Below the pieces are notes generated by a model that saw only the letters and a list, made by a program, of their open reading frames with translations, was not told where the DNA came from and did no database searches. A stretch of 64,000 nucleotides of DNA from contig NC_019680.1 in the NCBI RefSeq assembly GCF_000316685.1, positions 683,501 through 747,500 of the forward strand. Reading direction: 5' to 3'. Position numbers and translations under genes: made by a program. The DNA is from Synechococcus sp. PCC 6312 (GTDB lineage Bacteria; Cyanobacteriota; Cyanobacteriia; Thermosynechococcales; Thermosynechococcaceae). Positions 1 through 64,000 of this stretch are shown one piece after another; the stretch's first letter is position 1; each line of letters begins with the position of its first letter.

Positions 1-1411
1 AGGCATTAAAGTCCAGTTCCGCAGTCCCTTCGATGTAGGCTTGGGCAAACTCCTGTAAATCCTCCTGGACTACATCGCTAATGACCCGCCAGAGCTGAGC
101 GGGGCTAAACCCAGATCCGGCCTGGCGATAGTCTTGCCACAGTTGTTGCATCACCTGATTAAAGGAGCGTTGATTGTGAAACTTGGCCCGAATTTTCAGA
201 TCCAGTAGCAGCGTCACCAACGCCCCTTTTAGGTAGTAGGACATTTGCGAGTTGGGACTGTTGGCATCGGGGCGGTAAAGCTTAATCCAAGTATCAAAGC
301 TGGAGTCATTCAGGGGTTGGACTCGCCGGCCGGGGGTGGTCAGGTACCGAGAAATATCATCAGACAAAAGCTTGAAGTAAACCGTTTGATCGTAGAGACC
401 GGCCCAGAGGGGAATGAGTTGGTCGTAGTAGCTGGTGGCCCCTTCACAAAACCAGAGGGAGGGCGTGTAGTTTTCATGCTCGTAGTCAAAACTAGCCAGG
501 GCCTGGGGGCGAATCCGCTTTACATTCCAAAGGTGGAAAAATTCATGGGCCACCAAACATAAAAAGCGCTGATAGGCCTCAGGCTGGCCAAAACCAAAGC
601 GGTTATAGATGAGGGAACAGGAATTTTGATGCTCCAGGCCCCCATACCCTTGTCCCGTCAGATGGAGGATAAAGGTGTAATCGGGATAGGGCAGCCCATC
701 AAAGAGTTTTGCTTCCAGAGTAATAATCTTTTCTAGATCTGGAATAACCCGATCCGCCCGAAAGTTCCCTTCTCCCCAAACTGCAAGGCGATGGTCTTTC
801 CCCAACACCTGGAAGTCATAAACTGTATGGGTTCCAATTTCAAAGGGGCTATCCACAAGGGTGTCGTAGTCGGCGGCCAGAAACGTCTGTGGCTCTGAGG
901 GAACGGGGGGGAGAGCAGTGGTAATGTGCCAGTCGGGGGGGGGCTGAACTTTGACGGTAATCGGGAGTGATTCCAGGCCTGGGACGTACACACAAAGGGC
1001 CGCTGGGTTGAAATAGGCATGGGTGGCATCTAAATGATTGGTGCGCACCGTCAGTTCATGGGCATAGACGCGGTAAGCAATCGTGATGATGGTAATTTCC
1101 GGGGTGGCAATTTGCCAGTGGTTTTTTGCACATTTCCAGGCCTGGAGGGGCTGCCCAGGGGAACTGGCAACAAAATCTTGGACATGACGGGCATATTCAC
1201 GCACCAGATAGGAGCCAGGAGTCCAGACGGGCATTTTAATATCCAAGACATCCTGCTGCCAGCCCGTCACCGTAAACATAACTTCAAATAAATGCGTCCA
1301 AGGCTGCGGAAAGCCAATCACAAACTCCAGGCCGGGTTGTTGCCCCAAACATTGGTCAGGAGTGGCTGGGGAAGCTAGGTTGGGAGATGTGGCGGAAACG
1401 GAAGGGGACAT
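1..1411 (-). CDS. M61 family metallopeptidase (glycyl aminopeptidase-like), 3' end outside window
   Basis: The minus strand is open from an ATG at 1411 through the left edge, giving about 470 codons, so the C-terminus (where M61 proteins carry a PDZ domain) is missing. The translation contains HEFFHLWNVKR (near 515-547), the zinc-binding HExxH and flanking signature of M61 peptidases. An N-terminal beta-rich region with an MPVWTPGSYLVREYARHV stretch, also typical of the family, precedes it. The protein probably trims N-terminal glycine or alanine residues from peptides; the substrate is unknown. It starts 39 bases after the histidine kinase stop and could be the last gene of a tolC-kinase-peptidase transcription unit. 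The family call is firm and the physiological role is not. Confidence 0.88.
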   Translation of the reverse strand, partial: MSPSVSATSPNLASPATPDQCLGQQPGLEFVIGFPQPWTHLFEVMFTVTGWQQDVLDIKMPVWTPGSYLVREYARHVQDFVASSPGQPLQAWKCAKNHWQIATPEITIITIAYRVYAHELTVRTNHLDATHAYFNPAALCVYVPGLESLPITVKVQPPPDWHITTALPPVPSEPQTFLAADYDTLVDSPFEIGTHTVYDFQVLGKDHRLAVWGEGNFRADRVIPDLEKIITLEAKLFDGLPYPDYTFILHLTGQGYGGLEHQNSCSLIYNRFGFGQPEAYQRFLCLVAHEFFHLWNVKRIRPQALASFDYEHENYTPSLWFCEGATSYYDQLIPLWAGLYDQTVYFKLLSDDISRYLTTPGRRVQPLNDSSFDTWIKLYRPDANSPNSQMSYYLKGALVTLLLDLKIRAKFHNQRSFNQVMQQLWQDYRQAGSGFSPAQLWRVISDVVQEDLQEFAQAYIEGTAELDFNA

Positions 1412-1450
1412 AGGTCGAGATCACGGGCAGATAGGGGCGGGAAATCTGGC

Positions 1451-4162
1451 TTAGGAAAATAGGGACTGCACGGGTAAATCTAGGGGTGGGCGTTGTCCCC
1501 ACTGCTGTAACTTAGCAGCTAAGTCCTGCTTACGGACAGGTTTACTCAGGTAGTCATCCATCCCCGCCCCATAGCACCGTTGGCGATCCTCCGGCATGGC
1601 ATTGGCAGTGAGGGCAATAATCGGCACATGGGTGGCGGTCTGTTGTTCCTTCGCCCGAATTTGGCGAGTGGCTTCAAACCCATCCATTTCTGGCATTTGG
1701 CAATCCATAAAAATCAGGTCATATCCGACTGTTTCCCAGGCCAGCACGGCTTCTAGGCCATTACTCACCACATCCGCGTGATAGCCGAGGTTATTTAACT
1801 GCCGGAGGGCTACCTTTTGATTCGTGATATTATCTTCCGCAACTAAAATTCTCAGGGAGTGCTCAGAGGGGGTGATCGGAACTTCAGAAATTGGGGTGGG
1901 GGACAGGGTCGCCGCCGGGGGAGTCAGAAGGGCAATGAGGGTATTAAACAAGCGAGAGGGGCGCACAGGCTTGACTAAATAGGCATCAAATTCCGCCCGA
2001 CATTGGGGATCTGTTTGTCCGAGGGAGGTGAGCATCACGAGGGGGATGGTTTGAGTCCAGGCCAGTTGGCGAATTTGGCGGCCGAGGGTGAGACCATCAA
2101 CATCGGGCATCTGCATATCCAAAAGGGCAATATCAACCCCCAGGCCAGAAGCATGGTTGTGGGTCAGAACCTCTAGGGCAGCTTGGGCACTCATGGCAGT
2201 CAGAACCTCCAGGCCCCAGTGGCGCAGATGATAGCGGCTAATTTCTAAGTTAGTTTGGTTATCATCCACCAAAAGCACCCGTTTTCCAACCAGGCCAGGG
2301 GGAGCCACGAGGGGGTCTGCCGCTGTTCCGAGAGGAAAAGGAATTTCAAACCAAAAACAGGACCCCACCCCCTCCGTACTCTCAACCCCAATTTCTCCAC
2401 CCATCATTTCGACAATTTGCCGACAGATGGCTAAACCCAGGCCAGTCCCCCCATATTTCCGGGTTGTTGAGGCATCCACTTGGGTAAAGGGTTGAAAGAG
2501 TTTGGGTAAAGCCGCCGCCGGAATCCCGATGCCCGTATCTTGCACCTTAAACTGCAAACGCGTCTGCTCCTCTCCAATGGGACTTGGGCCTAAATCTTCT
2601 CCGGCTTGGGGAGCCGCCAAACTGACCCGAATCACCACTTCCCCCACAGCCGTAAACTTGAGGGCATTATTGACCAGATTCACTAACACTTGCCGTAAGC
2701 GACTTTCATCCCCTTGTAGCCAGGCCGGGACATCATACTCCACCAGAGCCGCCAGTTCTAAATTTTTGCGATGGGCATTCCCCGCTAACAGGTCTACCAC
2801 TTCATCCACACAGGCCTGGAGGTTAAAATTTACCATCTCCAACTGCATTTCATGGGCTTCTAGCTTGGAAAAATCAAGGATTTCATTAATGACCGTCAAC
2901 AGGTTTTCGCTGCCAAGCCGCACGGTTTCCACATAGTCCCGCTGTTCCGCATCCAGTCGCGTTTCCAAAAGTAAGCCGGTCATCCCGACAATCGCGTTGA
3001 GGGGGGTGCGAATTTCATGGCTCATGGTGGCCATAAAGCTGGTTTTCACTTGCAGGGCCTGGGTGAGTTGTTTTTGTGAAGACTCCAATGCCGCCAGCAT
3101 CCCATTAATATTCCGCTCTAGGGCTGATAACTCATCTCCGCCACGCACCAGTAAACGTTGACAGACATCTCCCGAACGGCGGATTTGACTCACCCCCGCA
3201 CTCATCGTTGATAACCGGGCCAGCACCAACCGCTCCAGCAACAGGAGCATAATTGCGCCAAAAATGAGACCCACACCAGCACTAGCTCCCACCAAGACCC
3301 AACGACTTTCTTCGGCCAAGAGGGGGATACTGGGGCTGACCTCTAGGCGCAAAATGGCCGCCGGTTTTTGATTAATCCCCATCAAGAAGACATAGGTGGC
3401 TAGATCACCATTTTTGAGGGGGGTGATCACCGGATGAGCAAAATCAAGATCAAGATATTGTTCTCTGACTCTGTTCTCTGTATCGCTAAAATCAGGCAGA
3501 TACAGACCACTGGCTATTGGAATCAGGGTCACTGGGGCCTGAATGACATGGGAAATGCGTTCACTAAAGTTACTATCTAAGAACCGACCATAAATTGCGG
3601 TGCCCCTAACTGGCCCTTGGTTTTGAGAATTGAGAATTGGCTGGGCCGTAAACATTAAGACCCCTTCTCGGAGATGAATTAAACCCACATGGCGATCGCC
3701 CGGCCATTTAGCCATTAATCGTCCCGATGCGATGTAGGGGAGAAAGTCTTTCGGCAGGGCCTGCACCTGAATATTGTTGGGGTAGAATGTGCCCCCATAG
3801 ACCACTTCCCCCCGCTGGTTGACGATAGCAATCAGGTTAATATCCAGATTTTGATAGGTGGCGGGAATGAGATTGGCCTGCAAATAGGCGGTATTCCGAT
3901 CCACCACAAACTGATAAGTCTCATCCCAGGCCGACCAACTTTGAAAATCCCTAGTAAAGTCTTCTTTCTTCAGTTCCACCAAGTTAAAAATTGCATCAGC
4001 CCCTCTTTTGGCCCGGGCCTGAGTGTCGGCATGAATGTTGTGATTGAGGACAGAAACGGAAATTCCATAGATAATGCTCACCAGGCCCACCAAGGTTGCT
4101 CCGGTAATCGCTAAGGTTTTTTGCCGCAAACTCCAACGCAACTTTAGACTTGACCTCAACAA
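1451..4162 (-). CDS. Hybrid sensor histidine kinase with CHASE4, HAMP and two receiver domains
   Basis: The 903-residue protein reads in order: a transmembrane helix (about 17-38), an extracytoplasmic CHASE4-like sensor (about 45-270, with SWSAWDETYQFV), a second helix (about 286-308) and a HAMP linker. The HisKA motif MSHEIRTPLNAIVG carries the phospho-accepting His. The ATPase core has N box LVNNALKFT, DTGIGIP and GTGLGLAI. Two receiver domains follow, with aspartates in LLDMQMPDVDG and FMDCQMPEMDG. There is no output DNA-binding domain, so the signal presumably leaves through a separate Hpt or regulator. It lies 60 bases downstream of the TolC-like gene and may be co-transcribed with it. 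The ligand cannot be predicted. Confidence 0.95.
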   Translation of the reverse strand: MLRSSLKLRWSLRQKTLAITGATLVGLVSIIYGISVSVLNHNIHADTQARAKRGADAIFNLVELKKEDFTRDFQSWSAWDETYQFVVDRNTAYLQANLIPATYQNLDINLIAIVNQRGEVVYGGTFYPNNIQVQALPKDFLPYIASGRLMAKWPGDRHVGLIHLREGVLMFTAQPILNSQNQGPVRGTAIYGRFLDSNFSERISHVIQAPVTLIPIASGLYLPDFSDTENRVREQYLDLDFAHPVITPLKNGDLATYVFLMGINQKPAAILRLEVSPSIPLLAEESRWVLVGASAGVGLIFGAIMLLLLERLVLARLSTMSAGVSQIRRSGDVCQRLLVRGGDELSALERNINGMLAALESSQKQLTQALQVKTSFMATMSHEIRTPLNAIVGMTGLLLETRLDAEQRDYVETVRLGSENLLTVINEILDFSKLEAHEMQLEMVNFNLQACVDEVVDLLAGNAHRKNLELAALVEYDVPAWLQGDESRLRQVLVNLVNNALKFTAVGEVVIRVSLAAPQAGEDLGPSPIGEEQTRLQFKVQDTGIGIPAAALPKLFQPFTQVDASTTRKYGGTGLGLAICRQIVEMMGGEIGVESTEGVGSCFWFEIPFPLGTAADPLVAPPGLVGKRVLLVDDNQTNLEISRYHLRHWGLEVLTAMSAQAALEVLTHNHASGLGVDIALLDMQMPDVDGLTLGRQIRQLAWTQTIPLVMLTSLGQTDPQCRAEFDAYLVKPVRPSRLFNTLIALLTPPAATLSPTPISEVPITPSEHSLRILVAEDNITNQKVALRQLNNLGYHADVVSNGLEAVLAWETVGYDLIFMDCQMPEMDGFEATRQIRAKEQQTATHVPIIALTANAMPEDRQRCYGAGMDDYLSKPVRKQDLAAKLQQWGQRPPLDLPVQSLFS

Positions 4163-4222
4163 ATGAACTAGGTGGAGGAATCGCTCATCCCAGGCCTAGC
4201 AGAAAATCGCGAGCTTCGGCAA

Positions 4223-5836
4223 TTAGGGGGTAGCGGTAATATTCCGGGGATTTAAGGGCAGACCACTCACATAACGTTGCAGAGCAGAGATGGCCCGGTT
4301 ATAGTCCACGGTGGCACTGAGAAGATTACTTTGGGCCTGCGTCAAGGAGGTTTCGGCATTACTGACTTCGAGCTGGGTTCCCACCCCGGCCTGGAACCGT
4401 AACCGAGCTAAGCGTAACCCCTCTGTAGCCTGTTGGACGGCAACCCGGTTCGTGCGGATATTTTGGTCACTGGATTGCAAGGTGTAATAGGCCTGTTCAA
4501 TTTGAAAGCGAATTAAATTCCGAAAGCTGGAGAACTGGGCTTCGGCAATAGCAGCACTGGCCTCCTGTTGGGCGGCACTCGCCTTGGAGGCTCCCCCATC
4601 AAACAGCACCAAACTCAGTTGCCCATTCACGGCATAGCCCACTTGGGGGTCGGAACTATCACTCAAATCATCAGCCCCATTGCCCGTAGCAGAGATAGAA
4701 ATTTGCGGCCCCAAGTTGCCGAGAGCCACCCGCCGTTGTTGCAGAGCGACATTCCGTTGGGTCATTTGCTGGGCTAATTCAACTCGGTTGCGAAATCCCA
4801 AGGCAATACTTTGTTCGAGGGACAACTGCCATTCCCCAATCACTTGAATCGGATCAGCGGCGGAAAGATTAACCCTATTGGCCACATTCAGGGTTTGGGC
4901 CAGTTGGCGGCGGGCCGTGGATTGCTGACTCTGGGCCTGGATTAACTGTTGTTGATTGTTGGCCAGTTGCACCTCGGCCTGAAGGACTTCAAAGACAGTT
5001 CCCAGGCCAGCCTTTTCTCGGGCCACCGCATCCCGGAGACTAATGCGAGAATTTTCCACCGCGGCCTGGGCAATTCGGACAAGGGCATCAGCCTGTTGAA
5101 TGTCGTAGTAGTTGTTAGTAACATCAAACCGCAGTTGTTCCAGTTGGCGTTGGAGGTCTAACTCGGCATTGCGAACCTGTTCCTGAGCCACTTTGATTGA
5201 GCCATCCCGTTGCCCAGAGGTAAAGACGTTATAACTCAATTGAATTGAGGCGTTGGCGGGGGCACTAAAGGTATCAACCGTATTGGGACTACCCTGAAGA
5301 AATTGTTGAAGGGGAGGGAGGCTGTTAAATTGATTTTGAATTTCTTGGTTGGAGATTTTCAATAAGGCTGAATCATTCGCCCCAATGCTTGCAGAAAAAT
5401 TCAGGTTGGGATACAGGGCCGCTTCGGATTGGCGTAAACTAGCCCGACTTTGGCGCAGTTGTTGCTCAATCACTTGCAGTTGGGGGTTATTCCGCCGAGC
5501 GACTTCTACGGCCTGGGTTAAGGTCAGGGGTTGATTCAAATCAATTTTGACTTCTTCCGGGCGGGTGGGCAGATTGAGGGGATCAGGGCTGGGATTAAGG
5601 CGCACTAATTCTGCTGTAGCTGTTGGAGCTGGGCCACCTGTGGGGGGAAGATTCGGAAACGCATTGCCATTACTACTTGACTGAGGGGCTTGCAAGGGCA
5701 TCGGAGCCGCAGTCTGGGCCACTGTTACTGGCATAATTAGCCCGATCAAACCAGCCGCTAGCCCAAAACTCCCTAACAATCCGGGGTTAACTGGGTTGAA
5801 TAATCCGGGTTTCCAATGCAGATTCACAAACTTCAC
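4223..5836 (-). CDS. TolC-family outer membrane channel protein
   Basis: The 537-residue protein has a long N-terminal export signal ending near VTVAQTAAPM, a proline-rich linker (about 45-100) and two outer-membrane efflux repeats. The repeats are rich in Gln, Ala and Asn, with long coiled-coil helices such as the region around QAEVQLANNQQQLIQAQSQQ. This is the usual architecture of the trimeric channel that serves type I secretion or RND/MacB-type efflux. No cognate inner-membrane pump or adaptor lies beside it here. The nearest ABC permease pair is about 8 kb away. The ATG at 5836 is preceded by GGAG in the transcribed strand. Confidence 0.9.
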   Translation of the reverse strand: MKFVNLHWKPGLFNPVNPGLLGSFGLAAGLIGLIMPVTVAQTAAPMPLQAPQSSSNGNAFPNLPPTGGPAPTATAELVRLNPSPDPLNLPTRPEEVKIDLNQPLTLTQAVEVARRNNPQLQVIEQQLRQSRASLRQSEAALYPNLNFSASIGANDSALLKISNQEIQNQFNSLPPLQQFLQGSPNTVDTFSAPANASIQLSYNVFTSGQRDGSIKVAQEQVRNAELDLQRQLEQLRFDVTNNYYDIQQADALVRIAQAAVENSRISLRDAVAREKAGLGTVFEVLQAEVQLANNQQQLIQAQSQQSTARRQLAQTLNVANRVNLSAADPIQVIGEWQLSLEQSIALGFRNRVELAQQMTQRNVALQQRRVALGNLGPQISISATGNGADDLSDSSDPQVGYAVNGQLSLVLFDGGASKASAAQQEASAAIAEAQFSSFRNLIRFQIEQAYYTLQSSDQNIRTNRVAVQQATEGLRLARLRFQAGVGTQLEVSNAETSLTQAQSNLLSATVDYNRAISALQRYVSGLPLNPRNITATP

Positions 5837-6214
5837 TCCTCGTTGTTAGCCATCTCTAGCCAGGATGAATCCGTAAAACGTGATTCTAGCTTTTCTCGGT
5901 CTTAACTCATGGCCCACGCGATAGGCTCTCGACCTTGAATATACCTAATTTTTTCACCCCTGCCACCTGTGCCCCTGAAAATTCTGGTTAGTCCTTCTGT
6001 CTAATTCCCTAGGGCTATGGCGGCCAGGCCAGCGGGATCTTGATTCGCGAAATCAGCTGCGGGAGTATTCTGTTTTTGAGGTTTAGATGCCTGCGGAGAA
6101 AAGTCTAACCGCTCTGTCCGGGTGGTTTTCCCCAGGCCTGGGCTTTCAACGTCATGGGGTTCAATTACAATAAAGATTAATTTGCTTTAACTATTGATTC
6201 TATTGGGGGTGGTT
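5837..6214. other. Divergent intergenic region between TolC-like gene and nrdR
   Basis: This 378-base region separates two divergent genes and should hold both promoters. I see no further ORF and no photosystem microgene. It contains one perfect CCAGGCCTGG palindrome at 6132-6141. The stretch before nrdR is AT-rich (around 6165-6200). No NrdR box pair could be assigned by eye. Confidence 0.5.
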
Positions 6215-6745
6215 ATGCAATGCCCCGCCTGTCAACATCCTGATGGTCGTGTCTTAGAGTCCCGCTCAGCTGAGGGGGGTCATAGTATTCGGCGGCGGCG
6301 CGAATGTCTGCAATGTGGGCGGCGATTTACCACCTATGAGCGGATTGAATTTGTCCCCATTACGGTCATTAAACGGGATGGGCGGCGAGAGTCTTTTAAT
6401 CGGTCTAAACTCCTGCGGGGCCTGGTGACGGCCTGTGGGAAAACTGGAGTTGGCCTAGAGATGATTGAGTCCGTAGTGGATGACATTGAAGCCTCGTTGC
6501 AGTTACGGGAAGAGCGGGAAATTCCCAGCGCAGAAATTGGGGAGGCCGCTTTACAACAGTTACGGGGCATCAGTGAAGTGGCTTATGTCCGATTTGCTTC
6601 CGTTTATCGACAGTTTCAGGGTATTGATGACTTTGTCCAGGAACTCCACAATCTCCAAGGGTTAGTCCAGTCCGGTGCCGATCCGGTGTCGGTTCAAGCC
6701 AGCAATCGAGAACTAGTGAAGAATTCCCTAATTCTCCAAACCTAA
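6215..6745 (+). CDS. nrdR: Transcriptional repressor NrdR
   Basis: The protein starts [17 protein letters not shown] and has the zinc ribbon formed by CPAC and [15 protein letters not shown], then an ATP-cone domain ([16 protein letters not shown]). This is the complete NrdR plan of an N-terminal zinc ribbon and a nucleotide-sensing ATP cone. NrdR represses ribonucleotide reductase genes according to dATP/ATP. The ATG at 6215 is preferred over an in-frame TTG 21 bases upstream because the protein begins with the canonical MxCP and the ATG follows a G-rich ribosome-binding stretch. The product is 176 residues, slightly longer than the usual 150-160 because of its C-terminal tail. No ribonucleotide reductase gene is in the window. 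Confidence 0.95.
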
Positions 6746-7028
6746 AGATGGCTATTGGTGGCCTGTGCTAAGGAGGGAGGGGATGAGTTGGCTATCCGAA
6801 GATGCTATTGTTACCCCAAATACAAGAAATTGATAATCCCAATCACTGGGCAGCGGGGATAAAAATATCCAGGCCTGGTAAATGGATGCCGCCTAAGCTA
6901 AGATTAGAGATCCATTCAGTCAATGTTGGGCTGGACTAGCCGGTTGGTTGCCTTAAACTAACTTGGTTTTGAACTATACCTTTGTTTTTCAATTTCCCTT
7001 ACCCCAAAGGAGTCAAAAAATTAGTCGC

Positions 7029-8048
7029 ATGGTCAATCAGGAAAAGGTTATTGATATTGGGTTTACCCACGCCGATTTTGCCGCCCTCTTGGACAAATAC
7101 GATTACCACTTCAATCCCGGTGATGTGGTGGCAGGGACGGTCTTCAGCATTGAACCCAAAGGCGCACTGATTGACATTGGCGCGAAAACCGCTGCTTACA
7201 TTCCGATCCAGGAAATGTCAATTAACCGGATTGATAACCCTGATGAGGTGTTGCAGTCCAATGAAGTGCGGGAATTTTTCATTCTGGCTGATGAGAACGA
7301 AGAAGGGCAGTTAACCCTCTCGATTCGCCGGATTGAATATATGCGGGCCTGGGAACGGGTACGGCAATTACAGGCAGAAGATGCCACCGTGCGCTCCCAA
7401 GTTTTTGCCACCAATCGGGGTGGGGCCTTAGTGCGGATTGAAGGGCTGCGGGGTTTTATTCCCGGCTCTCACATCAGCACGCGGGTGAATAAAGAAGAAT
7501 TAGTCGGTGAAGAACTGCCCCTGAAGTTTCTGGAAGTGGATGAAGAGCGCAACCGTCTCGTATTGAGTCACCGCCGTGCCTTAGTTGAGCGGAAGATGAA
7601 CAAGCTGGAAGTGGGCGAAGTCGTCATTGGCACCGTGCGCGGCATCAAACCCTATGGGGCCTTTATTGACATTGGCGGGGTCAGCGGCCTACTTCACATC
7701 TCCGAAATTTCCCATGACCATATTGATACGCCCCACAGTGTCTTTAATGTCAATGACCAACTCAAGGTGATGATCATTGATCTAGATGCAGAACGGGGCC
7801 GGATTTCCCTTTCTACCAAGCAACTGGAACCCGAACCAGGGGATATGGTCAAGAATCCGCAACTGGTCTATGAAAAAGCCGAAGAAATGGCTGAAAAATA
7901 CCGGCAGCAACAGCTGGCTCAACAAGAAGCACTCCTGAATGGTGGTGTCGTTGCAGAGGCTAGTGAAGAATCCTACGAGGCCGTTGCTGCGACTGATGCG
8001 GGTGATGGAGAGGATGTAGAAGAAGAAGTTGCCCTACAGGAGGCCTAG
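7029..8048 (+). CDS. rpsA: 30S ribosomal protein S1 (three S1 domains)
   Basis: The translation from MVNQEKVIDIGFTHADFAALL contains three OB-fold S1 repeats. They begin around FNPGDVVAGTVFSIEPKGAL, VRSQVFATNRGGALVRIEG and VGEVVIGTVRGIKPYGAFID, and an acidic C-terminal tail follows. Cyanobacterial and plastid S1 proteins have three repeats instead of the six of enterobacteria, and the 339-residue length fits. An earlier in-frame TTG at 6963 would add 22 residues unlike the family, so ATG 7029 is chosen. AAAGGAG lies about 16 bases upstream, which is a long spacing. The roughly 280-base leader may be autoregulated, but this is inference. The reading frame ends TAG at 8046-8048, immediately before and in the same frame as pdxA. 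Confidence 0.95.
   Translation: MVNQEKVIDIGFTHADFAALLDKYDYHFNPGDVVAGTVFSIEPKGALIDIGAKTAAYIPIQEMSINRIDNPDEVLQSNEVREFFILADENEEGQLTLSIRRIEYMRAWERVRQLQAEDATVRSQVFATNRGGALVRIEGLRGFIPGSHISTRVNKEELVGEELPLKFLEVDEERNRLVLSHRRALVERKMNKLEVGEVVIGTVRGIKPYGAFIDIGGVSGLLHISEISHDHIDTPHSVFNVNDQLKVMIIDLDAERGRISLSTKQLEPEPGDMVKNPQLVYEKAEEMAEKYRQQQLAQQEALLNGGVVAEASEESYEAVAATDAGDGEDVEEEVALQEA
8037..8043 (+). promoter_or_regulatory. Strong Shine-Dalgarno that sets a CTG start for pdxA
   Basis: CAGGAGG lies over the last codons of rpsA. The CTG at 8052 follows with 8 bases between, which is ideal spacing. No ATG, GTG or TTG exists in the pdxA frame between the rpsA stop and the conserved GDPAGIGPE motif. This site therefore decides the start. 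Confidence 0.7.
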
Positions 8049-8051
8049 GCT

Positions 8052-9077
8052 CTGGCATCTCGGTTAGCGATTACGCTGGGGGATCCAGCCGGGATTGGCC
8101 CGGAAGTGATTCTTAAGGCCATAGCTCAATTAAATCAAGTTGGCTCTCTGGACTGCTCCGAGTTAGTGGTTGTGGGGAGTCAATCTGTTTTAGATAAAAC
8201 CTATGCGCAATTAATCGCCTTAGGATGCACGTGCTTTGACCCAGGCCAGCTGAATATTCTCGATTCATTCCCGGCTATTCATGTCACCCCCGGCCAACCC
8301 AATCCTGAAACTGGCGCAGCGAGTTTTGCCTATCTGGAACAGGCGATTCAGTTAGCCTTGTCTGGTCAAGTTTCTGGGATTGTGACTGGGCCGATTAGCA
8401 AGGCCATTTGGCAGCAGGCGGGCTACGATTACCCAGGCCAGACCGAAGTTTTAGCAACTCAAAGCCAAAGCACGTCAACGGGGATGTTTTTTGTTGGCCG
8501 CTCACCCCAGACCGGTTGGGTCTTGAGAACCTTACTGGCAACGACCCATATTCCCCTCGCCCAAGTGCCCCAGGCCCTCACCCCGGATTTATTAACTCAA
8601 AAACTGGAGCTACTGATTCAAACCTTAAAACAGGATTTTGGCCTGGAGACTCCCCGGATCGCGATTGCTGGCTTAAATCCCCACAGCGGCGAACAAGGCA
8701 AATTGGGAGGGGAGGAAGTTGAGTGGATGCAGGCCTGGTTAGAGTCAATGAAGATTAAATATTCGCAGGTTGAGTTAATGGGTCTAGTCCCACCGGATAC
8801 GCTATGGGTGGGAGCGGGCTTGGCCTGGTGGCAGGATTCCCCATGTCCAACTGCTTATGATGCCTACCTTGCCCTCTATCATGACCAGGGACTCATTCCA
8901 GTAAAAATGTTGGCTTTTGACCAGGCCGTGAACTGTACGATTGGCCTACCTTTTGTGCGCACCTCTCCCGATCATGGCACCGCCTTTGATATTGCTGGTC
9001 AAGGAATCGCCCGCTGTGAGAGTATGAAAGCTGCTTTGGCCTGGGCAAAAACTTTCAGCCGAAAAACAGCATTCTGA
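8052..9077 (+). CDS. pdxA: 4-hydroxythreonine-4-phosphate dehydrogenase PdxA, apparent CTG start
   Basis: PdxA oxidises 4-phosphohydroxy-L-threonine in the DXP-dependent pyridoxal phosphate pathway and releases CO2. The frame encodes [20 protein letters not shown] at its start, and later [15 protein letters not shown] and the metal-binding [12 protein letters not shown]. At 341 residues it matches the family length of about 330. The first ordinary start codon (GTG 8106) would delete the conserved GDPAGIGPE. The CTG at 8052 with an excellent ribosome-binding site is therefore the best start. The gene begins 3 bases after the rpsA stop, in the same frame, so translational coupling to rpsA is likely. 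Confidence 0.92.
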
Positions 9078-9248
9078 GAATACCTCTGACGGAGTTCAGC
9101 GACTTGGGGTTTGCGCCCATTAGACTCCAACTTGAAAATGATGAGTTAAGTTGCAGTACAAGATTGACCACTGTTAAAGTATGGCTCTAGGAAAAACCAC
9201 CAAGAAATTTTATGGTATAGTGAGTTCCTGCGAATCGCCAAATTCTGC

Positions 9249-9267
9249 AGGTACTGATAGAGTACCT
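9249..9267. promoter_or_regulatory. Perfect 7-bp inverted repeat upstream of the export operon
   Basis: AGGTACT, a 5-base spacer and AGTACCT form a perfect dyad 80 bases before the ATG of the Wza-like gene. A TATAGT hexamer at 9216-9221 could be the -10 element, which would place the dyad in the 5' leader. It could be an operator or a small RNA hairpin. No regulator is assigned. Confidence 0.35.
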
Positions 9268-9346
9268 CCCATTTGCATAAGTCACGATAGTACAGCCCTA
9301 TAATTTCCTGAGTGTTTTTGCAACTTTCCAGGTTTCAGGATAGTTC

Positions 9347-10471
9347 ATGTCAGTTTTACTTAAAGATAAAGTAATTAGTTTCCTGTTAAGCCTTTTAGCC
9401 ATTCCTGCTACTGGTGTTTTTGTCCAGCCATCACTGGCCTCTAATTTCAGTAAGACAGTCGGAATGCCCCTTTCTCCTGGGGATCGCCTAAATGTTCAAA
9501 TTCGTGAAGGAGAAGGCTTTAGTGGAATTTATGAAGTGAGCTTAGATGGCACTCTCAATATTCCCTATCTTCAGCCAATTCGGGTGGTCGGACTCGACAT
9601 TGCCCAAGTTGAGCAGATTCTCACTCGCTCCTTAGTTCAAGCTGGACTATTCAATCCCAAATTTGTCCAAGTTAGTGTTGCCATTCGACAATGGGGGCCG
9701 ATTCTAATTAACATCTCTGGGGCAACTTTTGAGCCTGGGCAACGAATGATTAACTCTCTGTCTGCTGAAGCTCAAGCAACGGATCAGGCATCCAGTCGTA
9801 TTTCTGGTAGCTATCCTCCCAATCGCTATTTAACTGCGGCACTCCAAGCTGGTGGAGGCATTACTCCCTACGCAGATTTACAGAATGTCAGAATTATTCG
9901 GGATGGACAAGAGAGCGTCGTGGATTTATCCCCTATTTTCTTAGGAGGAGAGATTACAGATGTACCGTTAGTAGCTGGGGATCAAATCATTGTGCCATCC
10001 CAAGAGAAATTCCAAAATGACTATGTGCGCCCCAGCCAGATTACACCTCCAGGCATTGCCGTGAATCTTTCTAACCTAACTGTCCCAGCAACGAGTAATG
10101 CCTCATCTAATCTGAGTTCACAGAATAACAGCTTCGCTTATGGGATTCGTTTCTCCCAAGCCATTGTTTTTGCTAACTGTGTGGGCGGGACACAAACAAC
10201 CAATGCCCTCAGATATGGTGTTCTAGTTCGCACCGATCGCCTCACCGGTAAAACGACCTACATCCAACGTTCCGTAGAAAGTTTAATCCGTAACTCGACA
10301 GATAACGAGAACAACCCGTTCTTAATGCCCTATGACTCAGTGGCTTGCTATGATTCAACGGTGACAAATATCAGTGCTGTTTTGGGTTTCCTCAGCAATC
10401 TCATATCGCCCTTTAATTTACTCAACAATTTAATTCGTGGAAATAGTAGTACCACAATTATCAATCCATAA
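9347..10471 (+). CDS. Wza-like polysaccharide export protein (Poly_export/SLBB)
   Basis: The 374-residue protein has a signal peptide (about 1-31, ending near QPSLAS) and a polysaccharide export domain (about 42-125, LSPGDRLNVQIREGEGFSGI). A SLBB-type segment follows (about 155-235, RYLTAALQAGGGITPYADL...VPLVAGDQIIVPS). The family forms the outer-membrane exit channel for Wzy-dependent capsule or exopolysaccharide. The last 130 residues, Ser/Asn-rich and with two cysteines, do not resemble the C-terminal amphipathic helix of Wza and are probably lineage-specific. It is first in a plus-strand operon with the Wzz-like and GT4 genes (71 and 19 bases between). Confidence 0.88.
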   Translation: MSVLLKDKVISFLLSLLAIPATGVFVQPSLASNFSKTVGMPLSPGDRLNVQIREGEGFSGIYEVSLDGTLNIPYLQPIRVVGLDIAQVEQILTRSLVQAGLFNPKFVQVSVAIRQWGPILINISGATFEPGQRMINSLSAEAQATDQASSRISGSYPPNRYLTAALQAGGGITPYADLQNVRIIRDGQESVVDLSPIFLGGEITDVPLVAGDQIIVPSQEKFQNDYVRPSQITPPGIAVNLSNLTVPATSNASSNLSSQNNSFAYGIRFSQAIVFANCVGGTQTTNALRYGVLVRTDRLTGKTTYIQRSVESLIRNSTDNENNPFLMPYDSVACYDSTVTNISAVLGFLSNLISPFNLLNNLIRGNSSTTIINP

Positions 10472-10542
10472 ATATAGATAAATGCATCCAATTCATGTAA
10501 CTTACTCACCCGAGCAATTCACTCAAATCTAGAAGAAATCCT

Positions 10543-11937
10543 ATGGCTTCGACTCTCGCATCAACTGGTATTTCTGATCAATCATCTAACCAATCCCATT
10601 GGTGGCGTTATGTTGTGTTTTTTGTCCTTGGGAACTCCTTAGTTTGGGGGATTGCCGGACTTTATCTACTCCTGTCCCCAGCACGTTACACCAGTAAGCT
10701 ATCTCTCATTTTGCCGGGCAGTACTCCAGGGGTTAGTGTCTCTCTACCCAATATTGGTCAAGCGTCTACCGTGCCGACTTCGCCCTTTAATAATGTTCAG
10801 GTCGACCCTCGAGCTAACTATAAATATATTCTCATGGGAAATCAGGTCATTGATGCGGCTGCCAAAAGTCAAAATTTGACATCCCAGAGCTTTGGTGTTC
10901 CCCGAATTAAGCTTCTGGATACCACCAGCATCATCGAAGTTGAACTAAGTGGCAAAACTCCTGCAGAGGCTCAGGAAAAAGCATGGGCCCTCTATAACCA
11001 ATTTATGCAAGAGTTAAATACCCTGCGCTCAAAAGTCATTGCTCAGCAGGATGTCGGCATACAGGGATTACTCAAAACCGCCCGGACTAGACTGGAAATA
11101 GCCCAACAGAATTTATCAAACTACAAGTCGAAGTCTGGTCTCAGTTCTGAAGATCAATTGAATAGCCTCTCAAGCAATATTGAAGAATTAAGGCGATTGC
11201 GCTCGGAAGCGATTGGGGACCGTCAACGAGTGGCTAATCAGCGGGCACAACTCTCTAAAACGCTCGGACTATCCCCCCAAGAGGCAAATTTTGCGTATGT
11301 GCTTCAGGCCGATCAACGTTTTCAAGATAATTTACGGGACTATAGTCAAAGCAGTGCCCAACTAGCAGTTTTACTCGGAAAATGGGGCCCAAATCATCCC
11401 GTTGTTGTCACCCAAATGTCTAAACAAAAACAAGCTCGTGCAGCCCTGATTCAGCGAAGTGTTGCGCTACTTGGATTTCCCATTTCCCCGGATCAGGTGG
11501 CTCAAATTAATATTAGCCAAACAGCACCGGGAGCAGGCCGAGAGGCTCTCTTTACTAAGTTAATTACCTTACAAGCTGAGCAGCAGGGGCTCACGGCCCA
11601 GGCCCAGGGAATGAGCCAACAGATTTTACAACTAGAGCAGCGATTGCGTCTTCTCGCTCAAAAGCAGGCTGTTTTGGAGAGTTATCAACGAGAGGTGCAG
11701 ATTGCCCAGGCCGTATTTTCTTCTACATTGGCTCAAAATGATCTAGGACAGTCCAATATCTTTGCTAACTATCCTCAGGTTCAGATCTTGATTCCGCCGA
11801 TTTTACCGCAAGAACCCAGCTCACCAAATCCCAAGTTAGCTCTACTAGGTGCTGTTTGTAGTTCTCTGTTACTAACCGCTGGATTAACACTTTACTGGTT
11901 TAAGATCAAAAAAAATACCACAATGACTTCTACCTAA
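10543..11937 (+). CDS. Wzz/GumC-like polysaccharide co-polymerase without kinase domain
   Basis: The 464-residue protein has one transmembrane helix near residues 24-46 and another near 436-454. A long periplasmic region lies between them, rich in coiled coil (about 160-400, for example QNLSNYKSKSGLSSEDQLNS and later Gln-rich helices). This is the architecture of chain-length regulators that cooperate with Wzy and the Wza channel. There is no Walker motif or tyrosine tail, so any BY-kinase must be encoded elsewhere. The ATG follows an AGAAGAAA stretch and the gene sits between the export channel and a glycosyltransferase. Confidence 0.85.
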   Translation: MASTLASTGISDQSSNQSHWWRYVVFFVLGNSLVWGIAGLYLLLSPARYTSKLSLILPGSTPGVSVSLPNIGQASTVPTSPFNNVQVDPRANYKYILMGNQVIDAAAKSQNLTSQSFGVPRIKLLDTTSIIEVELSGKTPAEAQEKAWALYNQFMQELNTLRSKVIAQQDVGIQGLLKTARTRLEIAQQNLSNYKSKSGLSSEDQLNSLSSNIEELRRLRSEAIGDRQRVANQRAQLSKTLGLSPQEANFAYVLQADQRFQDNLRDYSQSSAQLAVLLGKWGPNHPVVVTQMSKQKQARAALIQRSVALLGFPISPDQVAQINISQTAPGAGREALFTKLITLQAEQQGLTAQAQGMSQQILQLEQRLRLLAQKQAVLESYQREVQIAQAVFSSTLAQNDLGQSNIFANYPQVQILIPPILPQEPSSPNPKLALLGAVCSSLLLTAGLTLYWFKIKKNTTMTST

Positions 11938-11956
11938 GAAACTCAATGATCATTTC

Positions 11957-12949
11957 TTGCCCATGAAACCTAAAGTTTTACATATTGTCACAGATTTAAA
12001 CTTGGGGGGCATTAATACACTGATTCAAAATTGGCAACAGTCATCTTTAAGCACAGAATTTAACTTTTTAGTTGCTGAAATTACTCAACTGGAAACAGCG
12101 TTCAATTTATTTCGACCTCAGCTTGTTCTTTTACACAGTGCTTGCTCACGTCAGATGTTGCCAAAACTCTTGCGACTGCTAGGACAGCAAACTAAGCTGA
12201 TCATTTTTGACCATCATTACTGTTCTGGATTTGAAAAGACGGTTCCCTCTAAGTTTCGTTTACATTTGATGCTGAGGTTGAGCTATCGTTTAGCCTATCG
12301 AGTTGTGGCTGTTTCTCAAGGACAGAGTCAATGGATGTTAAAGAATGATTTAGTGGCACCGGAAAAACTGTATGTCCTCCCCCCTATCCCCAATCTTCAG
12401 CCTTTATTGAATATCTTGCCTGTGGAATCATGGACATTACCTTTGAACATCGGTGCCTATGGACGGTTTACCCAGCAGAAAGGGTTTGATATCTTACTGA
12501 GGACGCTGCAAAAATATCCGGAATTAAATATCACAATCAACCTAGTCGGCGATGGCCCAGATGCAGCACAATTACACGGATTGGCTGAGGGCTTAAGTAA
12601 CGTCAAAATAAGTCCAGCCACAACAAACGTATCAGGCTTTATGGCATCCTGCCAGGCCATTATTATTCCATCACGGTGGGAACCTTGGGGCCTGGCCTGT
12701 GTGGAAGCCAAAGCTGCGGCCCGGCCTGTGATTGTCAGCGATGTTGATGGCTTGAGTGAACAAATGAATGACTGTGGAATTTTAGTTCAGCCAGACAACA
12801 TAGAATCCTTAGCCGCAGCATTTCAATCCTTAACCAAGCAATCTCCCAGCCAATTAGAGCAATGGGGAAATCAGGGTCGGGCATCCGTTATAAACGCATG
12901 GGAAAACCATATCAAGGCCTTTAGTGCTTTTTTATGGGACAGTTTATGA
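11957..12949 (+). CDS. GT4-family glycosyltransferase
   Basis: The 330-residue protein is a GT-B fold retaining glycosyltransferase. It has an N-terminal acceptor domain (VLHIVTDLNLGGINTLIQ) and a C-terminal nucleotide-sugar domain with GAYGRFTQQKGFDIL and PSRWEPWGLACVEAKAAARP, the EX7E-type motif. It is third in the export operon. It presumably adds a sugar to the lipid-linked repeat unit; donor and acceptor are unknown. Confidence 0.88.
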   Translation: MPMKPKVLHIVTDLNLGGINTLIQNWQQSSLSTEFNFLVAEITQLETAFNLFRPQLVLLHSACSRQMLPKLLRLLGQQTKLIIFDHHYCSGFEKTVPSKFRLHLMLRLSYRLAYRVVAVSQGQSQWMLKNDLVAPEKLYVLPPIPNLQPLLNILPVESWTLPLNIGAYGRFTQQKGFDILLRTLQKYPELNITINLVGDGPDAAQLHGLAEGLSNVKISPATTNVSGFMASCQAIIIPSRWEPWGLACVEAKAAARPVIVSDVDGLSEQMNDCGILVQPDNIESLAAAFQSLTKQSPSQLEQWGNQGRASVINAWENHIKAFSAFLWDSL

Positions 12950-13057
12950 CCTTAGGAAAATTACAATATTCTCTATCTTGCTAAAGACCTAGAAAATCAG
13001 CAATCTTATTTACCTGAGGCAGCGAATCGGCTCATCTTATTTTCTCTCAGGCTTGAG

Positions 13058-14458
13058 TTAGTGAGGGGGCATGGAAATATAAATGGGCGGGGGGCCTGGA
13101 TAGTGACTATGGCGCAAAATCTCAGCATCATCAGCATTATGGGGCTTGAGATAAAAATAATAGGGGTCGCTGCGTTGGATCAGGTCATCCTCAGGCTGGG
13201 GCCGCTGGCTGATCAATAAATCTGTATCGATGCGAACATGCATATACCCCGGAATTAACTCTGTGGGTTCAGCAACATTAGGCGTAAAAATTGTGGTCAC
13301 GGTAGTTTCTGTGGTCAGTTTGATTAGGCTATTCCCTAAGTCTGGAGGCCTCTCGGTGGGTATTTCTTGCCAGGTAAAGCCAGTTTGGACAAAGGCTCGC
13401 ATTGGGAGGATTTGGATGTAGAGGGGATGCTCTCGATCCAGGTTTTGCATCACCAGGGTTAAGCGATAGGACTGGCCATCCGGTTCATAGGCAACATTCT
13501 GCAGATCAATATAGAGGTAGCCATGAGTGGCCTGGTCAAGCTGAGCAAATGCTTGTTTCTTGGCTGTTGCTAACCGTCGTTGATACCAGGCCACGCCCGC
13601 ATCCAGGCCCCAGACCACTGAAAAAATAGGTAATAACCACAGGAATTTTCGCCGATCAATGCCTAGATTTGTCCCTAAGGATATGGGGACTGGCGTGGGT
13701 GATCGTGACGGCAACTCTGAGGGTGAGCGGGATAGGGGATATTCTTTTGGACTGGCCTCAAATTGTTGTTGGGTGTTGGTTAATACTCCCCGTTCTAAGT
13801 GCAATACCTGATCGGCATATTGGGTGAGGCTGAGGTTATGGGTGACGATGACTAAGCTGATGTTCTGAGAACGACAAATATGGAGTAACAGCGCCATGAT
13901 CTCTAGTTCTGTGGTTTCGTCTAGGTCTCCGGTGGGTTCATCGGCGACAAGCAGCGGTGGAGCATTGATTAAGGCTCTGGCAATAGCAACCCGGCGTTGT
14001 TCACCCCCCGATAATTGGCCGGGGTAAGCTTGCAAACGGTGTCCTAATCCCACCTGCTCCAGTAATAGGTTGGCTCGACCATAGGCCTGGGTTGCATTGA
14101 TTTCTTTTCCCAGTAATCCAGGTAAGGCAACATTATCAATGGCGCGTAAGGTGGGTAACAGACTGGCAAATTGAAACACAAACCCAAAGCTGCGGTTCCG
14201 CATTTCCGCCCGCTGGTTAGGCGATAGTTCCCAGAGATTGGTGTCATGGATTTGAACCAGGCCCCGAGTCGGCCGACTTAAGCCACTGATCATGGCCAAC
14301 AGCGACGACTTTCCTGACCCCGAGCGACCAATGATGGCGGTAAATTGCCCGGGTAACAGGCTTAAACTCACATCTTGCACCGCATCAACCGTTCCCCAGG
14401 CCGTGGCGTAGGTTTTACTCAGGTTTTGGGCGCTTAAAATCGGGGTGAGAGCATTCAT
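13058..14458 (-). CDS. ABC transporter ATPase (LolD/MacB/DevA type) fused to a membrane-anchored C-terminal domain
   Basis: Residues 1-235 are a complete ABC ATPase: Walker A GRSGSGKSS, signature LSGGEQRRVAIARAL, Walker B LLVADEPTGDLD and an H-loop in VIVTHN. Such ATPases normally end near residue 230. Here a Ser/Pro-rich linker leads to one transmembrane helix (about 272-290, FLWLLPIFSVVWGLDAGVAW) and a 170-residue beta-rich domain predicted to lie outside the cytoplasm. The permease follows 9 bases downstream. Together they should form a mechanotransmission-type ABC machine acting on the envelope, and the tail may replace or dock a periplasmic adaptor. The tail matches no family I recognise. 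Confidence 0.87.
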   Translation of the reverse strand: MNALTPILSAQNLSKTYATAWGTVDAVQDVSLSLLPGQFTAIIGRSGSGKSSLLAMISGLSRPTRGLVQIHDTNLWELSPNQRAEMRNRSFGFVFQFASLLPTLRAIDNVALPGLLGKEINATQAYGRANLLLEQVGLGHRLQAYPGQLSGGEQRRVAIARALINAPPLLVADEPTGDLDETTELEIMALLLHICRSQNISLVIVTHNLSLTQYADQVLHLERGVLTNTQQQFEASPKEYPLSRSPSELPSRSPTPVPISLGTNLGIDRRKFLWLLPIFSVVWGLDAGVAWYQRRLATAKKQAFAQLDQATHGYLYIDLQNVAYEPDGQSYRLTLVMQNLDREHPLYIQILPMRAFVQTGFTWQEIPTERPPDLGNSLIKLTTETTVTTIFTPNVAEPTELIPGYMHVRIDTDLLISQRPQPEDDLIQRSDPYYFYLKPHNADDAEILRHSHYPGPPPIYISMPPH

Positions 14459-14467
14459 GCCGCCATA

Positions 14468-15688
14468 TTATCCAATCAACTCATAGGGATCATGGCGACT
14501 CATTTTCCAGGCCGGCACTAGAGCACCCAGGCCCCCTAGCAAGGCAGCCCCGAGAATGCAACTCAGTCCTAACGCTGCCATGGCCCAGGCTCCCGGCCAG
14601 AGAAACGAGACACCGAGACTGTTTAAGTCATAAATCAACGTTCGTTGCGAGAGGCGGATTAGCCCCAGGCCCAGGCCTGTTCCGATGAATCCACCCAAGC
14701 CGGTCATGAGCGTGGCCTCGAGCAAGACTAAGCCGATCAATGGCCCTGGTTTTGTCCCGATAGCGGCTAAGAGGCCCAATTCCTGTTGCCGTTCGCTGAC
14801 AATGGCACTAAAAATCACACTAATCATTAAGGCCAAACCCACCAACATCCCCAGCATCAAGAGCAGAATCCCGCCCAATAAAGCCGTCAACCCTTGCCGA
14901 ACAGTGGTTAAGATAGCTGCACCGATAATCACCTTAACCTGGGGGGCCTGGGCCAGAATCGCAAACTGGACTTGTTGGGATGTGGCTCCGGGCTTGAGTT
15001 TGACTAATAACCCGGAATACTGGCCTGGTTGGTTCTGGAGTGGATTTTTCCCAGTTTGACTTGCTTCTGAGAGGTGCTGCAACGTTTCAAAATCAACAAA
15101 CAGGCCTTGCTCATGGGTTCCCACCCCCGTTGGTGCCAACCGACCATAGACAATCAACCGCTGCCCATAGAGATAAAGCTCCTGATTGAGTTGTTCAGAA
15201 TGTCCACCGCCGACAATCACATCCCCGGTTTGAAATGGACGAGATAACTGCTCTACTAACCAGGGTTTCACCGTAAAGTCATGGCCTGGGTCAAAGGCAA
15301 TTAAATCGACTGGATGATTCATATCTCCAGGCCAGTGATATCCCGATTGATCGGTTCGCACAATCAATTGAGGGGCCACCTGTGACACGCCGGGTATGGT
15401 AGCAATTTCAGAGGCCAGGCTGGAGTCGAGGGTCAAATCAGTCGGTGCAGCAGTCAGGAGAGCGGAGGTAATGTTAACCAATGTCCCCTGGGGAACCACG
15501 AGCAAATCTGCACCCAAGCGGGAAAACCCCACGATCATACTGCTTTGTACACCCCAGAGCAGGGTTGTTATGGCAAAAATAGCCCCCGTCGCCACTGCCA
15601 CTGCCCCGATCAACAATAGGGTTCTAGTTTTTCGCCGTCCCAGATTTTGCAGAGCCAGCCGCAAGAATATCCAATTTCTACTACTCAT
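14468..15688 (-). CDS. FtsX/MacB-type ABC transporter permease
   Basis: The 406-residue protein has one N-terminal transmembrane helix (about 20-45), a large extracytoplasmic domain (about 50-260) and three C-terminal helices (about 268-300, 315-345, 365-392). This is the four-helix FtsX/DevC plan. The stretch VSERQQELGLLAAIGTKPG is the coupling segment typical of the family. It is transcribed upstream of its ATPase, separated by 9 bases. No HlyD-like adaptor gene is adjacent. Confidence 0.9.
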   Translation of the reverse strand: MSSRNWIFLRLALQNLGRRKTRTLLLIGAVAVATGAIFAITTLLWGVQSSMIVGFSRLGADLLVVPQGTLVNITSALLTAAPTDLTLDSSLASEIATIPGVSQVAPQLIVRTDQSGYHWPGDMNHPVDLIAFDPGHDFTVKPWLVEQLSRPFQTGDVIVGGGHSEQLNQELYLYGQRLIVYGRLAPTGVGTHEQGLFVDFETLQHLSEASQTGKNPLQNQPGQYSGLLVKLKPGATSQQVQFAILAQAPQVKVIIGAAILTTVRQGLTALLGGILLLMLGMLVGLALMISVIFSAIVSERQQELGLLAAIGTKPGPLIGLVLLEATLMTGLGGFIGTGLGLGLIRLSQRTLIYDLNSLGVSFLWPGAWAMAALGLSCILGAALLGGLGALVPAWKMSRHDPYELIG

Positions 15689-15872
15689 GTCAGGCCTGTT
15701 TCATCATCCCGAACTCAAGTTACTAAACCTGTGAAGTGTCAACATTTCTTCTCTACAGAACTAGAATAATTATCCTGCCCTGAGTAATCCACGTTCCTGA
15801 TCAAATCATCCGCTGCAAATGATCTCTGATACTCACAGGCATCCTCCCGGCGGTTGGCTTGCATTTGGGTTA

Positions 15873-16118
15873 TTATGCTGGCGGCAACTGGTCATGCAAC
15901 TCTGGCTCAACATCAGCGACTTTAGCCAACACAGCCTCGTATTTCGTTCTATCACCACGGCTTGCGCGCTCTTGCAAATACCCCTCAGTCGTTAGTGCTG
16001 AGATTTTTTCGGCAACTGCCAGCACAATAAATTGGTCTAGCGAAACCCCATCTTGCTCTGCTAATCTCTGCAAGCTTTTATACAAGGAGTCGGGTAGCTG
16101 GATGCTTAACGTGCTCAT
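15873..16118 (-). CDS. Orphan HicB-like/ribbon-helix-helix antitoxin
   Basis: The 81-residue protein MSTLSIQLPDSLYKSLQRLA carries the short beta strand and two helices of ribbon-helix-helix DNA-binding proteins related to HicB-type antitoxins. GGAG lies 7 bases before the ATG. No toxin gene follows. The 180 bases downstream hold only a 13-codon start (MPVSIRDHLQRMI) after a GGGAGG site, possibly the stump of a lost partner. It probably survives as an autonomous repressor or as an anti-addiction relic. Confidence 0.7.
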   Translation of the reverse strand: MSTLSIQLPDSLYKSLQRLAEQDGVSLDQFIVLAVAEKISALTTEGYLQERASRGDRTKYEAVLAKVADVEPELHDQLPPA

Positions 16119-16315
16119 GGTAGTGCTCCAATAGACTTAAGGAAGATTGAATCTGCCAGTGAAATTGCAGTTTTCATAGTGACCTTTTCTTAAAGTCTTA
16201 TAGTTTGTTATACCCCAGTCATACCAGAGCTGCAAGAACAAGGAGACTATATATTGATTTCGCTTAGGAGTTAAACACTAAAAGACTTGAAACCCTTACA
16301 GGCATTTGTTTTTTT

Positions 16316-16334
16316 GGCGTAGCCTCTCGGAGGG
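16316..16334. repeat. Short GC-rich palindromic repeat (GGCGTAGCCTCTCGGAGGG type)
   Basis: This 19-base stretch lies in the 240-base gap between the orphan antitoxin and mazF. CCTC and GAGG form a small dyad. It resembles short dispersed repeats common in filamentous cyanobacteria. Only one copy was seen in this window, so the assignment rests on recall of the pattern. Confidence 0.3.
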
Positions 16335-16361
16335 ATAATGTCTCATTTTCGGCAGAAATAA

Positions 16362-16742
16362 CTATATTGCAAAGGACTTAAACGCTAAACTGAAACCAAG
16401 TTCAATACATATTGCCTTCTCGATTTCGCCCCAATAAACATCTTCTAAAACACCCTGTTTATTTTTAATTCTCTGAGCATCTACAGCCCTCATTTGACTT
16501 AAGTTAATGTGACGCTCTCTATCGAGTCCATTCTGGGGAGTTGGTACAACGTTGACAACAAACGGATAAGTCTTTGTTCCAGGCCATAAGGGAGCAACGA
16601 TTGTTGTTGAACCATTTTGATTGCCGACATCATTTTGCAAAATTAGACAAGGGCGTTCTTTATCGGTTTCATGGCCAATAACAGGTTTCAGATCAACCCA
16701 CCAGATATCTCCTCGCTTGTAGGTTAAGTTTCCGTTAGGCAT
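16362..16742 (-). CDS. mazF: MazF/PemK-type toxin (endoribonuclease)
   Basis: The 126-residue protein has the family features: KRGDIWWVDLKPVIGHETDKERPCLILQNDV split by the active-site Arg-Pro loop, a TTIVAPLW strand and the SQMRAVDAQRI motif. MazF toxins cleave mRNA at short sequences. The start overlaps the end of the antitoxin gene by 8 bases, the standard antitoxin-first toxin-antitoxin layout. It is full length, so the module appears intact. Confidence 0.92.
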   Translation of the reverse strand: MPNGNLTYKRGDIWWVDLKPVIGHETDKERPCLILQNDVGNQNGSTTIVAPLWPGTKTYPFVVNVVPTPQNGLDRERHINLSQMRAVDAQRIKNKQGVLEDVYWGEIEKAICIELGFSLAFKSFAI

Positions 16743-16959
16743 TTAAACCATCACCCACTGCAACATCCCAGGCCGAGATTTCTTCCTGTAATTCTGGGTC
16801 ATTAGCCTGATCTTTATAAGCCTCTTCTAGCTCTTTCATCAAAATCCTTCTCTTCTCTTGCCAGAGGACATTATTGATAAAGCTGCTACGGTTGCTGGCG
16901 AGCCGATCGACAAAATCCAGAACGTCGTCATCTAAGGTTATGCTGACTTTTTTGCTCAT
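16735..16959 (-). CDS. RHH-type antitoxin of the MazF pair
   Basis: The 74-residue protein begins MSKKVSITLDDDVLDFVDRL, a ribbon-helix-helix DNA-binding head. An acidic tail (YKDQANDPELQEEISAWD) follows that would wrap and neutralise the toxin. It lies directly upstream of mazF with an 8-base overlap, and the pair should autorepress. The fold is RHH and not the AbrB fold of classical MazE, so no mazE symbol is given. Confidence 0.88.
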   Translation of the reverse strand: MSKKVSITLDDDVLDFVDRLASNRSSFINNVLWQEKRRILMKELEEAYKDQANDPELQEEISAWDVAVGDGLNA

Positions 16960-17151
16960 GGCTGTAAGCTATCCACGGTAGTTTAGTAGGATTACATTGT
17001 CATACTAGCCAATCCGACACTAGTTAACAACTGATATTGCCTTTAAAAAATGGGTGAGTTCCTTGAACGCCTGACAGATCAGTTGAGCGATTGCCAAATT
17101 TACATCAAAGGATTTCGATGATCCGCACCAAAGTATTGTTAGCCTGAGCCA

Positions 17152-17496
17152 CTACGACGCAACTGGAAAATCTGTGTACTGGCGCATTTGTGGCTCATGA
17201 AATGCCAACACAATATCTTCTCTAGGAACCCCTGCAAGCACTAAATCATTCGCAATGCCGTCTTCAGTCCAATCCTCTTCAATCCAGAACTTACCATCCC
17301 GAATCCGAACATAGACTGTCATCCCAGTAACACGCTCTCCATTCTGCCAACCAAGATTCATCCAAATATAGTGAGCTTTTGCATCATCTACAATCAAAAA
17401 AGTCTCAATATCTGGGTTAGGATGGCGGTTACTCAGTTCTACATACTCAGTCAAAATGCGCTTAATTAATGTTGGATACTCAATTAATTTATCCAT
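17152..17496 (-). CDS. xisI: XisI family protein
   Basis: The 114-residue protein shows the XisI pattern: YVELSNRHPNPDIETFLIVDD, HYIWMNLGWQNGERV, and DGKFWIEEDWTEDGIANDL with VPREDIVLAFHEP near the end. XisI was named as a factor controlling fdxN-element excision in Anabaena, but XisH/XisI pairs are scattered in cyanobacteria with no such element. It overlaps the end of xisH by 13 bases, so translational coupling is expected. No nif gene or large serine recombinase is nearby. Confidence 0.93.
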   Translation of the reverse strand: MDKLIEYPTLIKRILTEYVELSNRHPNPDIETFLIVDDAKAHYIWMNLGWQNGERVTGMTVYVRIRDGKFWIEEDWTEDGIANDLVLAGVPREDIVLAFHEPQMRQYTDFPVAS

Positions 17497-17900
17497 TGCA
17501 TAATCTCCTCTATCTCTATGTCTACAACAATGATTGGAAGTTGATGTTTATTGAGAATGAGCTGAGTTACGTCCTGAGTAAAAAAAGTATTGTATGCAAC
17601 GTTGCTGATAGCGATGTACAACTTTCGGTCTGGGGCTGTTTCCTCGAGAAGATAGCGATAGATATCATACTGACCGAGAGCCTCTTTCAAGTCTTGTATT
17701 TTTGATGCGCCAATAAAACTTTTTACTTCCACAACTAGCTTTTGCCCATCTCGTTCAACTCCAATCGGCCGCTCTGCACCAAGATCGGCGTACAGCACAG
17801 TTCTTCGATATTGAATGACGTAAGGATCATCTGTAATCACCCAGTCATCCTTTATCAGTGCGTTTTTTACCGCATTGTGGATAATGTCTAATTTGGGCAT
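17484..17900 (-). CDS. xisH: XisH family protein
   Basis: The 138-residue protein matches XisH from MPKLDIIHNAVKNALIKDDW through YADLGAERPIGVERDGQ, LVVEVKSFIGASKIQDLKEA and ALGQYDIYRYLL. An acidic residue followed by the VEVKSF strand is compatible with a PD-(D/E)xK nuclease-like active site; this is inference. It is first of the xisH-xisI pair. Together with the neighbouring toxin-antitoxin genes it looks like an accessory, perhaps addiction or defence, module. Confidence 0.93.
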   Translation of the reverse strand: MPKLDIIHNAVKNALIKDDWVITDDPYVIQYRRTVLYADLGAERPIGVERDGQKLVVEVKSFIGASKIQDLKEALGQYDIYRYLLEETAPDRKLYIAISNVAYNTFFTQDVTQLILNKHQLPIIVVDIEIEEIMQWIN

Positions 17901-17973
17901 AGTTCAAGTATAAGTCAGTCTATTCTTGGTCAGGATGTAGCTCAAATTAGTTGGCAAAGTATGAAGTCTATAG

Positions 17974-18056
17974 CAATCCTATCTGGCTTCAGAACTCTCT
18001 GATGTGGCAAATCCGGTGCCGTCATGGTTCTGAACTTCAGAAATTATTTAGGATTG
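17974..18056. repeat. MITE-like hairpin element
   Basis: The 83-base stretch is bounded by CAATCCTA (17974-17981) and its complement TAGGATTG (18049-18056). Inside is a second pair, TTCAGAAC (17988-17995) and GTTCTGAA (18027-18034), and then GGCA/TGCC around a short loop. This nested dyad is what a small non-autonomous element looks like. It supplies the last codons and stop of the adjacent antitoxin pseudogene, so it seems to have inserted into that gene. Confidence 0.55.
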
Positions 18057-18278
18057 ATAAAGTCATTTCTGTTGAAATTGAGTTCAAAATTTCTGGGGTT
18101 AATCCTCGTTCTTGAGCATTCCGACTAATATCACTCATCACTTCTTCCAGAGGTCTTTTGCATCGAGTCGCATCACCAAGTTTGAGACTGAGTAATGCTG
18201 TTGCTGCTCTTCAGAGGCTGCCTCAAAAGCACGGGCAACCTTAGCATTAACGCGAATTGTGATCGTTTTGGTTTCCAT
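18037..18278 (-). pseudogene. Frameshifted RHH-type antitoxin gene
   Basis: From the ATG at 18278 the frame reads METKTITIRVNAKVARAF and then EAASEEQQQ, stopping after 46 codons. In another frame the homology continues as TALLSLKLGDATRCKRPL, EEVMSDISRNAQERGL and TPEILNSI. A single frameshift near the CAGCAACAG run, about 18190-18205, therefore breaks a small antitoxin-like protein common in cyanobacteria. The 3' end runs into the hairpin element, which provides a foreign SILNNF ending and stop. No toxin gene remains beside it. Confidence 0.72.
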
Positions 18279-18574
18279 AGTAATTATTTAATCTATAAAC
18301 GATTTTGCTGTTGTAAATCCTGTCATTGATCTATGGCAAACTGAATCAACTTTTCTCTCCTACTGTTAATTGCATCTTCATCCTTAAAACTGTAAAAAAG
18401 TCAATATTTTCTACGCAACTAGAAATTATTATTTTTCTCTGATTAATCCTCTTGGGATAACGGTTGCAGCCAGCGGTCACCGCCCCCCTTAAACCTAATA
18501 CCAATGAATTTGTTCAATCCGCTGCACCCGAATTGTTGTATTGTATTCATCTCAAAGATAGCAATATTATCGGG

Positions 18575-20077
18575 TTATGTCCTAATGTAGTTGATGTTGA
18601 TTATGGGTTTAAAGCCAGCATCTATAAGGGTTTTTCTCCACTCTACAAGTTTCATATGAAGGATGATGGAATTAATATCTGAAAGCTTTTCAATAGATGA
18701 CTGTCGCTTAAGAATGATCCATAGGCAAATTCCCTCTATATCTATTATTTCTCCATCTATTTCGATTCGATCAGCATTATTTTGAAGTATTCTTACAGTA
18801 TTTATGGCTTGATCCACAATATATGAAAGCTTTTGCGGGGTTCCTTTCTTAACAAAGTATAAAATACCATCTTTGTATAAATCTAATTTTTCAACTTTAT
18901 AACGACCATTTAAACTTACTAGTTCTCGATCGTAATTTAGATAGCCATCATTTACTCGGTCTCGATTGAATTGAACTTCATCAGTATCAGAATCGATATC
19001 GAATCTAGCTTCATAATTTATTTCAATCTTATCAACCTCTTCTTCTAAAAAATCTACATATGACTTATTAAATTTATGCCAGATACCATCAATAAGGCAA
19101 TATCGTTCATCTTCCTTAATAAAATCAAGATAAAACTTGAGTGGTTTTGTATGGTCACGTCCATACTCGTTGTGAATCTTTAGTTTTAAATCATTAATTT
19201 TATCTTCAAGATTTATACTTTTGCTTCTCAGGAAATCAATCAAGGAGTCTAGACTTAGTTCACTCAAGCGGACAGCTTCATCACTTTTGCCTTTTAAGTA
19301 AAGACTATACTCATGGGTATCAGAAAAAATAAAATCTACTCCAGACATAGTAAACTCTTCGATGTTAATGCTAGAGTCTTCTCGAGTTCTTAGAATTGAC
19401 CTAGCTAAAAATCTATCCAAGCGTTTGATCACATTACTATCTTTGACAATATCTACTTTTGGTAATTTGACCCTGATTTCCTGTCTAAGAACATCTTCAA
19501 TATGATTGATAAAGTCTGCAATTTCTAATGGCTTTTTTGATATATTTAAATGTACTGAAGCTCCGAAACTTACCATTCTTCCCCAAGTATTTGGATCGAC
19601 AGTCTTGGCTTTGATATAGTGCATGGACTCCCCACCATCAAACATTATTTGACTACCTTGCTGATAGGTCGTTATCATTTTGCTTTTAGCACTCTTATAA
19701 TATTTAGAATTCTTGATTTTTAGGTCATTTTCGTCAATAATTCTTTCTGCCAAATTTAGTCCAAATTCAGTATCACAAAACTGACTTAAATAAAAGTGTG
19801 CTTTGCCTAAACTAATTGCGTAACAAATCTCGTTCCCTGAGATTAGCAAAACTCCAAAGTGCATTAAATTCTTCGGGGTTTCTAATTCTCCTAAAAATTC
19901 TCTGTATGTTTCAACCCACCAAATATTAATTTCATCAGGTTGGCTAGAGAAGAAAAATTTCAGATAGAAGCGATCTAAGGTTTGCTCACCAATCTGCTCT
20001 AAACCAGAATGACTTAGTTTCCTAAGCAAATCTTCTTCTCTATCTTTGGGGATTCTATAAAGGTTATATTTGGGCAT
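18575..20077 (-). CDS. DUF6119/TIGR04141-like sporadically distributed protein
   Basis: The 500-residue protein begins MPKYNLYRIPKDREEDLLRK. It contains YYKSAKSKMITTYQQGSQ, then FDGGESMHYIKAKTVDPNTW and GRMVSFGASVHLNISKKP, the pattern I associate with the TIGR04141/DUF6119 family of unknown function. The gene is AT-rich, contains no CAGGCC core, and stands alone between toxin-antitoxin remnants and native genes. This suggests horizontal acquisition. The family occurs patchily in bacteria, often in mobile or defence-rich regions, but no activity can be stated. No signal peptide or membrane helix is visible, so it is probably cytoplasmic. Confidence 0.72.
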   Translation of the reverse strand: MPKYNLYRIPKDREEDLLRKLSHSGLEQIGEQTLDRFYLKFFFSSQPDEINIWWVETYREFLGELETPKNLMHFGVLLISGNEICYAISLGKAHFYLSQFCDTEFGLNLAERIIDENDLKIKNSKYYKSAKSKMITTYQQGSQIMFDGGESMHYIKAKTVDPNTWGRMVSFGASVHLNISKKPLEIADFINHIEDVLRQEIRVKLPKVDIVKDSNVIKRLDRFLARSILRTREDSSINIEEFTMSGVDFIFSDTHEYSLYLKGKSDEAVRLSELSLDSLIDFLRSKSINLEDKINDLKLKIHNEYGRDHTKPLKFYLDFIKEDERYCLIDGIWHKFNKSYVDFLEEEVDKIEINYEARFDIDSDTDEVQFNRDRVNDGYLNYDRELVSLNGRYKVEKLDLYKDGILYFVKKGTPQKLSYIVDQAINTVRILQNNADRIEIDGEIIDIEGICLWIILKRQSSIEKLSDINSIILHMKLVEWRKTLIDAGFKPIININYIRT

Positions 20078-20372
20078 TATTTAGACCAAAAAGTACATTT
20101 CCAGAATCGTATGCTGTTGCTGCTGCAATAACTGAGCATAAGAGCTTACTTTATTATTCAATTGCAATTTAAAAAGCATTACATCATCAAGTAAGTCACT
20201 ACAAGTAGCTGAGTAATATAACTATAGATTAGACACAAAGTTTCCGTCTAAAAGAACTATTAAGGTGTTTTGGCTGAATGTCAAGTTTTTTCATAAGTAC
20301 CCTACAAGGACTAAAGAGCAGAAAATTTCAGTATAATTCCCGAGGCTAAAATATAAGGGTTAAACACTACTC

Positions 20373-20915
20373 CTAGCGCATTGGCTCGGGACGGTTTGAT
20401 TCCAAGCAGATTACTCCGGGTGAACCTACCAGAAGCGCAATCGTGAGATGCACCCCAATCATGCAGTGAGAGAGCCACTCATCCACTCCTAGAGCCACCA
20501 GGCCAAGCACCGTAAACACCAGGCCCGCCACAAACAAGCCCCAAGTTAAATCTTGAATCAACGGGTTCGGTGCATAAAGATTGAGACCAATAGCTAAGGA
20601 TGTGAAGACAAAACAGATAATCGCAGCGATATGGCTCCAGACCGAATAGAGAACATACCGATTCCGTTGCTGGAGCAGATGGGCAAACCGTTCGAGTTGC
20701 TCTTGCCAGGCCTGGGGGGATAAGTGATGCTCAGCCGGGGTCGAAATCAGAGCTTGCAACCCAATCTTATTTTGCTCTAAGGCACTGATATTGTTGAACA
20801 CCAACGCCCGCCGCCCACTCAAGCCCAAAAGAAACAGGGCCTGGGACATCAACATCACCGATGGGGCCAATAAGTCTTGAATGATGACTAAGGTACGAGT
20901 TGCACTAGCATCCAT
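20373..20915 (-). CDS. DUF2721-like membrane protein
   Basis: The 180-residue protein has a helix near the N-terminus (about 10-32, IIQDLLAPSVMLMSQALFLL) followed by GLSGRRALVFNNISALEQ and a polar helical stretch. Three further hydrophobic segments lie at about 90-112, 120-142 and 145-168. This fits the DUF2721 family of small membrane proteins found in cyanobacteria. Function is unknown. It lies 45 bases downstream of the beta-propeller gene in the same orientation and may be co-transcribed. Confidence 0.6.
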   Translation of the reverse strand: MDASATRTLVIIQDLLAPSVMLMSQALFLLGLSGRRALVFNNISALEQNKIGLQALISTPAEHHLSPQAWQEQLERFAHLLQQRNRYVLYSVWSHIAAIICFVFTSLAIGLNLYAPNPLIQDLTWGLFVAGLVFTVLGLVALGVDEWLSHCMIGVHLTIALLVGSPGVICLESNRPEPMR

Positions 20916-20960
20916 GACGGTGGCGAATGAGGTTCTCCCAGGCTTAGGGGTTACTGACTT

Positions 20961-22616
20961 CTACAACATACAAGAGCGAGACCAACGTAACTCATCCACA
21001 GAGCGGGGCACGAGGCTGAGATCATGATGACCACCAGGACTGGGCATAAACCCAACTAACTCATCGGTGCGAGTATCAATGAAATACACCATGCTGCGAT
21101 AGCGTTGAAAGCCCCCCGTAATCCCGACCACATAGCGGCCATCCGGGGTAATTGTGATACTTTCCACATCCGGGGCAATATTTTGGATTTCTTTACGGAT
21201 TTTCCAGGTTTCCGTATCAATGACCATGACACCCGATTTGGCCGGAGCCGGATAGAGAATCACCAGATAGAGCTTTTTGGCATCGGGCGTAAACACCATA
21301 TGGAAGGGTTCGGGATAGCGGCCGTACCACAGGGGATCCCGGATTTCGGCAAACTTCTTCCACTTCTTCGGATCGGGATCGCTACTGTCAAAGACCCCCA
21401 AGGCATTTTCCCGCCCATTGTTCATAAAGCAGAAATACTTGCCATCCGGTGAAAATCCCGATTCATGGCCGGGCGACCCGACTTGATCCAGTTTGATTTC
21501 CCAGGTGTCTTTATCAATTTTGGTGACCGGGTAGTGATCTGGGGTTTGGGAATTAAACGAGCAGAATGTCACTGGCTCCATATTTTTCTGGGCATCCAGC
21601 ACCACCAGGCCCCCGCATAAGCGAATTAAGGTGGCGGCCCACCGTCCGGAAGGATGCCAAATTGTCCCATCCGCCCCACACAACCCTAAGACATCTTGGC
21701 CTGGGATTTGTCCTTCTTCCACGAGTAATTCCCCGGACGGAACCATTTCCCAGTCAATTTTCAGCCCCTTAGTGCCTCGGTAATCAAACAGGCCAGTGCT
21801 GGCATCGGGATAAATTCGTCGGACTTTGAGCGTTCCCCCTTGTCGCCAGGCCTGGGAAAGTTCCGGCACATTCGGCACCCAGTCATATTTCAGGGCTACC
21901 TTAACTTGGGAACTACCCCGATCAAACCAGGCCGCAATATCTTTTTGTCCATCCGTAATCCAGTAGGATTGGGCATCATCCGGCTTAATCGTGGTATGCA
22001 CGCCCAGGCCCAGGCCTGTACTGGCGGCGACATTATCTTCCAAAACCATCATATTGCCGTCATATTTGACCTTATACATATTGAAGCCCTCGGCTGGCTC
22101 CGTCATCGGTGTGGGAATGCCAAAGATCAAGGCATCCTTACCCCCCTGGCAACTGTTGATAAATTCAAAACCTTCATAGGGATTGCTGGAGGGAAAGGCC
22201 TGGATGTGGTGGGAGATGGGGCAATAATCGCCATAGTTCCAGTACCAGATGGAAGCCATCACCGTGCCGGTTTTTAAGTCGAGAGCATGAGTGCCACCGC
22301 CCATTTTTTGAGGACAAAGGAGAATATAATCCCCAATCACATCGCCATTGGGCAAGCGAAATAAATAGTCATCAATATTAGAGACTTTGCGGTGGATCGG
22401 TTGATTGGGGCTATATCCCGGTTCCAGGGCCACACCTTGGGCGGGCAATGTTGGTGTTGTTTCTGCGGCAATGGCCGGCCGGGACAAACCCATTCCTAAA
22501 ACACTGGTGGCCGCAATTTGGATCAGGGAACGACGATTGAGGGATGTGGCAGCAGGATTATCTGGGCCGGGGGGAACATCTGCTTTTAGTTCAGTTTGCT
22601 TTGGTTGCTCACCCAT
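20961..22616 (-). CDS. Tat-exported beta-propeller protein, NosZ/YVTN-like, lacking a CuA domain
   Basis: The 551-residue protein has a twin-arginine signal (NRRSLIQIAATSVLGMGL, about residues 28-45) and should be exported folded. The body contains repeated SPDGKY- or TPDGRY-type turns, as in FSPDGKYFCFM, FTPDAKKLYLV and ITPDGRYVVGI. Histidines precede several blades: SHHIQAFPS, GVHTTI, PGHESGFS, PFHMVFT and GGHHDLS. Histidine-lined propellers recall the CuZ site of nitrous oxide reductase, but the chain ends directly after the propeller. There is no cupredoxin CuA domain, so N2O reductase activity is unproven. A YVTN or cytochrome-d1-like propeller is the alternative. Confidence 0.6.
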   Translation of the reverse strand: MGEQPKQTELKADVPPGPDNPAATSLNRRSLIQIAATSVLGMGLSRPAIAAETTPTLPAQGVALEPGYSPNQPIHRKVSNIDDYLFRLPNGDVIGDYILLCPQKMGGGTHALDLKTGTVMASIWYWNYGDYCPISHHIQAFPSSNPYEGFEFINSCQGGKDALIFGIPTPMTEPAEGFNMYKVKYDGNMMVLEDNVAASTGLGLGVHTTIKPDDAQSYWITDGQKDIAAWFDRGSSQVKVALKYDWVPNVPELSQAWRQGGTLKVRRIYPDASTGLFDYRGTKGLKIDWEMVPSGELLVEEGQIPGQDVLGLCGADGTIWHPSGRWAATLIRLCGGLVVLDAQKNMEPVTFCSFNSQTPDHYPVTKIDKDTWEIKLDQVGSPGHESGFSPDGKYFCFMNNGRENALGVFDSSDPDPKKWKKFAEIRDPLWYGRYPEPFHMVFTPDAKKLYLVILYPAPAKSGVMVIDTETWKIRKEIQNIAPDVESITITPDGRYVVGITGGFQRYRSMVYFIDTRTDELVGFMPSPGGHHDLSLVPRSVDELRWSRSCML

Positions 22617-22924
22617 GATTGACTTATCCCCTAGAGGTTTAATTTGGTAACGGAGGAAGTTTTGCTTGATGCCTAGGGTAACGTAGGGAAATCCCTCTAG
22701 TATAGAGGCTTTATAAATTGCAATGATTACTAAAGGACTCTTGAGGTTTTTTTAACAAAAAATGCGTAATGCGTAAAAGTACTTCAAATTATTTTTTTTG
22801 AAGAGTGAGTTGCTCAATATCGAGGGCGCACCGGGGAATAGCGATGATCGTCAACCCGTTCCAGAAGAGAAAGCCCATTTAGTAAGATTTGAATTAGTTC
22901 CGTCATCAGAACTATGCAATATTT
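22617..22924. other. Intergenic region with one copy of a long direct repeat
   Basis: This 308-base gap lies upstream of the Tat beta-propeller gene and should carry its promoter on the minus strand. It holds the first copy of an imperfect repeat (22711-22808). After 22809 a plus-strand reading reads like protein (DRQPVPEEKAHLVRFELVPS). It has no start and runs into the next gene, so it may be a fossil. Confidence 0.4.
22711..22808. repeat. Imperfect direct repeat, copy 1
   Basis: This copy shares with 24112-24202 the order TTATAAATT, CAAT(G/A)ATTAC, CTCTT(G/A)AGGT, an A run, AATGCGTAA, TTCAAATTA and TTGAAGA. Its 3' part can form a hairpin from CTTCAAA and TTTGAAG. The two copies bracket the orphan membrane gene and the ygiD pseudogene. 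Confidence 0.6.
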
Positions 22925-23623
22925 TTAGGGGCGAATGCGTAATCCACTTTTGTATTTCACCCTAGAAACTTCTTTTTCAGGAATAGCTATTACAGATATA
23001 TCTTTGTCAAGAATATAATACATATTATCAAGCTTACCAATTAGCTTAACTTCTTCAATTTTTTTCTCCACTATCAGGGTTGCATTCGATGGAGAAGAGA
23101 GATCGAGAAGTTTATTGGCATCGGCACTCCCACTAATATAACCTTGAAAAAGAACGATAAACGCAAATATAACCAATAAGGCTTGAAACTGATTCTTGAA
23201 TGGTAGAGGTGTAAAAATACCCCTATCACTAAAATGAATGTACCCCAAAAAAATCAAGATGACCAGAAAATACCACCATCCAGTATCACCCCTAACACCA
23301 CGAATGATAGTCAATATAATTGATGTAATAAGAACAAATCCAAAGATGAGACTTCTTGAAAGTTCATAAGATTCAGGCTCAGTTTCTCGCTTCCTAATAG
23401 CATTTGGACTATAAAATAATGATAAGTTCAGACCTAAAATAAGGAGAGAGCCTATCACAGTCAAGTCGAATAGTGGGACTACAGAGTATGCAACAAGCTG
23501 TTGAAATGAAAGATATGGAATAGGATTAATTCCAAATGGTTGCCAATATCCGTAAAGATTAATGCTTGCTATTGCAACTGACATAAGTGAAAGAGTGGCT
23601 ATTGCTGTAGATAAGTCGTTCAT
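22925..23623 (-). CDS. Orphan membrane protein of unknown function
   Basis: The 232-residue protein has five hydrophobic segments (about 5-25, 45-70, 88-108, 115-133, 145-165). A soluble C-terminal part of about 60 residues follows, with VEKKIEEVKLIGKLDNMYYI. I do not recognise the family. The gene is AT-rich, lacks the CAGGCC core common in native genes, and sits between two copies of a direct repeat. Recent acquisition is plausible. The ATG at 23623 is the only sensible start. Confidence 0.65.
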   Translation of the reverse strand: MNDLSTAIATLSLMSVAIASINLYGYWQPFGINPIPYLSFQQLVAYSVVPLFDLTVIGSLLILGLNLSLFYSPNAIRKRETEPESYELSRSLIFGFVLITSIILTIIRGVRGDTGWWYFLVILIFLGYIHFSDRGIFTPLPFKNQFQALLVIFAFIVLFQGYISGSADANKLLDLSSPSNATLIVEKKIEEVKLIGKLDNMYYILDKDISVIAIPEKEVSRVKYKSGLRIRP

Positions 23624-23739
23624 GGGTTCAGAGTATGAAAGAAGATTAGTTCCTGTGAGCTAGCTGTTGATAATTGAAGTTTAAGGCAACCTACTAATAT
23701 TAGAAAATTACTCAGGAGTGTACTGTATCGAATCCTCTG

Positions 23740-24017
23740 ATGTCTGCTATTTTCTTAGGTCATGGTAATCGGATGCATACCTTGACTAATAATGCTTACA
23801 CTCAGAGGTGGGCAGTGATTGATCAACATGTCCCCAAATCTTAGGCTCTTCCGGCTATCTCAGCCCACTGGTATATTCCCTACACTGCCGTTACCTCCAG
23901 TCCCTTACATTGGACGATTCATGACTTTAGTTAATTTCCCTCTCTCCAGGATTTTTTGCTGTAGAATATCTCGCACACGGCCAATCTAAACTGGCTCGGC
24001 CGATTCAGCAAAACTGA
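23740..24017 (+). pseudogene. Decayed YgiD/LigB-type extradiol dioxygenase gene
   Basis: The plus strand reads MSAIFLGHGNRMHTLTNNAY and then TQRWAVIDQHVPKS, a stop, ALPAISAHWYIPYTAVTSSP and LHWTIHDFS. A second stop and frameshift follow, then FFAVEYLAHGQSKLARPI. This is the N-terminal third of a 4,5-DOPA extradiol dioxygenase-like protein (compare FLGHGSPM, SAHW and TIHDF in intact members) with two stops and one frameshift. The rest of the gene is missing. It lies in what would otherwise be an empty 680-base gap and within the repeat-bracketed segment. Confidence 0.82.
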
Positions 24018-24111
24018 ATATGACTATCCTAAAAGGAATAGGCATTAGAGATAACTCAAAGTAAATATTTCTTAGTTCATCTTGATGGCTAAGTAAAATG
24101 GCCTAGTTACA

Positions 24112-24202
24112 TTATAAATTACTTACAATAATTACCAAAAGCCTCTTAAGGTATTTTCAAAAAAAATGCGTAAACGTATTTCAAATTAATTTATTGAAGA
24201 AT
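24112..24202. repeat. Imperfect direct repeat, copy 2
   Basis: Second copy of the element at 22711-22808, about 1.4 kb away in the same orientation. It has TTATAAATT, CAATAATTAC, CTCTTAAGGT, the A run with AATGCGTAA, TTCAAATTAA and TTGAAGA. It is slightly shorter and differs at many positions, so the duplication is not recent. Confidence 0.6.
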
Positions 24203-24301
24203 AATTCTAGATCGTGTCATCTCCAAACAAGCAAGCTCTACAGTGACATCAACCACCACCTCAGCGATTTATCTGGAGGAACATACTAAACTCTCAATAA
24301 C

Positions 24302-24691
24302 CTACGGAGTGATTCCGGCAATACATTGAACTTCCAAAAGAAGTCCGGGAATCATGAGAGCAGCAACGCCAATGGTGGCACTGGTATAGGCTGGTGATGC
24401 TAGGATTTTCTTCCTAGTTGCGACATAAATTGAGCCATTGTCGGCCAAATTCACTATAAAGCTAGTCATTTGCAGAATGTGCTCCAGGCCCGAACCGGCT
24501 GCTTGGAGAATGATCTCAATATTTTCATAGGTCTTCCGAGTTTGAGACTCAATATCCTGGCCTGCTAGGGAACCATCTGCATTTAGCCCACTAATGCCGG
24601 AGAGGTAAAGCGTATCGCCGTAACGGACACAGTTGGTAAAGCCATAGGGTTCATAGGGCAGGATATGATTCACTGAAATGACTTCTTTCAT
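24302..24691 (-). CDS. RidA family protein (enamine/imine deaminase or relative)
   Basis: The 129-residue protein has the RidA/YjgF layout: YGDTLYLSGISGLNADGSLA, DIESQTRKTYENIEIILQAA, LEHILQMTSFIVNL, and SPAYTSATIGVAALMIPGLLLEV near the end. RidA proteins hydrolyse reactive 2-aminoacrylate-type enamines. The usual C-terminal ArgG/EIEc motif is replaced by LLEVQCIAGI without the expected Arg at PxR. The deaminase activity is therefore uncertain, and a divergent subgroup role is possible. Confidence 0.85.
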   Translation of the reverse strand: MKEVISVNHILPYEPYGFTNCVRYGDTLYLSGISGLNADGSLAGQDIESQTRKTYENIEIILQAAGSGLEHILQMTSFIVNLADNGSIYVATRKKILASPAYTSATIGVAALMIPGLLLEVQCIAGITP

Positions 24692-25002
24692 GAAATATCT
24701 CCAAAATATAATCTTGTTGTCAATGGCTGGTGTAAATCTATACTAGTCCTAGCTTAGAACAGAATATCTAGAATATTTATCTGCTCTAGTAAAATCAGAG
24801 AAACGATGTTATAAGAAAAGTCTAAAAAGAAATTGCACGTTTAAGAAAGAATCAAGGAGTTTCCACATCCGCGTTGAAAAGATTTTGTCTTATAACCAGA
24901 CACCCAGAAGTTCTTCATATTTACATTTACTTTTTGCATCTTTAAGTATGCTGAATTTAGTGTTTATATTTCACATAAAACTGCTAATTTTTCTATGTCT
25001 AT
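24692..25002. other. AT-rich intergenic region, nothing recognised
   Basis: This 311-base gap lies upstream of ridA and downstream of the GT14 gene, both on the minus strand. It should contain the ridA promoter. I see no ORF, strong hairpin or repeat. Confidence 0.4.
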
Positions 25003-25950
25003 CTATTCTAAGGAGTAATTTTTGAAAATACGTTGATCCAATTGATCCAGAATTTTTGTATCCACAGCAGGGTCAAACTTACGTGCAAAGAAAATATTAT
25101 CACTTAGCAGATTAGAGTAGTCCTCACTGGTGAGAATGCGTGGACGACCATGACGAAGCGAACCTGAAAAATCAACATAGAGATGGTTATTATTACAAAA
25201 TTTAAATAAATGACTATTCACTAAAACAGTTTGAATATACGATTCATCAGGAATGACTGTCCGTTCGTAATAACTAACCAACTCAGGATGATCAAGAGAA
25301 TGACTGTAGAGATATTCAATACAGGCCCGAGAGAGCGTTTTAAAAAAAGAACCTCCATAGCAACTAAAGGTGTCATTAAAGGGCGTAGATTGAGCCTTTA
25401 GTCCCAACATTAACCCGTAGGAAAGATTCAGACGAATTAAAGGTTGGCTCGCATTAATAAGGGTTTTGAAAGGGCTTATTATTCCTCGAATTAGAGGATT
25501 AAGGTTTGGGATTAATCTCAAATACTGGTAAAAGTAGCGATCCTCTCCAGTAAATCTGATCCATGGCTGAGTCTTATCAACTGGAAAATACTCCATGTAG
25601 CCATCATGGGGACTAGATTCTATGCGTTTCTCTAAATCAAAAAGAGATTGAGTTGGATAATCTTGGCCTGATAAGTTAATTAACCAATCAAAGTCAATTT
25701 TATTTTGTAACAACCAGCCAATTGCGTCTAAATAACTCCGCACAATTTTGAAATCTCCCCGGCCCCCCTCAGCCAAAATCACCTCTACTTGTCCAAGTTG
25801 TTTAAACCGATTCACATCCAACTCGCAAAAACGGGGATCATGGCAAATTAAGACGAATGGCCTGGAGCTAGTGGAGATAATGGCATTTACCAGTCGATGA
25901 ATTTGATCAGGATTATTATGAGTTTGTAGTAAATAACAGACCACTGGCAT
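25003..25950 (-). CDS. GT14-like beta-1,6-N-acetylglucosaminyl/xylosyltransferase
   Basis: The 315-residue protein contains FDWLINLSGQDYPTQSLFDL and an N-terminal VVCYLLQTHNNPDQIHRLV, the hallmark of core-2/I-branching type GT14 enzymes in bacteria. FSCYGGSFFKTLSRACIEYL and VIPDESYIQTVL are the expected downstream features. It probably adds a branch sugar to a surface glycan. It is the promoter-distal end of a minus-strand group with wzx and wzy. Confidence 0.82.
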   Translation of the reverse strand: MPVVCYLLQTHNNPDQIHRLVNAIISTSSRPFVLICHDPRFCELDVNRFKQLGQVEVILAEGGRGDFKIVRSYLDAIGWLLQNKIDFDWLINLSGQDYPTQSLFDLEKRIESSPHDGYMEYFPVDKTQPWIRFTGEDRYFYQYLRLIPNLNPLIRGIISPFKTLINASQPLIRLNLSYGLMLGLKAQSTPFNDTFSCYGGSFFKTLSRACIEYLYSHSLDHPELVSYYERTVIPDESYIQTVLVNSHLFKFCNNNHLYVDFSGSLRHGRPRILTSEDYSNLLSDNIFFARKFDPAVDTKILDQLDQRIFKNYSLE

Positions 25951-26042
25951 ATAACAATCCTAATTGACTTCTGACGTGAATAAAATTGACATTACTAGAT
26001 TGATCACCTCAAAGAGTTCTAAAAACAGGTGAAATTGCGATA

Positions 26043-27311
26043 TCAGGCTTGAGAGACTCGAGAGGACTTAAAAACATAGTGGCTAGCCCAGAGGGTAAAC
26101 AGGGGTAAAAATATGACGCAAGCCAGCAAGACTGAGGTGGCGACTCCGATAATCCCGGCCGGTAAGCCCAGCACAATACTGATCGTCAGGATGATTGAAA
26201 AAACAACACTCCAACCGAGATCAATATTAGGTTTTCCCACAGCCCAAAGTAACCGGGAAGCTGCATCTGCAAAGGGCCTGGGTAAGGCTGACAAGCAAAT
26301 AAGAACCACAATTGGGATAGCAGGAATCCACTTCTGCCCAAAAATAATTGGGATATAAAAATGTGCAAGGCTAGATTGCAATAAAATCAACGGGAAAGCG
26401 ACCAAGGCAATGGTTTTTAACCCCTCAAAATACCGTGCCTTTAACTCAGTGATCTGACCTTGGGCCGCACAGAGGTGAGGGTATAAAGCCGTATTAAAGA
26501 TGCCCAATAGACTGAGGCTAATCCCCAGGCCAGAATTGAAGGCAAAATAGTACATTCCCAAAGCCTCAATGCCGAGAAATCTACCAATGAGGAGATTATC
26601 TATATTGCCTCTCAATGTCGAAAGGACTTGTAAGCCAAAAATATTATATCCAAAATTAAATACTTCCTTAACATATGGAATACTAAAGCCCTGCTTCAGT
26701 TGCCATGGCCGACTTTTGTTAATGATGATGACCCAGAGAGGGGCTAGCAAGACCTGTGGGATCAGAAGTGACCAGTAACCCGCTCCTAAAAGGGCCAGAA
26801 CTATAGTCATTAAGTTAGTTGCTATATTCCCAACCGCATCACTAATTGCAAACACTTGTAATCTATTTTCTCGTAAAACTAAGCCCCCTTGGACAATCGA
26901 GTTGGCCCGAATCAAATAAGTAATTGACAGAATAAAAATTGGCAAAACTAAGCGAGGATCACCATAGAAGTGGGCCAGGGGAAAAGCTAGTAAGCATTGT
27001 ATGAGGCAAAGACTAATATTGATCAACCATCCTAGCCAAAAGACCGTATGACAATAGTCTTCTAATAATTCTTCTTCCACCTGGGCTAACTTTTCACTAA
27101 TCCCAAACTGGCTAAAGGCAACAATAAATTGATCAAGAGAGAGGACGATAGCGACCAGTCCAAAATCTTCTGGGCTTAAAAGTCTGGCAGTTGTGATCGT
27201 TGTCCCAAGCCGGAAAACTCGAATTAATACTTGAGCCGCGCCCAACCAGCCAATATTACGAATAAATTGACTAGAAAGTTTTTGTTTCAGCTTCAAAAGT
27301 AACTTAGTCAA
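26043..27311 (-). CDS. Wzx-like lipid-linked oligosaccharide flippase (MOP superfamily)
   Basis: The 422-residue protein is almost entirely transmembrane, with about 12 helices. Its start, WLGAAQVLIRVFRLGTTITT and ARLLSPEDFGLVAIVLSLDQF, is typical of the polysaccharide transport subgroup. It should flip undecaprenyl-linked repeat units to the periplasm. It overlaps the upstream wzy-like gene by 4 bases (ATGA-type junction), showing tight co-translation. It is the only flippase seen in the window. Confidence 0.9.
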   Translation of the reverse strand: MTKLLLKLKQKLSSQFIRNIGWLGAAQVLIRVFRLGTTITTARLLSPEDFGLVAIVLSLDQFIVAFSQFGISEKLAQVEEELLEDYCHTVFWLGWLINISLCLIQCLLAFPLAHFYGDPRLVLPIFILSITYLIRANSIVQGGLVLRENRLQVFAISDAVGNIATNLMTIVLALLGAGYWSLLIPQVLLAPLWVIIINKSRPWQLKQGFSIPYVKEVFNFGYNIFGLQVLSTLRGNIDNLLIGRFLGIEALGMYYFAFNSGLGISLSLLGIFNTALYPHLCAAQGQITELKARYFEGLKTIALVAFPLILLQSSLAHFYIPIIFGQKWIPAIPIVVLICLSALPRPFADAASRLLWAVGKPNIDLGWSVVFSIILTISIVLGLPAGIIGVATSVLLACVIFLPLFTLWASHYVFKSSRVSQA

Positions 27312-28597
27312 GATGGGGCTACTTCCAGGGCGGTCACTAACTGGGGTTTTCGAGGTTGATCCACCGATGCATTATAGGCAAGACCCAGAAGCAACAACCC
27401 AGGCCAGACCAGATAAACCGTGACTTCGATACTGTCACCAAAGGTATTGAGGAACAGTGCTAAAAAAAGATGCAGAGCAACTCGGGCTAAGGGTATGGTT
27501 TGTGCTTTGAAAATTAATAGGCCAAAGGTCGTTGCCATTGCTAAACAAAGAGCGAGAAAGCCGACCAGTCCTTTCACAAATAGCAAACCTACCCAAGTAT
27601 TATGGGAGCCAATCGGCATAAATTGCACCAATTTTGGCCCGCGCTCAACAATTCCATGCCCCGTCCACAGTGCCTCAGGCCAGCGTTGCAACGCAATATT
27701 ATCTAAGGTGGCTCTGAGATCACTAGAGGACGAGCGAAAACTTCTAAATTGGGCGATAAAGTTCTGGACTAAATCAATAAGTTGAGGAGCAGTCAGGCCA
27801 GCCCCAAGACTGACACCAGACAACCCGATTAGAACAGATGGCCGTGAAAGTCGTGAGAGAACTTGGGTTAACAACCAAGTCGCCGGTAGAGCCAACACCG
27901 CTAAACGAGAACCAGAAATAACGGCCATGAGAACTGCCGCCGCTATGCCAATAGATCGCCACCATCGGTTTGTTTCTGCCAGACTGAGGGGAAAAAAGAC
28001 ACTGCTCACATAGCCAATTGCGGCGGCCCAAGGAGCAAAAAGTCCAATCCGAATCAGCCGATTTTCAGGATCAATGGTGTAAAAGCTAATTTGAAACGCT
28101 CCGATAGGGCCGCCAAATACGTTCCAGGGTACGGTATAAAGTGGATCCGGCAAGCGGAGTAAAAAACCAACCACAAAAACAGGAAAGATCACCAGGGACT
28201 GCAAACCAAGCATACAAATGGCTCGATAGATGAGTTGGGGGCGAATGGATAAACATCCCACCAGAGGCAACAAGGCCCACAAGGCCCAACCCCTAGCCCA
28301 GCCCAAGATAGATTTAAGCAGAGTTGCTGTTCCTAGATCAAAATCAACATGAGCCATGACGAGGCTAACCAGCATCACAAACATTGCCGCTAACCAGGCC
28401 CAGATAATCCAGGGAATCCTAATCCGCTGATCGGCTGGCGTAGAATCGGATTGCTGCCACAGCTTTTTGCATAAATACAGCGTCAAGCCCCAAGTCACTA
28501 GGGTAGGAACAAAATAGAGAATGCCCATAAAGTAGAAGAGATAGGTACCAAGAATGGTGTACCAAACCACGTTCTCTTCAAAATTACAGGGACGCAT
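27308..28597 (-). CDS. Wzy-like O-antigen polymerase/ligase
   Basis: The 429-residue protein has about 10-12 hydrophobic helices and a large loop near residues 270-340. That loop includes LVQFMPIGSHNTWVGLLFVKG, the GSHNT(W/Y) motif of Wzy_C/WaaL family members. It probably polymerises the repeat unit flipped by the adjacent Wzx. The start at 28597 faces the divergent GT2 gene across a short shared promoter region. Confidence 0.87.
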   Translation of the reverse strand: MRPCNFEENVVWYTILGTYLFYFMGILYFVPTLVTWGLTLYLCKKLWQQSDSTPADQRIRIPWIIWAWLAAMFVMLVSLVMAHVDFDLGTATLLKSILGWARGWALWALLPLVGCLSIRPQLIYRAICMLGLQSLVIFPVFVVGFLLRLPDPLYTVPWNVFGGPIGAFQISFYTIDPENRLIRIGLFAPWAAAIGYVSSVFFPLSLAETNRWWRSIGIAAAVLMAVISGSRLAVLALPATWLLTQVLSRLSRPSVLIGLSGVSLGAGLTAPQLIDLVQNFIAQFRSFRSSSSDLRATLDNIALQRWPEALWTGHGIVERGPKLVQFMPIGSHNTWVGLLFVKGLVGFLALCLAMATTFGLLIFKAQTIPLARVALHLFLALFLNTFGDSIEVTVYLVWPGLLLLGLAYNASVDQPRKPQLVTALEVAPS

Positions 28598-28687
28598 GAG
28601 AGTAACCGACCTAGAATAAAGTGACTTAGAGAATATAAACTTAATTCAAACATTCGGGTATTGATTCAGCGTAGTAGTGGCAATTGT

Positions 28688-29818
28688 ATGGAACTGACCT
28701 CATCGCCCAGCCATGATACTCTCCCTCTAGTATCCGTGATTATCCCGGCCTACAATGCGGCTCGCTTCATCCGAGAAACCCTGGAGTCGGTGTTGGGACA
28801 AACGTATCAAAATCTGGAAGTGCTGGTGGTGGATGATGGCTCTAACGATAACACCGTCAATATTATTGAGCAATTAGCCCAACAGGACAGCCGGATCATT
28901 CTAATTCAGCAAGAAAATGCGGGGGTTGCGGCGGCCCGGAATGCCGGAATTCTCCAGGCCAAGGGTGAGTTCATTGCCCCCATTGATGCGGACGATATTT
29001 GGTATCCCGAAAAGCTGGCCAAACAAGTTAGGAAAATGCTGGAGAGCAGTGCGGCTGTGGGTGTAGTCTATTGCTGGTCGGCCATGATTGATGAACAGGG
29101 GCAGTTTACGGGCGGCTATTTCATCGGTAATCAGAGGGGCTATGTTTTACCCGCCTTAATTTGTCAGTTTTTCTTGGGTAATGCTAGTGTTCCCCTGATT
29201 CGGCGGAGTTGTCTGGAAAAAGTTGGCCTCTATAACGAGGAGTTACGCGCTCAAGCAGCCCAAGGAGCTGAGGATTATGATATTTGCCTACGTTTGGCTG
29301 AATATTATCAGTTTGAGGTTGTGCCGGAATTTATGGTTGGGTATCGCCAAGTGTCTGGAAGTATGTCCTATAATGTCGGCACAATGGAGAGATCCTTAAA
29401 TATTCTTTTGCAATCAACTCGCCAGCGTCATCCAGAATTTCCTGGAGTTATTTTTCGCTGGTCCCAGGCCGGAATATACTACTGGCTTGGCTTCCGGAGA
29501 AAAGAATGTGGAGATTACCTCGGCTCGTTGTCCTTTTATTGGCAGGCTATGCTTTTAGATCCGCCTGTGGTGCTGAAGCGATCGCAGTTTTATAAAGATA
29601 TCTTAATCAATTTTCTCTCTCTGATTTTACCTTTCAGGATGGTCATTTCTTATCTCAAAGAGGTTAGACGTAAGTCACGGTCTCAGGCCGAATCGTTAAC
29701 CCTAGCTGAATTAACCGCAAGTGCAGAGAAATATTCGCCCCTGTATTTTGAAGTTTATGAACAGCGATTAACAACCTTGAATCTAGCCAAGCCGGTCACT
29801 ATCGAATCCATCAACTAA
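28688..29818 (+). CDS. GT2 family glycosyltransferase (first of three related)
   Basis: The GT-A domain starts with PLVSVIIPAYNAARFIRETL, followed by VVDDGSNDNT, AARNAGILQAKGEFIAPIDADDIWYPEK and EDYDICLRLAEYY. Inverting GT2 enzymes use the DxD-like DAD to bind the nucleotide sugar. ATG 28688 is preferred; an in-frame TTG 27 bases upstream adds nine unconserved residues. The C-terminal 130 residues are helical. It is divergent from wzy, and its sequence resembles the next two GT2 genes. Confidence 0.9.
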   Translation: MELTSSPSHDTLPLVSVIIPAYNAARFIRETLESVLGQTYQNLEVLVVDDGSNDNTVNIIEQLAQQDSRIILIQQENAGVAAARNAGILQAKGEFIAPIDADDIWYPEKLAKQVRKMLESSAAVGVVYCWSAMIDEQGQFTGGYFIGNQRGYVLPALICQFFLGNASVPLIRRSCLEKVGLYNEELRAQAAQGAEDYDICLRLAEYYQFEVVPEFMVGYRQVSGSMSYNVGTMERSLNILLQSTRQRHPEFPGVIFRWSQAGIYYWLGFRRKECGDYLGSLSFYWQAMLLDPPVVLKRSQFYKDILINFLSLILPFRMVISYLKEVRRKSRSQAESLTLAELTASAEKYSPLYFEVYEQRLTTLNLAKPVTIESIN

Positions 29819-29889
29819 CGTTTTTTTGGTGCTATTACTTCAGGGATTAAAAACTCCTCGTCTTCTTCAAAGCGGTTTTAGGGTTCCCT

Positions 29890-30798
29890 ATGCCTTTAGT
29901 TTCGGTCATTATCCCAGCGTTCAATGCGGCTCATTACCTAGAGCAAACCCTCACATCTGTTATTCAGCAAAGCTTGACGGATTTTGAGGTCTGGATCATT
30001 GATGATGGTTCTACTGATAATACAAGAGAAATTGCCCAGGCCTGGGTGGAGCGGGATCAGCGCATTCACTACTTTTACCAGGCCAATCAGGGCGTTTCGG
30101 CGAGCCGTAATCATGGTATTGCCCAGTCAACAGGAGAGTTTATTGCCTTTCTCGATGCGGATGATCTTTGGTATCCCGATAAACTAGCTCTGCAAGTCAA
30201 GCACCTCCAAAGCAATCCCGGCCTGGGTGTGAGTTTTGGGCGGGTTAATTTTGTAACCAAAGAGGGGCAATCTCTGGGACAAGTATCCAACTCGCCTCTA
30301 ATTAACTTGCGACCCCGAGATTTTTTGCTGGGCAATCCGACAACAACCAGTTCTAACCTCTTAGTCCGACGTGATACCTTGGCTGAGATGGGTGGCTTTG
30401 CCCTAGATATGAGTTATGCCGAAGACCTGGAGTGGTTATTACGGGTCAGTTGCTCCCAAAAATGGCAGATTGAAGGCATTGATCAGGTTTTGATCAGCTA
30501 CCGGACTGCCTCTGACGGACTATCCAGTGATCTGTACCAAATGGAAGTCGATTGGGAAATTTTTCTGGAAAAAGCCAGCGTTTATGCCCCAGAGTTGATC
30601 CAGGCCGATGGTTCTCTAGCTCGGGCAACTCATCTGCGTTATTTAGCGCGGCGATCCTTACGGCTCGGTTTACCCCCAACAGTGGGCCTAGATTTTATTG
30701 GACGGGCAATCAAGACCGATCAACGGCTCTGGCAACAAGAACCCAAGCAAACCCTGTTGACCTTAATTGCACTTTATGGAAAAAAATGGTTATTTTAA
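29890..30798 (+). CDS. GT2 family glycosyltransferase (second of three related)
   Basis: The 302-residue protein has PLVSVIIPAFNAAHYLEQTL, WIIDDGSTDNTREIA, SASRNHGIAQSTGEFIAFLD, DADDLWYPDK and AEDLEWLLRVS, the complete GT2 core. The C-terminal region, with HLRYLARRSLRLGLPPTVGL and WQQEPKQTLLTLIALYGKKW, is clearly homologous to the third GT2 protein downstream, so they are paralogues. Its 3' end overlaps the GH5 gene start by 13 bases. Confidence 0.9.
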   Translation: MPLVSVIIPAFNAAHYLEQTLTSVIQQSLTDFEVWIIDDGSTDNTREIAQAWVERDQRIHYFYQANQGVSASRNHGIAQSTGEFIAFLDADDLWYPDKLALQVKHLQSNPGLGVSFGRVNFVTKEGQSLGQVSNSPLINLRPRDFLLGNPTTTSSNLLVRRDTLAEMGGFALDMSYAEDLEWLLRVSCSQKWQIEGIDQVLISYRTASDGLSSDLYQMEVDWEIFLEKASVYAPELIQADGSLARATHLRYLARRSLRLGLPPTVGLDFIGRAIKTDQRLWQQEPKQTLLTLIALYGKKWLF

Positions 30799-31889
30799 GG
30801 CGAGTTATCATTATTTTCCTCGGTTTGGTTTTGAGCCTGGGCTTCAGTTTGGCCAGTGTTACGGCTCGTCAAACTCCGTTGCAGCAGGGGATCAATCTCA
30901 GTCATTGGCTGTCCCAATCTCCAGTCGGGTATGGTCAGAAGCATCTTGAATCTTGGATTAATCAAACGGATTTTCAGTGGATTGCCCAGATGGGGTTTGA
31001 TCATGTCCGTCTCCCCGTTGATCCAGAGTTTTTGCAGGATTTACAACCGCCCTACAAGATTAAATCTGAACATTTTAAGATTCTCGATCAAGCCCTGGCC
31101 TGGGCCCAGCAGTCTCACCTTGGCCTGGTGCTTGATCTTCATCCCAATGCGGCTCTACCCCTAACTTCAGATGTGCCAGTATTGGATGGACTTTCCCATC
31201 TTTGGTCAGAAATTGCTCACCGCTATCAATCCCAGACCAATTTTCTCGTCTATGAACTCCTGAATGAACCTCAAGTCAAAGATCCCCAGGCCTGGCAACG
31301 GATTGTCGAAAAATTAGTGCGGGTGATTCGTCAACAGGATCAAGAGCATTCAATTATTATTGCTGGCCCAAACTGGGGTGGCCCGGAAGATTTGCTCAAG
31401 ATTCATCCTATAGCGGATAAAAAAGCCATTTACAGCTTCCATTTTTACAATCCCATGGCCTTTACTAGCCAAGGAGCAGACTGGATTGAGGGTCTAAAAC
31501 ATATTCGAGGCTTACCCTATCCCTTTGATGCCCAACGTTTCGCCCAAGTCAAAGCCGCCACCCCTGACCCAGAAGCCCAAAAATGGCTGGGTTGGTACAA
31601 ACATGATCAATACAATCTCTCCAGATTAGAGCAAGATTTACACCCCGTGAAACAGTTCCAGGCCCGTTATCAAGTCCCAATCTATTGTGGGGAATTGGGG
31701 GTTTATAAACGCTCTGTACTACCCGCAGATCGCTATCGCTGGTATCAAGATGTCATCACACTACTCAAGCAAAATCAAATGGGCTATGCCCTCTGGGATT
31801 ATCGGGGCGGCTTTGGCTTAGTGGATCGCGAAAAGCATCAGGCGGACCCAGACTTATTACGGATTTTGCAACTCACTCAGGGAAGTTAA
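30786..31889 (+). CDS. Secreted glycoside hydrolase family 5 (cellulase-like)
   Basis: The protein starts MVILRRVIIIFLGLVLSLGF, a signal peptide, and continues QGINLSHWLSQ and MGFDHVRLPVDPEFL. The catalytic acid lies in YELLNEPQVKDP and the nucleophile in VPIYCGELGVYKR. At 367 residues it is a single GH5 domain with no binding module. ATG 30786 is chosen because it gives a signal peptide; longer in-frame versions lie inside the GT2 gene. Placed inside a polysaccharide cluster and translationally coupled to a GT2, it probably trims, edits or releases the polymer in the periplasm, as periplasmic cellulases do in cellulose synthesis. Confidence 0.9.
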   Translation: MVILRRVIIIFLGLVLSLGFSLASVTARQTPLQQGINLSHWLSQSPVGYGQKHLESWINQTDFQWIAQMGFDHVRLPVDPEFLQDLQPPYKIKSEHFKILDQALAWAQQSHLGLVLDLHPNAALPLTSDVPVLDGLSHLWSEIAHRYQSQTNFLVYELLNEPQVKDPQAWQRIVEKLVRVIRQQDQEHSIIIAGPNWGGPEDLLKIHPIADKKAIYSFHFYNPMAFTSQGADWIEGLKHIRGLPYPFDAQRFAQVKAATPDPEAQKWLGWYKHDQYNLSRLEQDLHPVKQFQARYQVPIYCGELGVYKRSVLPADRYRWYQDVITLLKQNQMGYALWDYRGGFGLVDREKHQADPDLLRILQLTQGS

Positions 31890-31896
31890 ACCAGCC

Positions 31897-32925
31897 ATGC
31901 CCAAAGTTTCAGTTATTGTTCCGGTGTATCAAGTCGAAGCCTATATTGCCGACACAATTGGCTCTATCCTTGGACAAACCTTTACCGACTTTGAACTCCT
32001 GATTGTGGATGACGGCGGCCCGGATCGGAGTATCGAAATTTGCCGTAGCTTTACTGATCCAAGAATTAAAATCATTAGCCAGGCCAATCGGGGGTTAGCT
32101 GGGGCCAGAAATACCGGTATTCGTCAGGCCCAAGGGGACTATCTCGCCTTTCTGGATGGGGATGACCTCTGGTTACCAGAGAAATTAGCCCGCCATGTGG
32201 CCCATCTCGATGCAAACCAAAATGTCGGGATCAGCTTCAGTTATTCGGCGTTCATTGATCAAGACGGTCAGCCCTTAGGCATCTATCAAACCCCACAATT
32301 AACCAATATTGATCCCCCCCAAGTCATTTGTCGCAACCCGATCAGCAATGGCTCAACCCCCGTAATTCGGCGACAAGTTTTTAATGAAATTGGCTTTCCG
32401 GCAACCATCAACGGCGAAATTGCCACCTGTTATTTTGATGAAACCTTTCGACAGTCGGAAGATATTGAATGCTGGTTACGGATTGCCTTGACGACGACTT
32501 GGCAAATTGTCGGACTGGGGGAAGTGCTCACCCTCTATCGAGTTAACATCGGCGGGCTATCGGCCAACATCGAGAACCAACTGGCGGCCTGGGAACGGGT
32601 GATGACTAAAACTCGTAACTATGCCCCGGATTTCATTGCTGAATGGGAAAGTCTGGCCCGTGCCTATCAACTGCGATATTTGGCCCGATGGGCGGTGAGA
32701 ATGCGGGCAGGGGAAACAGCGGTGGACTTAGTCAAGCGGGCCCTCCAAAGCGATGCGCGGATCCTCTGGCAAGAACCGAAGCGGACATTATTGACCCTCG
32801 CTGCATCCTATTTTGTCAAGGCGTTACCAGCATTCATTTACCTGTGGTTAGAAAATCAGGCGGTGATGATGACTGGAACCACCCCCAAAAAAAGGGCTGC
32901 ACCAGAAACCCAAAGACATCCGTAA
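31897..32925 (+). CDS. GT2 family glycosyltransferase (third of three related)
   Basis: The 342-residue protein carries PKVSVIVPVYQVEAYIADTI, LIVDDGGPDRSIEI, GARNTGIRQAQGDYLAFLDG and DDLWLPEKLA. The later segment QSEDIECWLRIALTTTWQIV aligns with the second GT2. The DxD position reads DGDD. The C-terminal LRYLARWAVRMRAGETAVDL and WQEPKRTLLTLAASYFVKAL confirm paralogy with the second GT2. It begins 7 bases after the GH5 stop, so all three plus-strand genes are probably one operon. Confidence 0.9.
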   Translation: MPKVSVIVPVYQVEAYIADTIGSILGQTFTDFELLIVDDGGPDRSIEICRSFTDPRIKIISQANRGLAGARNTGIRQAQGDYLAFLDGDDLWLPEKLARHVAHLDANQNVGISFSYSAFIDQDGQPLGIYQTPQLTNIDPPQVICRNPISNGSTPVIRRQVFNEIGFPATINGEIATCYFDETFRQSEDIECWLRIALTTTWQIVGLGEVLTLYRVNIGGLSANIENQLAAWERVMTKTRNYAPDFIAEWESLARAYQLRYLARWAVRMRAGETAVDLVKRALQSDARILWQEPKRTLLTLAASYFVKALPAFIYLWLENQAVMMTGTTPKKRAAPETQRHP

Positions 32926-33191
32926 TTCTACTGTTGTGAAGAACAATGATTCATTGGACAATAAAGACTAGCAACTAGATAATCCTGCGATAAAATGAGA
33001 AAAGTCCAATTTAGTCCGACCTATCTCAATCCATACAAACTAAGGCTTATACGAAAAAAGATAAGTCAACAGCTTAATCAGAGCATATCTTAATTTAGAA
33101 ACGCCAAAGATCATTAGAATTCATTCAGTTTTATTTACAGTCGAGCCACTTATTTTTCTCTGGCTTCAAATTTTGCCCCTGGTGATTAAGG

Positions 33192-33659
33192 ATGAAAATT
33201 TTATTAGTTTGCTCCGCAGGTGGTCACTTCAAGGTGATGAGGGAATTGGAGCATTTTTGGGCTTCTCATGAACGAGTCTGGGTGACCTTTGAAACATCCA
33301 GTTCCCAAATCTTGCTCAAGGATGAGAAGGTCTTCTGGGCCTGGTCGCCAACCAATCGCCATTTGCCCAACTTAATTCGGAATTTACGCCTGGCCTGGAA
33401 GGTGGTGCGGTCAGAAAAGCCTGATCTGATTCTGTCAACGGGGGCTGGGGTTGCGGTTCCGTTTATTGTTTTGGGGCATTTCCTGGGGATTAAAACTGCG
33501 TTTGTGGAATCGATCACGCGAGTGGATGACTTGAGTTTGTCAGCCCGGCTAGCCTATCCACTGTTGGATGCTCTGTATGTTTGCTGGCCAGAATTGGCTG
33601 CTAAATACCCCAAGGCAGAAGCGATTACATCTCGTTCTCAGGCCCAAGAGGTCACATGA
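33192..33659 (+). CDS. PssD/Alg14-like membrane-anchoring glycosyltransferase subunit
   Basis: The 155-residue protein starts MKILLVCSAGGHFKVMRELE and contains ILSTGAGVAVPFIVLGHFLG and FVESITRVDDLSLSARLAYP, the Alg14 pattern. Alg14-like proteins anchor the catalytic Alg13-like subunit to the membrane to form a split GT-B enzyme. Its stop overlaps the start of the Alg13-like gene by 4 bases. Together they correspond to PssD/PssE of polysaccharide clusters and probably add the second sugar of the repeat unit. Confidence 0.9.
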   Translation: MKILLVCSAGGHFKVMRELEHFWASHERVWVTFETSSSQILLKDEKVFWAWSPTNRHLPNLIRNLRLAWKVVRSEKPDLILSTGAGVAVPFIVLGHFLGIKTAFVESITRVDDLSLSARLAYPLLDALYVCWPELAAKYPKAEAITSRSQAQEVT

Positions 33660-34129
33660 TTCTAGTCACAGTCGGAACTGAGCAATTTCCCTTTGATCGC
33701 TTAATGTCTTGGATTAACGCTCTCATTAAGCAGAAATTTCTTGATCCTGCCGTTGAGGAGATTCTGGTGCAGTACGGCAGTTGCCAGGTTGTGCCTAAGG
33801 GGGTTCAGGCTGCGGCTGTTTTTCCGGAAGATTCTTTTAAGACCTACATCAAACAAGCGCGGGTGATTATTTCCCATTGTGGTGAGGGGAGTGTGTATGC
33901 CCTAGCGGCTTCTGGAAATCCCTATATTTTGGTTCCCCGCCACCACGCGTATCAGGAGCATGTGGATAACCATCAGGAAGAATGGGCCAAGATGCTAGAA
34001 AAACAAGGCATTGCCGTGGCCTGGGAACTGGCGGATTTAGTCCGATTTTTGGCTGATCCTCAGATGCCTGGCCTGGTTAATCTACCTTCGGAATCTATTA
34101 GTCAGATGTTAACTCAACGGTTTGGATAG
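33656..34129 (+). CDS. PssE/Alg13-like catalytic glycosyltransferase subunit
   Basis: The 157-residue protein starts MILVTVGTEQFPFDRLMSWI. It contains YIKQARVIISHCGEGSVYAL and PYILVPRHHAYQEHVDNHQE, the C-terminal GT-B half with its nucleotide-sugar binding HxGxGS-like loop (SHCGEGS) and HxxHVDxHQ motif. It is the catalytic partner of the Alg14-like protein encoded immediately upstream (4-base overlap). Confidence 0.92.
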   Translation: MILVTVGTEQFPFDRLMSWINALIKQKFLDPAVEEILVQYGSCQVVPKGVQAAAVFPEDSFKTYIKQARVIISHCGEGSVYALAASGNPYILVPRHHAYQEHVDNHQEEWAKMLEKQGIAVAWELADLVRFLADPQMPGLVNLPSESISQMLTQRFG

Positions 34130-34133
34130 AATA

Positions 34134-35147
34134 ATGGCACAACTTGTTCAAGACTTGGAACTCCTTGATAAAATGCTTGTCTCTCCAGAGTCAGATATTG
34201 TTCACCTCGGTTCGGGGGCCTGGATGAAGGTTCCACGCCATTTAGTCGGGGCGGCGGCGATTGATTTTTCTAAGCTCTGTCACCCATTTTTATCGCAAGA
34301 ATTTTTACTAGAGACGACCATGACTAATCTGACCCTAGACTTTAGCCATACAGAGGCGATTTCTGGGAAAGGGCTTGCGGTGCTGCTGGAAATTCAGAAA
34401 CTGGCCAGTAGCCTTAACTTTGTCATCACTGGCTGGAATGCAAATCCTGGCCTGCGGTCACTTTTAGAAAACATTGGCTTGCAATGCGAATGGTACTCAG
34501 ATATTAGTAGTGTGAACAATACTCAGAGTATCCAACCTCACCCCTCTGTTAATTCTTGGGGAAAGCGAGTCATTGATATTTTAGGGGCCATCGTTGGTTT
34601 GCTGATCATGGCAGTTCTATTTATTCCAATTGCAATTGCCATTAAACTCGATAGCCCAGGCCCAATTTTATTCAGTCAAATTCGGTGTGGGTTGTTGGGC
34701 AAACGATTTCGCATCTGGAAGTTTCGCTCCATGATTGTTAATGCTGAGGACTTGAAAGATATGATCGTCAATCAAGCTAAAGGGGCCTGGTTTAAGAACG
34801 ATCATGATCCGCGAGTGACCCGCGTTGGCAGCTTTTTGCGTAAATATAGCTTGGATGAGATGCCCCAGTTTTGGAATGTGCTTTGTGGGGATATGAGTTT
34901 AATTGGTACTCGTCCCCCAACCCTCGATGAGATCAAATTCTATGACATCTTAAAGTGGAAACGTCTGGACGTAAAACCAGGCCTGAGTGGGGAGTGGCAG
35001 GTCAATGGTCGTTCCAAAATCCGTAGTCTGGATGATGTAATTCAACTTGACTTGGATTATCAGGAAAAATGGAGTCTGATTTATGATATAAAGCTGATTT
35101 TAAAAACAATATTTGTGGTTTTTAATAAAGATTCAGGTGCTGTTTAA
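34134..35147 (+). CDS. STAS-like domain fused to a polyprenyl-phosphate sugar phosphotransferase
   Basis: Residues 1-130 look like a STAS/anti-sigma-antagonist domain: [40 protein letters not shown] and [10 protein letters not shown]. Residues 143-337 are the bacterial sugar transferase core: [20 protein letters not shown] as membrane helix, [47 protein letters not shown] and [13 protein letters not shown]. Such enzymes start repeat-unit synthesis by moving a sugar-1-phosphate onto undecaprenyl phosphate. The usual N-terminal four-helix bundle and CoA-binding-like domain are replaced by the STAS-like domain. ATG 34134 follows the PssE stop by 4 bases. Confidence 0.88.
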
Positions 35148-35170
35148 TATTTCATTCGTATTTTAATCAG

Positions 35171-36361
35171 CTACATCTCACTCTCATCGAAAATTTCCCA
35201 GATTTTTCCCAAGACTTGATTGGAAAAAAGAAACCCATCAGGAACAGTTAAGTGTATTCTATTAGTTTTTATTTTTAATTTCGGCTCGATTTCAGTCAAA
35301 TTGATTAGTTGTTTAACCCAGGCCCTAGGAAACTCTTTTTCTAGTTGACGCAAATCAACTCCATCTCTTAAGCGTAATCCCAACATCAAGGTTTCTAACC
35401 ATCGATCTAATTGAGACGTGGGTTCAATTGCCGTTAAGTTATTCGGTAAATTTGCTAACCATTCATAATAAGTAGCTCTGGTTTTAGGGCGACTCAAACG
35501 GCGATGATCGACATAACTGGTTGCTCCCAGGCCAAAGCCATAATAGGATTCATTGCGCCAATAGACTTGATTATGCTGACAGCGAAACCCCGGCCTGGCA
35601 TAGTTAGAAATTTCATAATGGTCATATCCGGCACTGGTGAGGATTTGATCCGCTAACAGGTACATTTCGGCAGTGGTGTCATCATCCGGGAGGGGGGTTT
35701 GGCCTGGGTGAAATTTTTTACCAAAAACTGTGGTGGGTTCCAATACTAAGTCATAGGCTGAAACGTGTGTCGGTTGGAGTTTAATAACCGCTGTTAATGA
35801 GTTTTCCCAATCCCTCAGAGTTTGGCCTGGTAAGCCAGAAATTAGATCTAAGCTCCAATTTTCAAAGCCAATCTCTTGAATGATCCCAACGGCTTGTTGA
35901 ATATCTTTAACTCGATGAAACCGCCCACAGGCTTTGAGTAAGTCATCTTGAAACGCTTGCACCCCCAAACTCAAACGCGTTACGCCACACTCTCGATAGC
36001 CTTGAATTTGTGACTTTGTAAACGTGCCCGGATCCACTTCTAAGGAAATTTCAGAAGCAGGATCAATCCCCATTTTTTTGTCTAATTGAGTCAGGATTTG
36101 AGTAACTTGGCCTGGAGACAATAATGAGGGAGTGCCACCACCAAAAAATATTGTGTTTAAGGGTAAACCCAGGCCTGGGGTGAGTTCAATTTCCCGGATG
36201 AGTGCCGCCACATACTGATGAATGGCCTGGGCTGTATCGCCGTAGGCTTTCTCACCAATCACTGAAATGGGAAAATCACAATAAAAACACCGCCGCCGAC
36301 AAAAGGGAATATGGATATAAGCAGCACGGGGCCTAACCAAGGACTGACCTTTACTCTCCAT
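35171..36361 (-). CDS. hemW: HemW-like radical SAM protein (coproporphyrinogen III oxidase-like)
   Basis: The 396-residue protein has the radical SAM cluster motif AYIHIPFCRRRCFYCDF (CxxxCxxC), then NTIFFGGGTPSLLSPGQV, SLEVDPGTFT and RLSLGVQAFQDDLLKACGR. QHNQVYWRNESYYGFGLGAT and a HemN_C-like end follow. The CRRRCFYCDF spacing and a length of about 390 fit HemW, a heme chaperone family, better than true HemN. HemW delivers heme to membrane enzymes. It is convergent with the sugar phosphotransferase gene. Confidence 0.9.
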   Translation of the reverse strand: MESKGQSLVRPRAAYIHIPFCRRRCFYCDFPISVIGEKAYGDTAQAIHQYVAALIREIELTPGLGLPLNTIFFGGGTPSLLSPGQVTQILTQLDKKMGIDPASEISLEVDPGTFTKSQIQGYRECGVTRLSLGVQAFQDDLLKACGRFHRVKDIQQAVGIIQEIGFENWSLDLISGLPGQTLRDWENSLTAVIKLQPTHVSAYDLVLEPTTVFGKKFHPGQTPLPDDDTTAEMYLLADQILTSAGYDHYEISNYARPGFRCQHNQVYWRNESYYGFGLGATSYVDHRRLSRPKTRATYYEWLANLPNNLTAIEPTSQLDRWLETLMLGLRLRDGVDLRQLEKEFPRAWVKQLINLTEIEPKLKIKTNRIHLTVPDGFLFSNQVLGKIWEIFDESEM

Positions 36362-36613
36362 CAGTAATCTCTAAATAAACTAATTCGGATATGGCGGTCT
36401 GTCTTGATTTGTGAGAGTAATTGATCATCACCATTTGCCATAGATGTTTGAGAGTTTATTTGGAGAATTTAATCGTTATTTATAATCCTTTGGGGAATCA
36501 GTCTCTTTTTTAAGGATTTTGGCTCAAGCTTTTAATTAATTGTTACTAAAATTGCCAATAAGATGATTTTTGTTAAAGCTAAATTCATTGGATGTTAACT
36601 GTATCTTTGGAAC

Positions 36614-36991
36614 CTAAAATTTAAAGTGCTGTTTCACCACATCTAACCGTGAACATTGCCAATAGTCGATGTGAGAAATGATCAAGCCCTCAGCATTTAC
36701 CTCTAGTTCACTGCGGCCTGTAACAGAAATCCGGGGCTGCCAAGGTAAAGGGGCATTCCAACTCATTGTCCATTGAGTATGAATAATTGCATCTTTTTGG
36801 TGAATGTCATGGAGTTCCAATTTGAGATTAGAAAACCAGTAGGTAATAAACCCAATCATCTTTTGATATTTATCTATGCCTCGAAACTCGTAAACTGGGT
36901 CTTTAAAAAAAACATCAGAGGCATAAATCTCATAGGACTGGGCCTGGGGAAATCTACTGTAGTCTTGCTTTACAACTTCGATCAGATTCAT
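36614..36991 (-). CDS. DUF2358 (NTF2-like) protein
   Basis: The 125-residue protein reads IEVVKQDYSRFPQAQSYEIY, ASDVFFKDPVYEFRGIDKYQ and ISHIDYWQCSRLDVVKQHF, the DUF2358 family typical of cyanobacteria and plastids. An NTF2/SnoaL-like cone fold is expected from the FKDP motif. No enzymatic role is established. The ATG at 36991 is 30 bases from a GCGATCGC HIP1 site at 37022-37029. Confidence 0.8.
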   Translation of the reverse strand: MNLIEVVKQDYSRFPQAQSYEIYASDVFFKDPVYEFRGIDKYQKMIGFITYWFSNLKLELHDIHQKDAIIHTQWTMSWNAPLPWQPRISVTGRSELEVNAEGLIISHIDYWQCSRLDVVKQHFKF

Positions 36992-37080
36992 AACTTTACT
37001 CTATTTAGTCTATATGCTTAGGCGATCGCATCTGTAGCAATTTGTTAAAATGCTATCACAGATTCCCTTCACCATAAGTC

Positions 37081-38640
37081 ATGACAGATAGCCTTTTAAA
37101 ACTACCCCCTCAAACCTTGGATAAGCTAGAGCAGTTTGATCAGTTTTGGACTAACTATCGCTTATCCCCTCCGTCATTTCCTCAATTAATAACAGAAAAT
37201 TCTAGTCAGTTAGTTGATATTAATTATGATGTAGCAATCGCAGGCGGAACTCTAGGAATTATTCTTGCCTATGCTCTGCAAAAACTCGGTTGGCGAGTGA
37301 TCGTAGTTGAGAAAGGAGTTTTACAGGGAAGAGTACAGGAATGGAATATTTCTCGGAAAGAATTAGAGGTTTTACTGGAATTAGAGTTATTGACTGCTTG
37401 TGAATTAGAGTCAACCATCGCCACGGAATACAATCCGAGTCGCATTGGCTTTAAGGGTGGCAAAGATATTTGGGTGCGGGATGTGTTGAATTTAGGGGTA
37501 AGTCCACTTATTTTGTTGGATTTACTCAAGCAAAAATTCCTAAATGCGGGTGGTTATACTTTAGAGCAAACAGAACTTCAGCAGGCAATTGTGCATCCCA
37601 ATGGGGTTGAGATTCATATCAGAAGTAATCTCCAGCCAACTTGTCAGAGGATTCAAGCGCGACTATTACTGGACATGATGGGACATTTTTCACCAATCGC
37701 TGCCCAAGCAAGGCAAGGTAATCGCCCCGATGGTATTTGTTTAGTGGTGGGTAGCTGTGCTCAAGGATTGCCCCAACAAGAATATGGGGATTTGTTCTAT
37801 TCTTTCACACCAATTAAAAACGCCTGTCAATATTTCTGGGAGGCTTTCCCGGCCAAGGATGGTCGAACGACTTATATGTTCACCTACGCGGATTTGCATC
37901 CCGATCGCCTCAGTTTTAAGCAACTTTTCCGTGAATATTTTAGTTATTTGCCGCAGTATCAAAATACAGATCTTCAAGAAATCAAGCTTCAACGAGCTTT
38001 GTATGGATTTTTTCCTTCCTATCAGCGTTCACCTTTGCAGACAGCGTGGGATCGAATTTTACAGGTGGGTGATAGTAGTGGGAGTCAGTCGCCCTTAAGT
38101 TTTGGTGGATTTGGGGCTTTGGTGAGACATCTCCCCCGATTAGTGGCAGGAATTGACATGGCGTTGCGATGGAATTTATTGAGTCGCTCGGATTTAAGCT
38201 TGTTGCAGCCCTACCAACCTAACCTTTCTGTAACTTGGCTGTTCCAAGAAGCAATGCGGATCAAAATTGGACGTATCTATAATCCTGAAGCGGTAAATGA
38301 ACTTTTAGCAGTGACCTTTGCTGTTATGAATAATTTAGGTGACCCCATTCTTAAGCCATTTTTGCAAGATGTGGTGCAGTTCCCCGCCCTAACTCAGACC
38401 CTATGGGGCATGGTGCTAGTAGATCCAATTCTAGTTTCCAAAATTGCCATTCAAGTTGGTTTACCTAGCCTGCTAAGTTGGCTGCAACACTTTATCCTGT
38501 TGGGTAGCTATGATTTGGGTGATCGTCTTGGCCACAATCTAAAACCCTTTTTAGCCAATCTTTTACCCGAACATCAGTACGCTCTAACCTGCAAGCTTAA
38601 TAGTTGGAAGTATGGCTCTGGTAAGGATTATTCCCAATAG
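37081..38640 (+). CDS. FAD-dependent oxidoreductase (lycopene cyclase/geranylgeranyl reductase-like fold)
   Basis: The 519-residue protein has a dinucleotide-binding motif YDVAIAGGTLGIILAYALQK with an acidic strand end VIVVEKG, and a second FAD motif DRILQVGDSSGSQSPLSFGG. The GDSSGSQSP-(S)FGG end is typical of p-hydroxybenzoate hydroxylase-like flavoproteins related to carotenoid and chlorophyll enzymes. A C-terminal helical part of about 150 residues follows. The substrate is unknown. The family is conserved in cyanobacteria and plants as far as I recall. Confidence 0.78.
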   Translation: MTDSLLKLPPQTLDKLEQFDQFWTNYRLSPPSFPQLITENSSQLVDINYDVAIAGGTLGIILAYALQKLGWRVIVVEKGVLQGRVQEWNISRKELEVLLELELLTACELESTIATEYNPSRIGFKGGKDIWVRDVLNLGVSPLILLDLLKQKFLNAGGYTLEQTELQQAIVHPNGVEIHIRSNLQPTCQRIQARLLLDMMGHFSPIAAQARQGNRPDGICLVVGSCAQGLPQQEYGDLFYSFTPIKNACQYFWEAFPAKDGRTTYMFTYADLHPDRLSFKQLFREYFSYLPQYQNTDLQEIKLQRALYGFFPSYQRSPLQTAWDRILQVGDSSGSQSPLSFGGFGALVRHLPRLVAGIDMALRWNLLSRSDLSLLQPYQPNLSVTWLFQEAMRIKIGRIYNPEAVNELLAVTFAVMNNLGDPILKPFLQDVVQFPALTQTLWGMVLVDPILVSKIAIQVGLPSLLSWLQHFILLGSYDLGDRLGHNLKPFLANLLPEHQYALTCKLNSWKYGSGKDYSQ

Positions 38641-38702
38641 CTGATATCGGCAACATAAATCCCTGGATACTTAATGCTGTTGGTGACGGTGCAGCGCCAA
38701 TG

Positions 38703-38795
38703 TTCACGTTCGATATCACTATCTGGTTGTGCCTCATCTCTAGCTACAGAACCCAAAAGCATCAGGGATTTGACACCAAAACCTTTCAGCGCGTT
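38703..38795 (-). pseudogene. Fragment of an MNT-type nucleotidyltransferase antitoxin
   Basis: The minus strand reads NALKGFGVKSLMLLGSVARD and then EAQPDSDIERE. This is the GSxARxExxxxSDID signature of MNT-domain nucleotidyltransferases that pair with HEPN toxins. A stop precedes the segment, the second catalytic Asp region is lost, and the frame then continues into unrelated sequence. It is a fossil downstream of the cassette-like region. Confidence 0.7.
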
Positions 38796-39020
38796 CTAAT
38801 GATTTGCTAGAACCACAAGGGCTTCTTGTTGCTGCATTAACCCAAGCTCTGACGAAAAAAAGACCCTAGTCGAAATTGTATCTCTCCACTTATTTTCGTA
38901 TTGCGTCTGCCCAGAATGGAAAATTGCATCCCAGAAAAGATTTATGCTTGTGTCTGCATCGATCTCTTTAAGCAATATGCCAGCATAGCTCACCGGACGC
39001 GGATAACCTTTGTAAATCAA
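38796..39020 (-). pseudogene. 74-codon ORF starting inside an attC-like site, probable gene fossil
   Basis: The frame from 39020 encodes IDADTSINLFWDAIFHSGQT followed by QYENKWRDTIS. The first residues are the translation of the attC-like site itself. The same segment occurs in decayed form after the second attC-like site (IDGDTSRNLL, stop, NAILHSEQTQ). A short cassette gene seems to have existed and to have been duplicated. No family is recognised and expression is doubtful. Confidence 0.35.
38899..38981. repeat. Post-attC repeat, copy A
   Basis: About 83 bases share TATTGCGTCTGC, CAGAATGG, AAAAGATTT, GCTTGTGTCT and GCAGCAT-like blocks in the same order with 39887-39961. In both places the repeat abuts an attC-like site, so the whole attC-plus-gene unit was duplicated. 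Confidence 0.65.
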
Positions 39021-39062
39021 CCGACCAGCGTGTACGTTCTGGAGCAGCGCAGTTGTTAGGTA
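38982..39062 (-). other. attC-like recombination site A (degenerate)
   Basis: On the minus strand the site opens with ACCTAAC, which matches the RYYYAAC core exactly. It continues CTGCGCTGCTCC and ends GCGTCCGGTGAGC followed by TATGCTG. Compared with site B it has lost about ten bases including the final GTTATGC core. It follows the DUF433/DUF5615 pair as an attC follows its cassette gene, and CCGGTGA-type arms are shared with site B. Confidence 0.6.
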
Positions 39063-39080
39063 GCGATCTCACTGCTGGTT

Positions 39081-39434
39081 TTAGCGAAGAGGAAGAAACC
39101 TTACCTGACCCTCCCATTCTCCCTCAAGACTACACTCGGCAATCAAGATAATTTCCTCAATTGCTAACCCTACTGGAACACGACGGCTCACCTCAAATAA
39201 TCCAGGCATACGTAATCCAGATTGAATGCGCTCATATGCAAAAGTTGTCATGGTAGCAACATCATGGGTCAAGACAATTCGTTCTTCTTGGGCTGCCCAT
39301 TCTAAAACGGTTGGGTCATCTATTCCGGACAAACCAACACCTTGAACACGCACAATATCAACATCTGGACTTTGACGAAGAACACCCCGCACAATTTGGT
39401 TGTTAAAATTTTCATCAGCCAGGAATCGAGCCAT
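39081..39434 (-). CDS. DUF5615 PIN-like toxin
   Basis: The 117-residue protein starts MARFLADENFNNQIVRGVLR and contains VDIVRVQGVGLSGIDDPTVL and AQEERIVLTHDVATMTTFAY. These are the acidic residues (ADEN, DD, THD) of the PIN-like DUF5615 fold. It is encoded 6 bases after the DUF433 protein. This pairing is a common predicted toxin-antitoxin module in cyanobacteria. The putative activity is RNA cleavage. It lies between two attC-like sites, as toxin-antitoxin pairs often do in integron arrays. Confidence 0.88.
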   Translation of the reverse strand: MARFLADENFNNQIVRGVLRQSPDVDIVRVQGVGLSGIDDPTVLEWAAQEERIVLTHDVATMTTFAYERIQSGLRMPGLFEVSRRVPVGLAIEEIILIAECSLEGEWEGQVRFLPLR

Positions 39435-39440
39435 TGCAGA

Positions 39441-39773
39441 TCACCTGGATTGATTTCGCCTAGCAAGTAAGCGATCACGTATTCCAATAGGATTAAACCG
39501 CTGTTCAGCCTCTTGCTGAATTATATTCGCCTGACGCTGGCGTTCTGAAAGATAGGTATGAACCTCATCCCGATGTCTGAGGTAGTAACCAATAACAAGA
39601 TATATATCTGGTAGTTGAAGCGATGGATACTGCTCTCCTATTTCCTCTGGTGTACATCCCTCTAAAAAAGCCGTCACGACAGTATCTAGGGTTACACGAG
39701 TTCTAGACACTCGCACAACACCATAAGCATCAGTCTCTATAGGCGCAGGTTCAAGGGCAATTGCTAGAGCCAT
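39441..39773 (-). CDS. DUF433 antitoxin
   Basis: From MALAIALEPAPIETDAYGVV the protein continues RVSRTRVTLDTVVTAFLEGC, TPEEIGEQYPSLQLPDIYLV and IGYYLRHRDEVHTYLSERQR, a full DUF433 helix-turn-helix domain with a tail. ATG 39773 is preferred over an upstream in-frame ATG at 39812 because the extra 13 residues are not family-like. It precedes its DUF5615 partner, so it is the likely antitoxin and autorepressor. Confidence 0.85.
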   Translation of the reverse strand: MALAIALEPAPIETDAYGVVRVSRTRVTLDTVVTAFLEGCTPEEIGEQYPSLQLPDIYLVIGYYLRHRDEVHTYLSERQRQANIIQQEAEQRFNPIGIRDRLLARRNQSR

Positions 39774-39886
39774 AGATATTTCCAGGTTTCTAAACCCTAT
39801 GGTAGTAAACAACCATTCGGAGCAGAGCCTTCAATGGTTATGGAGGTTGCTTGCTAGTTCTTGCAATCCTCATGCTCCTCCTTGTC

Positions 39887-39961
39887 TATTGCGTCTGCTC
39901 AGAATGGAGAATCGCATTCTACAAAAGATTTCTGCTTGTGTCTCCATCAATGCCTTGAGGC
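39887..39961. repeat. Post-attC repeat, copy B
   Basis: Second copy of the sequence at 38899-38981, abutting attC-like site B. Its reading frame is broken by stops, showing decay of the small cassette gene. It lies in the 190-base leader of the DUF433 gene, between the attC-like site and that gene. Confidence 0.65.
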
Positions 39962-40034
39962 AGCATAACGTCATGTGCTTCACCGGACGGCAATGGAGTT
40001 TGCTACCGTTCTGTGTGCAAGCGCTTGTTATGTG
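39962..40034 (-). other. attC-like recombination site B
   Basis: On the minus strand the site begins GCACATAACAAGCGCTTG, passes through a centre that can pair (ACGG-TAGCAA and TTGC-CGT), and ends CGTCCGGTGAAGCAC and GACGTTATGCTG. The ATAAC and GTTAT cores, the CGCTT/AAGC arms and an imperfect fold-back of about 70 bases fit an integron attC. The stop codon TAA of the reverse transcriptase gene lies inside the first core, as is common for integron cassettes. Confidence 0.68.
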
Positions 40035-41569
40035 CTTTTGCTCCACTTTGCCAGTGTTACATCATAAGGCCCCTCAGGTTTGAAACGATTATTTATAAAA
40101 TATTTTTTTTCATCAGTCGGGAATCTAGCGGCACAGTAGAGAAATGCCATTTTTTGCCATGGATCCATACTAATGGATGCTTCCTTGTACTCTCGGAGCC
40201 AATCAACCGCTTCGTTTTGACTAGCCGCCAGCAATATCTCTCTTCGTGCAAATGGATCACTACATTGGAATCTTGATGCTAGAGAAGTAAAGTGATTGAT
40301 ATGTTTGTTTTTTGTAAATAGGCTTAGTATTGAAAGTCGGAAAAACTCATTACTTTCAATTTCTTCTGTATTCAGCAATGCTATAAGCTTGCCTCCCACC
40401 TTTTTCCACTCTTCGGGATCAATCGATTGAATTGAAGCAATATACGTGCATATATTTGCTAGACATGGACCTAACCTCTCCAGATTTTTAATCGATACAT
40501 CTAATGCTCCTGGATGTCCAACCTGTGACAGTCTACGATAGAACCAACGAAGCCGAATATAATCAACTTCGTCTTTAGAAAGATACTCCTTGATTATATT
40601 ACTAACTACACTTTCCGAAAACTGCTTCCAATCCTCTAGGTTTATGGAATTGTAAGATATGCTTGCGTAAGGATTTCCCCCAGTATATCTTTGGATTATT
40701 CCTAACAGTCTTTCTTCATTCTTATTGATTGGACGATCTTCAATCATATTTGCGCATAGTACCTTAAAATCTTCTGGTTTATAGAATCTCGTTTTATGTC
40801 TCTGAAGCATTAATCGCTGCTGTTTGTCTAGAACAGATGCAATTAGTGACAATGCCGATTTAGATTCCTTATCAGAATCACAGAAAACTATGATGTCGTC
40901 AGCGTATCTTAAGAAATTTAGCCCGTTCGTCTTCATGCTGTTGTCAATTGGGATCAGGGTTGCCTCAGCAATTAAATGAATTGCATGTGGTCCAATAGGA
41001 ACACCTCGGGAAACTCCAGCAGTGGTTGACTCAAGTAGCGAAACTATCCATTTCACTGCCTGATTAGGAAAACCTGATTCGATTAATTGATTTTCAACTG
41101 AGTGATGATAAATCTGATTGTAAAAATCGGCTATATCACAGTAAAGAATCGTCGATGAATTCTGGCTTTTATTATAGGCACTGCTCCAAAATTCATTCCA
41201 AGCTGTTTTAGCTTTATATAATCCTTCGTCAATTGATGGAGAGAACCTATAGCTAAAAACCTGTGACGAATCTAGCCTTCTATCCTCAATGCCTTGACCA
41301 AATTGATGTACAAGAGCCGACAAGAGAATTGAGTCTTGTGGATAAAGTTGAGTGGCTTGTCTATATGATATTTCATCTTTTGGAACTATGAATCGCCTAC
41401 AAGGTTTAGGTTCAAATTCAGATAATTGCTTCCCCTCAACTAAGGCAATGAAGTCATCCCGTTTTTCATAAATTGCTACCAACTCCAGTATCTTCGGAAA
41501 CAAGTCTCCGTCAGAGTGTTTTTCTAAAAATTCAATAGCCCACTCAAGGGAGTTTTTTTGCAAAGTCAT
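40028..41569 (-). CDS. Abi/UG-type reverse transcriptase with helical C-terminal region, probable phage defence
   Basis: The 513-residue protein has a reverse transcriptase core. KDEISYRQATQLYPQDSILL precedes motif A (LYCDIADFYNQIYH, Asp 145 and 148). GVSRGVPIGPHAIHLIAEAT is motif B, and FLRYADDIIVF (about 220-230) carries the catalytic YADD. There is no maturase, thumb X or HNH domain and no retron signature. Residues about 290-510 are helical and repeat-like. This suits the unknown-group/Abi RTs used against phages. The gene has a 22-base leader and its stop is inside attC-like site B, so it forms an integron-type cassette. It lacks the CAGGCC core. Confidence 0.82.
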   Translation of the reverse strand: MTLQKNSLEWAIEFLEKHSDGDLFPKILELVAIYEKRDDFIALVEGKQLSEFEPKPCRRFIVPKDEISYRQATQLYPQDSILLSALVHQFGQGIEDRRLDSSQVFSYRFSPSIDEGLYKAKTAWNEFWSSAYNKSQNSSTILYCDIADFYNQIYHHSVENQLIESGFPNQAVKWIVSLLESTTAGVSRGVPIGPHAIHLIAEATLIPIDNSMKTNGLNFLRYADDIIVFCDSDKESKSALSLIASVLDKQQRLMLQRHKTRFYKPEDFKVLCANMIEDRPINKNEERLLGIIQRYTGGNPYASISYNSINLEDWKQFSESVVSNIIKEYLSKDEVDYIRLRWFYRRLSQVGHPGALDVSIKNLERLGPCLANICTYIASIQSIDPEEWKKVGGKLIALLNTEEIESNEFFRLSILSLFTKNKHINHFTSLASRFQCSDPFARREILLAASQNEAVDWLREYKEASISMDPWQKMAFLYCAARFPTDEKKYFINNRFKPEGPYDVTLAKWSKST

Positions 41570-41593
41570 TCAGGGACTACTCTTGCACATAAC

Positions 41594-41615
41594 GGCAGTA
41601 AGTTTAGTCACTGCC
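41594..41615. other. Hairpin at the head of the reverse transcriptase cassette
   Basis: GGCAGT, a 10-base loop and ACTGCC form a perfect 6-bp stem. On the minus strand it is followed immediately by CGTTATGTGC, the same core that occurs at site B, and 22 bases later by the reverse transcriptase ATG. It may be the right half of an attC or attI remnant, or a regulatory hairpin. Confidence 0.4.
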
Positions 41616-42132
41616 AAATAACTTGGACACACACAAAACATACTAGTTGCAGTCGGCTACAACACATTTTTTATACAGACGGCCCGATTCCTCCAAGCTC
41701 TTTCGCTGTCATTTAGAACATCTCTCGATTATCCTAACGAAATATCTTGAATCGCCGTCTGTGGAACTAGTGCTTCTACAGCAAAACGCCAGATAACTCA
41801 CCATATAGCCTGTTTATCATATATTTTGCCTAAAAATACCCCAATCTTAGTAATTATTTAGTATTTGCGAGATAGTCATCTATACGGATTATTTACATTG
41901 CAGGAAATAAACTTTTCACCATTAAAAGCCAATAAACTCTTGCTCCAGGCCAGTGGTGCTGTGGAAAACAAGCAATATTTTTGTGGCAGAGGGAAGTCCA
42001 ATGTTTATGGCGCGAGTCTGGACTTAGTTGTATCCAGGCCCAGGAAAAAAGTGACTGCCCGTGGTGAATGTGCTTGGTTAGAATGGGTCAAAGAATACAG
42101 AACGTTCACATCCGACAAAGCGAGGTAAACCT
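41616..42132. other. Intergenic region upstream of glutathione reductase
   Basis: About 520 bases without a convincing gene. An 87-codon frame from a TTG at 41865 has no recognisable content and is not called. The boundary between motif-free accessory DNA and native DNA appears to fall near 41945, where the first CAGGCC core reappears. The gor promoter should lie in the last 200 bases. Confidence 0.4.
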
Positions 42133-43494
42133 GTGGACTTTGACTATGACCTGTTTGTGATTGGGGCGGGTTCGGGTGGGTTAGCTGCCTCAAAACGGGC
42201 CGCGTCCTATGGAGCAAGAGTGGCCATTGCGGAAGGGGAAGATGTGGGGGGAACCTGTGTTGTCCGGGGATGTGTCCCGAAAAAACTCTTAGTCTATGGC
42301 TCCAAGTTTTCCCATCTCTATGAGGATGCCGTGGGCTATGGCTGGAAAGCGGTTAAGTCGAAGTTTAACTGGCCAACCCTAATCTCCAATGTCCAAAAGG
42401 AAGTTCACCGTCTTAGTCAACTCCACACGGACTTACTCGCCAAAGCTAATGTTGAACTGATTTCCCAACAGGCAACGTTCATCGACCCTCATACAGTGCA
42501 AGTCGGAGATAGGCAAATTCGGGCTGCGAAAATCCTGATTGCCGTGGGTGGGGAAGCAATTAAACCAGATTTACCAGGCCTGGAGTTGAGTATTACCTCA
42601 CGGGAGATGTTCTTGCTGCCCAAACAACCAAAAACCTTGGCAGTGCTGGGGGCGGGGTATATCAGTGTCGAGTTCAGCGGCATCATGCAGGGCCTGGGGA
42701 CACAGGTAACTCATTTAATTCGGGGCGAGCGGCCGTTACGGGGCTTTGATCGGGATATTCAGGACGGGGTGTATGAGGGCATGCTCAACCATGGGATCAA
42801 GGTGATTCCCGACATTGAACTCCTGGAACTGAAAAAAACGAAAAAAGGGATCAAGGTCGTTTATACCCAGGCCGGGGAAATCCAAAAATTCACGGTGGAT
42901 GCGGTGCTTTGTGCCATTGGTCGCGCGCCGAATTTGCAGGGCCTCGGCCTGGAGCAAGCCGGGGTGAACTTGAATACCAGCGGTCGGTTTCCGGCCATTG
43001 CGGTCGATGAATGGAGTCGCACCAGCCAGCCCCATATTTTCGCCGTGGGAGATTGCACGGATCGAGTCAATTTAACCCCAGTCGCCATTGCGGAAGGCCG
43101 AGCCTTTGCCGATACAGAATTTGGCCAGCAACCGCGGACTATTAGCCATGAAAACATTGCCTCGGCTGTTTTTTCCCAACCGGAAGCCGCCAGTGTCGGA
43201 CTCTCCCAGGCCCAGGCCGAAGATCGTTACGGTGCAGACAACATTAAAACTTATCGAGCTAAATTCCGGGCAATGTATCACAGCTTTACGGGTAAAGCAG
43301 AAAAAGTAATGGTCAAGTTAATTTTAGAAGCTGCCACCGAGAAAATCCTGGGGGTACACATGGTTGGCGATCACGCCGCCGAGATTATCCAAGGGATGGC
43401 GATTGCGGTCAAAATGGGCGCGACGAAAAAAGACTTCGATGCCACCATTGGGATTCACCCCTCCACCGCTGAGGAATTTGTCACCCTCCGTTAA
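42133..43494 (+). CDS. gor: Glutathione-disulfide reductase
   Basis: The 453-residue protein has FAD motif FVIGAGSGGLAASKRAASYG, redox disulfide GGTCVVRGCVPKKLLVYGSK, NADPH motif LAVLGAGYISVEFSGIMQGL and the C-terminal catalytic HPSTAEEFVTL (active-site His-Glu of the partner subunit). It reduces glutathione disulfide with NADPH in the cytoplasm. The start is GTG with GAGG about 9 bases upstream. The ABC exporter gene follows after 28 bases and may share the transcript. Confidence 0.95.
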   Translation: MDFDYDLFVIGAGSGGLAASKRAASYGARVAIAEGEDVGGTCVVRGCVPKKLLVYGSKFSHLYEDAVGYGWKAVKSKFNWPTLISNVQKEVHRLSQLHTDLLAKANVELISQQATFIDPHTVQVGDRQIRAAKILIAVGGEAIKPDLPGLELSITSREMFLLPKQPKTLAVLGAGYISVEFSGIMQGLGTQVTHLIRGERPLRGFDRDIQDGVYEGMLNHGIKVIPDIELLELKKTKKGIKVVYTQAGEIQKFTVDAVLCAIGRAPNLQGLGLEQAGVNLNTSGRFPAIAVDEWSRTSQPHIFAVGDCTDRVNLTPVAIAEGRAFADTEFGQQPRTISHENIASAVFSQPEAASVGLSQAQAEDRYGADNIKTYRAKFRAMYHSFTGKAEKVMVKLILEAATEKILGVHMVGDHAAEIIQGMAIAVKMGATKKDFDATIGIHPSTAEEFVTLR

Positions 43495-43522
43495 GGTTTT
43501 CTCACTCTCAATCAAGCGTTCT

Positions 43523-45346
43523 ATGGCTAATTTTCGCGACCTCCTCAGCTATTACCGCGGCTACAAGTGGGTGGCGATTTTTAGCATTGCCGCGACCAGT
43601 GGCTTTGAGTTGCTAGATCTCCTGATTCCCTATGCCATTGGGCAAATCCTGAATGTCCTTTCCCAGCAACCCCTTGACCTGCCGATCCAGGCCCTGATCC
43701 AGACCATCTCCGGGATCACAGGTTGGCCGGTGAATCAATCTCTGGCCTTGGGGGTCTTAGTCGGGATGATTTTTATCGCCACCATTGCCCGCGCCCCGAT
43801 TCAGCCTTGGTTAGGGGTGTGGTATCACTGGTGGATTTCGTTACGAGTCCGCCGCGATGCCTCCTACCAGGCCCTGGTGAAAATTCTCAGTTTGCCCCTG
43901 GAGTTTTATGACGAACATAATCCCGGCCGAATTGCTGCCAGGGTAGCGAAGGGCCTCTCTAATCACACCTGGACCTATCCAGAAGTGGCGGGGCAGTTAA
44001 TTCCCAAATTCGTTCGGGTCTTGGGGATTGTCCTCGGCCTGGCCTGGTTGGAATGGCCGGTAGCTCTGGGAATTTTTCTTTCTTTTGTCTTTGTGTTAGC
44101 TTTCACAGTCCGCACCCTCCACTATCTGATGGGGCGAGAGGCCGTTTTAGATGCCTACACCGAAAACACCGAAAGTCGCACTTCAGAAATTATTACCAAC
44201 ATCAAAACCGTTAAAGCCTTTGCCACCGAAAATCGTGAACTCCAGCGCCAGGCCAGACGCTTAGACCGAGAACAAACCCTCGTCATTGAACGCATCCATC
44301 GGGGCTATGTTTGGCTCATTACCTGGCAGTCCTCGGTAATTCAGTTTTGTTTATTTACGGTGTTGGGCTTTTCCCTGGTCAATACCATCGGCGGCCGGAT
44401 TTCCCTGGGGCATTTCATCACGATTTATACCCTGGCCAGTATGGCCTATGCCGAACTCAGCCCAATGAGTAACTTGATGGAAGTGTTTGCCCGGCGGTAT
44501 GCCTCCATGTTGCGGTTCCATGAATTGATGGAGTTACCCAGTGGTGCCGATGCCAGTGATCCCCAGGCCCCGAATTTCATCACCCCTCTGAAATTCACCG
44601 GCAAAGTCCATTTTGCTGCCGTTAGTTTTGGCTATGACCCGCAGCGTCCCGTCCTCAACGCGATTGATTTGATCATTCCCGCCTGTAGTACGGTGGCTTT
44701 GGTGGGCCGGTCGGGTTCGGGCAAATCAACCCTGATTAAACTCCTGTTTCGCTACTTTGAACCTCAATCGGGGCGGATTTTAATCGATGGCCAAGACATT
44801 CGTGACTTAGAAGTCAGGGCCTATCGGCAACGGCTAGGCATTGTCCATCAAGAAGTCGATGTCTTTAATGGCACGATTTTAGAAAACCTCACCTATGCCA
44901 ACCCCAATGCCAGTCCCGAGGCCGTTGCGGCGGCTTGCGAGATCGCCCAAGTGGATGCCTTTATTGATCACCTACCCCATGGCTACGGCACGATGGTCGG
45001 GGAACGGGGGGTGAGACTGTCTGGGGGCCAACGGCAACGGTTAGGCATTGCCCGCGCCTTGTTAGCGGATCCCGATGTTTTAGTCTTTGATGAGGCCACC
45101 TCGAGTTTGGACTATGAATCGGAACAAGAAATTCAACGGGCCTTACACCGGATTGCCGGAACACGGACGATGTTGATTATTGCCCACCGCTTAAGTACTG
45201 TCCGCGATGCGGATCAAATTATTGTCTTGGATCAAGGCAGGATTCAGGAGGTCGGCTCCCATGATGAATTATTGATCAGGGATGGAATTTATGCCCACCT
45301 CTATCGCATCCAGGCCGGTCGTCCCGATACCCTCCATCTTCTCTAA
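43523..45346 (+). CDS. ABC-type exporter, fused membrane and ATPase domains
   Basis: The 607-residue half-transporter has six predicted helices (about 15-320), including the GLSNHTWTYPEVAGQLIPKF region. An ATPase follows with Walker A LVGRSGSGKSTLIKLLF, signature LSGGQRQRLGIARALLADP, Walker B VLVFDEATSSLD and a final IIAHRLSTVRDADQI. It should act as a dimer and resembles lipid or multidrug exporters. ATG 43523 is chosen: a longer in-frame version would run backwards through the end of gor. Confidence 0.92.
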   Translation: MANFRDLLSYYRGYKWVAIFSIAATSGFELLDLLIPYAIGQILNVLSQQPLDLPIQALIQTISGITGWPVNQSLALGVLVGMIFIATIARAPIQPWLGVWYHWWISLRVRRDASYQALVKILSLPLEFYDEHNPGRIAARVAKGLSNHTWTYPEVAGQLIPKFVRVLGIVLGLAWLEWPVALGIFLSFVFVLAFTVRTLHYLMGREAVLDAYTENTESRTSEIITNIKTVKAFATENRELQRQARRLDREQTLVIERIHRGYVWLITWQSSVIQFCLFTVLGFSLVNTIGGRISLGHFITIYTLASMAYAELSPMSNLMEVFARRYASMLRFHELMELPSGADASDPQAPNFITPLKFTGKVHFAAVSFGYDPQRPVLNAIDLIIPACSTVALVGRSGSGKSTLIKLLFRYFEPQSGRILIDGQDIRDLEVRAYRQRLGIVHQEVDVFNGTILENLTYANPNASPEAVAAACEIAQVDAFIDHLPHGYGTMVGERGVRLSGGQRQRLGIARALLADPDVLVFDEATSSLDYESEQEIQRALHRIAGTRTMLIIAHRLSTVRDADQIIVLDQGRIQEVGSHDELLIRDGIYAHLYRIQAGRPDTLHLL

Positions 45347-45509
45347 GGCGTAGTGCTGGCAACATTAAGCCCCAGTCCGGCCCTGAACTGCATGAATCGT
45401 CCCTGTAATTCGGTAAAACTGAAGGGCGGCCCCAAAACTTGCACGGGGCCTGTAATGTTGGGGATGGTGGGATCGTCAAGGCAGATGGGCCAAGTGAGTT
45501 GAATAACCG

Positions 45510-46703
45510 GTGCTGAATTGGGTGGAGAGCAAACGAATTAAGGGCCATTGGCTGGCCTGGGGCCTGGGCTTAGGTCTGGGTTTATCTATAATTTTGGGTT
45601 GGGTTGGCTCCGCCGGATGGGCCACAGGCACCAAAGCCCCCCCGTCCACCCCGCAACTGCAGCAATGGCGAGAAACCATCAAACAGTACCAAGTCGGCGT
45701 GAGTCAAAAAAAGGAAGAACTAGAACGGATTGAAACCGCCGCCCGCCAACGCCTCCAGGCCCTGCAAACCAGCATCCAGTTAACCGATGACCAAATCGCC
45801 ACAGCCGAAGCCAACATTGCCACAGCCGTTGCCCAACTCCAGGATTTGGAAACCCAGCAAAAACAGACAGCTGCTAAGTACCAAGCCCAATTTGACATGA
45901 CAGCCGTGCGCCTGCGCTTTTTACAACAACAACGCAGCCAAAATACCTGGGCTTTTCTCCTCGACAGTGGCAGCTTGAATCAATTTCTGACCCGGAGGCA
46001 GCGCTTAAAGCAGCTCTACCAGGCCGACCAACGCCAACTGATTACCCTCAAGGCCGAGCAAGAGCAAATTCAACGGCAACAACAACTGATTACCACCAAA
46101 CAACAGCAGATTGCCTACCTAAAACGTCAATTGGAAGTCCAAAAAACCACCCTCACCACCCAGGCCAAGAGCCAAGATCAGATGGTGAATAAACTCAGCC
46201 AAGATCGACAAATCCTCGAAAACGCTGAAGCCCAACTCGATCAAGATGCTCAAACCCTGACCCTGCTGATCCAACAACGCCTCGGCTACGTGACCCCCCA
46301 ACCTGGCCCGATTACTGGCACTGGGCGATTAAGTTATCCAATTCGGGCCCCGATTACAAGCACCTTTGGCTGGCGGATTCATCCAATTTTAGGCACCCAA
46401 CGCTTTCACAATGGCCTGGACTTTGGCGCGCCCACCGGAACACCCATTCAAGCAGCAGAACGGGGACGGGTGATTTATGCCGGCTGGTATGGAGGTTATG
46501 GAAACGCGGTGATTGTGGATCATGGCAATGGCGCAACGACTCTCTATGCCCATGCGAGTCGCCTAGTGGTTGCAGAAGGGGATGTGGTGCAGCGGGGACA
46601 GGTGGTGGCCTTGGTGGGTTCCACGGGTTTGTCCACAGGCCCCCATTTACACTTTGAAGTGCGAATTAATGGTGAACCCCAGGATCCAAGTTATTACCTC
46701 TGA
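45510..46703 (+). CDS. M23 peptidase with coiled coil (EnvC/murein hydrolase activator-like)
   Basis: The protein has an N-terminal hydrophobic segment (about 12-38, GHWLAWGLGLGLGLSIILGW) and a long coiled coil (about 55-255, many Gln repeats). A LytM/M23 domain follows (about 290-397): TFGWRIHPILGTQRFHNGLD, GRVIYAGWYGGYGNAVIVDH and GPHLHFEV. The zinc ligands H..D and HxH are all present, so unlike EnvC it may be an active endopeptidase. The start is uncertain between GTG 45510 and GTG 45522. It probably acts in peptidoglycan remodelling at division. Confidence 0.9.
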   Translation: MLNWVESKRIKGHWLAWGLGLGLGLSIILGWVGSAGWATGTKAPPSTPQLQQWRETIKQYQVGVSQKKEELERIETAARQRLQALQTSIQLTDDQIATAEANIATAVAQLQDLETQQKQTAAKYQAQFDMTAVRLRFLQQQRSQNTWAFLLDSGSLNQFLTRRQRLKQLYQADQRQLITLKAEQEQIQRQQQLITTKQQQIAYLKRQLEVQKTTLTTQAKSQDQMVNKLSQDRQILENAEAQLDQDAQTLTLLIQQRLGYVTPQPGPITGTGRLSYPIRAPITSTFGWRIHPILGTQRFHNGLDFGAPTGTPIQAAERGRVIYAGWYGGYGNAVIVDHGNGATTLYAHASRLVVAEGDVVQRGQVVALVGSTGLSTGPHLHFEVRINGEPQDPSYYL

Positions 46704-46835
46704 ACCGGACAGTGATCCTAAACTCCATGTCTAAGGCTATGGTCTGTGGTGTAACATCATTAAGGCTGGGGTGGTTTTTACCGATGGCCGCACTGATCTG
46801 GCGTATTTAGGGTTTTTTAGGCTTGAAATGAATTG

Positions 46836-47462
46836 ATGGAGACACAGAACCCCACTACGGCTTTGCCCCCACCCCTGGAATCCAGTCCCGTACCCCTACT
46901 GGCAAAATTACCTAATCCCCCCGGCCTGGAAACCTGTCCGCGCCGGGCCCGTTGGCAGTTGGACTTAATGCTAATGGCCCTTGAGTCGTTGGATTTAACG
47001 GCGGCAGAAACAATGCTGCAAATTGTTAAAGACTTAAACCTAACCGTCATGATTCCCAACCGGGTTGTGTTTTGGTTGTTGCGCTCGACCAATCCATTTC
47101 GGAACTTAGCCCAACGGCTGCCCATGCCCTTGGATGAAGGTAAGGTTCTGGCTATGATTGTTTGTGATTTAGCCCGCCGCCAAACTGCAAATCTGCGTCA
47201 CCTTGTCTTTGTGATTCCCCAAATTAAACAACAAAACCTAGGTTATACGGACTATGCTCCCTTGGCTGAATATTTAGATCGGTTTCGCCGGAACTTTCGC
47301 AAACGGATGAACTTAAATCGCTCCAGTTTGTTGATCTATCGGGATACCGCCAAGTTGGATGAATTAGCCATCAAACTCTTGCCCCAGTTGTTGTTTTGTA
47401 CGGGAACGGCTGGCCTGGAGCGGTTATGGTTTAGTTTGTTTGACGGGGAAATTGAGGCCTAG
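46836..47462 (+). CDS. DUF3038 family protein
   Basis: The protein (208 residues from ATG 46836; an in-frame TTG lies just before) contains LDLTAAETMLQIVKDLNLTV, IPNRVVFWLLRSTNPFRNLA and LGYTDYAPLAEYLDRFRRNF. This fits DUF3038, a cyanobacterial family of unknown function usually encoded next to a DUF4335 protein, as here. No signal peptide or membrane segment is seen. Confidence 0.82.
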   Translation: METQNPTTALPPPLESSPVPLLAKLPNPPGLETCPRRARWQLDLMLMALESLDLTAAETMLQIVKDLNLTVMIPNRVVFWLLRSTNPFRNLAQRLPMPLDEGKVLAMIVCDLARRQTANLRHLVFVIPQIKQQNLGYTDYAPLAEYLDRFRRNFRKRMNLNRSSLLIYRDTAKLDELAIKLLPQLLFCTGTAGLERLWFSLFDGEIEA

Positions 47463-47472
47463 GAACTCGATT

Positions 47473-48156
47473 ATGCTCAATCAACGCCACTATAGTTTGC
47501 CCAATTGTGTCATTACCCTGGAGGGGATGAGTAGCCAGGCCGGGAATAGTGTTCTGCTGGATTTGGTGACCTCTTGTCAAATTCAAATTATCGGGGAGTC
47601 GGAACCCCTCAGAGGCGGTCGGGAATTTTTAGAAGCCTTGCTCGCCGCGATCAATCCCGTGATTCAGACTTGGCTGAGTGGGGTTAAGCCCTTAAAACAT
47701 TGGTTTCAGTTGCCGGATCAAAATCAAGTCACCAAAATCCATGTCCAGGCCCAAACCCCCGATGCCGACTCATTCTTAATTTTGATCCCCAAGCAACTCC
47801 TGGTTCCCACCATCACCGATACCACTACTCCGGATACCCCAGCCCCGGAGACTCAGGACTTTCTAGAGCTCAAACTGTCCACGGTGCAAATGTTTGATTT
47901 GGTAGAAGCGTTGGATCAACTCTGTCAGGACGAATTGACCTTGCCCAGCTTGCAGTTAGAACTTGCCTCTCTTCCCCGCCGGGATGTGGCCCCCACCATC
48001 ACCCTAGCCGCACAAGCCACCCCCATTGGCCTGGGAGCCATTAGTTTAGCCATGGCTGCCACGATCTTCTTTTTTGTCCCTGTTCCCACTCCCCGCCAAG
48101 AATCCCCAATCAAACCGGCAACCTCTCCTGCTCCCACCGCTCCCCCTAGTCCCTAA
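47473..48156 (+). CDS. DUF4335 family protein
   Basis: The 227-residue protein starts MLNQRHYSLPNCVITLEGMS and has a conserved alpha/beta head (about 1-190). One transmembrane helix follows (about 190-210, GLGAISLAMAATIFFFVPVP) and a Pro/Thr-rich tail. ATG 47473, 10 bases after the DUF3038 stop, is preferred over a start inside that gene. The DUF3038/DUF4335 pair is characteristic of cyanobacteria. The function is unknown. Confidence 0.8.
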   Translation: MLNQRHYSLPNCVITLEGMSSQAGNSVLLDLVTSCQIQIIGESEPLRGGREFLEALLAAINPVIQTWLSGVKPLKHWFQLPDQNQVTKIHVQAQTPDADSFLILIPKQLLVPTITDTTTPDTPAPETQDFLELKLSTVQMFDLVEALDQLCQDELTLPSLQLELASLPRRDVAPTITLAAQATPIGLGAISLAMAATIFFFVPVPTPRQESPIKPATSPAPTAPPSP

Positions 48157-48159
48157 TTG

Positions 48160-48636
48160 ATGCTCTTGAGTAAATTTTCCCCATCTCCGGCGTTCTCCCA
48201 TCCCCTGAAAATTTGCCTGGGCTTTTCCCAAGGAACGATTCCTAGCCCAACTGAAGTCCAGCAAGTCCAGGCCCTATTCGAGCAAGGTACGTTTTGGGCC
48301 CAAGGGCGAGATTTGGCTGGACTGACCCAGGCGATTTTAGCCAGTGATGTTGTGGTAACGGCCTGGAATGGGGCAAAATTGATTGGCATGGCTCGGGCTC
48401 TGTCGGATCGGGTTTATCGAGCCACTGTTTGGGATGTCGTGGTCTTACCGCAGTATCGAGGGCAAGGATTAGGGAAACAACTGGTACAAACCCTTTTGGA
48501 AACGCCAGAATTAAAGAGGGTCGAACGGATTTATTTAATGACGACCCATCACCAGGCCTTTTATGAACGCTTTGGCTTTCAAACCAATTCCACAACCACA
48601 ATGGTTCTGATTCAATCCACTAAATTATCCCATTGA
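48160..48636 (+). CDS. GNAT family N-acetyltransferase
   Basis: The 158-residue protein shows IGMARALSDRVYRATVWDVV followed by VLPQYRGQGLGKQLVQTLLE, the acetyl-CoA binding R/Q-x-x-G-x-G/A motif, and YERFGFQTNSTTTMVL. It resembles the GNAT group related to serotonin N-acetyltransferase and plastid GNATs. The substrate is unknown. It starts 3 bases after the DUF4335 stop, suggesting one operon. Confidence 0.88.
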   Translation: MLLSKFSPSPAFSHPLKICLGFSQGTIPSPTEVQQVQALFEQGTFWAQGRDLAGLTQAILASDVVVTAWNGAKLIGMARALSDRVYRATVWDVVVLPQYRGQGLGKQLVQTLLETPELKRVERIYLMTTHHQAFYERFGFQTNSTTTMVLIQSTKLSH

Positions 48637-48786
48637 CGATCAGGCCCGTAGCTCTCTCTCAGCTAAAACTCAGATTAATGCTTTAAGCTGGCTCCTGAGT
48701 GTTACTTTAAACCCATGCTCCTACTCTTAAATGAGTAGACAAGTGTGAGTCAGGAGAAATTTATCTGGCAATACTGGTAACGGTTG

Positions 48787-49347
48787 ATGATGAACAATAG
48801 ATACTCATTTATTGGGGGGCAGCAGGGGCAGTGGAATGTTAGAAAAATCCGGGAAATTTCAGGTACAGGTTTGGCGGCAGTAGCCCGTATCCAGATTGCC
48901 AATGAGAGTGTTCGAGAATTACCCTCAGAGAGTGCTTGGATGCTCCAGAGTTTTGTCAGTAATATTCGCTATGCCAATCGTCAAGAATTAACCATGTTGC
49001 GAGCCATTCAGCCCCCTCTGAATCGGGTTGATGCCGTCTTTGCCGTGTTAATTCCCATTAAAAAGTCTGCCCAATGGTGGGGGATGGCCCAAGATGAGCG
49101 GCGGGCAATTTTTGAGGAGGTATCCCATCATACAGCCGTGGGTTTAGAGTATTTGCCAGGAGTGGCCCGACAACTACATCATTGTCGAGATTTAGGTGAA
49201 CCCTTTGATTTTTTAACCTGGTTTGAATTTGCCCCGGAATACACCCAATCCTTTGAACAATTATTAGCCCGGATGCGCGCCACCAAGGAATGGGACTATG
49301 TAGAGCGGGAAGTTGAGGTACATTTGGAACGAAATAATATGGACTAG
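48787..49347 (+). CDS. Chlorite dismutase-like heme protein (short, clade 2 type)
   Basis: The protein (186 residues) contains WWGMAQDERRAIFEEVSHHT, AVGLEYLPGVARQLHHCRDL and GEPFDFLTWFEFAPEYTQSF, ending EWDYVEREVEVHLERN. The SHHTAVG histidine is the expected proximal heme ligand, and the Arg or Gln in GVARQLHH occupies the distal-side segment. Length matches the dimeric, short chlorite dismutases known from a Cyanothece strain. True chlorite-degrading activity needs the distal Arg to be placed by alignment. A heme-related or peroxidase role is the alternative. A ferredoxin gene follows 41 bases downstream. Confidence 0.8.
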   Translation: MMNNRYSFIGGQQGQWNVRKIREISGTGLAAVARIQIANESVRELPSESAWMLQSFVSNIRYANRQELTMLRAIQPPLNRVDAVFAVLIPIKKSAQWWGMAQDERRAIFEEVSHHTAVGLEYLPGVARQLHHCRDLGEPFDFLTWFEFAPEYTQSFEQLLARMRATKEWDYVEREVEVHLERNNMD

Positions 49348-49388
49348 ACTAGGTAGAAGCCATGCTACTGTGATTTAAAACTTTCCCA

Positions 49389-49766
49389 ATGCCCATCTCA
49401 TCTGAGCTTAAGCAAGTCATTCATTCGTTAGAGATTCCCAAAATTCACCGTCATCTATTTTTGTGTGCGGATCAGACCAAACCCCTCTGTTGCGACAAAG
49501 GCATTGGTTTACAGGCCTGGGATTATCTGAAAAAGCGATTAAAAGAATTAGGCCTGGATCAACCCTCAGAGCAACGGGATAACTGCATTTTTCGGACTAA
49601 AGCTAACTGTTTGCGGATTTGCCAGCGGGGGCCCATTCTCTTGGTGTATCCCGATGGGGTTTGGTATCACTCAGCAACTCCGGAGGTAATCGAAAGAATC
49701 ATTCAGGAGCATCTTCTCGCTGGGGAGATTGTCCATGAGTATCTATTAACCATTCATCGGTTATGA
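49389..49766 (+). CDS. Thioredoxin-like [2Fe-2S] ferredoxin
   Basis: The 125-residue protein has [20 protein letters not shown] and [20 protein letters not shown], with [19 protein letters not shown]. Cys in the LCADQ and CC regions together with NCLRIC form the four-Cys pattern of thioredoxin-like 2Fe-2S ferredoxins (as in NuoE and Shethna-type proteins). It could be an electron carrier for the neighbouring heme protein, but the pairing rests on proximity alone. Confidence 0.87.
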
Positions 49767-49770
49767 GGCG

Positions 49771-50769
49771 TTATTCACCATGCCGTTTTTGATGCCATTT
49801 CCACGCGTGGGCGATAATATCTTCCAGGCCTGGGTATTTGGGATTCCAGCCTAACAATTTCCGGGCTTTTTCGGCACTACCCACCAACATTGGCGGATCT
49901 CCCTCGCGACGATCACAATGAATGGCTTTAATGGATTTACCTGTAACTTTTTCAGCCGTTTCAATCACTTCTTTGACCGAAAATCCGTTGCCATTGCCCA
50001 AATTAAAAACTTGACTTTCGTTATGCTCTAGCAGATATTCCAACCCTAAGACATGGGCTTCGGCTAAGTCATTGACATGAATATAGTCGCGAATACAAGT
50101 ACCATCGGGCGTGTCGTAATCTGTGCCAAAGACCGAAATAGCCGTTCGTTTTCCTAAGGCCGTTTGCAGAACTAAGGGAATCAAATGGGTTTCTGGGTTA
50201 TGATCTTCCCCTAATTCACCACTGGGGTCCGCTCCGGCAGCATTGAAGTAGCGAAAAATAATCGATTTTAACCCATAGGCCTGGTCAAAGTCCGCTAACA
50301 TCTGTTCGACCATGAGCTTACTTTTGCCATAGGGATTGATCGGGGCCTGGGGGTGGGTTTCGGGAATGGGCAGTAGTTGGGGAACTCCATAGGTGGCACA
50401 AGTTGAAGAAAAGACCAAACGCTTTACCTCAGCTTTAACCATAGCTTCCAAAAGTGTTAGGGTTCCAGCCACATTATTCCGATAGTACTTAGCTGGATCC
50501 GTTACTGATTCTCCTACATAGGCATAGGCGGCAAAGTGAATCACAGCATCAATAGAATAATTAGCAAATATCTGATCTAGAAACGTTCTATCGTTACAAT
50601 CACCAATAATAAGTTTGGTTTTAAGAACTTGATCGACTAAGTTTTGATGTCCGTAAACAAGATTATCAAGAATAATTACTGTATATTTATTTTTTATCAA
50701 AAAATTAACAGTATGGGAACCAATATAACCTGCACCGCCGGAAACTAATATCGTTAATTTATCTTTCAT
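49771..50769 (-). CDS. galE: UDP-glucose 4-epimerase
   Basis: The 332-residue protein has the NAD motif VSGGAGYIGSHTVNFLIKN, SSTCATYGVPQLLPIPETHP, catalytic YGKSK (Tyr-x-x-x-Lys) and FRYFNAAGADPSGELGEDHN, the GalE fingerprint. It interconverts UDP-glucose and UDP-galactose (or the N-acetyl forms) and feeds the glycan operon in which it is the last gene. The start overlaps the upstream GT2 stop by 4 bases. Confidence 0.95.
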   Translation of the reverse strand: MKDKLTILVSGGAGYIGSHTVNFLIKNKYTVIILDNLVYGHQNLVDQVLKTKLIIGDCNDRTFLDQIFANYSIDAVIHFAAYAYVGESVTDPAKYYRNNVAGTLTLLEAMVKAEVKRLVFSSTCATYGVPQLLPIPETHPQAPINPYGKSKLMVEQMLADFDQAYGLKSIIFRYFNAAGADPSGELGEDHNPETHLIPLVLQTALGKRTAISVFGTDYDTPDGTCIRDYIHVNDLAEAHVLGLEYLLEHNESQVFNLGNGNGFSVKEVIETAEKVTGKSIKAIHCDRREGDPPMLVGSAEKARKLLGWNPKYPGLEDIIAHAWKWHQKRHGE

Positions 50770-51647
50770 AAATTAGTCCATCGACTTTTCTTGTTTAACT
50801 CTAAGATTTTCACATCGACCAGAAATCTAAACCAAAATGCCTGCAAAACAGAGTGGATCAAGCCTATCCTACCATCCAGGAAGCCAAGCTTTATAAAATA
50901 ACTATATACAAAAAATAAAAAAGGTCGAAGTAATAAAGGTAAGCGATACCATACTTTATTTTTCAGCCATCTTTTCTGCATTCTAGAATCTCCCCAAAGT
51001 TTAGCCTGGAGGGTAGAATCATTTGACTGATGTTTAGTACGGTTAAATATTTCTCGAGCTTCTAAGCTAGACCAACGATTGTGAGTTGCCGTCCAACGCT
51101 CTAAAGAAGTCAGTTGTAAATCTAGCAACCAACCAGATAAGTGCTTGATTGAGCCATTAACAATAAAGTGTTGATCGTAAAGCCGATTCTCACATTTACC
51201 TTTTCCAGCTTTAAATAACCTTAAATGCCAGTTTGGATGTAGATGGCCATATCTAATCGGCTGCCCTAAAAAGTGTGGCAATCTTCGGAATAAATAGCCG
51301 TCAAAGTCCTGAGATTTATCGCTAAATTCTTTTTGAATGCTGATCACTAATTGTTCTGATATAATTTCGTCACTATCTAGGTGTAAAACCCATTGATTAT
51401 CTTCCAGGTTAGCATAACTTTGAGCCCAATTTCTCTGTTGAGCATAATTTTCAAATTCATGTTGAACAATTTGGCAATTATAGGCCTGAGCAATATCCAG
51501 TGTTTTATCAGTACTAAATGAATCAACAATTAGAAAATCAGAAGATATTTGCAAACATGAATCAAGAACCTGAGCAATAGAATCTTCAGAATTGAATGTT
51601 AAGATAATAACTTTGAGGTGTAATTGAGTCATCTCTTTATTATTCAT
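50766..51647 (-). CDS. GT2 family glycosyltransferase (WaaE/KdtX-like)
   Basis: The 293-residue protein has VIILTFNSEDSIAQVLDSCL, DFLIVDSFSTDKTLDIAQAY, AQQRNWAQSYANLEDNQWVL and HLDSDEIISEQL. These are typical of the small GT2 group related to beta-1,4-glucosyltransferase WaaE. HPNWHLRLFKAGKGKCENRL is also conserved in that group. An early start MNNKEMTQLH is used. It is translationally coupled to galE. Confidence 0.9.
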   Translation of the reverse strand: MNNKEMTQLHLKVIILTFNSEDSIAQVLDSCLQISSDFLIVDSFSTDKTLDIAQAYNCQIVQHEFENYAQQRNWAQSYANLEDNQWVLHLDSDEIISEQLVISIQKEFSDKSQDFDGYLFRRLPHFLGQPIRYGHLHPNWHLRLFKAGKGKCENRLYDQHFIVNGSIKHLSGWLLDLQLTSLERWTATHNRWSSLEAREIFNRTKHQSNDSTLQAKLWGDSRMQKRWLKNKVWYRLPLLLRPFLFFVYSYFIKLGFLDGRIGLIHSVLQAFWFRFLVDVKILELNKKSRWTNL

Positions 51648-51673
51648 AATTTAATTTATATATTTAGACTAGG

Positions 51674-52234
51674 TTAATACTCTCGAATAATTCTTTTTTT
51701 CAACGATTTACATGGATTGCCAGCACAAACTATCCAGTCCGGGACATCTTTGGTAACAACGGATCTGGCTCCAACAACTGCCCCCTCACCAATCGTAACG
51801 CCCGGACAAATAAAACTTTGTGCACACACCCAGGCCTGGTCTCCAACATAAATTGGCTTGGCATAAAGTTGAAAATTGCGACTTTCATAGTCATGAGAAC
51901 CACTACATAAATAAGTTCCCTGCGAAATAACAACTCTTTTTCCTAGGTGGATAGTAGCCATTGAGTAGCAGATAACATCATCAGCCATACCAGAGTAGTC
52001 TTCCATAACTAAGTTCCAAGGGGCCCAAACCTTAGCGCTGGGATAAACATGGCAATGCTTACCAATTTTGGCTCCAAATAGACGGAGTAATTGCGATCTC
52101 CATTCGTGTAAAGGTCGCGGTGAAAACCGAAATAATAGCTGGTAAAATATATTCCAAATTAATCGAAGTAGCCGATTTCTAAGTGAAAAGCTAGGTTGTG
52201 TATAAGGATCATTACTTGTAAGCGTATCACTCAT
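51674..52234 (-). CDS. WcaF-like hexapeptide-repeat acetyltransferase
   Basis: The 186-residue protein contains HVYPSAKVWAPWNLVMEDYS, ATIHLGKRVVISQGTYLCSG, SHDYESRNFQLYAKPIYVGD and IGEGAVVGARSVVTKDVPDW, the left-handed beta-helix of WcaF/colanic acid acetyltransferases. The His of GSHDY is the catalytic base. It probably O-acetylates a sugar of the surface polymer. Confidence 0.9.
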   Translation of the reverse strand: MSDTLTSNDPYTQPSFSLRNRLLRLIWNIFYQLLFRFSPRPLHEWRSQLLRLFGAKIGKHCHVYPSAKVWAPWNLVMEDYSGMADDVICYSMATIHLGKRVVISQGTYLCSGSHDYESRNFQLYAKPIYVGDQAWVCAQSFICPGVTIGEGAVVGARSVVTKDVPDWIVCAGNPCKSLKKRIIREY

Positions 52235-52279
52235 ATATAGTTATGCTGAAATTCAATTCATTCACTTATTCTAGGTTAA

Positions 52280-52310
52280 GTACTTAAAAAGTACAAAAAT
52301 TATAATTTTT
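52280..52310. promoter_or_regulatory. Two adjacent AT-rich palindromes
   Basis: GTACTT-AAA-AAGTAC (52280-52294) is followed directly by the perfect 16-base palindrome AAAAATTATAATTTTT (52295-52310). They lie 46 bases upstream of the acetyltransferase start, in a 234-base gap. They could be an operator, or a terminator for the upstream glycosyltransferase gene on the minus strand. Confidence 0.35.
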
Positions 52311-52468
52311 ATAAAATTCTATTTCAACTCAAGATTTTAATCTCAGCCTCAGTTTGTCTAATCTAATTGTCCAAACTTTAGGGTTTTCTTAAATATTTTT
52401 AAGGATTTTAAATCTCAGTATTCAATTGTGTTTTAGCCTTGGACATCACAATTTATTGGAGCATTGTA

Positions 52469-53629
52469 TTATGGTTCAAGAAGACAGGACTGGATGGTTT
52501 TTAGAAATGATTCTGTGGCCTGGTGAATTTCAAACCGAGATATAAAACAGGCCTGGGCATTTTGACACATTTGTAATTTCTGCTCATTAGGAAGATTAAT
52601 CCATCGAGATAAAAGCTCTATAGTGCCTGCTAATGTATCTGGAGCAACAAACCCGGCTTGGTCTGCTTCAATTTCTTGCCAGATGTTAATTTGATCCGAA
52701 ATTAATACAGGTAACTGACAGGCTAAAGCCTCTACAACAGCTAGACCAAAGTTTTCTTGGTGGGAAGGTAAACAAAAAACTTCGGCGCTTTGAAATGCTC
52801 CCCACTTTAAATCTCCCTCTAACATTCCCGTCCAAGTGATGCGACCTGCAATGCCCAAACTTTTAGCTAGCTCCTCTAACTGAGATTGCCATCCTGTTTG
52901 GTTGGGGCCAGCCATTACTAAATGTAATCTCTCATCGTGTTCACAAATTCTAGCAAAGGCCTGGATGAGTAAATCACAGCCTTTTTTAATATGAATCCGG
53001 CTTAAGAAAAGGACTAATCTTTTATGGAGTAAATGAGGGAATTTTTGAAAAAATAAATGTGATTGAAGAATTGATTCTTTCCTGGGAGCAGCAGTACCAT
53101 AGGCGACAACTTTCTCTCGGCATTGATAAAGCCAAAATGATTGTCGAGCGAGATTTTTTTCGGCTTCAGATGTAAAAAAGACAGCCTTGGCATCTCGTAG
53201 AACTTGATAGTCTCCCCAGGGCCAGTACAGCCATTTTTTCAGATGTTTTAATGGATAGGTGCGCTTAAACCAAGGATCTAGCATTCCATGAGTAAACACA
53301 AAATAAGGAACCGAACTACGATGCAAAGCCAGCCAAGTTCCAAAACTATTGAACTGCCAAATGCCATTGACAATTACACAATCGTAATTCACCGCATTCC
53401 TTTTTAACCAAGGAACCAGTCTAGGACTATATCCATAACCAGTTAGGCCTGGGCCAAGAGGATAAACCTTCAGCGGGAAGTTGACTAAAAAGTCTCCATT
53501 AGGTGCATCTAAACTGACAATTTCGATAAGATGTCCCCACTGCTTAAGGACAAAACTACGAGCAATAACTCCGGAAATTGGACCGCCACCTTTGGGGTTA
53601 ACTGAGCGAATACAGTGAAGGATTTTCAT
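52469..53629 (-). CDS. GT4-family glycosyltransferase
   Basis: The 386-residue GT-B protein begins MKILHCIRSVNPKGGGPISG and includes VLFLSRIHIKKGCDLLIQAF and PSHQENFGLAVVEALACQLP (the EX7E motif), like many capsule GT4 enzymes. FTHGMLDPWFKRTYPLKHLK is frequent in cyanobacterial and proteobacterial homologues. It transfers an unknown sugar with retention of configuration. Confidence 0.9.
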   Translation of the reverse strand: MKILHCIRSVNPKGGGPISGVIARSFVLKQWGHLIEIVSLDAPNGDFLVNFPLKVYPLGPGLTGYGYSPRLVPWLKRNAVNYDCVIVNGIWQFNSFGTWLALHRSSVPYFVFTHGMLDPWFKRTYPLKHLKKWLYWPWGDYQVLRDAKAVFFTSEAEKNLARQSFWLYQCREKVVAYGTAAPRKESILQSHLFFQKFPHLLHKRLVLFLSRIHIKKGCDLLIQAFARICEHDERLHLVMAGPNQTGWQSQLEELAKSLGIAGRITWTGMLEGDLKWGAFQSAEVFCLPSHQENFGLAVVEALACQLPVLISDQINIWQEIEADQAGFVAPDTLAGTIELLSRWINLPNEQKLQMCQNAQACFISRFEIHQATESFLKTIQSCLLEP

Positions 53630-53686
53630 GTTGTTTTGTAAACAAACGTAATCATACTGTCTGCAACTTTTTATTGAGTTGTTTAC

Positions 53687-54814
53687 TTAAACTTGATCAT
53701 CAATAATTTTTTGATACAGTTCCAGATATTCATTTATCATTCTTTTTGTAGTAAATTTTTTTGTATTTTCATACCCTTCCCTAATCATTTGTTCTCGAGT
53801 TTGTTGATTATGTATTGCTTTTTCAAGTAATCGCGCCAACTCATTCTCATTCTCAGCAGGTGCTGTCAATGTTCCGCAAGCAGCAACTTCTGCTAGGGAA
53901 CCATTATTACTACACACAACCGGACATCCGCAAGCCTGAGCTTCAATCACTGGCCAACCGAAGCCTTCATCAAGAGATGGAAATAATAGGGCCTGGGCGG
54001 CTGAATATAAGGCTTCAAGTTGTTCATTGGTGGGTTTGATACATTCAATTACTTTTTCTTTTAGTTCCAATTCATGAATATATTGCTTTAAAGAGTTTGA
54101 TAATGGCTTGCCTGCTAACACCAGTTTAACTTGAGACGCTGGATTCTGTTTAAGGTAAAGAGAATAAATTCGGAGCAAGCCTGGGCGATTTTTATACCAC
54201 TTCTCATCACCAATATGAAGAATAAAAGGGAATAGGGTTAAGTAAGATAGTTCACTTAATCGATATTGAATATTTTCTTTTTCAATCTTATGATAATCAA
54301 AGTTCTGTCCAGAGTAAATTACCTGTGTTTGAAAATAATTTAATTTGACTATCGATATCAAGGCTTGTCGGGTTGCTTCAGAGACACAAACAGCAAACTT
54401 TACTTGTGATAAAGCATTGACAATCAAATCCTGAAATATACGACCACTTCTTAATGTAGGATTCTCCGGAACTAGACCTAATGCAGAACGTATAGCTAAT
54501 AAGTCATGACATGTTACTAAGTGCTTTTTATGTTTGATATACGGGATAAGCATGGCATTTCCATGATCGCAAAGATGAATAATATCTGCCTTTATATAAA
54601 ATAGTTTTAGTGAGAATAGAAAAAATTTATCAATGTATCCTAACCATTTACCTAAACCTTGATGAGGCTTACCAAAACGACCCAAAATTATTGGTGGATG
54701 AATAAGTTTAACATCATGACCAATATCCTGATAATTTTTGTAGAGTAAGCGAGCAAAACGTAACATACTCTCTTGTCCGTCAGGGATATAGTTACTAATG
54801 AGGACAATTTTCAT
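53687..54814 (-). CDS. GT4-family glycosyltransferase
   Basis: The 375-residue GT-B protein contains VTCHDLLAIRSALGLVPENP, FAVCVSEATRQALISIVKLN, LHIGDEKWYKNRPGLLRIYS and PSLDEGFGWPVIEAQACGCP with the EX7E signature. The NRPG motif resembles mannosyltransferases of the WbaZ/MtfA type. A mannose-derived donor would suit the GDP-mannose dehydratase encoded 28 bases upstream, but this is inference. Confidence 0.88.
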   Translation of the reverse strand: MKIVLISNYIPDGQESMLRFARLLYKNYQDIGHDVKLIHPPIILGRFGKPHQGLGKWLGYIDKFFLFSLKLFYIKADIIHLCDHGNAMLIPYIKHKKHLVTCHDLLAIRSALGLVPENPTLRSGRIFQDLIVNALSQVKFAVCVSEATRQALISIVKLNYFQTQVIYSGQNFDYHKIEKENIQYRLSELSYLTLFPFILHIGDEKWYKNRPGLLRIYSLYLKQNPASQVKLVLAGKPLSNSLKQYIHELELKEKVIECIKPTNEQLEALYSAAQALLFPSLDEGFGWPVIEAQACGCPVVCSNNGSLAEVAACGTLTAPAENENELARLLEKAIHNQQTREQMIREGYENTKKFTTKRMINEYLELYQKIIDDQV

Positions 54815-54841
54815 GCTAGTGTTCTACACATAAATTGATAA

Positions 54842-55792
54842 TTACAGAACTGAATCTACCATGCGTTTTGCAATTTCCTTGAGAGGTGTTTGGGCCTGCC
54901 AATTGAGTTTTGCGGCTGCTTTGGCTGGGTTACCACAGCTGTAGGCAATATCTGTTGGACGAAATAGATCAGGGTCACTGATCACATGCTCTTGCCAATC
55001 CAGATTCAAGTACTCAAAAACATAGGTAATAAATTGTTCCAATGAGTGACTCTTTCCAGTAGCAATCACATAATCTTCTGGTTCAGCTTGCTGTAGCATT
55101 TTGTACATAGCCTGGACATATTCAGGTGCCCACCCCCAATCACGCACAATCTTTAGGTTACCTAATCTTAGTTTTCCTGATGTTCCACGAGTAATATCGC
55201 AAGCAGACTGAACAATTTTCTGCGTGACAAATCGCTTGGGGCGAAGGGGTGACTCGTGATTAAATAAAATCCCTGAACAAGCATAAAGATGATAAGCCTC
55301 ACGATAATTTGCAACCTGCCAAAATGCAGCAGACTTAGCTACAGCATAGGGGCTGCGAGGCCGAAAGGGGGTTATTTCATTTGCAGGGAATTGATCAGTA
55401 TCTCCAAAACATTCACTAGAACCTGCATTGTAGAGCTTGATTTCTGGGTTAAAAAAGCGAATAGCCTCCAATAAATTAAGAGTTCCCAAGGAAATACTCT
55501 CCATTGTCTCTACAGGTTGCTCAAAAGACAAGCCAACTGATGTTTGTCCAGCTAGGTTGTAGATTTCATCAGGCTGTACCCGACTCAAAACTTGTAAAAC
55601 ACTTCTAAAGTCATTCAGTGACATAGAGTATAAACAAACTTTATCTTTTATGCCCAACTTAACCAGATTACCAAGTGTGCTAATTTGAGCATCACGAGAG
55701 GTTCCAAAAACTTTATAACCTTTATTTAATAAAAGTTGAGCTAGATATGATCCATCTTGACCAGCTATTCCACAGACTAAAGCATGTTTCAT
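54842..55792 (-). CDS. gmd: GDP-mannose 4,6-dehydratase
   Basis: The 316-residue SDR enzyme has ALVCGIAGQDGSYLAQLLLN, IYNLAGQTSVGLSFEQPVET, NAGSSECFGDTDQFPANEIT and the catalytic YAVAK, followed by NHESPLRPKRFVTQKIVQSA. The last segment is diagnostic of GMD. It makes GDP-4-keto-6-deoxymannose, the precursor of GDP-fucose, rhamnose or perosamine. No fucose synthase or reductase follows here, so the end product depends on a gene elsewhere. The start overlaps the wzy-like gene by 4 bases. Confidence 0.92.
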   Translation of the reverse strand: MKHALVCGIAGQDGSYLAQLLLNKGYKVFGTSRDAQISTLGNLVKLGIKDKVCLYSMSLNDFRSVLQVLSRVQPDEIYNLAGQTSVGLSFEQPVETMESISLGTLNLLEAIRFFNPEIKLYNAGSSECFGDTDQFPANEITPFRPRSPYAVAKSAAFWQVANYREAYHLYACSGILFNHESPLRPKRFVTQKIVQSACDITRGTSGKLRLGNLKIVRDWGWAPEYVQAMYKMLQQAEPEDYVIATGKSHSLEQFITYVFEYLNLDWQEHVISDPDLFRPTDIAYSCGNPAKAAAKLNWQAQTPLKEIAKRMVDSVL

Positions 55793-57129
55793 AAGGTCTT
55801 AGAATCAACCTGTATAGCTCTGAGTTCATCATACCTTTCCTCATTCATATTGTTTAGAGCAGCTAGGCATAATCCCCCCCCTAAAGCCACAAATCCTAGG
55901 GTTGTTGGTTGACCAATCTGCCCATTGAGAATGCCAGGTGCAGCAAATAAAAAGAGTAAAAGCGGCAAGGAATTACCAATTGCACTAGCTTTAAGAGACA
56001 ACCAAGCCATATTCAAAAGAATTAGGACCCTTAAGAGAATGAACACAAAGCCAAAGTAGATGCCAGATTCTAAAACCACCCTGGACCACTCTCCTTCTGC
56101 CAATAAGAAAGTTGCCTCACCTGTTAAAAAAATAGAGGCAAAATTAGTTCCCATCCCCATTCCATATCCCAACAAAGGCACCAAGTCAATTACATCAAAT
56201 ACGCCTAGGAAGTCCTCGGCGATTCGTGAAGGTAAATCAGCACCAGGATCTGCATTATAAGAGCGCGAGACATTTTCTAACCGTTGGCTAAAGATATCTA
56301 AACCTTCCGAAAAAGCTGGAATGTAGCTTAGGAAAAAAAGACTAGCAAAAGCAGAAATAAAAATCATTGGAATTCGCTTACCTGATGCCGGGTTTAGTAT
56401 AAACTGGATTGGTAACGCCATAAAAACAAGTAAACAACCAATGACTGAGGTACGACTTGTTGATACGCCCAGTGCTAAGGGAATAGATATCACAGCACAA
56501 AGAAGTAACCATTTAGAGTAAATTTTAGATGTGAGAAGGCCCCAAAGCATAAAAGATGTTGCAAAAGCCAAAAACTGAGCCGCACCCGAAATAAAAGAAA
56601 ACAGGCCCGGGGGTCTAATTCTGTTACCTACTCCAACTATTTGTCCAACTTCATCCCCCATTGTCCCTGCATTAATAAAGGCTGTGGATGGTGAGGAAAA
56701 TTGCATTATCATGATGATTGCCATAGCAGGTGACAGTAGTAAAACCCATTTGCCCATTTTCTTGACATCAGATATTGTGAAGATTGTAGGAATTATGTAA
56801 ATTAATGGTAAATGCAAAAAGTAAGCCCGCCAACCAAAAATTGTGATGAACAAGTTAGCTTCAGGATTTGTAAGGAGCTGTAAAAGACCAAGGATAATGA
56901 ATAGAAAACCAAGAAATAGAATCAAATTCATTATAAATCGTTTGGGAAAGCAGCCAGTACGCATAGCCGAGAAATAAATTGCTAGCACCACAGGATCTCG
57001 AATAATTAATAAAGGCCCAGAAAGACCTGGAAAAATCCACTTGCGGATTGCGCCTTCAAAAATTAGCAGCCAAAAATATAACCAAATTGCCAGCTTAACA
57101 AACTTTAAATTTTTATTTAGAGAATTCAT
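55789..57129 (-). CDS. Second Wzy-like O-antigen polymerase
   Basis: The 446-residue protein has about ten membrane helices. It begins with LAIWLYFWLLIFEGAIRKWI, a start frequent in cyanobacterial polymerase-like proteins, and has a hydrophilic loop around residues 278-330. No GSHNT motif of the first Wzy-like protein is seen. A polymerase role is inferred from topology and from its position inside the glycan operon. Confidence 0.78.
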   Translation of the reverse strand: MNSLNKNLKFVKLAIWLYFWLLIFEGAIRKWIFPGLSGPLLIIRDPVVLAIYFSAMRTGCFPKRFIMNLILFLGFLFIILGLLQLLTNPEANLFITIFGWRAYFLHLPLIYIIPTIFTISDVKKMGKWVLLLSPAMAIIMIMQFSSPSTAFINAGTMGDEVGQIVGVGNRIRPPGLFSFISGAAQFLAFATSFMLWGLLTSKIYSKWLLLCAVISIPLALGVSTSRTSVIGCLLVFMALPIQFILNPASGKRIPMIFISAFASLFFLSYIPAFSEGLDIFSQRLENVSRSYNADPGADLPSRIAEDFLGVFDVIDLVPLLGYGMGMGTNFASIFLTGEATFLLAEGEWSRVVLESGIYFGFVFILLRVLILLNMAWLSLKASAIGNSLPLLLFLFAAPGILNGQIGQPTTLGFVALGGGLCLAALNNMNEERYDELRAIQVDSKTL

Positions 57130-57152
57130 GGATGCTAACTTATTAATGTCAA

Positions 57153-58394
57153 CTACATGGCAGAAAGGACTAAGCTAACTATCTTTTTAGAATACTTTTC
57201 CCACGTTAAGACTTTCGCTTTATTAAACGCAGCATAGCTCATTTTAGGTATTTTATCGCGATTGTCAGCGAACCAGGCCAACTTTTCGGCAATACTCTCC
57301 GGTGAACGGATTGGGACTAAAAAACCTGTAACGCCGTTTTCAACCAGATCATCGGCTCCAGCATTATAAGTTGTAATCAACGGAAGACCAGAGCTCATTG
57401 CTTCTTGTTGAACTAGGGCACGACCTTCGACAATGGAGGGAAACAGAAAAACATCACAACTACGCATAAGTTTTAAGACTTCAGAGTGAGGACGAGGAGA
57501 AAAATATTGAAAATTTGGAAACTCTTCTTTGTAAAATTCCATTGGAACAATAGGAGAGCCTAAGACTAATAATTCTATGTCATAACGTTTGAGGAGCCTA
57601 AACGCAGCAAATATATCGGCTAACCCCTTGCGTTGAGTCATTGAGCCGACAAAGAGAACTCTTAAAGGCACATCTTTGTCTAAACATTGAAAATCGCGTT
57701 GCAATAGATCAAGTTGAGGGGAACCAAATTCAGAGACAATAACTTTTTGAGGGTTAACAATATCTTGTGGCAGAGAATCTCTGACAAATTTACTGGGACA
57801 AATTACATAGTTAGCTAATTGTAGCTCTTGGGTTTTACGTTCTAACTTGGCCGGAGAATTATGAGTCCCGATTAATGTAGGCTCCCATTGTGGATATCGA
57901 GCTGCTTCTTCTTGCAACAATTTTAGGCTGGTTTCCCAGTAGGCAATGGGTAGATCATAAAAACAGGTTATCCCTTTTTGTTTCGCAGTCTTAAACGTTT
58001 GTAACGCACCATCTTCATAACAATAAACAGCTTGAATGGAGCCTACTTTTGTATCTTGGGATAGATATTCACTAATACTCTGATCTAGATCCTGGTATAC
58101 GGCATCAATGCAGGCAAAACCTGTTTCATGTTTGATTAAGAACTGTGCCCCAAGTTTTGGAGCTATCAACCTAATTATTTCTCGAAACGGCCTAGTATGA
58201 ATGTGATGAGGTGTAATACCAAAGTTTCTTCTTAATAATTCACTCCTTACGAAAGATGGTAAAAAAGATAATAAGAATGATTGCTCATTTACACTCAGCG
58301 TCGTAAAAAATAAAAAATCAAGATTCTCGGACTCCAGTTTTTTTAGCAGAGACTTAGAGAATGTGTTACCGGTAGGATGAGAAATAATAAACAT
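57153..58394 (-). CDS. GT4-family glycosyltransferase
   Basis: The 413-residue protein has VLFVGSMTQRKGLADIFAAF, PHSEVLKLMRSCDVFLFPSI and VEGRALVQQEAMSSGLPLIT, where the EX7E glutamates are recognisable. An unusually long N-terminal half contains ICPSKFVRDSLPQDIVNPQK. It abuts the next GT4 gene with a 1-base overlap. It is the last gene with a CAGGCC core before the motif-poor right end, apart from one copy near 60352. Confidence 0.88.
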   Translation of the reverse strand: MFIISHPTGNTFSKSLLKKLESENLDFLFFTTLSVNEQSFLLSFLPSFVRSELLRRNFGITPHHIHTRPFREIIRLIAPKLGAQFLIKHETGFACIDAVYQDLDQSISEYLSQDTKVGSIQAVYCYEDGALQTFKTAKQKGITCFYDLPIAYWETSLKLLQEEAARYPQWEPTLIGTHNSPAKLERKTQELQLANYVICPSKFVRDSLPQDIVNPQKVIVSEFGSPQLDLLQRDFQCLDKDVPLRVLFVGSMTQRKGLADIFAAFRLLKRYDIELLVLGSPIVPMEFYKEEFPNFQYFSPRPHSEVLKLMRSCDVFLFPSIVEGRALVQQEAMSSGLPLITTYNAGADDLVENGVTGFLVPIRSPESIAEKLAWFADNRDKIPKMSYAAFNKAKVLTWEKYSKKIVSLVLSAM

Positions 58395-59428
58395 TAGTTT
58401 TTAATAAGTGAGTTAATCAGAACGTCAAGATATCGTTGAGCAACATAACTTGATGAATGCTGTTTGAGATGTTCTTCCCTGTAGATTTTAAAGCTTTGAA
58501 GGTATTTATTATCAGATAGCAAGCTAATTAGGATATTGGAGAGAGCCGCAACATTACCATTAGGAAAAGTTAACCCACAAGGACCAATTGCATCCTTCAA
58601 TCCGCCTCTTTCAGAACCGACGATAACACAGCCACAGGCTATGCCTTCGAGGGCTACGATTCCAAATGGCTCTGCCCACTTTGATGGTACTACCATTATC
58701 TTAAATTGATTAAGTAAATTAATTAGAGCTTCACCAGATTTAGCACCTTCGAAGGTTATATATTCTTGTAAGTTTAGATCTCTAGCCTGTGATTCTAAAA
58801 TAGAGCGTTCGCTCCCGTCTCCAATAATAGATAAATGAGCTTTTATATCATAATCATGAACTAGCTTAAGGGCAGAAATTAGTGTATCAACCCCTTTATC
58901 ACTAACAAGGCGCCCCAGAAAAACCAAATCCTTAGTTCGTTCATTACACTCTCCAATCACTCTAAATAGCTTGTTATTGTAGGGGTTACCAATGATGACA
59001 GAGGGAACTTTTATACTGTCAGCAACAGATTTTGAAATTGAAATAACATTTGAGAATCTTAAACAAGTAAGTTTAATTTTATCGATCAATCGAACTCGAC
59101 CATCTGATCTCTGAATCCAAGTACGTACGGCTATCACGCAAGGTTTTTGATAAAAAAAGTTGGGGTAGAGGTACTGAAGAGATATATTATTTTGAAAAAA
59201 AACATCACACCACTTAAGACAATTAAGCATTCTTTTTAAGTTTGGCCTACGAATTACTTGGAAGTCAAACTTCTTAGAGCAATTTGTTCCCGACTCTAAT
59301 GTATGCGTAACTAGAATCACTTCATGTCCAAAAGCAACAAAATTTGTAGCTAATAGTTCAGATATTGCTTCGATACCTCCAATATTTGGAAAGAAAGTAT
59401 ATGAAACAAGTAGTATTTTCATAAGCAA
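58394..59428 (-). CDS. GT4-family glycosyltransferase
   Basis: The 344-residue protein begins MLMKILLVSYTFFPNIGGIE and includes LVFLGRLVSDKGVDTLISAL, IGDGSERSILESQARDLNLQ and PSKWAEPFGIVALEGIACGC, a standard GT4 pattern. It uses an activated sugar to elongate the repeat unit. The gene is AT-rich. The stop and the next start overlap by one base. Confidence 0.9.
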   Translation of the reverse strand: MLMKILLVSYTFFPNIGGIEAISELLATNFVAFGHEVILVTHTLESGTNCSKKFDFQVIRRPNLKRMLNCLKWCDVFFQNNISLQYLYPNFFYQKPCVIAVRTWIQRSDGRVRLIDKIKLTCLRFSNVISISKSVADSIKVPSVIIGNPYNNKLFRVIGECNERTKDLVFLGRLVSDKGVDTLISALKLVHDYDIKAHLSIIGDGSERSILESQARDLNLQEYITFEGAKSGEALINLLNQFKIMVVPSKWAEPFGIVALEGIACGCVIVGSERGGLKDAIGPCGLTFPNGNVAALSNILISLLSDNKYLQSFKIYREEHLKQHSSSYVAQRYLDVLINSLIKN

Positions 59429-59586
59429 CTGTTAATCATCATTATTCAAAACTGTTTCAATTAAGTGAAGAACTTTCTAACTTGTCTAGATATTTTAAAA
59501 TTTAAAGAATTAGCACAAATAAATATGAACACAATTCGAATTTATTTAAATAAATTCATGAGTAACGTAAATTTTTTCTTCACTGC

Positions 59587-60693
59587 TTAGTCCCTAATTA
59601 TATCAGAAAATACTTTTGTTTGCTTCTCTAAAGTATGAGATTGATACCACTCAAAAACTTGATTTGAAATTTTCTGAAGTTCATGCAAATTTTTAAAGTT
59701 ACTAGATGGAGTTAAGTAATGAGTCCCATGCTCAATATTATCTTCAACTTGTTGATGATTTGTTGCTAGTATTGGAACAACACCATGAGAGCAGTATGCT
59801 GCAAACACGGTTGATTTTGCTAAGAAATTACTTGGATAACTTAAAAAAGCAGCGATTGAGTTGGTTAGGTAATTGCATATAGTATTACATTCTTGTTTTC
59901 CAATACACATTACATCAACGGTTATATTATCATAACTAACTCCACTTATTGGTTCGCCAATATCTATAATCTTAGTTATATTGAGATTGTCACAAACAGA
60001 GTTTAATTGATTCACAAAATTTGTGTATATTGAATATTTTTTACTCCTTCCGCCAAATATTATTAAATGTCTGTCCCTTTCAGTAAGGGGTTTATTATGA
60101 GTAGCTTCGCCTACATTTGAAAATACAGGCAGTAACAATGTTTGGAGTTCCCTATTATTTCTTAGTTTGTGGAGTAGTTCTGCATAATAACTCTTACTTG
60201 TTATAGAAGTTTGACTAATAGATAGGATACTCTTACACAGATTTTTTTGAATATTATGTAGCCAAAAGGCGCTACTTTGAATTGAACCTGAAGCATAAAG
60301 CTCATGAAACATGGTAATTAGCTTACCGTTTTCTTGTTTTTTCCATTTTTCCAGGCCACGCACTAACCAAAAAGGACATCCTCGTTTTGCGTATCCATAG
60401 CCCACATAGTGTAAGATAATGACCTCATGACCTTTGATCAGTTCCACTAGAGCATCAGCTTTCCGAGATTGAACGGGTGTTGCTTTGAAGTTTTCGACAT
60501 ATCCAGGTTTGTCAGCGTTTTTCCAGCTTGGATTGCCGACAGCAAATTCCGTGAGGATATTATAATCGTTATACAGCGGTCTAGCAAGATTTAGAGCGTA
60601 ATCACCAAGACCATTAACTGATGGTGGTAAATCAGGAATTATTTGTAATAATCTGACCAAAATAATACCTGGACAAATAAGTAATACTGACAA
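59587..60693 (-). CDS. Putative GT-B glycosyltransferase, divergent
   Basis: The 368-residue product contains LLQIIPDLPPSVNGLGDYAL, ITMFHELYASGSIQSSAFWL, HLIIFGGRSKKYSIYTNFVN and a C-terminal FAAYCSHGVVPILATNHQQV. The last stands where GT-B enzymes bind the donor, but the EX7E glutamates are not obvious. The start is uncertain. TTG 60693 adds 11 residues; TTG 60660 follows CCAGG with better spacing and gives MVRLLQIIPDLPP. Confidence 0.7.
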   Translation of the reverse strand: MSVLLICPGIILVRLLQIIPDLPPSVNGLGDYALNLARPLYNDYNILTEFAVGNPSWKNADKPGYVENFKATPVQSRKADALVELIKGHEVIILHYVGYGYAKRGCPFWLVRGLEKWKKQENGKLITMFHELYASGSIQSSAFWLHNIQKNLCKSILSISQTSITSKSYYAELLHKLRNNRELQTLLLPVFSNVGEATHNKPLTERDRHLIIFGGRSKKYSIYTNFVNQLNSVCDNLNITKIIDIGEPISGVSYDNITVDVMCIGKQECNTICNYLTNSIAAFLSYPSNFLAKSTVFAAYCSHGVVPILATNHQQVEDNIEHGTHYLTPSSNFKNLHELQKISNQVFEWYQSHTLEKQTKVFSDIIRD

Positions 60694-60815
60694 ATCACAT
60701 TAAAAAATAACAATTCCATCTTAGCTTGAAAATAAATTATTCTTGCAATAAATAGTTAATTAAGGAGTTCTTCAAAAAATGCTTAAAGAAGTGCAAATAT
60801 AGAGTAAAAATACCA

Positions 60816-61625
60816 TCAATCTGCTAACCAATCTTCTAAAGACATTCTTGGAAAAGTTTCAAGGTATCCACCCTCTGTACAGTTTATAATTCGACCATTA
60901 TTAAATTCATATGCAGCCTTCGCTATTGAGTAACCTAGCTCCATTCCAGCAATATTTGAAACTTGCCACTTGTCACCAGTTTTAGTATAGCTTGGGTCAA
61001 AATGATTAATGTCTTTTTCTGTAGTTATTTCTATCGAGCCAAAGGTTTTTTGAGTTTTATAGCTATGATCACAGCCAATGATTGCAACATCCCTAAAACC
61101 CATATGCAAAGCTAACTGTAACGCAACATAAGTAACTGTTCCGGATGTACCAATGTTCCATGAACAGTCTTGTGCAAATGAAAATGCGTTTAAATATGAT
61201 GAGTACAAATAAATAACATTCTTGGATTGCAGCATGTCCTTGTGAAATTTGTGATGAAGAAATAAAGATATTTCAGTCGTATTAAAAAAGTCTAGATTTT
61301 GACTAAAAGCTATCGGATCAACACAGACAATAGATGATGGACGAAAAGATGATTTATCAAATAAAAGGTTAATCTTGTTTAATCCAAAAGTATATATACC
61401 ATCCAGGTTTGACAAATTACTCTTTAAAAGTGAAGGCCCATTACAAATAATTACAGCTTTTTCATTCGCATACTTATCTTTAAGATTTAATAATCGAGTT
61501 CTAGATACCCAGGAAAGAGGATAAATATCCCAGAACATCCTTCTACTTACTTCTAAGCAACTTCTTAGAAAGATACGATACGGATTAATACTTTTACGTT
61601 GATATGAAAAAGGATTATTAACCAT
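60816..61625 (-). CDS. DUF115/Maf-like (GT42-like) glycosyltransferase candidate
   Basis: The 269-residue protein has KAVIICNGPSLLKSNLSNLD and a Rossmann-like centre with FRPSSIVCVDPIAFSQN. It then reads NIGTSGTVTYVALQLALHMG followed by FRDVAIIGCDHSYK. The NGPSL loop and the GxDHSY-type end are shared by DUF115/MAF proteins and resemble GT42 sialyltransferases. Maf proteins transfer nonulosonic acids from CMP donors. Lying next to a CMP-sugar synthetase and a HAD phosphatase, it is a good candidate to transfer the CMP-activated sugar. Confidence 0.7.
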   Translation of the reverse strand: MVNNPFSYQRKSINPYRIFLRSCLEVSRRMFWDIYPLSWVSRTRLLNLKDKYANEKAVIICNGPSLLKSNLSNLDGIYTFGLNKINLLFDKSSFRPSSIVCVDPIAFSQNLDFFNTTEISLFLHHKFHKDMLQSKNVIYLYSSYLNAFSFAQDCSWNIGTSGTVTYVALQLALHMGFRDVAIIGCDHSYKTQKTFGSIEITTEKDINHFDPSYTKTGDKWQVSNIAGMELGYSIAKAAYEFNNGRIINCTEGGYLETFPRMSLEDWLAD

Positions 61626-61640
61626 CTGTCAACCCATAAT

Positions 61641-62300
61641 CTAGAGTAACGGCAAGAGACTTGAAATACATTTAGCGGATTGAATTTTATGAAAATCAAC
61701 AAAACTTTTCCAATCCTCTAGTTCACTCCACTCCGATAAGAAAATAAAATCGATTTTAGTATTAGCAGTTACTTCGTAATCATACTTACTATCTCCAAAG
61801 AATACGCTTGGGAAAAAGATTTTTTCTGCCCTTAACTCTCGTTCAAGGATTGTTTTTTTGTCATCTGGACTCCCAAATATACCACCATCAAAAAACCGAT
61901 GAATTCCTCTACGCTCGAATACTTCCCGCAGCTCAGTTTGATCACCACCTGATACAACTAGCCATTTAGCATTAGGTAATGCTTTTCGAAACTCACTTAG
62001 ACCTGGGGCCATTTCACAGGAACATAACCCTTCCCGAACATGTGTAGCATATGCTGTCAAAAGCAGACTCAGTTGTTCTTGATCAATAGGAGTTTTAAGA
62101 ATCGACTGAAAAAAATAGTTGAATTTACGATAACGTGAAACTCCTCCATGATTGATGTGGTATGTTTTTAGAGCTTGAGCAGCTTTTTGTCCATAGGGTA
62201 AAGCCGCATGATAAAAACCTTCAGTTTTTAATTTGTTTGAATTCAGTATTACACCGTCACAATCAAAAATAAAGGTCTTATATCTACCTAAGTCAAACAT
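61641..62300 (-). CDS. HAD family phosphatase
   Basis: The 219-residue protein has motif I TFIFDCDGVILNSNKLK (catalytic DxD), motif II WLVVSGGDQTELREV, Lys in DDKKTILERELRAEKIF and motif IV SVFFGDSKYDYEVT. A helical cap lies between. This set fits a phosphoglycolate phosphatase-like HAD acting on a small phosphorylated substrate. Its start overlaps the CMP-sugar synthetase gene by 8 bases, so the two work in one pathway, probably removing phosphate from the ulosonic acid or its precursor. Confidence 0.88.
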   Translation of the reverse strand: MFDLGRYKTFIFDCDGVILNSNKLKTEGFYHAALPYGQKAAQALKTYHINHGGVSRYRKFNYFFQSILKTPIDQEQLSLLLTAYATHVREGLCSCEMAPGLSEFRKALPNAKWLVVSGGDQTELREVFERRGIHRFFDGGIFGSPDDKKTILERELRAEKIFFPSVFFGDSKYDYEVTANTKIDFIFLSEWSELEDWKSFVDFHKIQSAKCISSLLPLL

Positions 62301-62979
62301 ACGCCACCTTTTTGTTCAGAAGAGATTCAGCAATAACAAAATCTTCGTCCCAGTCAATATCAAATCCCTTAATTTTATCTAAAGTATAAAGAAAAGGATT
62401 TTCCCCGATCCTATCATTATAGTTTTTATAAATATGTGCATCACATAAGAAGGCACCACTGTTAACCTCATACAGTGGGTTAATTGTTTGTGTTCTAGGC
62501 CATTTTTCAAAAAACCTATCATAGTTGACTGGGCCATTTTGATTCCATATAAAAGATCGCAGTTCAGTAGTCGTCATCAGTGAATCATAGCCTTCATGAA
62601 GGCATTTGAAGTAGAGATCAATTATTTGTGTATAAGAATTAGAAGTCAAAAATGGAGATGTCACATGTGTCCAGAGAATATGTCCTTGAGTGATAATTTT
62701 AGAAACATAGCGAATTAAGTCATCTGTTTTAGTTTGGCTAGTGCATAAGGAATCATCACGCTTATCGATCACAAGCTTTTCAAGGCTAAGAGTCTTAGCA
62801 AACTCAATAATATTATTATCATTAGTTGATAATATTATTTTCTCAATTAAATTTACATTTGCAAGTTGATTAATTTTAATTTCGATGAGTCCGTGATTGA
62901 AACCAGCAAATGGCTTTATATTTTTATTTTTTATTCGTTCGCTCCCTTGCCGACAGGGTAAAAAGCATGTCACAGTCAT
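62293..62979 (-). CDS. CMP-N-acylneuraminate cytidylyltransferase-like (NeuA family)
   Basis: The 228-residue protein begins MTVTCFLPCRQGSERIKNKN, which is the RxGSxRxxxKN nucleotide-binding motif of NeuA/KdsB enzymes, and ends DIDWDEDFVIAESLL with the conserved metal-binding Asp. It contains HVTSPFLTSNSYTQIIDLYF. It should couple CTP to a 2-keto-3-deoxy sugar acid. No NeuB-type synthase lies in the visible operon. Instead a DmpG-like aldolase gene precedes it by 4 bases. Whether the acid is an 8- or 9-carbon sugar cannot be told. Confidence 0.88.
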   Translation of the reverse strand: MTVTCFLPCRQGSERIKNKNIKPFAGFNHGLIEIKINQLANVNLIEKIILSTNDNNIIEFAKTLSLEKLVIDKRDDSLCTSQTKTDDLIRYVSKIITQGHILWTHVTSPFLTSNSYTQIIDLYFKCLHEGYDSLMTTTELRSFIWNQNGPVNYDRFFEKWPRTQTINPLYEVNSGAFLCDAHIYKNYNDRIGENPFLYTLDKIKGFDIDWDEDFVIAESLLNKKVAYV

Positions 62980-62983
62980 TTTC

Positions 62984-64000
62984 TTAACCTACTTCGTAAA
63001 CACTAGCTCTCTTAATTCTATATTTAGTCGGGGTAATAGCAACGAGAGGTAATGCTCCTAAAGTTGAGTTGTAAAGATTCAACAGGTAATCCATTTCATG
63101 ATTTCGCAAATCATCCGACCCATAACCATCAAAGCCCGCCAATAAGATTCTTTTAGCCCTTCCACTAGTAGCAATTGCCAAGGAGTAGGCAATAACCATC
63201 GAAGTAGGTAATATACAATAGTTGTCTTCAAACTTAAAGGTTTCAGATTGTACTACCAAGCCAAAGTCTAAAAGCTTTTTGCCTTCTAGTTCGTTCCTAA
63301 TATCTTTAGATAACATTGAATATGGAATCACTAGAGGCTGAGGTAAATTTAAGTGTTCTTGACAATCAGCTAATAAGCGAACCGGATGACATGCTGCCCT
63401 TAAATCAATTAAATCTGAGGCAATATGAGTCTGCGTATTTAGAGCAATCACAATGGGATGCTGAGAACTGATATAGTTCTCTAAAGCATGCTGATGAGCT
63501 TCTACTCCGGGACCGGTTCCTAGAATTAGAACATCTCTACCAGTAATCAATGATTTTGGAGACCAAGTTCCGATAGGTTCTCCGGTATAGAAATGTCGTG
63601 CTGAATTAAGAGCATTAAGACTAAACTTCTTCCCACCTGATGATTTTAGATGATCAATTACACCCAGAATATCCTCATCCAGATAGCGATTATCTGCTAG
63701 CATTTCTTGAATATAAGTCGGGTGAATACCATACTTCCCAGCCAAGTAGTAGTATGTGTTTGTTCCCCAACCATACTCATGTTGCAGTGGGCTGAAGTAA
63801 TCTGCAACCAGTCCCATCAAAGGTATGATGTTGCATGGCACGTCAGGGCGAATTTCAGCTAGTTCAATAACAAGATATTCAGTTTTAGCATTGCCGGCTC
63901 CACGTCCCATACCTGTTACAGTTGCATCAATCCAGGTGACACCGTCATTAACTGCTTGCACACAGTTAGATAGTGCTCGCCCCATATTATCGTGGGTATG
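62984..64000 (-). CDS. DmpG-like pyruvate aldolase domain fused to a DUF115-like domain, 5' end outside window
   Basis: The frame runs through the right edge. It starts here within HTHDNMGRALSNCVQAVNDG, the metal-binding HxH of DRE-TIM metalloenzymes, and continues to GMGRGAGNAKTEYLVIELAE. The GMGxGAGNA form matches 4-hydroxy-2-oxovalerate aldolases, whereas isopropylmalate synthases have GxGERAGN. After about residue 150 of the visible part a Rossmann-like domain follows: RDVLILGTGPGVEAHQHALE and AKRILLAGFDGYGSDDLRNH. It resembles the nearby DUF115-like protein. The catalytic N-terminal half of the barrel lies outside the window. The likely reaction is aldol addition of pyruvate to a sugar aldehyde. 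Confidence 0.78.
   Translation of the reverse strand, partial: HTHDNMGRALSNCVQAVNDGVTWIDATVTGMGRGAGNAKTEYLVIELAEIRPDVPCNIIPLMGLVADYFSPLQHEYGWGTNTYYYLAGKYGIHPTYIQEMLADNRYLDEDILGVIDHLKSSGGKKFSLNALNSARHFYTGEPIGTWSPKSLITGRDVLILGTGPGVEAHQHALENYISSQHPIVIALNTQTHIASDLIDLRAACHPVRLLADCQEHLNLPQPLVIPYSMLSKDIRNELEGKKLLDFGLVVQSETFKFEDNYCILPTSMVIAYSLAIATSGRAKRILLAGFDGYGSDDLRNHEMDYLLNLYNSTLGALPLVAITPTKYRIKRASVYEVG

Follow-up and report, generated by a model that had tools for sequence, protein, structure and literature searches.

The genome of Synechococcus sp. PCC 6312 has a compact four-gene module that probably yields, by a route independent of PEP, a CMP-activated 3-deoxy-2-ulosonic acid destined for a surface polysaccharide. 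We hold this reading with good confidence in the absence of any biochemistry; both the product and the catalytic direction are inferred. With less assurance, we favor on balance a broader proposition: that the module represents a widespread, mobile pathway of bacteria and viruses in which a class II pyruvate aldolase leads to a CMP-3-deoxy-ulosonic acid that is neither Kdo nor of the sialic type, the aldolase being joined to a Maf-fold domain in bacteria and to the CMP-activating enzyme in viral contigs. To our knowledge, every textbook route to a CMP-ulosonate (Kdo, Neu, Leg, Pse and Kdn) relies on a PEP-dependent synthase. NeuB and KdsA serve as markers in searches for such sugars. We found no prior description of an aldolase combined with an octulosonate cytidylyltransferase in the open-access literature, subscription papers being outside the search.

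Gene content of the module

The window, the 64,000-nucleotide stretch of DNA that was analyzed, covers positions 683501-747500 of a contig of 3.697 Mb, part of a cyanobacterial genome that is close to complete. Four genes on its minus strand are transcribed in the order aldolase, CMP-transferase, HAD phosphatase and DUF115 protein. They are separated by a 4 bp gap, an 8-bp overlap and a 15 bp gap, which bears out the tight packing described in the initial annotation, and the families named there (a DUF115-like fusion, a CMP-transferase, a HAD protein and a DUF115 protein) match the Pfam assignments. The first gene (62984..64000) encodes the aldolase fused to a domain with a predicted Maf/GT42 fold. 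It is cut by the window end, with the C-terminal 338 of 535 residues inside the window, and runs on to contig position 748091 (full gene at L002:4484-6091, 535 aa). The second gene (62293..62979) encodes a NeuA/PseF-like cytidylyltransferase of 228 aa that matches PF02348 (CTP_transf_3). The third (61641..62300) encodes a HAD-superfamily phosphatase of 219 aa (PF00702/PF13419) with FDCDGV and GDSKYD motifs, and the fourth (60816..61625) a stand-alone DUF115/MptE-like protein of 269 aa, with PF01973 above cut-off.

Several neighboring genes were also recorded. Directly downstream of the DUF115 gene lies a gene for a 368-aa protein (59587-60693, minus strand), possibly a glycosyltransferase, which has no significant match in Pfam or NCBIfam. 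On the opposite flank of the module, still within the polysaccharide region (L002:10518-13784), inspection by eye revealed RfbH, CDP-glucose 4,6-dehydratase and glucose-1-phosphate cytidylyltransferase-like genes, a set as for CDP-3,6-dideoxyhexoses. Outside the polysaccharide genes, a reverse-transcriptase-like protein of 513 aa with a YADD motif is encoded at 40028-41569 (minus strand).

According to the initial annotation, a NeuB or KdsA gene immediately upstream, or a barrel lacking catalytic residues, would refute an aldolase-based route. NeuB and KdsA are absent, both upstream of the module and from the rest of the genome. Searches with PF03102 and PF00793 matched only two DAHP synthases, so a hidden NeuB or KdsA in the operon or genome was rejected, and models for KDO8P synthase and KdsD gave nothing over cut-off in this genome. 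The Gram-positive carrier Rossellomorea aquimaris has one CTP_transf_3 protein and no NeuB, KdsA or KdsD over cut-off. Across carriers, NeuB was absent at E 1e-20 in 20 of the 39 genomes searched. KdsA is present in most Gram-negative carriers, as expected because of LPS.

The aldolase barrel

PF00682 (HMGL-like) matches the first half of the 535-aa protein at 90.6 bits, with the HTHD motif at residues 198-201 and the GMGRGAGNA motif at residues 227-235. The top NCBIfam profile for the barrel is PRK08195, a pyruvate aldolase (114 bits). By sequence, the nearest solved structure is 3dxi (BVU_2661, a putative aldolase; E 7e-49), followed by DmpG/BphI-type 4-hydroxy-2-oxovalerate aldolases. An AlphaFold model of the protein, built from 61 homologues, has a mean pLDDT of 94. 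Its barrel superimposes on 3dxi with a Z-score of 37.2 (rmsd 2.2, 296 residues) and on DmpG (1nvm) with a Z-score of 33.0 (rmsd 2.9, 319 residues).

We then compared residues in 61 full-length homologues with 30-63% identity to the window copy. R10, D11, Y14, R111, H198, H200, N234, W275 and Y281 are invariant in all 61, and H290 is conserved in 60. The metal and pyruvate residues R10, D11, H198 and H200 are thus intact in the complete gene. In alignments to solved aldolases, Y14 falls at DmpG His21 and H290 at DmpG Tyr291. In DmpG, His21 and Tyr291 are catalytic; the roles of R10, D11, H198 and H200 as pyruvate-binding arginine and metal ligands are likewise assigned by analogy with DmpG. Tyr-290 of BphI, the equivalent of DmpG Tyr291, controls C4 stereochemistry (PMC3962088). 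From the alignment, the residue pair acting on the C4 hydroxyl seems to be swapped relative to DmpG, with metal and pyruvate binding kept. This would suit a pyruvate aldolase with another acceptor, an inference rather than a proof.

The protein was initially annotated as a DmpG-type aldolase. The barrel and its metal and pyruvate residues agree with this, but identity with DmpG itself does not hold. The score against the DmpG/BphI equivalog TIGR03217 is 103.4 bits, below its cut-off of 286, and the catalytic pair is swapped, so that we rejected a DmpG orthologue. With tyrosine at the catalytic histidine position, the protein belongs to a sister family of DmpG. Judged by sequence and predicted structure, the N-terminal half is an intact DRE-TIM pyruvate-aldolase barrel; the aldol activity itself is inferred.

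Conserved context across bacteria

To place the module in a wider context, we scanned 84,980 species genomes and found at least 577 relatives of the aldolase, of which the best 80 were retained. These are mostly full-length fusions, and their carriers include Gammaproteobacteria, Alphaproteobacteria, Bacillota, Omnitrophota, Prochlorococcus, SAR11 and others. Since the selection favors close resemblance to the protein of the window, it is not a random sample. The counts below refer, within these best 80 of at least 577, to the 75 loci with a full-length aldolase, the window and two Leisingera plasmids included. A cytidylyltransferase is encoded within 3.5 kb on the same strand in 69 of the 75 loci, and a HAD protein as well in 51. 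The initial annotation had suggested a search of genomes for the four-gene set without NeuB or KdsA: 57 of the 75 loci have the cytidylyltransferase and 44 have both partners with neither synthase within 7 kb, and NeuB lies within that distance in 11. No HAD gene was seen near the aldolase in 24 of the 75 loci, some of them on cut contigs; a general host phosphatase could take its place. In a few SAR11 loci there is no cytidylyltransferase gene close by. Neither a UDP-sugar hydrolase/epimerase nor an aldose-supply gene is conserved with the module. The Leisingera plasmids have the order aldolase-CMP-HAD, and the aldolase-cytidylyltransferase-HAD trio is also present in other cyanobacteria. E. 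coli genomes yielded no relatives.

Other relatives of the barrel, and other aldolases, were seen along the way. Five polysaccharide loci (L016, L022, L023, L056 and L059) have a second aldolase gene near the module, HpcH/HpaI-like by eye. On plasmids of Paraburkholderia (L012:5261-10809) and Mesorhizobium (L015:6125-10224), relatives of the barrel without a fusion partner are encoded next to genes for an SDR oxidoreductase and a HAD protein, with an additional phosphoserine aminotransferase gene in Paraburkholderia, which suggests another small-molecule pathway. More distant barrel relatives (family f44; L172-L176 and L178-L180) occur in many small genomes of a sister lineage in the same phylum; L180 has a KdsB-like gene, the aldolase gene and a HAD gene side by side.

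Two types of activating enzyme

The window cytidylyltransferase scores 43.8 bits against PF02348 (cut-off 22.6) and 62.6 bits against its best named model, PseF (cut-off 205.7). This places it in the superfamily and not in a named equivalog. The operon copy is the sole CTP_transf_3 protein of the genome at E 1e-5. Among the 75 loci from the best 80 of at least 577 relatives, the activating enzyme is closer to a KdsB-type query in 53 and to the NeuA/PseF-type enzyme of the window in 16. All four of the KdsB-type module copies that we checked score above the cut-off of the NCBIfam subfamily PRK13368. Mapped onto an aldolase tree, which was built quickly and includes several long branches, the KdsB and NeuA types switch 12 times, with at least 4 switches forced by starred branches, and the type differs even between closely related Halomonas. 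The use of two enzyme types for one step speaks for CMP activation of an ulosonate as the function that is conserved.

Aldolase-KdsB fusions in viral contigs

In 35 IMG/VR contigs, the barrel and a KdsB-like cytidylyltransferase share a single open reading frame (480-598 aa; the motif check covered 27 distinct fusion sequences). The viral fusions keep the barrel and lack the Maf-like domain. A DUF115 gene lies downstream in the viral loci that we read in detail, and a HAD gene was seen in 1 of the 35 loci. No other finding links aldolase and activation in a single pathway as strongly as this natural fusion. On the virus-like contigs (L007-L010 and L127-L162), which reach 270 kb, the fusion sits among glycosyltransferase genes. 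The INPHARED phage collection gave weak DmpG- or LeuA-like matches and nothing stronger.

The fused domain and the stand-alone DUF115 protein

The fused C-terminal domain matches PF01973 (MptE-like) only weakly, at 19 bits against a cut-off of 34.6. As the barrel dominated the fold list of the whole protein, the domain needed a separate fold search; predicted alone, it has a pLDDT of 96.6. Its structural matches include the Maf glycosyltransferase 5mu5 (Z 14.7, rmsd 3.2, 185 residues), SteA (Z 12.6), the archaeal MptE/HPPK protein 8sd5 (Z 12.5) and the GT42 sialyltransferases CstII and CstI (Z about 11; CstII 11.4). On the basis of this model, the fused domain carries the Maf/GT42 sialyltransferase fold. 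A likeness between the Maf domain and CstII has been described, and Neu5Ac and Kdo can both serve as substrates of a Maf transferase (PMC11339370). By eye, the CstII catalytic histidine has no counterpart in the fused domain, so the stand-alone DUF115 protein may do the transfer. The latter scores 58.2 bits against PF01973 (cut-off 34.6), with weak PseD and WaaZ profile matches. It is a candidate CMP-ulosonate glycosyltransferase, the transfer being inferred. An iterated DUF115 profile also caught the fused aldolases, and low-score matches were left uncounted.

Proposed pathway and alternative explanations

Fold, residues and fusion together suggest how the first step might run. D11, H198 and H200 would bind a divalent metal and R10 would hold the pyruvate enolate, which would add to an aldehyde (probably a phosphorylated aldose of central metabolism) to give a 3-deoxy-2-ulosonate or its phosphate, with the Tyr14/His290 pair standing in for DmpG His21/Tyr291. 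The HAD enzyme is inferred to remove the phosphate; its presence suggests a phosphorylated intermediate and hence an aldose phosphate as acceptor. Formation of the CMP-ulosonate by the NeuA/PseF- or KdsB-type enzyme is a strong inference. It is a weaker one that the DUF115 protein, perhaps along with the fused Maf/GT42-fold domain, would transfer the ulosonate or bind the CMP-sugar. The sequence of these steps is likewise an inference. In Bacillus sp. ISL-41, the genes DUF115-KdsB-KdsA-KdsD-KdsC are directly followed by DUF115-DUF115-aldolase-second KdsB-HAD; profile models confirmed KdsA and KdsD at this place, and KdsC was assigned by eye. With a full Kdo set adjoining the module, the aldolase product there is probably a 3-deoxy-ulosonic acid other than Kdo. 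The occurrence of a complete Kdo gene set with DUF115 genes in a Gram-positive Bacillus (L076:2300-6224) is an observation in its own right. The Klebsiella K38 capsule contains 3-deoxy-pentulosonic acid. The K38 gene list is absent from the main text of a paper on 79 cps loci.

The aldolase-based route put forward in the initial annotation is supported by gene context, the absence of PEP-dependent synthases, the alternation of KdsB and NeuA types and the viral fusions. We count against it the lack of biochemistry, the replacement of the DmpG base histidine by tyrosine, the gaps in HAD occurrence, the NeuB-bearing loci, the SAR11 loci, the extra HpcH/HpaI-like aldolases and the lack of a conserved aldose-supply gene; moreover, DmpG-type aldolases are known chiefly from catabolism. 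Conceivably, the cytidylyltransferase, HAD and DUF115 proteins activate and transfer ordinary Kdo or nonulosonic acid from elsewhere, and the aldolase product is a keto-acid or decoration that has nothing to do with this. Gram-negative carriers do own KdsA for LPS, 11 of the 75 loci (from the best 80 of at least 577) have NeuB nearby, and most copies have KdsB-type enzymes. Such a supply is not apparent, however, in the cyanobacterium and Rossellomorea, the aldolase and KdsB are a single protein in viral contigs, and ISL-41 retains a second cytidylyltransferase beside the aldolase despite its full Kdo set. We regard this explanation as unlikely.

Tyrosine in place of the catalytic histidine, together with the CMP-sugar transferase-like fold of the C-terminal domain, might also mean that the barrel runs in the cleavage direction, or that it is no longer an active aldolase and serves to scaffold the Maf-like domain. 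This is rendered quite improbable by the invariance of all metal and pyruvate residues over 61 distant homologues, by conserved neighbors that serve activation and not degradation, and by viral forms that keep the barrel without the Maf-like domain. A Claisen-type condensing enzyme with an acetyl-CoA donor, akin to isopropylmalate or citramalate synthase, would yield a different branched acid for CMP activation. The barrel is of the HMGL-like superfamily, and homocitrate and isopropylmalate synthases match it at Z 24-27, but pyruvate aldolases rank first in both the profile and the structure comparison (PRK08195; 3dxi and 1nvm, Z 33-37), and KdsB/NeuA-type partners act on 3-deoxy-2-ulosonates. 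We give a Claisen enzyme very little credence, and retain the aldolase route as the preferred reading.

If this reading is true, an aldolase module spread over several phyla and viruses escapes searches that use NeuB and KdsA as markers, uncharacterized surface sugars are indicated, and stereodefined pyruvate aldolases become available for synthesis. Three small soluble proteins would suffice for a direct test of the claim.

Comparison with known systems

The module shares with the Kdo pathway (KdsD-KdsA-KdsC-KdsB) a 3-deoxy-ulosonate, a HAD-type phosphatase and, in most copies, KdsB-type CMP activation. It differs in that the C-C bond would be made by a metal-dependent pyruvate aldolase and not by PEP-dependent KdsA, and in that the HAD protein is of another subfamily. 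With the CMP-nonulosonic acid pathways (NeuB/PseI/LegI, NeuA/PseF/LegF and Maf/GT42) it has in common a NeuA/PseF-type cytidylyltransferase and a DUF115/Maf-type protein, but it lacks NeuB and a conserved UDP-sugar hydrolase/epimerase. The barrel fold, metal site, pyruvate arginine and GMGxGxGN motif are those of the DmpG/BphI 4-hydroxy-2-oxovalerate aldolases; in contrast to these, the module aldolase has no adjacent DmpF dehydrogenase partner, carries an extra C-terminal domain and has Tyr14/His290 for His21/Tyr291. Its closest solved barrel relative, BVU_2661 of Bacteroides vulgatus (PDB 3dxi; 31% identity, Z 37.2), is a structural-genomics entry described as a putative aldolase, of which the N-terminal domain alone was crystallized. 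Finally, the fused C-terminal domain has its predicted fold in common with the Maf flagellin glycosyltransferases and CstII, but it is shorter (200 aa), has no evident equivalent of the CstII His motif, and is joined to an aldolase.
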